Shown here: positions 1 through 33,189 of the stretch, piece by piece
How the letters are laid out: each line of letters starts with the position of its first letter
Position numbering within the stretch: the first letter of the stretch is position 1
From: Gammaproteobacteria bacterium
GTDB taxonomy: Bacteria; Pseudomonadota; Gammaproteobacteria; UBA9214
Length of the DNA: 33,189 nucleotides
Direction: 5' to 3'
NCBI GenBank assembly: GCA_003230545.1
Contig: QIFB01000035.1
Coordinates: 1-33,189, forward strand
Position numbers and translations under genes: made by a program
The notes under the pieces: generated by a model
The model's input: the letters and a program-made list of their open reading frames with translations, nothing else
What the model was told of the DNA's origin: nothing
Databases searched by the model: none

Positions 1-934
1 CATCGTGAGGGTGGCGTCACTGCTGAGCGCCATCTGTTTCGCCGGGGTCCTGCTTGACAGCGGGTTCTGGTGGCTGGCGCTGGTTATCACCCTGTTCAGC
101 TTTTTCTGGAACGCCTCACTGCCACAGTTCGAGGCGACCACCATGAACCACCTCGGCAGCGAGACCGGTCGCTACAGCAGCATTCGCCTGTGGGGCTCAG
201 TCGGCTTCATCATCACGGTCGCCGGGCTCGGTCCGCTGTTTGATGCCTATGGGCCGGGACTGCTGCCGGTCATCGTGCTGGCCCTGTTTGCGGGGATCTG
301 GTTGAGCAGCCTCAGTGTCCCGGAATCCGAGGCCGGTCACCTGCAGCTGGACCAGCAGCCGCTGCGCAAGGTAATCGGACGGCCGATTGTCGTGGCGTTG
401 CTCGGTGTGTGTTTCCTGATGCAGGCCAGCCACGGTCCGTATTACGCATTTTTCACCCTCTATCTCGAGGATTTCGGATACTCGCGCTCGCAGATCGGAC
501 AGCTCTGGGCGCTGGGGGTGCTTGCAGAAATCGGGGTTTTCCTGTTGATGCCGCGCCTGTTGCCCCGGTTCGGCGCGCGTCGCCTGATGCTGGTCGCCAC
601 GGGACTGACGTCATTGCGCTGGGTATTGATTGCACAGTTTGCCGACAGTACACCAGTGATTATCCTTGCCCAGACCCTGCATGCCGCGAGTTTTGGGCTG
701 TATCACGCAGTTGCCATCTACCTCATTCACAGCCTGTTCACAGGCACGCACCAGGGCCGGGGGCAGGCGCTATACAGCAGTATCAGCTTCGGCGCTGGTG
801 GCGCCCTCGGCAGCCTGGTCAGCGGCTACCTGTGGACCGGCATCAACCCGGAAGCCATGTTCCTGCTGGCCGCCGTGGCCAGCCTGTGTGCCTTGTGGCT
901 AACCTGGCGTGGCATCAAGATGGAAGAGTACTGA
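1..934 (+). CDS. MFS transporter, 3' part (HcaT/MFS_1-like), 5' truncated by window edge
   Basis: The reading frame is open to the left edge of the window, so the GTG at position 5 is probably internal and the true start lies upstream. About 310 residues remain. They are strongly hydrophobic with around nine predicted membrane segments. A charged stretch between segments (SVPESEAGHLQLDQQPLRK) looks like the central cytoplasmic loop between the two six-helix halves. The stretch RYSSIRLWGSVGFI followed by a GLGPLFD-type loop resembles the MFS_1-like group that contains the 3-phenylpropionate transporter HcaT. Family members are roughly 380-410 residues, so the first two or three helices are missing. 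The protein would be an inner-membrane secondary transporter. The substrate cannot be read from the sequence. It lies 83 nt upstream of leuC and may end an unrelated transcription unit. Confidence 0.8.
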   Translation, partial: IVRVASLLSAICFAGVLLDSGFWWLALVITLFSFFWNASLPQFEATTMNHLGSETGRYSSIRLWGSVGFIITVAGLGPLFDAYGPGLLPVIVLALFAGIWLSSLSVPESEAGHLQLDQQPLRKVIGRPIVVALLGVCFLMQASHGPYYAFFTLYLEDFGYSRSQIGQLWALGVLAEIGVFLLMPRLLPRFGARRLMLVATGLTSLRWVLIAQFADSTPVIILAQTLHAASFGLYHAVAIYLIHSLFTGTHQGRGQALYSSISFGAGGALGSLVSGYLWTGINPEAMFLLAAVASLCALWLTWRGIKMEEY

Positions 935-953
935 GGTGTATGGGTGTATGCCT

Positions 954-982
954 GTACCCGGTTCCCCCAACCTATATATAAT
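954..982 (+). promoter_or_regulatory. Possible sigma70 promoter for leuCDB
   Basis: A perfect -10 hexamer TATAAT lies at 977-982, 35 nt before the leuC start. The element 17 bp upstream (GTACCC, 954-959) is a poor -35 match. This is the only promoter-like site in the 83-nt gap between the MFS gene and leuC. I saw no leader peptide or attenuator hairpin. The call rests mainly on the -10 hexamer. Confidence 0.35.
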
Positions 983-1017
983 GAGTCGTTTATATAACGG
1001 GAACAGCAGTCTCCGTA

Positions 1018-2430
1018 ATGTCCGGCAAGACCCTGTATGACAAGCTCTGGCAGTCCCACCTCATCCGGGAAGATGAGGCGGGCACGGCGTTACTGTATAT
1101 CGACCGCCACCTGGTGCATGAAGTCACCTCGCCGCAGGCATTCGAAGGCTTGCGGCTGGCCGGCCGCACACCGTGGCGCACGCACTCGATCCTGGCCGTC
1201 CCGGACCACAATGTCCCGACGACTAACCGCGCGGCGGGGATCGCAGATCCGATATCCCGCATCCAGGTAGAGACCCTCGACCGGAACTGCACGGACTTCG
1301 GAATTACCGAGTTCTCCATGCTCGATGAGCGCCAGGGCATTGTGCATGTCATCGGCCCCGAGCAGGGCGCCACACTGCCTGGTATGACCGTAGTGTGCGG
1401 TGACTCGCATACCTCCACTCATGGTGCATTCGGTGCACTCGCATTCGGCATCGGTACCTCCGAGGTGGAACACGTGCTCGCAACGCAGTGCCTGATCCAG
1501 AAGAAATCCAGCAACATGCAGATCCGCGTGTATGGCAAACTGGCAACCGGCGTGTCGGCCAAGGACGTGGTGCTGGCGATTATCGGTGAAATCGGTACCG
1601 CCGGTGGCACCGGCTATGCCATCGAATTCGCCGGCCCGGTCATCGAGGCACTCACCATGGAAGGGCGCATGACAGTCTGCAACATGACGATCGAGGCAGG
1701 AGCGCGTGCCGGCATGATCGGCGTCGATGACACCACGATTGACTACCTGTCCGGCAGACCATATGCACCCGGGGCTGATCACTGGGAACAGGCGGTGGCC
1801 GCCTGGCATGAACTGGTCAGCGATGCCGATGCCGGATTCGACCGGGAGGTGATCCTGGATGGCGGTGCGCTGGCACCCCAGGTTACCTGGGGAACGTCAC
1901 CCGAGATGGTAACGCCGGTCGATGGCCTGGTACCGGACCCGGACGCGGAGCAGGACCTGGTGAAACGTGACGGCATGCACAAAGCACTGGAATACATGGA
2001 TCTGCAACCTGGCACACCCATGACTGCCATCAGGCCGGACCACGTGTTTATCGGTTCGTGCACCAATGCGCGCATCGAGGACCTGCGCGAGGCCGCTGCC
2101 GAGATTCGCGGACAGATGGTTGCGCCCGGCATCCGGCAGGCACTGGTCGTTCCCGGGTCCGGACTCGTCAAGCAGCAGGCGGAAGCGGAAGGTCTGGACC
2201 GGGTATTTACAGCGGCCGGTTTTGAATGGCGGGAACCCGGTTGTTCCATGTGCCTTGCCATGAACGCCGATCGCCTTGAACCCGGTGATCGCTGTGCATC
2301 GACCTCGAACCGGAATTTCGAAGGACGCCAGGGGCCGGGCGGGAGAACCCATCTGGTCAGCCCGGCAATGGCAGCGGCGGCGGCGGTTGCCGGTCACTTT
2401 GTAGATATACGCAAGACGGCAGGCGGGTAA
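1018..2430 (+). CDS. leuC: 3-isopropylmalate dehydratase large subunit
   Basis: LeuC is the catalytic iron-sulfur subunit of isopropylmalate isomerase. With LeuD it interconverts 2- and 3-isopropylmalate in leucine synthesis in the cytoplasm. The 470 residues match the usual length of bacterial LeuC. The N-terminus [11 protein letters not shown] is typical. The three [4Fe-4S] cysteine ligands are visible: Cys348 in [11 protein letters not shown], and Cys409 and Cys412 in [11 protein letters not shown]. Aconitase-family motifs [13 protein letters not shown] and NRNFEGRQG are intact. The ATG at 1018 is preceded by only a weak purine stretch. leuD follows after 7 nt, so the two subunits are almost certainly co-translated. 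leuA is not in the window. Confidence 0.98.
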
Positions 2431-2437
2431 GGGATCA

Positions 2438-3088
2438 ATGGAAAAGTTCACTACCCTGGATGGCATCGTGGCGCCACTGGACCGGCCGAATGTCGACACC
2501 GATGCCATCATTCCGAAACAGTTTCTCAAGTCGATCCACCGCACCGGCTTCGGGCCCAACCTGTTCGACGAATGGCGTTATCTCGACCGCGGTGAGCCGG
2601 GAATGGATAACCGCACGCGCCAGCCGAACCCTGAATTTGTACTGAACCTGTCACGTTATCAGGATGCCGGCATCCTGCTCGGCCGGGAGAACTTCGGCTG
2701 CGGCTCGTCGCGTGAACATGCTGTATGGGCGCTGCTCGATTACGGCTTCCGCGCAGTCATTGCCCCGAGCTTTGCTGATATCTTTTTCAATAACTGCTTC
2801 AAGAACGGTGTGCTGCCACTGGTTCTCGAAGCAGGCGCCATCAACAAACTGTTTGCTGCGGTCGAGGCCACTCCCGGGTTCCGTATGACGATCGATCTGC
2901 CGGCGCAGGAAATTCACACCCCGGAGCAGGAAATCATCCCGTTTGAGGTTGATGCGTTTCGCAAGGACTGCCTGATCCGCGGGCTCGATGACATCGCCCT
3001 GACCCTGGAACATGCCGCTGCGATCCGTGCCTTTGAGGCGCAGCGCCGCCTGGATGCCCCGTGGTTGTACGATAATTCAACTGAATAA
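2438..3088 (+). CDS. leuD: 3-isopropylmalate dehydratase small subunit
   Basis: LeuD is the swivelling small subunit that completes the LeuCD isomerase. The protein has 216 residues, usual for the proteobacterial LeuD1 type. It opens with [20 protein letters not shown], and the substrate-contact motif [10 protein letters not shown] lies in the middle of the protein, followed by [13 protein letters not shown]. An AAGGGA Shine-Dalgarno sequence precedes the ATG with suitable spacing. The gene sits between leuC and leuB in the standard leuCDB order. Confidence 0.98.
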
Positions 3089-3107
3089 AGTATTATAGTT
3101 AACTGAT

Positions 3108-4190
3108 ATGTCACATATAATAACCATACTTCCAGGCGATGGCATTGGCCCGGAAATCATCAATGAGGCGGAAAAGGTGCTTGCCTGCCTGCAGTCCGAG
3201 CACGGTCTGGCAGTCACCCTTGAGCATGCCCCCGTCGGTGGCGCCGGTTACGAGGACTCCGGCAAACCGTTGCCCGACGCCACGCTGGCACTGGCACAGG
3301 CGGCGGACGCCGTACTGCTCGGGTCCGTTGGCGGCCCGCAGTGGGAACACCTGGACCGCGCACTGCGTCCGGAACAGGGGCTGCTTGGCCTGCGCGCCGG
3401 CATGCAGCTGTTTGCCAACCTGCGGCCGGCGATCCTGTACCCGCAGCTGGCCGACGCCTCGACCCTGAAACCGGACGTTGTCAGCGGGCTGGACCTGATG
3501 ATCGTGCGCGAACTGACCGGCGGTATCTACTTCGGCCAGCCACGCGGCATACGTACCCGTGATGACGGACAGCTCGAAGGCTATAACACACTGGTCTACA
3601 GTGAAGGTGAAATCGACCGTATCGGTCGCTCGGCCTTTGACATCGCACGCAACCGCGGGCGCCGCCTGTGTTCGGTAGACAAGGCCAATGTACTGGAATG
3701 TACTGAACTGTGGCGCCAGGTAATGACACAGCTCGGGACTGAGTACCCGGACGTGGAGCTGACGCACATGTACGTCGATAACGCGGCGATGCAACTGGTG
3801 CGGGCACCGCGCCAGTTCGATGTCATGGTGACCACCAACCTGTTTGGCGATATCCTTTCGGATGCCGCCGCGATGCTGACCGGGTCCATCGGCATGCTGC
3901 CATCGGCATCGCTGGACAGCAGCGGCAAGGGCATGTACGAACCCATCCACGGGTCAGCTCCCGATATTGCCGGCCAGGGCGTCGCCAACCCGCTGGCAAC
4001 GATACTGTCTGTTGCCATGATGCTGCGTTACAGTCTCGACGAACCGGCGCTGGCAGATCGCATTGAACAGGCCGTCGGCACGGTCCTCGACCGGGGGCTG
4101 CGGACACCGGATATTGCCGCGGCCGGTACGGACCCCGTCGGTACCCGTGAAATGGGCGACGCCGTGGTTGCGGCACTGCGTAATAATTGA
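3108..4190 (+). CDS. leuB: 3-isopropylmalate dehydrogenase
   Basis: LeuB oxidises and decarboxylates 3-isopropylmalate with NAD+ to 2-oxoisocaproate. The 360-residue product has the family N-terminus ([11 protein letters not shown]), the [10 protein letters not shown] loop and the isocitrate/isopropylmalate dehydrogenase signature [17 protein letters not shown]. The Asp residues of that signature bind the metal. The NAD-binding segment [14 protein letters not shown] and its continuation are intact. The gene follows leuD by 19 nt, but the ribosome-binding site is poor and the junction is AT-rich. asd begins 16 nt after the stop. Confidence 0.98.
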
Positions 4191-4206
4191 ATCAGGTAAT
4201 CCAGAC

Positions 4207-5229
4207 ATGACACGTAAATTTGATGTAGCAGTAGTTGGTGCCACCGGAGCCGTTGGCGAGACCATGCTGGAAATCCTGGCCGCGCGCGACTTCCCGGTCA
4301 ACAACGTCTATCCGCTCGCCAGTGCCCGCTCTGCCGGCAAGAGGATCCCGTTCGGGAACACATATCTAACGGTCGGGGATCTCGACAAATTCGATTTCTC
4401 CAGGGTACAGATCGGGCTGTTTTCGGCCGGGGCCTCGATATCGGAGAAATATGCGCCAATTGCCGCCGCCGCTGGCTGTGTCGTGATCGACAACACCTCG
4501 CAGTTTCGCTACGACGACGAAATTCCGCTGGTCGTACCGGAAGTCAATCCGGGCGCCATCAAGGACTACACCCGGCACGGTATTATCGCGAACCCGAACT
4601 GCTCGACCATCCAGATGCTGGTAGCACTCAAGCCGATCCAGGATGCGGCCGGCATCGAGCGCATCAATGTATGTACCTACCAGGCCGTTTCCGGCACCGG
4701 GAAGGAAGCCATCAAGGAACTCGCCGGACAGACGGCACAATTGCTGAATGGCAATGCGGCCGAAGCCAAGGTCTATCCCAAGCAGATTGCCTTCAATGTG
4801 TTACCGCACATCGATGTCTTCCAGGACAATGGCTACACCAGGGAAGAAATGAAAATGGTGTGGGAGACCCGCAAGATCATGGAGGATGACTCCATCCAGG
4901 TGAACCCGACGGCCGTCCGGGTACCCGTGTTCTTCGGCCACTCCGAGGCCGTGCATATCGAGACACGTGACAAGCTTTCGGCCGAACGTGCACGGGAACT
5001 GCTCGCCAGCGCGCCCGGGGTTGTGGTTCTGGATGAGCGCCGCGATGGCGGCTATCCGACCGCCGTCACCGAAGGGGCCGGTCAGGATCCGGTCTATGTT
5101 GGCCGTATCCGGGAGGACATCTCCCATCCCCGGGGCCTGGACCTCTGGGTCGTGGCAGACAACGTTCGCAAGGGGGCCGCGCTGAACAGCGTACAGATTG
5201 CTGAAATCTTGGTGAAAGATTACTTGTAA
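4207..5229 (+). CDS. asd: Aspartate-semialdehyde dehydrogenase
   Basis: Asd reduces aspartyl-phosphate to aspartate semialdehyde with NADPH, the branch point towards lysine, methionine and threonine. I chose the ATG at 4207 (MTRKFDVAVVGATGAVGETM) because the Rossmann fold starts there and an AGGT element lies upstream. A longer frame reaching back into leuB is an artefact. The product is 340 residues. The catalytic cysteine is Cys132 in PNCSTIQ, and HSEAVHIE provides the later substrate-binding region. The GATGAVG start and the length place it in the subclass found in Gram-positive bacteria and many Proteobacteria, not the E. coli-like subclass. It follows leuB closely and is probably in the same operon. 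Confidence 0.97.
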   Translation: MTRKFDVAVVGATGAVGETMLEILAARDFPVNNVYPLASARSAGKRIPFGNTYLTVGDLDKFDFSRVQIGLFSAGASISEKYAPIAAAAGCVVIDNTSQFRYDDEIPLVVPEVNPGAIKDYTRHGIIANPNCSTIQMLVALKPIQDAAGIERINVCTYQAVSGTGKEAIKELAGQTAQLLNGNAAEAKVYPKQIAFNVLPHIDVFQDNGYTREEMKMVWETRKIMEDDSIQVNPTAVRVPVFFGHSEAVHIETRDKLSAERARELLASAPGVVVLDERRDGGYPTAVTEGAGQDPVYVGRIREDISHPRGLDLWVVADNVRKGAALNSVQIAEILVKDYL

Positions 5230-5271
5230 GTTATAGTTCGCAGGCTTGAATTGGCCTGTCGACCGCACACA

Positions 5272-5297
5272 GCGGGAGGACGGTCACCCACCGTCAG
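5272..5297 (+). other. Small hairpin in the fimV leader
   Basis: In the 87-nt asd-fimV gap, GACGGT and ACCGTC form a perfect 6-bp stem around a short loop, just before the purine-rich ribosome-binding region. No U-tract follows, so it is unlikely to be a terminator. It could be an RNA-processing or translational element, or chance. Confidence 0.3.
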
Positions 5298-5316
5298 GGA
5301 ACGGGAAGGAAAGGGA

Positions 5317-7503
5317 ATGTTTATGAGCCGGAAATTCGCTGTCATTGCAACGATCCTGTGGCTTGCCACAACCTCCCGGGTATTTGCCCTCGGACTCGGG
5401 AACATCGAGGTCCAGTCGGCCCTGGGCGACCCGTTCAAGGCCGTCATCGAACTGACGTCAGCGACCGATAATGAACTGGAGGAACTGAAGGTCAGTGTCG
5501 CGTCACCGAAGTCCTTCCAGGAAGCCAGCATCCCCAGGCCACTGATACTGAGCTCATTCAAGTTCAAGGCAGAACGGACCAGCACCGGCAAGCCGGTCAT
5601 ACGAATATCAACCCACGATGCGATCCGTGAGCCGTTTCTCGAATTCCTGATTGAGGCCGTGTGGGCAAAGGGACGCATGGTGCGCCACTACACAATACTG
5701 ATTGATCCACCGTACACCATGCCGGCCATACCTGCAGCTCCGGCCACGCCGGTTACCCGGGCACAGCCTGCAGTGGCCCCGGTAGCCGTTCCTGCGGCGC
5801 CGCCGGTAGCTACGCCTGCACCCGTGCAGGCTGCGTCGGTTGCCAGGGCACCTGCTGCAGACAGCTACGGTCCGATACGCAGAAGCGAAACCCTCTGGAA
5901 CATCGCAAAACGACTGCGCCCTGACAGCAGTATATCCATGGACCAGATGATGCTGGCGCTACAACGCGCCAATCCGAATGCCTTCATTAATAACAACATC
6001 AACAATCTCAAGGCAGGGGCCGTCCTTGCGATACCGGACCGGGATGAAATCCTGGCAATCCATACCTCAGAGGCCACCCGTGAAACCAGCCGCCAATATT
6101 CTGAATGGAAATCGGCACGTGCGGAAAGCGAGGCGACTGCAGATGAACCGGAAAGTACTGCCGGTTCTGCGGATGCAGTCACTGAAACGCGGCTGCAGCT
6201 GGTAGCCCCTGAAGCCGATGCAGTTGAGACCGCAGCCGTCACCGGTACCCGGGGCGATGAGTCGCAACCCGGGGATGCCGGTAGCAATGAACTCGAACAG
6301 CAGCTGGCGATGGCGGCAGAAGAAGCCGAGGCCAACCGTGCCCAGTCCGGCGAGCTACAGACGCGCGTCACCGAACTGGAAGACCAGGTAGCCGGTATGC
6401 AACGACTGCTTGAGCTCAAGGACGCACAGCTCGCGAGCATGCAGAACCGGCAGACTGGCGCAGATAACGCCCTGCAAACCGGGGCCGATGCTGCTGAATC
6501 CGCCGAACCGACTGCAACTGCAGACGCAGCGGTTGCAGATGCCGAACCGGTTGTCGATCGCACTGTGATGGAGGGGCCTAACGGCCTCGTTGACCGGCTG
6601 CTGGATAACCCGATACTGACTGTGCTGGGTGTCGTGGTCGCCATGGTGCTGGGAGGCTTCCTGTGGGCATCAACACGACAACGCAAGCACGATGACCTGT
6701 TCAGTGAAGAACCGAGCGTGGCAAGCCGCCTTTCGGAATCAAGGAAGGCAGCTGAACCCGTAATCGAGCCCGAGTCCCGTGCCCTCGGGGAAGCCCTTGG
6801 TCTGGACGCCGAAGAGATTGGTCCGCTGGAATCCGATGCCGAGGGAGACCCATTGACAGAGGCCGATGTATTCATCGCCTATGGCAGGGTACAACAGGCA
6901 GAAGATGTCATACAGGATGCATTAAGGAAGAGTCCGGAAGACGGAGAACTCAAGATCAAACTGCTCGAAATCTATCATGCGGCCGGCAATGCCGCTGCAT
7001 TTGATACCCACGCCGATGGCTTTCGCAGGAACATTGGTGCCGATGGCCCGGTCTGGAACAAAATAGCGGTTATGGGGCATCAGCTGTCACCGGATAATCC
7101 CGCCTATGCATCGGCGTCGGCAAATGACAGCGGCCCCGATGCTGACGTCGATTTCGACATGGACCTGTCGGGAATGGAAGATGAGACACACGCAGGCGAC
7201 GCAACTGTCGATGAAGACCTTGGTCTCGATTATGCAGACACCGGCGTTTCTGCAAACGAGTTGCCGGAAAGTATCGAGTTCAGTCTTGACGACCAGGATG
7301 AGAAGCCTGATGCACTCGCAGCGGATGAAGACGAAGGGCTGCTCGACAGCAGTGACGAAGTCAGCACCAAGCTTGACCTTGCCCGGGCCTATATCGATAT
7401 GGGGGACCCGGACAGTGCACGCAACATACTCGAGGAAGTGCTCGAGGAAGGCAATGAAGAGCAGAAAAACGAGGCAGAAAACCTCTTCTCGAAAGTATCC
7501 TGA
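5317..7503 (+). CDS. fimV: FimV-family peptidoglycan-binding, polar-organising protein
   Basis: FimV/TspA proteins are inner-membrane proteins that bind peptidoglycan and organise the cell pole, type IV pili and cyclic-di-GMP signalling in pseudomonads. Translation from 5317 (MFMSRKF) is supported by AAGGA six nt upstream; ATG 5323 is an alternative. Visible parts are: a signal peptide ending near SRVFA; the conserved N-terminal region LGLGNIEVQSALGDPFKAVIEL; a Pro/Ala-rich linker; a LysM domain at about residues 183-245; a coiled coil at about 324-373; one transmembrane helix at about 430-452; and a long acidic cytoplasmic part. The acidic part ends in the FimV C-terminal TPR-like domain (TKLDLARAYIDMGD...ARNILEEV, about 682-728). 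The 728 residues fall within the family's variable range. The gene lies just upstream of truA, as in pseudomonads. Confidence 0.93.
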   Translation: MFMSRKFAVIATILWLATTSRVFALGLGNIEVQSALGDPFKAVIELTSATDNELEELKVSVASPKSFQEASIPRPLILSSFKFKAERTSTGKPVIRISTHDAIREPFLEFLIEAVWAKGRMVRHYTILIDPPYTMPAIPAAPATPVTRAQPAVAPVAVPAAPPVATPAPVQAASVARAPAADSYGPIRRSETLWNIAKRLRPDSSISMDQMMLALQRANPNAFINNNINNLKAGAVLAIPDRDEILAIHTSEATRETSRQYSEWKSARAESEATADEPESTAGSADAVTETRLQLVAPEADAVETAAVTGTRGDESQPGDAGSNELEQQLAMAAEEAEANRAQSGELQTRVTELEDQVAGMQRLLELKDAQLASMQNRQTGADNALQTGADAAESAEPTATADAAVADAEPVVDRTVMEGPNGLVDRLLDNPILTVLGVVVAMVLGGFLWASTRQRKHDDLFSEEPSVASRLSESRKAAEPVIEPESRALGEALGLDAEEIGPLESDAEGDPLTEADVFIAYGRVQQAEDVIQDALRKSPEDGELKIKLLEIYHAAGNAAAFDTHADGFRRNIGADGPVWNKIAVMGHQLSPDNPAYASASANDSGPDADVDFDMDLSGMEDETHAGDATVDEDLGLDYADTGVSANELPESIEFSLDDQDEKPDALAADEDEGLLDSSDEVSTKLDLARAYIDMGDPDSARNILEEVLEEGNEEQKNEAENLFSKVS

Positions 7504-7557
7504 TTACCTGACGTCCGGTACCACGCGCCGGGCCAAAACCGGCAATCACCTGCACGG

Positions 7558-8247
7558 ATGAATGCATTCAGCCCGCATCCGGTTATCCGCGTGGTCACCC
7601 TGATCGTATTTATTGCCGGTATGTCGGCCGCGAGTCCCGCCGCGATGCTGACTGGCACGTTACTGCTGGCAATGTCCTATGCGCGTGCAGGATTTCCCGG
7701 TATGGACAGCCTCGCGCGAATGATCATGCGGCTGCGCTGGCTGTATCTTGCGATACTGATTGTCTACGGCTGGTGGACACCGGGTGTACCGCTGATACCG
7801 GGGCTGGATACACTGTCACCGTCGCAGCAGGGACTGGCCTACGGCCTGCAACGCGTTGCGGTGCTGGTGCTGATTGTCGGCGCCGTTCACCTGCTCACCC
7901 GGACAACAGAACGCAGCCGGCTGCTGGCTGCGATCATGGTAACAACCAGCCCGTTCCTCGGCAGGGAGTTGCGTGAACGCTTCGCCGTCCGCTTGTTGCT
8001 GACAATGGATGCCGTCGCCCCGACCCGGGATATCCTGGGCACGGCCCTGCAAACCATACAGGGTTCCGGCAGGGGACTGACCGTGACCGCCGGGAAGGTC
8101 AGGGCCATCTACCAGGGAATGCTGGAGCAAGCTGCCAGGGCCGCAGGTCAGCCGGTTGAAGTACAGGAGCCGGAATCACCGCCGCCGCTTCAATGGTCGA
8201 TCCCACTGTCTCTGGCCGCCGGTTTCTGGCTGGTATATTCATTGTAA
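7558..8247 (+). CDS. CbiQ/EcfT-like membrane protein
   Basis: This 229-residue protein has about five hydrophobic segments. The pattern resembles the transmembrane T component (CbiQ/EcfT) of energy-coupling factor transporters: an N-terminal pair of helices, a basic RLRWLYLAIL segment, a middle helix (QRVAVLVLIVGAVHLL) running into TRTTERSRLLAAI, then a cytoplasmic helical region. No ATPase (EcfA) or substrate-binding S component is nearby. The gene lies 54 nt after fimV and its stop precedes the truA start by only 7 nt, so it is part of the operon. The family call is by eye from hydrophobicity and the TT-containing segment, so it stays moderate. No substrate can be proposed. Confidence 0.55.
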   Translation: MNAFSPHPVIRVVTLIVFIAGMSAASPAAMLTGTLLLAMSYARAGFPGMDSLARMIMRLRWLYLAILIVYGWWTPGVPLIPGLDTLSPSQQGLAYGLQRVAVLVLIVGAVHLLTRTTERSRLLAAIMVTTSPFLGRELRERFAVRLLLTMDAVAPTRDILGTALQTIQGSGRGLTVTAGKVRAIYQGMLEQAARAAGQPVEVQEPESPPPLQWSIPLSLAAGFWLVYSL

Positions 8248-8254
8248 GCCCGGC

Positions 8255-9037
8255 ATGCGCATCGCCCTCGGTATCGAATATGACGGCACCGCTTACTATG
8301 GCTGGCAACAGCAGCGGTCCGGCAATACGGTCCAGCAATCCCTGGAAGCAGCACTTTCGCAAGTCGCAAACCAGCCGGTGAAAACCACCTGCGCGGGACG
8401 CACCGATACCGGCGTACATGCCACCGGCCAGGTAGTCCACTTCGACACCGGCGTATACCGCGAACCCAGGGCATGGATCATGGGCGTCAACAGCAACCTG
8501 CCCGCCGACATCCGGGTGACCTGGACCTGTGAGCCGGGTGATGATTTTCATGCCCGCTTTTCCGCCCGGCGCCGGCATTACCGTTATGTCATCCTGAACG
8601 AGCAACACGGGAGCGCGTTGCTGGACAAGCGGGTCTGCCGGGAGCATGCCGAACTTGATGTCTGCCGCATGCGCGAGGCGGCCGGGCACCTGCTGGGTGA
8701 ACATGATTTCACCAGTTTCAGGGCTGTTGCCTGCCAGGCCAGGCACCCCGTCAGGACGATCTACACACTGGATATCACCCGCACTGGCCGCTTCATCTAT
8801 CTGGATATTGAAGCCAATGCCTTTCTGCATCACATGGTTCGATGCATTGCCGGTGTGTTGCTGCGCATCGGCCGTGATGATGCGAACCCGGACTGGGCCA
8901 GGGATTTGCTGGAGGTCCGCGATCGAACTGCCGGTGGCGTGACGGCTCCGGCCGCGGGGTTATACCTGGTCGCTATCCGCTACCCGTCCCGTTATGAACT
9001 CCCGGTGTCCGGGTGGCTGCCGGAATACGGTCAATAA
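8255..9037 (+). CDS. truA: tRNA pseudouridine(38-40) synthase
   Basis: TruA isomerises uridines 38-40 in the anticodon arm of many tRNAs. The start at 8255 gives MRIALGIEYDGTAYYGWQQQ, the canonical N-terminus. A longer frame overlapping the previous gene is rejected. The catalytic aspartate is Asp51 in AGRTDTGVHATGQV. The downstream motifs DDFHARFSARRRHYRY and FLHHMVRCIAG are typical. The 260 residues are close to the E. coli protein. truA between fimV and trpF is conserved in pseudomonads. Confidence 0.97.
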   Translation: MRIALGIEYDGTAYYGWQQQRSGNTVQQSLEAALSQVANQPVKTTCAGRTDTGVHATGQVVHFDTGVYREPRAWIMGVNSNLPADIRVTWTCEPGDDFHARFSARRRHYRYVILNEQHGSALLDKRVCREHAELDVCRMREAAGHLLGEHDFTSFRAVACQARHPVRTIYTLDITRTGRFIYLDIEANAFLHHMVRCIAGVLLRIGRDDANPDWARDLLEVRDRTAGGVTAPAAGLYLVAIRYPSRYELPVSGWLPEYGQ

Positions 9038-9079
9038 GTCCTGTTTCTGTTACGCTAGCCATCTTCGTCTTCGTATTCA

Positions 9080-9085
9080 TATAAT
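9080..9085 (+). promoter_or_regulatory. Possible -10 element upstream of trpF
   Basis: TATAAT at 9080-9085 lies 24 nt before the trpF start, in a 71-nt AT-richer gap after truA. The -35 position (AGCCAT) is not a good match. It may mark an internal promoter for trpFBA-accD. I saw no trp attenuator or leader peptide. Confidence 0.3.
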
Positions 9086-9108
9086 CTCGTATATTCCAGG
9101 CAGAACCC

Positions 9109-9747
9109 ATGTTCCGAACCCGGGTTAAGATTTGCGGTATCACCCGGCCCGAAGACGGTCGTTGTGCAACAGCACACGGTGCCGATGCCATCGGGCTGGT
9201 ATTTTTCAGCGACAGTCCCCGCCATGTCACGGTTGCAACGGCCATGGAGATCACCGCTGCCATTGACCCGTTCGTCACCATTGTCGGCCTGTTCGTCAAT
9301 GCCAGGGCAAGCGAAATCGAGCAGGTACTCGGACAAGTACCACTGGATTTGTTACAGTTTCACGGTCAGGAGCGTAATGCAGACTGCAACCGCTTCGGGG
9401 TGCCGTTCATCAAGTCAATCGCCATGCGCCCGGACATACCGGTTCCCGGGATCATGTCCAGCTATCCGGATGCGCGCGGTTTTCTGCTGGATACCTGGCA
9501 GCCGCAAACCCATGGCGGTGGCGGGCAAGCGTTCGACTGGCAACAGATCCCGGCAGACCTGGAGTCACCGTTTATCCTGGCGGGCGGTCTGGATCCGGAG
9601 AATGTCGCCGCCGCCATTCGCCAGGTGCGGCCGTATGCTGTTGACGTCAGCAGTGGCGTCGAGAGTGCCCCCGGTATCAAATCAGCTGATAAAATATCGG
9701 CCTTCATGAATGGAGTAAGCAGCAGTGGAACCGACACAGGCAATTGA
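9109..9747 (+). CDS. trpF: Phosphoribosylanthranilate isomerase
   Basis: TrpF converts N-(5'-phosphoribosyl)anthranilate to the deoxyribulose form in tryptophan synthesis. The 212-residue stand-alone TIM barrel begins [16 protein letters not shown], with the catalytic base Cys9. The general acid is Asp128 in [15 protein letters not shown]. The phosphate-binding [12 protein letters not shown] and VDVSSGVES loops are present. It is not fused to trpC, unlike in enterics. Its end overlaps the start of trpB by 23 nt, indicating translational coupling. Confidence 0.97.
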
Positions 9748-10954
9748 CCCGGAACGGTCGGCCGGGACATTACCGGATGAACACGGGCATTTCGGGCCGT
9801 GGGGCGGGCGCTATGTCGCCGAAACCCTCATGTTGCCACTGGATGAGCTGACCGAAGCCTACAACCACTACATCAAGGACCCGGAATTCGTGGCCGAGCT
9901 GGATGCCGACCTTGCGGACTTCGTCGGCAGGCCGTCCCCCCTGTATTTCGCCGAGCGCTGGAGCACCAGACTGGGTGGTGCCCGGATCTATCTAAAGCGG
10001 GAGGACCTGAATCACACCGGTGCGCACAAGGTAAACAACACCGTCGGCCAGGCATTGCTGGCGCAGCGCATGGGGAAGACCCGGATCATCGCCGAAACCG
10101 GTGCCGGCCAGCATGGCGTTGCGACCGCCACCGTGGCAGCACGACTGGGCATGGAATGCGTTATCTACATGGGGTCCGAGGACATCAAGCGACAGGCCAT
10201 CAATGTCTATCGCATGCGCCTGCTGGGCGCCGATGTCATGGCGGTTGAATCGGGATCAAAGACCCTCAAGGATGCACTCAATGAAGCCATGCGTGACTGG
10301 GTCACCAACGTGGACAACACCTTCTACATCATCGGTACCGTCGCCGGGCCACACCCGTACCCCGCGATGGTGCGTGACTTCCAGACGGTGATCGGTCGCG
10401 AGGCCCGGGACCAGATACAGCAACAGGCGGGTCGGCTGCCCGATGCCCTGGTGGCCTGTGTCGGTGGTGGCTCGAATGCCATCGGGTTGTTTTACCCGTT
10501 CCTCGCAGACAGCGAGGTTGCCATGTTCGGTGTCGAGGCCGGTGGAGACGGACTGGAAACCGGTCGGCATGCCGCGCCACTGTGTGACGGCAAGGCCGGC
10601 GTATTGCACGGCAACCGCACCTACCTGATGGAAGATCCCGATGGCCAGATTATCGAGACCCATTCGGTATCCGCGGGGCTCGACTACCCGGGTGTCGGTC
10701 CGGAACATGCGTGGCTCAAGGATACCGGGCGAGTGACCTATGACTCGGTCACAGACAAGGAAGCGCTCACGGCGTTTCACGAGGTAACCTGCGTCGAGGG
10801 CATTATGCCGGCACTCGAGTCCAGCCATGCACTGTCCTACACGGCAAGAATTGCACCTGCTATGGACCGGGACCGCATTATCGTGGTGAACCTCTCGGGC
10901 CGGGGCGACAAGGACGTACATACCATCGCGGCCATGGAAGGAATCACCATATGA
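9725..10954 (+). CDS. trpB: Tryptophan synthase beta chain
   Basis: TrpB condenses indole with serine using pyridoxal phosphate. The start is a GTG at 9725, inside the end of trpF; a GGAG element lies about 10 nt upstream. No ATG follows before the conserved [14 protein letters not shown] region, which supports the GTG. The PLP lysine is Lys102 in HTGAHKVNN. The glycine-rich phosphate-binding loop [10 protein letters not shown] and the REDLNHTG motif are intact. The product is 409 residues, slightly longer than E. coli TrpB because of its N-terminal extension. It overlaps trpA by 4 nt (ATGA). Confidence 0.97.
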
Positions 10955-11769
10955 GCCGTATCGCAGGCTGTTTCAGCAAGCTGTCCGACCAGCAACGCAC
11001 CGCCCTGATCCCGTACGTCACCGCGGGCGACCCGCAACCGGGTGTGACCGTGCCCCTGATGCATGCGCTGGTACAGGCCGGTGCTGACCTGATTGAGGTC
11101 GGGGTACCGTTTTCAGATCCCATGGCAGACGGCCCGGTCATCCAGGCTGCCTGCGAGCGCGCCCTGGTGCACCACACCAGCCTGCACGACGTGCTGGAAA
11201 TGGTCCGGGAATTTCGCACTGAAGATACTGAAACCCCGGTCATCCTGATGGGTTACCTTAATCCTGTCGAGGTCTGGGGTTACGCGGAATTTGCCAGTGC
11301 CGCGGCCGCGGCCGGTGTGGATGGCGTGCTCACCGTGGACATGCCGCCGGAAGAAGCGGCGGAGCTGATCAGCGCATTCCGTGACCATGGCATCGATGCG
11401 ATTTTCCTGCTGGCACCGACCAGCAGCGAGGAACGCATGGATATCATCAACCGCTCCGCCAGCGGTTTTATCTACTATGTTTCGTTCAAGGGCGTGACCG
11501 GTGCCAACCGGCTGGACGTGGATGCCGTCTCCAGCAAGCTCATGGAAGTCAGAAAACATACCGATCTGCCGATCGGTGTGGGCTTCGGTATCCGGGACCC
11601 GGAGTCCGCAGCGAGTGTTGCCAGGATTGCCGATGCTGTAGTGGTCGGCAGTGCACTGGTCGGCAGGATTCCCGACCTTGCAGACCGGCCGGAAGCGATC
11701 CCTGCGGCACTCGCGGAAACCCTGTCAGGCATGCGCAGTGCGATTGACGCGGTAGCTGGCAGCCGTTAA
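10951..11769 (+). CDS. trpA: Tryptophan synthase alpha chain
   Basis: TrpA cleaves indole-3-glycerol phosphate to indole, which is channelled to TrpB. In the 272-residue barrel both catalytic acids are at their classical positions, Glu49 and Asp60, in [16 protein letters not shown]. The phosphate loop [12 protein letters not shown] is present. The start ATG overlaps the trpB stop. The placement of trpBA between trpF and accD differs from pseudomonads, where trpBA is elsewhere. Confidence 0.98.
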
Positions 11770-11809
11770 CAGCTGCCAACCACTCCAGACAACCATGTAC
11801 AATTGAGCT

Positions 11810-12685
11810 ATGAGCTGGTTCCGTAAATTAATGCCCTCCAAGATCCGCACGCCGGGCGGAAACAAGCGTTCCATTCCGGAGGGCCTGTGGATCAAGTGCA
11901 ACGGCTGCAGCGCTGTCCTGTACCGCTCCGAGCTCGAGCGCAACTGCGATGTATGCCCGAAGTGCAGTCACCATATGCGTATCGGCGCACGCCGGCGCCT
12001 GGAAATGTTTTTTGACGATGACAGCACCGAGGAGATTGGTGCCGGACTTGAGCCGGTCGATGTTCTCAAGTTCAGGGACAGCAAGAAATACCGGGACCGG
12101 CTGACGGCTGCACAGAAGGACACGGGTGAAACCGATGCACTGGTCGCCATGCGCGGCACGGTCAAGGACGTGCCGCTGGTCGCGGCCGCCTTCGAATTCA
12201 GGTTTATGGGTGGTTCCATGGGCGCTGTCGTCGGCGAACGATTTGTCCGTGCCATTAACATCTCCATTGAAGCCAGGATCCCGTATATCTGTTTCTCGGC
12301 CAGCGGCGGGGCGCGTATGCAGGAGGCCCTGTTTTCGCTGATGCAAATGGCCAAGACCAGTGCCGCACTGACGCGCCTGGCGGACGCCGGCATTCCCTAC
12401 ATCTCGGTACTCACCGATCCGACCATGGGTGGGGTGTCGGCCAGTTTCGCCATGCTGGGTGATATCAATATTGCTGAACCGAAAGCGCTGATCGGTTTTG
12501 CCGGGCCACGCGTAATCGAGCAGACCGTTCGCGAAACCCTGCCGGAAGGATTCCAGAGGAGCGAGTTTCTGCTGGATCACGGGGTCATCGACATGATTAT
12601 CGATCGTCGAGAAATGCGCGATAACATGCTGAGCTTGATAGGGATATTGACAGATAATTCTGCTTCCCCGGCCGCCGAAAAATAA
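11810..12685 (+). CDS. accD: Acetyl-CoA carboxylase carboxyltransferase beta subunit
   Basis: AccD, with AccA, transfers the carboxyl group from biotin to acetyl-CoA, the first step of fatty-acid synthesis. The 291-residue protein begins [12 protein letters not shown] and carries a four-cysteine zinc ribbon (Cys30, Cys33, Cys49, Cys52). The crotonase-type core motifs [15 protein letters not shown] and [16 protein letters not shown] follow. A TTGAG element lies just upstream of the ATG. It lies in the conserved accD-folC-SPOR-cvpA-purF order. Confidence 0.98.
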
Positions 12686-12710
12686 GCCGAACCCGCAGTC
12701 CCTCCCGATC

Positions 12711-13976
12711 ATGCCGCGTTTCAACCGACTCGCTGAGTGGCTGCAATGGCAGGAATCCCTGCACCCCCGCAGCATCGACCTGGGCCTGGATCGGGTGGCC
12801 AGGGTCGCGCAGCGCATGGAACTGCGCCAGCCAGGTCCATTCACCATTACCGTCGCCGGGACCAATGGCAAGGGTTCCAGTATCGCAATGCTGGAAGCCA
12901 TGCTGTTGCGGGCGGGGTACAGTGTCTGTAGTTATACCTCACCACACCTGCTGCGTTACAACGAACGCATCAGGATTAACGGGACCGAGGTCAGCGATAC
13001 CGAATTGTGTAGCGCCTTCGATGCAGTGGATACCCGGCGCCATCAGGACTCACTCACCTGTTTCGAATTCGGCACACTGGCCGCACTCGGGATCATCCAG
13101 GACAGGGCGCCCGATATCCGCTTGCTCGAGGTTGGCCTGGGCGGGCGGCTGGATGCCGTGAATATCATCGACCCCGACATCGCACTGGTCACGGCCATTG
13201 GCATCGATCACGTTGTGTGGCTGGGGAACAGCCGTGCAGCGATCGCGCGGGAGAAGGCAGGTATTTTCCGCAGCAGCGTGCCGGCTGTCAGCAGCGACCC
13301 TGACCCGGTCGACAGCCTCGGTGAAGCTGCCAGGAAAACAGGCGCCCGCTGGTACGGGCTCAACGAGCAGTATCACTATGTGATCAACACCAAAGGCTGG
13401 AACTGGACCGGGCCGTGCACGCAACACGGTTCGTTACCCGTTCCTGTGCTGCCGGGTGACTACCAGTTCGACAATGCGGCCGGTGTGCTGATGGTGCTTG
13501 AACTCATCAGGGAACGCTACCCTGTTGACAGGGGCTCCATTGACAGCGGACTGCAGGAGGTACGACTGCCGGGCCGCTGCCAGTTCACGGGAGGAACCCC
13601 CGAAACAGTACTTGACGTTGCCCATAACCCCCAGGGTGCCCGGGGTCTTGCAGCAGTTCTGCGGAAACGTCCTGTTACCGGCAACACCTGGGTTGTGCTC
13701 GGCATGCTGGAGGACAAGGATGTTGCCGGATTCACAGAGTACCTGGCCCCGGTGGCGGACCACTGGTGCCTGGCAGGGCTGGAGGCCGAGCGCGGGCTGA
13801 CAGCTGCCGCGCTCGGGGCACGGGTGAGCGATGCAATCAATCCTGCGGTTATTGCGTGTTTTCCGGACGTCACTGCGGCACTCGGGCACGCAAGCCGTGC
13901 TGCCGGGACCGGTGACCGGGTCGTGGTCTGCGGTTCATTTCATACCGTGGCGGAAGCCATGGCGGGTACGGTATAG
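12711..13976 (+). CDS. folC: Bifunctional dihydrofolate synthase / folylpolyglutamate synthase
   Basis: FolC ligates glutamate to dihydropteroate and then to folates, using ATP. The 421-residue Mur-ligase-fold protein has the P-loop AGTNGKGSS at about residues 49-57. The SYTSPHLLRYNERIRING loop, GLGGRLDAVN and the carbamylated-lysine region (IAREKAGIFR) are present. The C-terminal domain carries LDVAHNPQGARGL. The start MPRFNRLAEWLQWQESLHP is standard for gammaproteobacterial FolC. The Shine-Dalgarno sequence is weak. Confidence 0.97.
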   Translation: MPRFNRLAEWLQWQESLHPRSIDLGLDRVARVAQRMELRQPGPFTITVAGTNGKGSSIAMLEAMLLRAGYSVCSYTSPHLLRYNERIRINGTEVSDTELCSAFDAVDTRRHQDSLTCFEFGTLAALGIIQDRAPDIRLLEVGLGGRLDAVNIIDPDIALVTAIGIDHVVWLGNSRAAIAREKAGIFRSSVPAVSSDPDPVDSLGEAARKTGARWYGLNEQYHYVINTKGWNWTGPCTQHGSLPVPVLPGDYQFDNAAGVLMVLELIRERYPVDRGSIDSGLQEVRLPGRCQFTGGTPETVLDVAHNPQGARGLAAVLRKRPVTGNTWVVLGMLEDKDVAGFTEYLAPVADHWCLAGLEAERGLTAAALGARVSDAINPAVIACFPDVTAALGHASRAAGTGDRVVVCGSFHTVAEAMAGTV

Positions 13977-14024
13977 TCTCGCCTGCAAATCGCCGACGCG
14001 GCACCAGCATCTCAACAAGGGACC

Positions 14025-14600
14025 ATGATGGATCAAAGACTCAAACAACGACTGGTTGGGGCGATTGTCCTGATATCTCTGGCAGTCATTTTTATACCGG
14101 TCATCCTTGAGGGCCCTGATGATGACTGGACACCACGTGTCCAGGAAATTCCGGTACCCCCGCAGATTGAATACCAGGCCGAAGTAGACCTGCCGGTTCC
14201 GGCCGAATCGCCGGCACCCGTTCCGAAGGTAACCACACCGGCAGAACTTCCGGTCACCGAGGCACCAGCCGCTGATGTCACGCCTCCACCGGCAGCGGAA
14301 CCGGTCCCGGCCAAGGCAAAGCCGGTAGCGGAGAAACCGGCTCCCAAACCGGAAGTCCGGGCTGGGTCATGGGTCATTCAGGTCGGCAGTTTCTCCCAGC
14401 AACTGAACGCCAGTGGGTTGCGTGACCGGCTGCAGAAGACCGGCTACAACAGTCGCCTGCAGGAAATCGACGCGGGAAAGGGCAAGGCCTGGCGGGTCCT
14501 GGTCGGACCCTTCGACACGCGGGTCGCAGCAGAGCAGCAGCGTGACCGGATCACCGGCCAGCACCACATGAAAGGGATTGTTACCCGGTTCAAGGAATAA
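14025..14600 (+). CDS. dedD: SPOR-domain cell-division protein, DedD-like
   Basis: This is a 190-residue bitopic membrane protein. It has a short cytoplasmic N-terminus (MMDQRLKQRLVG), one transmembrane helix (AIVLISLAVIFIPVIL), a periplasmic linker rich in Pro, Ala, Val and Glu, and a C-terminal SPOR domain at about residues 115-190 (SWVIQVGSFSQQLNASGLRDRL to ITGQHHMKG). SPOR domains bind denuded glycan at the division septum, and DedD helps septal constriction. AAGGGA precedes the tandem ATGATG; the second ATG (14028) is equally possible. Its place between folC and cvpA matches dedD in E. coli. Confidence 0.88.
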   Translation: MMDQRLKQRLVGAIVLISLAVIFIPVILEGPDDDWTPRVQEIPVPPQIEYQAEVDLPVPAESPAPVPKVTTPAELPVTEAPAADVTPPPAAEPVPAKAKPVAEKPAPKPEVRAGSWVIQVGSFSQQLNASGLRDRLQKTGYNSRLQEIDAGKGKAWRVLVGPFDTRVAAEQQRDRITGQHHMKGIVTRFKE

Positions 14601-14728
14601 CCCGTGAGCCTGCCCCGGATTTCAATGGCAGGGGAAACACCGTATCTGCTAGAATATTCCTGACGTTGAAATTTATTTAAAGTCAACGGGCTGTAGAACC
14701 CCGGCCCGCCAACGAGGAAGACGTATCA

Positions 14729-15220
14729 ATGGTCTGGATCGATATTGCAATCATTGCGCTGGTAGTTCTGTCAGCCGTGTTAAGCCTGTTCCGCGGTTTC
14801 GTCAAGGAAGCACTGGCGCTGGCTTCCTGGCTGGTGGCACTCTGGGTCACGATGATCTTTTACGAAGACCTCGCGGTCGTCCTGTCAGAGTGGATTGCCG
14901 AACCTTCTATCCGGAATATCGCGGCCTTCAGCATCCTCTTTATCGGTATCCTGTTAATCGGTGCACTGATTAACTACCTTGCCAGCAAGCTCGTTGTGAA
15001 AACCGGTCTGGCAATGACAGACCGTATGCTCGGTGTGGTCTTCGGGGTCGCCCGTGGCGTTGTCATCGTGGCCATCCTGGTATTGTTTGCAGGACTCACA
15101 CCCTTGCCACAGGATTCCTGGTGGCAGAGTTCACAGTTGATCGGCTACTTCCAGGACTTCGCCCTGTGGATGCGTGAGTATCTGCCCACGGACATCTCCG
15201 AGAATATTACCTACGTATAG
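14729..15220 (+). CDS. cvpA: CvpA family membrane protein
   Basis: CvpA is an inner-membrane protein needed for colicin V production in E. coli and linked to envelope homeostasis; its molecular function is unsettled. The 163-residue product has four hydrophobic segments: [53 protein letters not shown] and [12 protein letters not shown]. It also has the conserved RGFVKEAL and RGVV elements. GAGGAAG lies upstream of the ATG. The 128-nt gap before it contains a small inverted repeat (CGTTGA...TCAACG) and a possible -10 (TAGAAT), so an internal promoter is possible. purF follows by 25 nt. Confidence 0.93.
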
Positions 15221-15245
15221 GTTCAGGATATCTGACAACCGGATT

Positions 15246-16757
15246 ATGTGTGGCATTATCGGCATTGTGGCCAACGGGCCAGCCAACCAGGCGATCTATG
15301 ACGGCCTGACGGTATTGCAGCACCGCGGCCAGGATGCAGCAGGCATCATGACCTGCGATGGCAGTCATCTGCACCTGCGCAAGAGCAACGGCCTGGTGCG
15401 TGATACCTTCCACACACGGCACATGCTGCGCCTGCTTGGCAGTATGGGTATCGGTCATGTGCGCTATCCAACCGCAGGCTGCGAGAGCTCGGCCGAGGCA
15501 CAGCCGTTCTACGTAAATTCTCCCTACGGAATCAGCCTTGCACACAACGGCAACCTGACCAATGCAAATACCCTGAAGCAGGAACTGTTCCAGGAAGACC
15601 TGCGCCAGATCAACACGGAATCCGATTCCGAAATCCTGCTCAACGTATTTGCCCACGAGCTGCAGCGACAGGGCAAGTTACGCATGGAAGTCAGTGATGT
15701 CTTCAGTGCCGTTACCGGGGTACACCGACGCTGCGAGGGCGCCTATGCCGCGATTGCCATGATTACCGGGTACGGTATTCTGGGCTTCCGCGATCCCTGC
15801 GGCATTCGCCCGGTCGTTTATGGAAAACGTGAAACGCCCGCTGGTACGGATTACATCATTGCTTCCGAAAGTGTTGCACTGGATGTGCTGGGCTTCGAGC
15901 TGATAAGGGACATCGCACCGGGTGAAGCCGTTTTCATCGGGCTTGACGGCCAGGTGCATACCCGGCAATGCGCCGCCAAGGTAATACATTCACCCTGTAT
16001 CTTTGAATTTGTCTATCTCGCCAGACCGGACTCGATCATTGACAATATCTCGGTCTACAAGGCACGCCTGCGCATGGGCGACCGCCTGGCGGAGAAAATA
16101 CGCAGGGTGCGCCCTGATCACGATTTCGACGTCGTGATCCCGATACCGGATACCAGTCGCACCTCCGCGCTGCAGCTGGCCTACAGGCTGGGCCTGAAAT
16201 ACCGGGAAGGTTTCATGAAGAACCGCTACATCGGCAGGACCTTTATCATGCCGGGCCAGCAACAGCGCAAGAAATCCGTACGCCAGAAGCTCAACGCCAT
16301 TGACCTCGAATTCAGCGGCAAGAACGTCCTGCTGGTAGACGACTCTATCGTGCGTGGCACCACTTCATCCCAGATCATCCAGATGGCACGCGATGCGGGC
16401 GCAAACAAGGTCTACTTCGCCTCGGCGGCACCCCCGGTACGGTTTCCGAACGTCTATGGAATCGACATGCCCGCCGTGGATGAACTGATTGCACACGGCC
16501 GCACCGAGGAGGAAGTGCAACAGGAGATCGGTGCGGACTGGCTTGTTTACCAGGATCTCGATGACCTGATTGAAGCAGTCAGCAAGGGGAATCCGGATAT
16601 CGAACGGTTTGACAGCTCGGTATTTACCGGTGAGTACATCACCGGCAATGTTGGATCTGATTACCTGAACGGCCTGCGGGCAGCTCGCAATGATTCAGCC
16701 AAGAGCGACCGGCGCAGCAGCGATGACGAGGCCATTGACCTGCACAACACGGCGTAA
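15246..16757 (+). CDS. purF: Amidophosphoribosyltransferase
   Basis: PurF makes 5-phosphoribosylamine from PRPP and glutamine, the committed step of purine synthesis. The start is set at 15246 because processing must expose Cys2 (MCGIIGIV) as the catalytic N-terminal nucleophile; longer frames would bury it. The product is 503 residues, like E. coli PurF, with no clostridial/Bacillus-type propeptide. The glutaminase motifs [18 protein letters not shown] and HNGNLTN are intact. So is the PRPP-binding loop [14 protein letters not shown]. The final ~35 residues are charged and poorly conserved in appearance. It ends the long leu-trp-acc-pur block. Confidence 0.98.
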
Positions 16758-16770
16758 GCCAGCGCCTGTA

Positions 16771-16799
16771 TTGACAGACTTGACGGCCTGAACTAGTCT
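16771..16799 (+). promoter_or_regulatory. sigma70-type promoter for metZ
   Basis: A perfect -35 TTGACA (16771-16776) is followed by a 17-bp spacer and TAGTCT (16794-16799) as the -10. Transcription would begin near 16806, immediately before the riboswitch. This placement makes the purF-metZ gap a self-contained regulatory region. Confidence 0.7.
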
Positions 16800-16805
16800 G
16801 GCCGG

Positions 16806-16860
16806 ATATGCGCCGATTTGATTTTAGCTTGCGGGCGCCCTACAAATACAGCTAAGCGAC
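16806..16860 (+). promoter_or_regulatory. SAM-II riboswitch
   Basis: The segment matches the SAM-II (metA motif) H-type pseudoknot. P1 pairs GCGCC (16810-16814) with GGCGC (16834-16838). The first loop carries the conserved GATTTGA. The pseudoknot helix pairs TTAGCT (16824-16829) with AGCTAA (16850-16855). The conserved TACAAATACAGCTAA stretch precedes the 3' strand. SAM-II aptamers bind S-adenosylmethionine and shut down methionine-synthesis genes. The position, between a promoter and metZ, fits this role. Most known examples are alphaproteobacterial. The assignment is from memory of the consensus and the base pairing. Confidence 0.85.
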
Positions 16861-16863
16861 GGC

Positions 16864-16897
16864 ACCTGCTTTCGCCTGGCTGAGAGCGGGTTTTTTT
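16864..16897 (+). terminator. Terminator-like hairpin in the metZ leader
   Basis: ACCTGCT (16864-16870) pairs with AGCGGGT (16885-16891), seven pairs including one G-U, followed by a run of seven T. It sits just downstream of the SAM-II aptamer and 35 nt before metZ. It could be the expression platform, with premature termination when SAM is bound. Alternatively, it ends the purF transcript. Confidence 0.6.
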
Positions 16898-16931
16898 ATG
16901 CCCTGTTTTTTTCACCCTCTGGAGAAGACCG

Positions 16932-18125
16932 ATGGCAGACACGCACGATGGTCCGGATTTCGAGACACTCGCAATCCGTGCCGGCCAGTCAAGGACCGGC
17001 GAGGGGGAGCACGCCGAACCGATCTTCCCGACATCCAGCTATGTCTTCGAGAGCGCGGCGGCGGCCGCAGCCCGTTTTTCCGGGGATGAGCCGGGTAATA
17101 TCTATTCACGGTTTACCAATCCGACCGTACGCACCTTTGAACAACGACTGGCCGCCCTCGAAGGCGGGGAGTGCTGCGTCGCCACGTCATCCGGTATGGC
17201 TGCGATCCTGTCAACCTGCGCAGGGCTGCTCAAGGCCGGTGACCACGTGGTATGTTCACGCAGTGTGTTCGGGACCACCACGGTACTGTTCTCGACCTAC
17301 CTCGCCAGGTTCGGCATCGGGACGACCTTTGTGCCACTCGCAGACCTCGATGCCTGGGAACAGGCCATCCGGCCGGAAACGCAATTACTGTTCCTGGAAA
17401 CACCGTCCAACCCCCTGACCGAACTGGTCGATATCCGGGCACTGGCCGCGCTGGCAAAGGCGCACGACGGTATTCTCGCGGTGGATAATGTCTTATGCAC
17501 GCCCGCCCTCCAGAGGCCACTCGAACTGGGCGCGGATATCGTCATCCACTCGGCCACCAAGTACATCGACGGCCAGGGCCGCTGCGTCGGCGGGGCCGTC
17601 GTCGGGGATGCGGAGCGCGTCGGCAAGGAGATCTATGGTTTCCTGCGCACTGCAGGTCCGACCATGAGTCCCTTTAATGCCTGGGTCTTTCTCAAGGGGC
17701 TCGAAACCCTGGCGCTGCGCATGCGCGCGCACTGCGACCATGCGCTCGAGATTGCCCGCTGGCTGGAACAACAGCCACAGGTTGCACGCGTGTTTTACCC
17801 CGGACTTGAATCGCATCCCCAGCATGCACTGGCCGGCAGCCAGCAGCAGGGCTACGGGGGCATCGTGTCCTTCGAGGTTGCCGGTGGCAAGGACCCGGCC
17901 TGGTCATTGATTGACGCGATGCGGGTGTTTTCCATTACGGCAAACCTGGGCGATACCAAGAGCACCATCACACATCCGGCGACGACGACGCACGGCCGCC
18001 TGACTCCGGAACAGCGCACCGATACCGGAATTTCCGATGGCCTGGTCCGCCTGGCCGTGGGACTCGAATCCGTGAACGACCTGAGGTCTGATCTTGAGCG
18101 GGGACTCGCAGCCGCCAGTCGCTGA
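16932..18125 (+). CDS. metZ: O-succinylhomoserine sulfhydrylase
   Basis: MetZ makes homocysteine directly from O-succinylhomoserine and sulfide, with pyridoxal phosphate. The 397-residue protein belongs to the Cys/Met metabolism PLP family. Visible motifs are SNPxxE-like ETPSNPLTELVD, the PLP lysine Lys210 in SATKYIDGQGR, and NLGDTKSTITHPATTTHGRL near the C-terminus. The opening (ETLAIRAGQSRTGEGEHAEPIF) is typical of the MetZ subgroup, but the substrate (succinyl versus acetyl) is inferred from similarity and gene order after purF. A TGGAG element precedes the ATG. Upstream sits a SAM-II riboswitch, so expression should fall when SAM is plentiful. Confidence 0.93.
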   Translation: MADTHDGPDFETLAIRAGQSRTGEGEHAEPIFPTSSYVFESAAAAAARFSGDEPGNIYSRFTNPTVRTFEQRLAALEGGECCVATSSGMAAILSTCAGLLKAGDHVVCSRSVFGTTTVLFSTYLARFGIGTTFVPLADLDAWEQAIRPETQLLFLETPSNPLTELVDIRALAALAKAHDGILAVDNVLCTPALQRPLELGADIVIHSATKYIDGQGRCVGGAVVGDAERVGKEIYGFLRTAGPTMSPFNAWVFLKGLETLALRMRAHCDHALEIARWLEQQPQVARVFYPGLESHPQHALAGSQQQGYGGIVSFEVAGGKDPAWSLIDAMRVFSITANLGDTKSTITHPATTTHGRLTPEQRTDTGISDGLVRLAVGLESVNDLRSDLERGLAAASR

Positions 18126-19383
18126 CATCCGTGCAGACCTGCTGGCCATCTATCAGGCCGGCCTGGAGGCGGTCGACGGTCACGACACTGTCAGCCGTTA
18201 CCTGAATCACAACCGGCCGTCAGGACCAGTCGCGGTCGTGGCAATTGGCAAGGCCGCCAGCGCCATGGTCACTGGTGCCAGCGAGGCACTGGGTGAACAG
18301 CTCGGAAAGGGGCTGGTGATCACGAAGACCGGTCACCTGGACCTGGCATTGCAGACGGATCCACGGTTTGTCTGCAGGGAGACGGGGCACCCGGTCCCGG
18401 ATGCCGCCAGCCTGGCGGCCGGACAGATCCTGCTCCGGTTTTTGCAAGCGCTCCCGGAGGGAGTGGAATTACTGGTACTGCTCTCGGGCGGCACCTCGAG
18501 CCTGGTCGAGGTACTCCCGGAGGCGGTCGATCTGGAGCAGCTACAGGCACTGAACCGCTGGTTACTGGCAAGTGGCCTGCCGGTACAGGCCATCAACCGG
18601 GTCCGCAGCGCGGTTTCGTGTATTAAGGGCGGCCGGCTGGCGCAGTGGCTGGATTCCCGGCCGGCAACCGTTTTACTGGTGTCCGATGTCGCCGGCGATG
18701 ACCTGGCTGCCATCGGCTCCGGCCTGCTGTACGCGGCACCCGCCGGGCCACCGGACACCAGCCAGCTACCGGGCTGGGTGGTTACCATGATCAAGGCGTG
18801 TCACAACGAACCGGCGCCTGTCAGCAACGCGCCCGGCATTGAGCACCACGTGGTGGCCCGGCTGGAGGATGCACTTGCTGCTGCCCGCCGGCATGCCCGG
18901 TCAATCGGGTACCCTGCCAGCGTGGTAACTGCGGAGCTGAGCGGGGATGCACTGCAGGCCGGGCAGGAGATCGTCGCTACACTGGCTGACAAGCCAGCCG
19001 GGGTCTGGCTCTGGGGTGGCGAGACGACGGTCGAGCTGCCACCAGTGGCCGGGCAGGGCGGGCGCTGCCAAAGCCTGGCACTGTCCGCGGCCTGCGTCCT
19101 GGCCGGGCAGGAGCATCTCCTGTTGCTGGCCGCCGGGACGGACGGGTCTGACGGGCCCGGTACCGCGGCAGGCGCCCTGGTGGACGGCGAAACCCTGGCA
19201 CGCGGGACGGCAAGCGGTCTCGATGCAGCGCATTGTCTGCAGCAGGCGGATGCCGGCAGCTTTCTGGAAGCGAGTGGCGACCTGGTAATCACCGGGCCAA
19301 CCGGCACCAACGTCACGGACCTGGTGATTGCCATCAAGACCGCATCAGCAGATGGCTTGCATTACCTGGGAAACTTTGATTAA
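18094..19383 (+). CDS. Glycerate 2-kinase (DUF4147/MOFRL family)
   Basis: This family phosphorylates D-glycerate to 2-phosphoglycerate. Older annotations call members putative hydroxypyruvate reductase (TtuD). The 429-residue protein has the N-terminal DUF4147 features VVAIGKAASAM, LLSGGTSSLVEVLPE and NRVRSAVSCIKGGRLAQ. VSDVAGDDLAAIGSG and the C-terminal MOFRL segment (GGETTVELP...GRCQSLALSAA, AGTDGSDGPGTAAGALVD) follow. The start appears to be TTG at 18094, with GAGG about eight nt upstream; no in-frame ATG or GTG precedes the conserved DIRADLLAIYQAGL region. It overlaps metZ by 32 nt, so it is probably translationally coupled and under the same riboswitch. The metabolic link to methionine is unclear. 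Confidence 0.88.
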   Translation: MSGDSQPPVADIRADLLAIYQAGLEAVDGHDTVSRYLNHNRPSGPVAVVAIGKAASAMVTGASEALGEQLGKGLVITKTGHLDLALQTDPRFVCRETGHPVPDAASLAAGQILLRFLQALPEGVELLVLLSGGTSSLVEVLPEAVDLEQLQALNRWLLASGLPVQAINRVRSAVSCIKGGRLAQWLDSRPATVLLVSDVAGDDLAAIGSGLLYAAPAGPPDTSQLPGWVVTMIKACHNEPAPVSNAPGIEHHVVARLEDALAAARRHARSIGYPASVVTAELSGDALQAGQEIVATLADKPAGVWLWGGETTVELPPVAGQGGRCQSLALSAACVLAGQEHLLLLAAGTDGSDGPGTAAGALVDGETLARGTASGLDAAHCLQQADAGSFLEASGDLVITGPTGTNVTDLVIAIKTASADGLHYLGNFD

Positions 19384-19428
19384 TTGAAGCGCCCCCGTCA
19401 TTCGAGCACAGCGAAGCAATCTCACGCC

Positions 19429-19610
19429 ATGAAATCAGTCGGCTGCTTGCTGCTGACAGCAATATTTTCAATGCTGGTTTCTTCGATCAGTATGGCAGGA
19501 ACACCGCAGGCACAGGCTGGTAGCTGAGCGATTTCCGGGACAACGTACCGGTTGACCCGAAACTCTTTGAACTGCCTTCAGGGTATGACCGGCACACGCT
19601 CGGTCGCTAG
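19429..19610 (+). pseudogene. Short broken ORF with signal-peptide-like start
   Basis: An ATG at 19429 encodes 32 residues that look like a secretion signal (MKSVGCLLLTAIFSMLVSS, then SMAGTPQAQA) and stops with TGA at 19525-19527. In another frame, codons from 19524 continue as LSDFRDNVPVDPKLFELPSG and on to TAG at 19608-19610. One frameshift near 19522 would join them into a secreted protein of about 60 residues. The second frame reads like real protein, but no family is recognised. The end overlaps the 3' end of lpxH on the opposite strand. It may be a decayed gene, a sequencing error, or chance. Confidence 0.3.
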
Positions 19611-20338
19611 CCCGCGGCCACCAGCTTTTCGAAGCAGTATCCTTTCGGGGTAAATTCAAGCATGGTAGCGCCGGTATCCCAGCTACCCAGGGCTATGCGG
19701 GTTGCGGCCTGACCATCGATGGTCAGACGGTGCACTCCCTGCCGGTGCGTATGCCCGTGGATCAGCAGGTGCACCCCGTGTGCCTGCATCGCATGGCTGA
19801 CCGCGTCCGGGTTGGCATCCATTGCGCCCGCGCTCTTCAGCCTGCCGGCATGGATACTGGCATCCCGCAGTTCGCCGGCAATCCGGCGGCGTTCCCCTGC
19901 TGGTTTGGCAAGAAAATCCTGCTGCCAGCCGGGTTCCCGGACCTGGTTGCGAAACGCGAAATACTCCGCATCGCCGGTGCACAGGGTGTCACCATGCAGC
20001 AGCAGAGCGGCCTGTCCGAACAGTTCGATCCGGACCGGATCATCGAGCAGGGTACAGGTACTCGCCCCGGCAAACCGGTCTCCCAGCAGAAAGTCCCGGT
20101 TGCCGCGCAGCACGAACACGGTTGTTCCCGTGTCAGCGCAGGCCTTCAGTCCAGCGGTGATTTCCTGCGAGTGCGGTGTCTCGTCATCGTCCCCGATCCA
20201 TGCCTCGAACAGGTCGCCGAGGATATAGATCGCCCCGGCATCCCTGGCACGGCCCCCGAGGTAGTGCAGGAAACGGCGCGTGGTATCCGGGTGGCCGGCG
20301 TCCAGGTGCAGATCAGAGATAAACTGGACCGCCGGCAT
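19607..20338 (-). CDS. lpxH: UDP-2,3-diacylglucosamine diphosphatase
   Basis: LpxH hydrolyses UDP-2,3-diacylglucosamine to lipid X and UMP in lipid A synthesis, at the inner-membrane surface. Translation from 20338 gives MPAVQFISDLHLD; the longer frame would extend into the neighbouring gene. The 243-residue calcineurin-like phosphoesterase shows all metal-binding motifs: SDLHLD, GDLFEAWIGDDD, RGNRDFL and HGHTHRQGVH. The family length is about 240. It lies 10 nt downstream of the cyclophilin gene on the same strand. A similar pairing of cyclophilin, lpxH and cysS occurs in E. coli (ppiB-lpxH beside cysS). Confidence 0.96.
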   Translation of the reverse strand: MPAVQFISDLHLDAGHPDTTRRFLHYLGGRARDAGAIYILGDLFEAWIGDDDETPHSQEITAGLKACADTGTTVFVLRGNRDFLLGDRFAGASTCTLLDDPVRIELFGQAALLLHGDTLCTGDAEYFAFRNQVREPGWQQDFLAKPAGERRRIAGELRDASIHAGRLKSAGAMDANPDAVSHAMQAHGVHLLIHGHTHRQGVHRLTIDGQAATRIALGSWDTGATMLEFTPKGYCFEKLVAAG

Positions 20339-20348
20339 GAACGGGTGG

Positions 20349-20945
20349 TCAGCCTTCCTCGACAGTGACCTTGTTGATGACCACGGCCTCGAGGGGAACA
20401 TCCTGGTGCCCGCCCTGGTTGCCGGTACTGACCTTCTCGATACTGTGTACGGCATCCATCCCGTCGATAACTTTACCAAAGACCGTGTAACCCCAGCCTT
20501 GCGGTGTCGGTGCGGTATGGTTCAGGAAGGTATTATCCTTGAGGTTGATGAAGAACTGCGCGGTTGCCGAATTCGGGTCATTCGTGCGCGCCATGGCAAT
20601 GGTCCCGGTGTCATTCTTCAGGCCGTTGTTGGCCTCGTTTTTAATTTGTGCGTTGGTCTTTTTTTGCTGCATGTCCGGCATAAATCCGCCGCCCTGGATC
20701 ATGAACCCGGGAATGACCCGGTGGAATATGGTGCCATCGAAAAAACCGGCCTTCGCGTAGGCCACGAAATTGGCCACGGTATCCGGTGCCTTGTTCCCGT
20801 CGAGTTCGAGTACGATGGTGCCACTGGTTGTTTCCATGTTTACAGTAACCATTCCGGCTCCTTTGGTTTCTTTGTCAGTTGAAAAGCCGGTAGCCGGTAT
20901 AAAGCCGAGCGTGGCGGCAAGCAATATTCCCATAAATCGCTTCAT
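20349..20945 (-). CDS. ppiA: Periplasmic peptidyl-prolyl cis-trans isomerase, cyclophilin type
   Basis: Cyclophilins isomerise Xaa-Pro bonds. The 198-residue product starts at 20945, with GGAGAT five nt upstream. The longer frame is rejected. An N-terminal signal peptide (MKRFMGILLAATLGFIPATG) predicts export, so it is PpiA-like in location although the cytoplasmic PpiB occupies this place in E. coli. Catalytic-core motifs FHRVIPGFMIQGGGF, ARTNDPNSATAQFFIN and VFGKVIDGMDAVHSI are intact. The ppiA symbol is chosen from the predicted location; the protein could also be named a ppiB orthologue with a signal peptide. It is divergent from cysS across 146 nt. Confidence 0.88.
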   Translation of the reverse strand: MKRFMGILLAATLGFIPATGFSTDKETKGAGMVTVNMETTSGTIVLELDGNKAPDTVANFVAYAKAGFFDGTIFHRVIPGFMIQGGGFMPDMQQKKTNAQIKNEANNGLKNDTGTIAMARTNDPNSATAQFFINLKDNTFLNHTAPTPQGWGYTVFGKVIDGMDAVHSIEKVSTGNQGGHQDVPLEAVVINKVTVEEG

Positions 20946-21091
20946 CTGGATCTCCATGAATGAACAAGTGACGCCAATCATATAAGCTTGCGCCGCAGTT
21001 ACAAGCCCGGATAACGGTTATCTGCCCGGCACGGATGTTCCCCGGCAGCGTTTCCGTTACCATGCTGGCGCAAAATACGGGGATTCACGGA

Positions 21092-22495
21092 ATGCAGGAA
21101 CTGAGAATTCACAACAGCCAGACCGGCCGCAAGGAGCCTTTCGTACCCCTGGAAGCGGGCAAGGTGCGCATGTATGTCTGCGGCATGACGGTCTACGACT
21201 ACTGCCACCTCGGGCATGCCCGGGTGATGATCGTGTTCGACATCGTCACCCGTTACCTGCGCCACATCGACTATGACGTGACCTACGTGCGCAATATCAC
21301 CGATATCGATGACAAGATTATCCAGCGCGCCAACGACAACGGCGAAGATATCAATGAACTCACCGGGCGGTTTATCCGGATCATGCACGAGGATGCCGCC
21401 GCACTCGGTGTGCTCGAACCGGACCTGGAGCCACGCGCTACCACCTCGATGGACAACATCATCGCGATGATCGGTACCCTGGTGGACAAGGGTTATGCCT
21501 ACCCGGGCGACAACGGCGATGTCTATTACGCCGTCAGCCGTTTCGAAAACTACGGGCAACTCTCCGGCAAGAAAATTGACGAGCTGCGTGCCGGGGAACG
21601 CGTGGAAGTCGATACGGCCAAGCAGGACCCGCTGGATTTCGTACTCTGGAAAGCGGCCAAGCCGGGCGAACCCAGCTGGAAATCCCCCTGGGGCAACGGG
21701 CGACCGGGCTGGCACATCGAATGCTCTGCCATGTCGACACAATGCCTCGGTAATCATTTCGACATTCACGGCGGCGGCATGGACCTGATATTCCCGCACC
21801 ACGAAAACGAGATTGCCCAGTCGGAGGCGGCCACCGGCGAACCCTTCGTCAACCTGTGGATGCACAATGGTTTCGTCAAGGTCGACGAGGAAAAAATGTC
21901 CAAGTCACTCGGTAATTTCTTCACCGTGCGGGAAATACTGAAAAACTACCGGGCAGAAGAGGTGCGCTATTTCATTCTCGCCAGCCATTACCGCAGTCCA
22001 CTGAACTATTCGCAGGAAAACCTCGACAACAGCAAGGCGGCACTGACCCGGCTTTATACTGCGCTGCGCGGCCTGTCGCCGGAACCCGGTGCGGTTGACA
22101 ATCAATACACGCAGGCCTTCCACGCGGCGATGAGTGATGACTTCAATACGCCGGAGGCCATCGCGGTGCTGTTCGAAATCACGCGCGAGATCAACCGCAG
22201 TCGGGAAAGCGACAGCCGCCGTGCAAACGGTCTGGCAAGCGCCCTGGTTACCCTTGGTGGCATCCTCGGTCTGTTGCAGGACGACCCGGAGACTTACCTG
22301 CGTGGCAGCAGTGCAATACAGCAGGAGTCCGTCGATGACCTGTCCGATACAGAAATCGAGAAAATGATCCGGCAGCGCATCCAGGCACGCGCGGACAAGG
22401 ACTGGGCCGAGGCCGACCGGATCCGGGATGCGCTCGAGTCCCGGGGGGTTATCCTGGAAGATGCGGCCTCAGAGACCAGCTGGCGCAGAAAATAG
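21092..22495 (+). CDS. cysS: Cysteinyl-tRNA synthetase
   Basis: CysS charges tRNA-Cys. From ATG 21092 the product is 467 residues and begins [17 protein letters not shown], matching the family. Upstream in-frame ATGs at 21035 and 21062 would add an unusual extension. The class I motifs are HLGH (residues 39-42) and KMSKSLGNF. The zinc ligands are in YVCGMTVYD (Cys30), WHIECSAM and HHENE. The C-terminal [20 protein letters not shown] helix is typical. The gene converges on folD with only 8 nt between stops. Confidence 0.97.
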
Positions 22496-22503
22496 CCCCG
22501 CGG

Positions 22504-23358
22504 TCAGGCGTGTAATTCCTCGGCGGCAAACAGCGTATTTTCCAGCAGGGTGGCCACCGTCATCGGCCCGACGCCACCCGGTACCGGGGTTATCCAGGCA
22601 GCACGCTCGAGGGCCGCCGGGTAACCGATGTCGCCGACCAGGCTGCCGTCATCCAGCCGATTGATGCCGACGTCGATCACCGTCGCACCGGGCTTGACCC
22701 ACTCACCTGGAACCAGCCCGGGTTTCCCGACCGCCACCACCAGCACGTCGGCACGACCCGCATGGAATTCGAGGTCCCGGGTAAAGCGGTGACAGATGGT
22801 CACCGTACACCCTGCCAGTAACAGTTCCAGCATCATCGGGCGGCCGACATTGTTCGATGCGCCCACCACGACCGCCTCGCGGCCGTGAAAGGTCTCCCCG
22901 GTTTTCTCCAGCAGGGTAATCACGCCCTTGGGTGTGCAGGAACGGAGCAGGGGACGCCGCATTGCCAGCCGTCCGGTGTTGTAGGGATGAAATCCGTCCA
23001 CATCCTTGTCCGGGCGGATGGATTCGGTCACCTTGTCGGCATTGATCCCGTCCGGTAGCGGGAACTGCACCAGGATCCCGTCAATACCATCATCATGGTT
23101 CAGATCCGCAATGAGTGCCAGCAGGTCTGCCTCACTGGTGGTATCCGGCAGGTCATAATCACGTGACAGCACACCGGCCTCGTCGCAGGCCCGGCGCTTG
23201 TTGCGCACATAGATCTCGGAAGCCGGGTCCTGCCCGACCAGGATGACTGCCAGACCGGGCGGGCGCAACCCGGCCTTGATACGTGCCGAGATGCGGTTTT
23301 TGACAGTCTGCCGGACTTCGGCAGCAATGGCCTTGCCATCAATCAGCTGTGCGGTCAT
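22504..23358 (-). CDS. folD: Methylenetetrahydrofolate dehydrogenase / cyclohydrolase
   Basis: FolD interconverts 5,10-methylene-, methenyl- and 10-formyl-tetrahydrofolate in the cytoplasm. The start at 23358 ([15 protein letters not shown]) gives 284 residues, close to E. coli FolD; the longer frame lacks family support. Motifs are [18 protein letters not shown] (with the catalytic Lys), [11 protein letters not shown], the NADP-binding [13 protein letters not shown] and [14 protein letters not shown]. In [10 protein letters not shown] an Asn replaces the usual Arg of the GRSxxVGxP motif, which might influence cofactor preference. Its stop faces that of cysS, with no room for a separate terminator. 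Confidence 0.97.
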
Positions 23359-23486
23359 GGGATGTCCGGATCGGGGTGCTTGAGCAAGCTCGCGATTCTC
23401 GCACGGGGCATCAGAGACGCACAACACGACACGGCAAAAATATCCGGGAAGCTCTGCAGTTAGGGCCTGCTGCCTGACCACTGTAT

Positions 23487-23515
23487 TTGACCGTTTTCAG
23501 GCCAGCACGTATCAT
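23487..23515 (+). promoter_or_regulatory. sigma70 promoter for the tRNA cluster
   Basis: TTGACC (23487-23492) and TATCAT (23510-23515) are separated by 17 bp, 59 nt upstream of tRNA-Pro. A GC-containing stretch (TGCGTGG) follows the -10, the kind of discriminator seen at stringently controlled stable-RNA promoters. It probably drives Pro-Arg-His-Lys as one transcript ending at the hairpin near 24640. Confidence 0.7.
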
Positions 23516-23573
23516 TGCGTGGCTCAGCAAGGACGATACACTACTGAATCGCCTCGTGAATGCACAGTAATAA

Positions 23574-23650
23574 CGGGGTATAGCGCAGCCTGGTAGCGCG
23601 CCTGCTTTGGGAGCAGGATGTCGGGGGTTCAAATCCCTCTACCCCGACCA
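23574..23650 (+). tRNA. tRNA-Pro(UGG)
   Basis: The 77-nt cloverleaf has the acceptor stem CGGGGTA/TACCCCG, anticodon loop TTTGGGA (anticodon TGG) between CCTGC and GCAGG, and T-loop TTCAAAT. The 3' CCA is encoded. It is the first tRNA of the cluster and lies 30 nt before the split tRNA-Arg. Confidence 0.97.
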
Positions 23651-23715
23651 ATATGTGGTAGTAATCTGGCAGAAATATTTGCGCCCGTAGCTCAGTTGGA
23701 TAGAGCATCGGCCTT

Positions 23716-24377
23716 TAAGCGCACACTGGCATGTGTGCAGATAGGAGCCTTTATGGGGAAAGGGAACCCATAAAGTGGATCGCACTGTATCGGGGAAACC
23801 TTAACAGGTCATGCTGATGGCAATCCCGAGGAAACCGTTGGTTGACCCGTCCATTGGTTTGTGGCTAGCATTATGCAGGTATGCATCACACCAAAGACAA
23901 AGGCGACCTGGGTGTTTTGAAGGCTCAACTCGATTTATTCGAGCAAGGATATGTAATATTAAATCCGGTGACTGAGCACGCGCCATTTGATTTAGTGGCT
24001 TACAGGGACGGGGTGTTCAAACGGGTACAGGTTAAATACAAATCTGTTGACAGGACAGGCAGCATAACCGTCCATTTCCGTTCTTGCTGGACGGACAAGC
24101 ATGGTACACATATGCGGCATGTCAATAAGGATGAAATTGATCTTTATTGTATTTACTGTCCGGACACAGAGTCTTGTTATTACCTTGATCCAAGCGACTA
24201 TGGAAAATCAGTCACATTGAGGGTAGAAACACCAAGAAATAATCAGCAAAGAAATGTAAGACTTGCAGACGATTATCGCCGGGTTCCGTAGAGACTATAC
24301 GTGCGACACCTGAGATGGTGAAGAGATAGTCCAGACCACAAACCCTTCGAGGGGCGTCGAAAGACGTAGTTGGTAAG
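23716..24377 (+). mobile_element. Group I self-splicing intron with ORF
   Basis: This 662-nt intron shows by eye most core helices of a group I ribozyme. P1: the exon-1 end pairs with an internal guide around 23742-23749, with the splice-site U23715 opposite G23744, extended by a GCACAC/GTGTGC hairpin. P2: 23749-23757 with 23767-23775. P3: TCGCAC 23780-23785 with GTGCGA 24301-24306. P4: CGGG 23791-23794 with CCCG 23825-23828. P5: ACCT/AGGT at 23798-23809. P7: GACTAT 24293-24298 with ATAGTC 24326-24331. P8: CACC 24307-24310 with GGTG 24317-24320. P9: the CGTC-GAAA-GACG hairpin near 24355-24366. The nuclease ORF sits between P4 and P7, in the P6 region, leaving the catalytic core intact. The class is probably the tRNA-type IC3, but that needs a covariance model. 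Confidence 0.93.
23881..24291 (+). CDS. Intron-encoded PD-(D/E)XK homing endonuclease
   Basis: The 136-residue protein begins MHHTKDKGDLGVLKAQLDLFEQG. The pattern KGDLGVLKAQLDLFEQGY...NPV...PFDLVAY...RVQVKYKS matches the group I intron-associated PD-(D/E)XK endonucleases (I-Ssp6803I type). Asp37 and Lys52 are the probable metal-binding and catalytic residues, with Gln50 at the usual Glu/Asp position, as commonly seen in this group. Such enzymes cut intron-less tRNA alleles and so promote intron homing. The ATG is the only usable start after an upstream in-frame TAG at 23866. The ribosome-binding site is poor (only CAGGT adjoining the ATG). Base composition is clearly lower in GC than the neighbours: two sampled 60-nt lines counted 48% and 33%. 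The stop codon abuts the P7 strand. Activity cannot be judged from sequence. Confidence 0.85.
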   Translation: MHHTKDKGDLGVLKAQLDLFEQGYVILNPVTEHAPFDLVAYRDGVFKRVQVKYKSVDRTGSITVHFRSCWTDKHGTHMRHVNKDEIDLYCIYCPDTESCYYLDPSDYGKSVTLRVETPRNNQQRNVRLADDYRRVP

Positions 24378-24453
24378 CTAAGCCGAGGGTCGCAGGTTCG
24401 AATCCTGCCGGGCGCGCCATCTTTGGATGGCAAACAGATGTTAGCAGTTTAAT

Positions 24454-24530
24454 GGTGGGCGTAGCTCAGTTGGTAGAGCCCTGGATTGTGATTCCAGTCG
24501 TCGTGGGTTCGAGTCCCATCGTCCACCCCA
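24454..24530 (+). tRNA. tRNA-His(GUG)
   Basis: The cloverleaf has acceptor GTGGGCG/CGTCCAC, an encoded extra G at -1 (24454) facing the discriminator C, and the anticodon loop TTGTGAT (GTG) between CTGGA and TCCAG. The T-loop is TTCGAGT and CCA is encoded. It lies 34 nt after the split tRNA-Arg. Confidence 0.97.
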
Positions 24531-24534
24531 ATCG

Positions 24535-24611
24535 GGGCCGTTAGCTCAATCAGGCAGAGCAGTGGACTCTTAATCCATTGGTTGAAGGTTCGATTCCTTC
24601 ACGGCCCACCA
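24535..24611 (+). tRNA. tRNA-Lys(CUU)
   Basis: The 77-nt cloverleaf has acceptor GGGCCGT/ACGGCCC, anticodon stem GTGGA/TCCAT, loop CTCTTAA (anticodon CTT), T-loop TTCGATT and an encoded CCA. It starts 4 nt after tRNA-His and is the last tRNA before the cluster's terminator. Confidence 0.96.
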
Positions 24612-24619
24612 TATCCGGC

Positions 24620-24643
24620 GCCCGTTTCACAGCGGGCTTTTTT
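24620..24643 (+). terminator. Rho-independent terminator of the tRNA cluster
   Basis: GCCCG and CGGGC enclose an 8-nt loop and are followed directly by six T (24638-24643), 9 nt after tRNA-Lys. It should end the Pro-Arg-His-Lys transcript, so tRNA-Leu needs its own promoter. Confidence 0.75.
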
Positions 24644-24712
24644 GTGTGCAACAGGATGAAACAGACGGTAGCCAGCCATTTGCCACCCGGGCTGGATAGC
24701 ATAATTCAGGGG

Positions 24713-24763
24713 TACGCTGACCGAAGATAAGCCGTTATAATTGCTGTGATATCGGTCAGCGTA
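24713..24763 (+). repeat. 12-bp perfect inverted repeat around a TATAAT box
   Basis: TACGCTGACCGA (24713-24724) and its exact reverse complement TCGGTCAGCGTA (24752-24763) flank 27 nt. The spacer contains TATAAT (24736-24741), the best -10 candidate for tRNA-Leu, which begins 44 nt after that box. The left arm would overlap the -35 position (TACGCT, poor). This may be an operator, a hairpin for read-through transcripts, or part of a small repeat element. I do not recognise it. Confidence 0.6.
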
Positions 24764-24785
24764 TCACTCATGAGCCGCGGGCTTT

Positions 24786-24870
24786 GCGAAAGTGGCGGAA
24801 TTGGCAGACGCGCTGGCTTTAGGTGCCAGTGGGGCAACCCGTGAGAGTTCGAGTCTCTCCTTTCGCACCA
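24786..24870 (+). tRNA. tRNA-Leu(UAG)
   Basis: The 85-nt class II tRNA has acceptor GCGAAAG/CTTTCGC, anticodon stem CTGGC/GCCAG, loop TTTAGGT (anticodon TAG), a long variable arm (TGGGGCAACCCGT) and an encoded CCA. It stands alone, 92 nt upstream of tig, and no terminator is visible between them. Confidence 0.96.
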
Positions 24871-24962
24871 ATATACTAGATAAAACAAATAGTTAACAAA
24901 ACAGCAACAACGCACGGGATCGGGATAACTGCTCCGCCTGCGATTACATTTGAGGTGAATAC

Positions 24963-26252
24963 ATGCAAGTATCGGTTGAAAACACAGGTGGACTGGAGCG
25001 CCGGATGACAGTGCAGGTCCCTGCCGAACGCATTGACCAGGAAGTAACCTCTCGTCTGCAATCAATGAAGTCGTCGATTCGTCTGGATGGTTTCCGGCCG
25101 GGCAAGGTTCCGCTGCAGGTGGTCGAGAGCAAATATGGTGTCCAGGTACGCCAGGAAGTTATCGAGCAGGTAATCAACTCGACCCTGCATGAGGCACTGA
25201 CCCAGGAAAATATCCGGCCGGCCGGTGAACCCTCGATTTCCCCAAAGGAAACCAATCCCGGTGAGGAACTGGAATTTGTTGCAACCTTTGAGGTATTCCC
25301 GGAGATCGACGGCGATATCAAATACAGTTTCAGCATCACCCGCCCGGCCGTGGAAGTTGGCGAGGCCGATATCAAATCCATGCTGGAGAAACTCCGCAAA
25401 CAACGCGCCACCAGCAGCGTGGTTGACCGGAAAGCACAAACCGGTGACCAGGTCGTTGTCGATTTTGAAGGCACCATCGATGGCAATCCGTTTACCGGCA
25501 ACCGGGGAGAACAGGCCCCTGTGGTACTGGGGTCAAACTCCATGATACCCGGCTTCGAAGAGCAACTCGCTGGTTTGTCGGCAGGGGAGGAGGCCACCAT
25601 CAGTGTTACCTTTCCTGATGACTACCCGGCCGGAGATGTCGCCGGCAAGGCGGCAGAATTCAGGGTCAAGATCCATTCCGTCTCCGAAATGGTCCTGCCG
25701 GAGCTCGATGACGAGTTTGCGCGTGCCTTCGGCATGGAAGACAAGGGACTGGAAGGACTCAGGGCAGAAGTCACCAGCAACATGCAGCGGGAACTGAAAT
25801 CGATCATTTCAACCAGCATGAAAGACCAGGTTTTTACCGGACTGCTGGAGAACAATCCCGTTGAGGTGCCACGCAACCTGATCGACAACGAACTGGCACA
25901 GTTGCAATCACAACAGGAATACCAGGATATCGATAGCACACAACTCGAAGCCAGCGCCGAACGCCGGGTCAAGCTGGGCGTGCTGGTCTCGGAGGTCGTC
26001 AAGCAGAATCAGTTGCAGGTTGATCCAGACCGGGTGCGTGAAGCTATCGAAACAATTGCCGCTTCCTATGAAAAACCGGAAGAAGTCATCCAGTACTATT
26101 ATGGCAACCAGGAAACCCTGGCCAATGTGCAATCCGCTGTCATGGAGGATCAGGTGGTTGACTGGGTCCTGGAGAACGCGGGACTCGAGGTACAGGATGA
26201 TCAGACCACGTTTGACGCACTGGTCGAAGCGGCCAGGCAACCTAAAGGATAG
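24963..26252 (+). CDS. tig: Trigger factor
   Basis: Trigger factor is the ribosome-bound chaperone that meets nascent chains at the exit tunnel. The 429-residue protein starts MQVSVENTGGLERRM with a strong GAGGTG ribosome-binding site. The ribosome-docking signature GFRPGKVP lies in the first 50 residues. The FKBP-type isomerase domain in the middle has VVVDFEGTIDGNPF and GSNSMIPGFEEQLAGL. The C-terminal helical arms complete the usual length. clpP follows by 6 nt, and tig-clpP-clpX-lon is the classical order. Confidence 0.97.
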   Translation: MQVSVENTGGLERRMTVQVPAERIDQEVTSRLQSMKSSIRLDGFRPGKVPLQVVESKYGVQVRQEVIEQVINSTLHEALTQENIRPAGEPSISPKETNPGEELEFVATFEVFPEIDGDIKYSFSITRPAVEVGEADIKSMLEKLRKQRATSSVVDRKAQTGDQVVVDFEGTIDGNPFTGNRGEQAPVVLGSNSMIPGFEEQLAGLSAGEEATISVTFPDDYPAGDVAGKAAEFRVKIHSVSEMVLPELDDEFARAFGMEDKGLEGLRAEVTSNMQRELKSIISTSMKDQVFTGLLENNPVEVPRNLIDNELAQLQSQQEYQDIDSTQLEASAERRVKLGVLVSEVVKQNQLQVDPDRVREAIETIAASYEKPEEVIQYYYGNQETLANVQSAVMEDQVVDWVLENAGLEVQDDQTTFDALVEAARQPKG

Positions 26253-26258
26253 CAGTCG

Positions 26259-26906
26259 ATGACCGATAAAAATCCCATGAATGGTGCGATGGATACACAG
26301 GCCCTGAACCTTGTCCCGATAGTCATCGAACAGACTGCCAGGGGCGAGCGTTCCTACGATATTTATTCACGGCTCCTCAAAGAGCGCGTGATTTTTATTG
26401 TCGGACCGGTGGAAGACTACATGGCAAACGTCGTCGTTGCCCAGTTGCTGTTTCTGGAATCTGAAAATCCGGACAAGGACATCCACCTGTATATCAATTC
26501 TCCGGGTGGTTCGGTAACCGCCGGACTCGCGGTCTACGACACCATGCAATTCATCAAGTCCGAGATAAGCACCATGTGTATCGGGCAGGCCGCGAGCATG
26601 GGTGCATTGCTGCTAGCCGGCGGTACCAAGGGTAAACGCGTTTGCCTGCCGCACTCACGCATGATGATTCACCAGCCCCTGGGCGGCTTCCAGGGCCAGG
26701 CAACGGATATCGATATCCACGCGCGCGAGATTCTCCTTATCCGGGAGAAACTCAGCCTGATCCTTGCCCGGCATACCGGCCAAACGCTGGAGCGCATCCA
26801 GCAGGACACGGAACGTGACAACTTCATGGGCGCTGAAGATGCCCGGGAGTATGGGCTAATCGACCAGATTCTCGAGCAGCGCGAGACCGGGAAGGCAGCG
26901 CAGTAA
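26259..26906 (+). CDS. clpP: ATP-dependent Clp protease proteolytic subunit
   Basis: ClpP forms the double-heptameric peptidase chamber that works with ClpX or ClpA. In the 215-residue product the catalytic triad is Ser113 ([11 protein letters not shown]), His138 (MMIHQPLGG) and Asp187 ([12 protein letters not shown]). The sequence [29 protein letters not shown] is characteristic. A short N-terminal propeptide precedes it, as in E. coli. AAAGGA lies upstream of the ATG. clpX follows after a 157-nt gap, with a possible own promoter (TATAAT at 27001-27006 with a weak -35). Confidence 0.98.
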
Positions 26907-27063
26907 CCTGAAGGGAACAAGACAGGAACCCCGGCGGTCAGAGTTACCGGGAGCCGAAATACCGGAAATCCGGGCCAGATGAGAACAGAAGGGGTTGATT
27001 TATAATAACAATCAGTGTTAAAACCGAAGCTGTAGTTATATTTAGCAGGCCTGAGGATTGAGT

Positions 27064-28335
27064 ATGAGCAACGATAGAGACGGTAAGGGTGACGACGGCA
27101 AACTGCTCTACTGCTCTTTTTGTGGCAAGAGTCAGCACGAGGTACGCAAGCTGATTGCGGGACCTTCCGTTTTTGTATGTGACGAGTGCGTTGAACTCTG
27201 TAATGACATCATCCGCGAGGAAATGCAGGAGAAAACCACCGGTGATGGCGACAAGCTGCCCAAACCCCAGGAAATCAATGACGTCCTCAATGAATACGTA
27301 ATTGGCCAGGACCGGGCCAAGAAAGTCCTCGCGGTTGCGGTCTACAACCACTACAAGCGACTGGATGCGAGCCTCAAGAAAGACGATGTTGAGCTATCCA
27401 AGAGTAACATCCTGCTGATCGGGCCAACCGGCTCGGGCAAGACCTTGCTGGCTGAAACCCTGGCCCGCCTGCTCAACGTACCCTTTACCATCGCTGACGC
27501 CACCACGCTGACAGAAGCAGGCTATGTAGGCGAGGATGTAGAGAATATCATTCAGAAACTGCTGCAGAAATGCGACTACGACGTTGACAAGGCGCAAACC
27601 GGAATTGTCTATATCGATGAAATCGACAAGATCTCGCGCAAGTCAGACAATCCCTCGATAACCCGGGATGTATCGGGTGAGGGTGTCCAGCAGGCCCTGC
27701 TAAAGCTGATCGAGGGTACGGTCGCATCGGTACCGCCACAGGGTGGCCGCAAGCACCCGCAGCAGGAATTCCTGCAGGTCGACACTTCCAATATCCTGTT
27801 CATTGTCGGCGGTGCATTTTCCGGTCTCGACAAGATTATCCGCAGCCGTTCCGAAACCGGCGGTATCGGGTTCTCGGCTGAGGTCCGCAGCAAGGATGAA
27901 GAGTCGCGGCTGGGAGAAATACTCTATAATGTGGAACCCGAGGACCTGATCAAATACGGCCTGATCCCCGAATTTGTCGGCCGGCTCCCGGTGGTGGCAA
28001 CCCTTGAAGAACTCGATGAAGGCGCCCTGGTGCAGATTCTTACCGAACCGAAGAATGCACTGACCAAGCAATATGCCAAGCTGTTTGACATGGAAGGGTG
28101 CGAGATCGAATTCCGTGAAGACGCTCTCCAGTCCATTGCCCGCAAGGCCATGGACCGCAAGACCGGCGCACGCGGTCTGCGCACGATCCTCGAGCAGGTA
28201 CTGCTCGATACCATGTACGACCTTCCCTCGCTTGAAAACGTCAGAAAAGTGGTCATTGATGACGGTGTAATCGAGGGCAATTCCCAGCCGTACATGATTT
28301 TTGACGCTCCGGAGCCCATTGCGGTTTCCGAGTAG
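27064..28335 (+). CDS. clpX: ATP-dependent Clp protease ATP-binding subunit
   Basis: ClpX is the AAA+ unfoldase that feeds ClpP. The start is ATG 27064 ([13 protein letters not shown]), with GAGG seven nt upstream; a TTG two codons earlier is less likely. The 423 residues match E. coli. The zinc-binding domain has Cys17, Cys20, Cys39 and Cys42. Walker A GPTGSGKT is at residues 120-127, Walker [11 protein letters not shown] follows, and the ClpP-docking IGF loop occurs in GGIGFSAEV. Confidence 0.98.
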
Positions 28336-28437
28336 TCAACATATTCTTATAGTTAACAACTACATATGTTTATCAGTACGTCACCCGGTGAGGTGGCACG
28401 CTCCTTGCTGTAGTTTAATTGCCCGTCAAGAAAAATG

Positions 28438-28466
28438 GTTGAAGTGTGTTTAACTGCACCCCATAT
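28438..28466 (+). promoter_or_regulatory. Heat-shock (sigma32) promoter for lon
   Basis: GTTGAAG (28438-28444) and CCCCATAT (28459-28466) are separated by 14 bp. The known sigma32 consensus is CTTGAAA, 13-15 bp, CCCCATNT. The -10 is a full match and the -35 matches five of seven positions. It lies about 145 nt upstream of the lon start in the 275-nt clpX-lon gap. The rest of that gap holds no ORF that I can support. A weak AT-rich inverted repeat (TAGTT/AACTA within ACATAT/ATATGT) lies just after clpX. Confidence 0.75.
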
Positions 28467-28610
28467 TCACAGTTCGGGATGCAAGGCGAAACACGGTTAT
28501 TCTGACAGGCAGGTCACCGGGGATATCCGGATCTGGACTGACGGTATTTTGACAGCCAGCCACGGAGACCCGGTTTACAAGCAATCAATCAGCAATGGAT
28601 GGAGACTGAA

Positions 28611-31037
28611 ATGACCGAAGAAACCACGAGCGCTGTACCAGTCTTGCCGTTAAGGGACGTCGTCGTATATCCCCACATGGTCATCCCGTTATTCGTCGGC
28701 CGCGAGAAATCCATTAATGCCCTCGATTCCGCGATGCAGCAGGACAAAAAGATTCTGCTGGTTGCCCAGAAGAATGCCGAAATCGATGACCCGTCTGCAG
28801 ATGACATCCATGAAATTGGGACACTGTCCACGATTCTGCAACTGCTGAAGCTGCCGGATGGAACCGTCAAGGTTCTCGTGGAAGGCGCCGAACGCGCACG
28901 CATCGATTCCTTCGAATCACTTGACACGTTTTTTACAGCCAATATTGACATCCTGCTGTCCCAGGACGAGGAAGAGGAAAAGGAACTCGAAGTCATGACC
29001 CGTTCGTTACTGGCCATGTTTGACCAGTACGTCAAGCTGAACAAGAAAGTACCGCCGGAAATCCTTACATCACTTTCCGGGATCGACGAACCGGGACGGC
29101 TGGCGGACACCATTGCCGCACACATGTCACTCAAGCTGGACGAAAAACAGAAGATCCTCGAAATAGAAAGTTGTCGTGAGCGCATCGAACGCCTGATGGG
29201 CCTGATCGAGGGTGAAATCGATATCATGCAGATCGAGAAACGCATTCGCGGTCGCGTGAAACAGCAAATGGAAAAAAGTCAGCGCGAGTACTACCTGAAT
29301 GAACAAATGAAGGCCATCCAGAAGGAACTGGGTGACATGGAAGACGCTCCGAATGAACTCGAGGAGCTGCAACAGAAAATTGACAAGGCCGGAATGAGCA
29401 AGGAGGCCATGGAGAAGGCCACGTCCGAGATCAACAAGCTGAAGATGATGTCGCCAATGTCAGCGGAAGCCACGGTTGTCAGAAACTATATTGACTGGCT
29501 TGTCAGTGTTCCCTGGAAAAAACGTTCCAAGACACGCAACAACCTGGCTGCTGCCGAGGACGTACTTGAGGAAGATCACTATGGGCTCGAGAAAGTAAAG
29601 GAACGGATCCTCGAATACCTCGCTGTCCAGCAACGAGTCAGGAAGCTCAAGGGGCCTATCCTTTGCCTGGTCGGGCCTCCGGGTGTCGGCAAGACCTCCC
29701 TGGGCCGTTCCATTGCCCGGGCCACGAACCGAAAATTCACCCGCATGTCACTCGGTGGTGTGCGCGATGAAGCTGAAATTCGCGGCCATCGGCGCACCTA
29801 TATTGGTTCGTTACCGGGGAAAATCGTACAAAATCTCTCCAAGGTAGCTGTTCGTAATCCGCTGTTCCTGCTGGATGAGCTCGATAAAATGTCCATGGAT
29901 TTTCGCGGTGATCCGTCATCGGCGTTGCTCGAAGTGCTCGATCCCGAGCAGAACAATGTTTTCAACGATCACTACCTGGAAGTGGATTTTGACCTTTCCG
30001 ATGTTATGTTCGTCGCCACGGCCAATACGCTGAATATTCCGGCGCCCTTGCTGGATCGCATGGAAGTCATCCGCATTCCTGGATACACGGAAGACGAAAA
30101 GATCAATATCGCGATGCGCTACCTGGTGCCTAAACAGATAAAGGACAACGGGCTCAAGGACAAGGAAATATCGATCAGCCAGAATGCAATTCGCGACATT
30201 ATCCGTTACTACACCCGTGAAGCCGGGGTCCGTAACCTGGAACGCGAAATTTCCAAGATCTGCCGCAAGGTGGTCAAGGAACTGGTACTCAAGGAGCGGG
30301 ACCAGAAAATATCGGTTACCCCCCGTAATATTGACAAGTACCTTGGCGTCAGGCGCTTTCGCTACGGTCTCGCGGAAGACCGTGACCAGGTCGGCCAGGT
30401 CACCGGTCTGGCCTGGACCGAGGTTGGTGGTGAACTGCTGACCATTGAATCAACCATCGTGCCCGGCAAGGGCAAGATGATCCACACCGGCCAGCTGGGC
30501 GATGTGATGAAGGAATCCATTCAGGCGGCAACCACAGTGGTGCGCAGCCGCTCCGCGATGCTTGGCATCGATCCGGAGTTCTACCATAAATACGATATCC
30601 ACATTCATGTGCCGGAGGGTGCAACACCCAAGGACGGTCCGAGTGCCGGTGTCGGTATGTGTACGGCTCTGGTGTCCGCACTGACGAATATCCCGGTGCG
30701 CGCCGACGTCGCGATGACTGGCGAAATCACCCTGCGCGGCGAGGTTCTGCCGATCGGCGGCCTGAAAGAGAAACTGCTTGCAGCACATCGCGGCGGCATT
30801 ACCACCGTCCTGATCCCCGAGGAGAACCGCAAGGATCTCGTGGAGATACCGAAAAATGTGAAGGATAAGCTGGATATACGTCCGGTCAAATGGATCGACC
30901 AGGTGCTCCAGGAGGCACTGACACATCAACCGGTACCGTTGCCTGACGAGGCAGGCAAGGCACAGGAAGGGAAAGCCGTCAAGGACAAGGACAAGGAGAA
31001 AGCCGGGGCCAAGCAGAAACCGATCCGGGCACACTAG
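28611..31037 (+). CDS. lon: ATP-dependent protease La
   Basis: Lon degrades misfolded and regulatory proteins in the cytoplasm. I prefer ATG 28611 ([21 protein letters not shown]), which has GGAG seven nt upstream. ATG 28599, 12 nt earlier, has none. The product is 808 residues: an N-terminal substrate-binding LAN domain, a coiled coil ([17 protein letters not shown]), an AAA+ module with Walker A GPPGVGKT and Walker [11 protein letters not shown], and the protease domain. The protease dyad is Ser678 (DGPSAG) and Lys721 (GGLKEK). The extra length over E. coli Lon (784) lies mostly in a lysine-rich C-terminal tail (about 30 residues, [13 protein letters not shown]). A strong terminator follows. 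Confidence 0.98.
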
Positions 31038-31060
31038 AAATCCCTGCTGAGTGATCCACT

Positions 31061-31106
31061 AAAAACCCGCTGGTACAGGCCCCAAAGGCCGGCCAGCGGG
31101 TTTTTT
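31061..31106 (+). terminator. Terminator after lon
   Basis: CCCGCTGG (31066-31073) pairs with CCAGCGGG (31093-31100), preceded by five A and followed by six T, with a smaller GGCC/GGCC stem inside the loop. The flanking A and T runs make it potentially bidirectional, but the gene on the far side (hupB) runs the same way. Confidence 0.85.
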
Positions 31107-31203
31107 GTGCCGGTTTTCTATGTTCTAATAGCAATGCTTGCAGGGCAGGGGGCATGCGAGTGATTAATCTGATTAACCACATTATCATTTCGAGGATACC
31201 TAC

Positions 31204-31476
31204 ATGAACAAAGCTGAATTGATCGAAGCTGTCACTGATGCGGCCGAGCTGTCCAAGGCCGACGCAACACGTGCTACGGATGCCGTCCTGGATACCATCA
31301 CCGCATCGGTAAGCAAGGGCGAGCAGGTCACGCTGGTTGGTTTCGGGACATTTTCGCGAAGGGAGCGTGCCGCACGGGCCGGACGAAACCCGCAAACCGG
31401 TGAAACAATTCAGATCAAGGCGTCCAAATCCGTCGGGTTCAAAGCTGGCAAAGCCCTGAAGGATGCCGTAAACTAG
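31204..31476 (+). CDS. hupB: DNA-binding protein HU
   Basis: HU is a small histone-like protein that bends DNA without strong sequence preference. The 90-residue protein is a complete [23 protein letters not shown], the core [20 protein letters not shown], the arm motif [16 protein letters not shown], and the helix [16 protein letters not shown] lies eight nt before the ATG. It sits between lon and ppiD as in many gammaproteobacteria. tRNA-Val begins only 9 nt after the stop codon. Confidence 0.97.
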
Positions 31477-31485
31477 CGCGCCTTC

Positions 31486-31560
31486 GGGTGCTTAGCTCAG
31501 CTGGGAGAGCGTCGCCCTTACAAGGCGAATGTCGGGGGTTCGATCCCCTAGCACCCACCA
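31486..31560 (+). tRNA. tRNA-Val(UAC), with a short T-stem
   Basis: The sequence has acceptor GGGTGCT/AGCACCC, anticodon stem TCGCC/GGCGA, loop CTTACAA (anticodon TAC) and an encoded CCA. It is 75 nt, one shorter than E. coli tRNA-Val(UAC). After the T-loop (TTCGATC) only CCCT remains before the acceptor strand, so the T-stem has four pairs at most if the acceptor keeps seven. It lies 9 nt after hupB. Confidence 0.92.
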
Positions 31561-31567
31561 TGGTTCA

Positions 31568-31644
31568 GGAGTGGTAGTTCAGCTGGTTAGAATACCGGCC
31601 TGTCACGCCGGGGGTCGCGGGTTCGAGTCCCGTCCACTCCGCCA
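31568..31644 (+). tRNA. tRNA-Asp(GUC)
   Basis: The 77-nt cloverleaf has acceptor GGAGTGG/CCACTCC, anticodon stem CCGGC/GCCGG, loop CTGTCAC (anticodon GTC), T-loop TTCGAGT and an encoded CCA. It follows tRNA-Val by 7 nt and precedes a terminator. Confidence 0.97.
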
Positions 31645-31654
31645 CTAGAAAACG

Positions 31655-31680
31655 AAAGGGCGCCAACCGGTGCCCTTTCT
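31655..31680 (+). terminator. Terminator after the Val-Asp tRNA pair
   Basis: AAAGGGC (31655-31661) pairs with GCCCTTT (31672-31678), extended inwards by a G-T and two C-G pairs around the loop AACC. The stem ends in a short T-rich stretch. It separates the hupB-tRNA unit from ppiD. Confidence 0.7.
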
Positions 31681-31727
31681 ACTGCCTGCAAGCGATCAAT
31701 ATTCAGCAATAATTCCGGGAAATAACC

Positions 31728-33189
31728 ATGTTACTGGCAATTCGTGAACGCGTAATGGGGATAGTCGGCTGGGTCCTGCTCGGGCTGCTGGCAGTGGCTT
31801 TTTCATTTTTCGGTCTGAATTCCTACCTGGGAGATTCAACCCGCACGTATGCCGCATCTGTCAATGACGTTGAAATCTCACTGGCAGCGCTGCGCAGCAC
31901 TTATCAGCAGATGCGCACCCGCCTGCAGTCACAACTGGGAGATTCCTACGATCCGGCGATGCTCGACGAGCATATGATCAGGAAGAGTGCGCTCCAGAAA
32001 CTCATTCGTGAACAACTGTTGTTACAGGCAGCAGAAGCGGACGGTTTTGCGGTCAGCAAGGAACGACTTGCGGCGGAGATCAGTTCCATTGGTGCTTTCA
32101 GGGATGGTGATGCATTCTCAAGCCAGAAGTACGAAAACATCCTGCGTAACCAGGGAATGAGCTCCAGCCAGTTCGAGAGACGTCTTTCCAGGGAACTTCT
32201 CACGCAACAGTTATTGACCGGTATCACCGGGACTGCTGCATCCACCCCTGGCATAGTAACTGACCTGTACCGGTTGCAGGCCCAGCAACGCCGTTTCAGG
32301 TACGTGACCGTGCCGGTTTCAGCATATGCTGGCAAGGAGGTCGCTGATGCGACCGAAATAGAAAAGTATTACCAGGAAAACGGCAAGGAGTTCATGTCGC
32401 CCGAGCGCATAAGGGTAAATTATATCGAGCTGGTTGCAGATAACCTTGAGGTGAATACTGAAGTCAATGACAAGGCACTGAAAGCGCTCTACGACGAACA
32501 ATCTGAAAAGTACGTCATAGAGGAACAGCGCCAGGCACGACATATTCTGCTCAGGCTACCGCCTGATTCTGATGTGAAAGCTGTTGCAGATTCGCGCATC
32601 AAGGCGCAATTACTGCTGGAACGACTTGAAAATGGTGAAGACTTTGCAGAACTCGCCCGCGCAGAATCGGATGACCCCGGGTCGGCAGCCAACGGGGGCG
32701 ATCTCGGTTTCTTTGGCAAGGGTGTAATGGCGCCGATATTCGAGGCGGCAGTATTTGCACTCGAGGAGGGTGAGCGCAGTGACGTTGTCCAGACAACATT
32801 TGGCTTTCATATTATCGAGGTCACCGGCATAAAACCCGAGATTGCCACGCCCTTTGAGGATGTCAGGGATAAGCTGGTTCATGAATACCTTGCCGAGGCG
32901 CGCAACGACCTGTTTTATGAATACTCCGAGAATCTGGCTAATGCTGCCTTCGAGAATCCGGACAGCCTGGACAGCGCTGCCAGTGAACTCAACGTCGAGA
33001 TCATGACCAGTGACTGGCTTACCCGCGATGGCGGCCCCGGGATTGGTGAGTACCCGGAGATTGTCGAGGCGGCATTTCAGCGGGATGTCCTGGAGTCCGG
33101 TAATAACAGTGAACCCATCGAGGTTGCCGACAATCACCAGGTGGTTATCAGGCTGCTTGACCATGAACCGGCGGAAGCACAGCCACTGG
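31728..33189 (+). CDS. ppiD: Peptidyl-prolyl isomerase PpiD, 3' truncated by window edge
   Basis: PpiD is an inner-membrane-anchored periplasmic chaperone near the SecYEG translocon. The visible 487 residues start MLLAIRERVMGIVGWVLLGL, with one transmembrane helix at about residues 10-30. A SurA-like N-terminal chaperone region follows (VNDVEISLAALRSTYQQMRTR, LIREQLLLQAAEADGF). A parvulin domain lies at about residues 265-365 (QARHILLRLP, DFAELARAESDDPGSAANGG, FGFHIIEVTGI). The family is about 620-650 residues, so roughly the last quarter lies beyond the window. The frame has no stop to the end. Confidence 0.95.
   Translation, partial: MLLAIRERVMGIVGWVLLGLLAVAFSFFGLNSYLGDSTRTYAASVNDVEISLAALRSTYQQMRTRLQSQLGDSYDPAMLDEHMIRKSALQKLIREQLLLQAAEADGFAVSKERLAAEISSIGAFRDGDAFSSQKYENILRNQGMSSSQFERRLSRELLTQQLLTGITGTAASTPGIVTDLYRLQAQQRRFRYVTVPVSAYAGKEVADATEIEKYYQENGKEFMSPERIRVNYIELVADNLEVNTEVNDKALKALYDEQSEKYVIEEQRQARHILLRLPPDSDVKAVADSRIKAQLLLERLENGEDFAELARAESDDPGSAANGGDLGFFGKGVMAPIFEAAVFALEEGERSDVVQTTFGFHIIEVTGIKPEIATPFEDVRDKLVHEYLAEARNDLFYEYSENLANAAFENPDSLDSAASELNVEIMTSDWLTRDGGPGIGEYPEIVEAAFQRDVLESGNNSEPIEVADNHQVVIRLLDHEPAEAQPL

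Follow-up and report, generated by a model that had tools for sequence, protein, structure and literature searches.

A divergent SAM-II-type element upstream of metZ in a gammaproteobacterium, with a promoter and a predicted transcriptional terminator

The gap between purF and metZ in the 33,189-nucleotide stretch of DNA analysed here (the window) is 174 bases long and carries a compact series of regulatory features (Table 1). In order, it holds a promoter, the sequence GCGCC-GATTTGATTTTAGCTTGC-G-GGCGC-CCTACAAATACA-GCTAA-GCGACGG, then ACCTGC...GCGGGT, seven T, a GGAG and the ATG of metZ. The named MetZ proteins nearest to that of the window, among the matches listed, are 73-76% identical to it and belong to Gammaproteobacteria, Proteobacteria, Thiogranum and Chromatiales, which fits the gammaproteobacterial origin given in the initial annotation of this DNA.

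Table 1. Features of the purF-metZ region of the window and the evidence for each
Feature	Position	Strand	Evidence or description
purF, upstream neighbour	15237..16757	+	NCBIfam TIGR01134, 515.1 bits (cut-off 350)
Sigma-70-type promoter TTGACA-17-TAGTCT	16771..16799	+	Sequence; TTGACA 16771-16776, TAGTCT 16794-16799
Stem P1	16810..16838	+	GCGCC 16810-16814 with GGCGC 16834-16838; encloses L1 and the P2 5' strand
L1, GAUUUGA	from 16815	+	Sequence; GAUUUG motif
Pseudoknot P2 5' strand, AGCUUGC	16826-16832	+	Includes UUGC 16829-16832
Pseudoknot P2 3' strand, GCUAA-GCGA (SAM-pocket strand)	16851..16859	+	GCUAA 16851-16855; A47 absent; in relatives GCUAAAGCGA
Predicted antiterminator, CAGCUA-GCGA-GGC / GCU-UCGC-UGGCUG	16849..16882	+	Folding, -18.3 kcal/mol
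Intrinsic terminator	16864..16897	+	Stem 16864-16891, -15.2 kcal/mol; U-tract 16891-16897
Shine-Dalgarno-like GGAG (~16920) and metZ ATG (16932)	16919..16935	+	Sequence; Shine-Dalgarno ~60 nt past the aptamer, outside P2
metZ, O-succinylhomoserine sulfhydrylase, 397 aa	16932..18125	+	NCBIfam NF006003, 691.6 bits (cut-off 522)

Positions 16810-16859 make up an H-pseudoknot aptamer of the SAM-II type. Its core (a 5-bp P1, GATTTG, TTGC, the P1 partner strand and GCTAA, in this order and spacing) is found once in the window and is absent from 20 Mb of sequence simulated with an equal dinucleotide make-up, and the pocket bases U10-U12, U20, U21, G22, C23, G42, C43, U44, A45 and A46 are all present, within GAUUU, UUGC and GCUAA. 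The Rfam model SAM_alpha (RF00521), the sole riboswitch family to match there, aligns from end to end over 16800-16875 with 16.9 bits (E 0.13) against a cut-off of 36; at gathering thresholds Rfam reports tRNAs only, and RF00521 has no match in the window's own genome at E<=0.001. The initial annotation had named a sub-threshold score in this model as grounds for giving up the assignment, and formally the score is of that kind, but the homologues rescue it. The model leans on alphaproteobacteria, and at permissive settings it gives 25-42 bits among relatives of the window, most of them 25-36, with three above the cut-off (L027, L161 and L061; the scores above it are 42.1, 40.4 and 39.2 bits). 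A relative from the window's own genus (L003) reaches 29.4 bits against the 16.9 of the window, whose copy stands at the low end of a clear series of scores. When the 189-base leader was compared with 57 relatives, 32 had a match at E<=0.01 (best 4e-39, in the same genus).

From an alignment of 31 gamma-type elements (A2) a covariance model of beta- and gammaproteobacterial sequences, R1, was built with P1 only. Among 398 genomes sampled across the phylum, RF00521 matches in 83 and R1 in 75; within the window's class, RF00521 scores 26-39 bits and passes its cut-off in two genomes of this sample, and R1 finds the element in the window's own genome and in 37 others, with some weak matches among them. 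Detection is reciprocal, since RF00521 finds gamma-type sites and R1 recovers many classical RF00521 sites outside the class (among them G101, G121, G188 and G258, E 1e-7 to 1e-5), the sites common to both models including G101:C2:16586 and G121:C1:637158 in alphaproteobacteria. In a sample of the class itself, 179 of the 369 genomes, from 131 of the 272 genera, have an R1 match. A pattern scan located the element, among the matches listed, in named genomes of Nitrosospira, Methylophilales HTCC2181, Rhodocyclus, Thauera, Zoogloea, Herminiimonas and Halomonas, and further in Thiogranum, Chromatiales, Bosea, Bradyrhizobium, Microvirga and others. Because its score lies under the gathering cut-off, the window element is best described as a divergent SAM-II-type element and not as a member of the curated family RF00521.

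The pseudoknot was examined in a joint alignment (A3) of 35 sequences, 22 gamma-type and 13 classical. In the SAM-II register 89% of cells are paired, versus 38-50% when the partners are slid, and two-sided changes occur at four pairs of P1 and four of P2a; the P2b pocket pairs UU:AA and GC:GC are invariant. The changes in P1 extend across alpha-, beta- and gammaproteobacteria (CG/UA, CG/GC/UA and CG/UG/UA). At the level of the family the sequences thus form an H-type pseudoknot, with P1 and with a P2 made of the 3' part of L1 and the downstream strand. A P2 register UCAGCU:AGCUAA, which is one reading of the pseudoknot of Leyn et al., was also tried and has zero covariation in P2, whereas the SAM-II register covaries.

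The pair of hexamers reported in the initial annotation, TTGACA and TAGTCT 17 bases apart, is indeed there. A promoter scanner does not list this promoter, TAGTCT sharing too few bases with the consensus; the same architecture (TTGA[CG]-16..18-TAnnnT) precedes 70 of the 116 gamma-type elements, where shuffled sequence would give 0.5. As P1 starts mostly 6-11 nt past the end of the -10 box in these 70 elements, the leader RNA would begin as the aptamer, and transcription is expected to start at about 16806.

The genes that follow the gamma-type elements were identified by comparing the downstream DNA with six reference proteins (tblastn), MetZ, MetX, MetK, MetN, MetF and MetY; the last five references were taken from the loci and have the expected best NCBIfam match, that of MetN being below the curated cut-off. 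The gene is metZ in 76 cases, metX in 8, metK in 8, metN in 5, metY in 3, metF in 1 and none of these in 15. Two of the unlabelled downstream genes (L178 and L180) read like metE. The element thus precedes methionine and SAM genes, metZ here and metZ, metX, metK, metN, metY or metF in relatives, as is typical of SAM-II, and the presence of metK, coding for SAM synthetase, favours SAM as the signal.

Some genomes carry more than one such element. Five genomes outside the class (G063, G386, G410, G414 and G420) each harbor two kinds of site, one classical (SAM_alpha) and one gamma-type; in G414, for example, these are L073 and L074, the latter located before a metN-like gene. Tandem elements are present at L161, L162, L163-L165 (genome G653) and L186 (G006), where a gamma-type aptamer with its own terminator comes first and another GATTT...TTGC...GCTAA core, lacking a U-tract, lies some 40 nt further on. 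This second core precedes a hairpin near a start codon, and the downstream genes do not resemble methionine genes; Pelagibacter has a SAM-II/SAM-V tandem of similar layout. Finally, at four loci outside the class (L084, L089, L100 and L101) a gamma-type aptamer is accompanied, 120-170 nt downstream, by another core that scores weakly with R1 (21-24 bits), and at L084, L100 and L101 these dual cores lie 5' of metY/metZ-like genes.

The hairpin followed by seven T that the initial annotation described is present. In the window sequence alone it is not significant (one terminator-like hairpin found against 0.4 expected), but a terminator hairpin lies 3' of 97 of the 116 gamma-type elements. Its 5' arm and the 3' strand of the aptamer helix P2 together make up the predicted antiterminator, and folds of the whole leader with the antiterminator or with the terminator have energies of -26.8 and -28.5 kcal/mol, less than 2 kcal/mol apart. 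Throughout the window's own family the contiguous complement is short and, taken alone, lacks significance; in the window it is limited to GCGA:UCGC (p 0.59 for this locus, L001), and the antiterminator hairpin, which contains 1x1 mismatches, emerges from folding only. In many relatives, the pseudoknot 3' strand GCUAAAGCG is complementary to the terminator 5' arm over 9-12 bp (for example in L022, L025, L118, L129, L152 and L163). Compared with single-nucleotide shuffles, and in sequences that are related to one another, the pairing of the P2 3' strand with the terminator arm beats 95% of shuffles in 54% of the 97 gamma-type elements. The partners also covary (GCG:YGC, CAG:CUG, GAC:GUU). When the segment from GCUAA to the terminator loop is folded, the median number of the 8 core bases that pair with the terminator arm is 7, versus 2.2 with a shuffled tail, and the median energies are -13.0 kcal/mol for the antiterminator folds versus -14.6 for the terminator. 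In the window's own family the antiterminator pairing is shifted a few bases 3' of GCUAAA. Transcriptional control, which the initial annotation had proposed from the hairpin, is thus supported by this complementarity and its covariation across relatives. One relative (L028) has GCAGGC in place of GCGGGC in the aptamer and a downstream hairpin CCTGC...GCAGG; as no U-tract follows this hairpin, that copy may work other than by intrinsic termination.

Together, homologues, covariation, regulon and the antiterminator analysis support the view that metZ is preceded by an element of the SAM-II type that has a promoter of its own and a terminator of transcription, and the region very probably acts as a cis-acting transcription attenuator of metZ of the SAM-II riboswitch kind. 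Transcription would start directly at the aptamer. At low SAM, GCUAA-GCGA and its flanks would pair with the 5' arm of the terminator to form the antiterminator, and RNA polymerase would continue into metZ. With ample SAM the aptamer would close as an H-type pseudoknot through P1 and P2 and sequester GCUAA-GCGA, so that the terminator could form and metZ would be turned off. Since the pseudoknot and the antiterminator compete for one strand, ligand binding should favour the terminator. The sequence data bearing on this scheme are the conservation of the element, the covariation of both aptamer helices, the complementarity and covariation of the antiterminator, the mutual exclusivity of the pairings, the conserved promoter and the methionine/SAM regulon, and from these we infer SAM as the ligand, the direction of the switch and termination in vivo.

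The initial annotation spoke of a pseudoknot with all conserved SAM-II elements, which is borne out for P1, GAUUUG, UUGC and GCUAA but not for A47 in the numbering of the crystal structure: the base 3' of GCUAA is a G in the window (GCUAAG), one A being missing. The fully conserved residues of the SAM-II pocket are U10-U12, U20, U21, G22, C23, G42, C43, U44 and A45-A47, and in the crystal structure A47 is in contact with the methionine moiety of SAM, at the amino and carboxylate groups (PMC3764141). With A47 missing, binding of SAM by the window copy is not assured. An A follows GCTAA in 145 of 149 elements extracted from the loci, a set for which GATTTG and TTGC were required, and a G in four; it is also present in all 120 further elements from named genomes, where the search pattern left this position free (265 of 269 elements overall). 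The four elements without A47 (the window, L004, L013 and L021) all belong to the window's own family, and on the MetZ tree they lie on four separate tips, the well-supported branches forcing at least three changes.

It is possible, if clearly less probable than the main reading, that the window copy belongs to the same family and has lost or changed its ligand sensing, binding SAM weakly or another ligand in the absence of A47 and acting as a fixed or retuned attenuator. The recurrent loss of A47 on the tree would agree with this, as would a C-to-U change in the window that makes UUAGCU:AGCUAA fully complementary and could lock the SAM-free fold. However, P1, L1, UUGC, GCUAA, the antiterminator, the terminator and the promoter are all kept, which speaks against decay, and the missing A is possibly a base error in an incomplete genome assembly (85% complete), even if three other genomes share the state. 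More doubtful is a further proposal, that a SAM-II lineage in this family repeatedly lost A47 and kept every other part of the switch, so that it may now be a naturally occurring variant whose affinity or selectivity for the ligand has changed. Changes of this sort are seen in other riboswitch classes.

For an element of the SAM-II kind, two other modes of action have to be weighed. Leyn et al. (2014) speculated about pairing with the terminator stem, and the antiterminator might accordingly be formed by the P1 3' strand GCGGG and the terminator arm CCUGC, a pairing that is possible in the window and in most relatives. It is nevertheless improbable, as the P1 3' strand fares no better than shuffles (it beats 95% of shuffles in 5% of the 97 elements, median p 0.29) and the P2 strand is better than shuffles. 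A translational SAM-II switch in which P2 hides the ribosome-binding site, a mode for which two riboswitches, those of Sargasso Sea metX and of Sinorhizobium meliloti metA, have been proposed or shown as examples (PMC9373788), is slightly less probable again: the Shine-Dalgarno sequence of metZ lies behind the terminator and at a distance from the aptamer that argues against direct hiding, and terminators follow most gamma-type elements. Least probable of all is a small RNA gene on the minus strand, as implied by RF02424 (Bp2_287), for which there are a 23.4-bit match on that strand of the window (16810-16875; the cut-off of 70 bits on the annotated strand is not reached) and a Burkholderia candidate seen by RT-PCR (PMC3521395), but the promoter, the pseudoknot covariation and the terminator all run in the direction of metZ, and four genomes of betaproteobacterial type have RF02424 on the other strand from the aptamer core and metZ.

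The attenuator reading agrees with what has been published for SAM-II. Barrick and Breaker (2007) found SAM-II in gammaproteobacteria and described it as the only aptamer most often tied to regulatory terminators in alpha- and betaproteobacteria (PMC2258182), and Meyer et al. (2009) also list it in Beta- and Gammaproteobacteria (PMC2704228). The initial annotation treated a SAM-II with a terminator in a gammaproteobacterium as a surprise, which is overstated, since such beta- and gammaproteobacterial cases were already in the first of these papers. The feature is real and its kind was correctly named, one missing pocket base having been overlooked; both this type of switch and the fact that these bacteria combine it with terminators are already known, and novelty is low. 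What the analysis adds is that most SAM-II members from Beta- and Gammaproteobacteria escape the curated model, that a concrete antiterminator pairing can be proposed for a class of riboswitches in which control of transcription has received little study, and that natural variants without A47 offer material for probing the role of this base; the recurrent loss of A47 and the explicit antiterminator are mainly of specialist interest. In addition, three separate names become linked, SAM_alpha, the metXZ element and Bp2_287, the last with an Rfam model on the opposite strand; a paper uniting the three was not found in the open-access literature.

The metXZ RNA element, which Leyn et al. (2014, PMC4239095) reported from betaproteobacteria, is described as lying before metX or metZ, with a pseudoknot and a terminator/antiterminator, its GC-rich regions 3 and 4 being the ones thought to pair with the terminator stem. 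It shares with the window element its place, the pseudoknot and the terminator hairpin and U-tract that follow, and Nitrosospira and Methylophilales, two of the metZ example groups there, carry the window-type element before metZ. Likened by place and published description, the two are apparently the same, although the element is not recognised as SAM-II in that description. Bp2_Cand287 (Khoo et al. 2012, PMC3521395), a proposed cis-acting methionine element also present in gammaproteobacteria, has the same purF, metZ and metX neighbours, but it is annotated as an sRNA. RF02424 reaches 107-204 bits, on the strand opposite metZ, in three other genomes and appears to model the opposite strand of the riboswitch; in four genomes (L181-L184) its matches are antisense to both the aptamer core and metZ. 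SAM-V shares the SAM-II binding core (PMC2704228), but even at permissive thresholds it matches neither the window nor any of 20 relatives. A close parallel is the SAM-II riboswitch of S. meliloti metZ (RF00521), with the same H-type P1/L1/P2 pseudoknot, GAUUUG, UUGC and GCUAA(A) motifs, one-base linker before the P1 3' strand, metZ target and terminator-based control, the last being predicted there (PMC9373788). Compared with this type, the window differs by its score under the cut-off and the absence of A47, P1 is GCGCC:GGCGC here and CGUGG:CCACG there, P2a has 2-4 bp instead of about 6, and the antiterminator uses GCUAAAGCG here whereas there it uses the GGCCGG part of P2.
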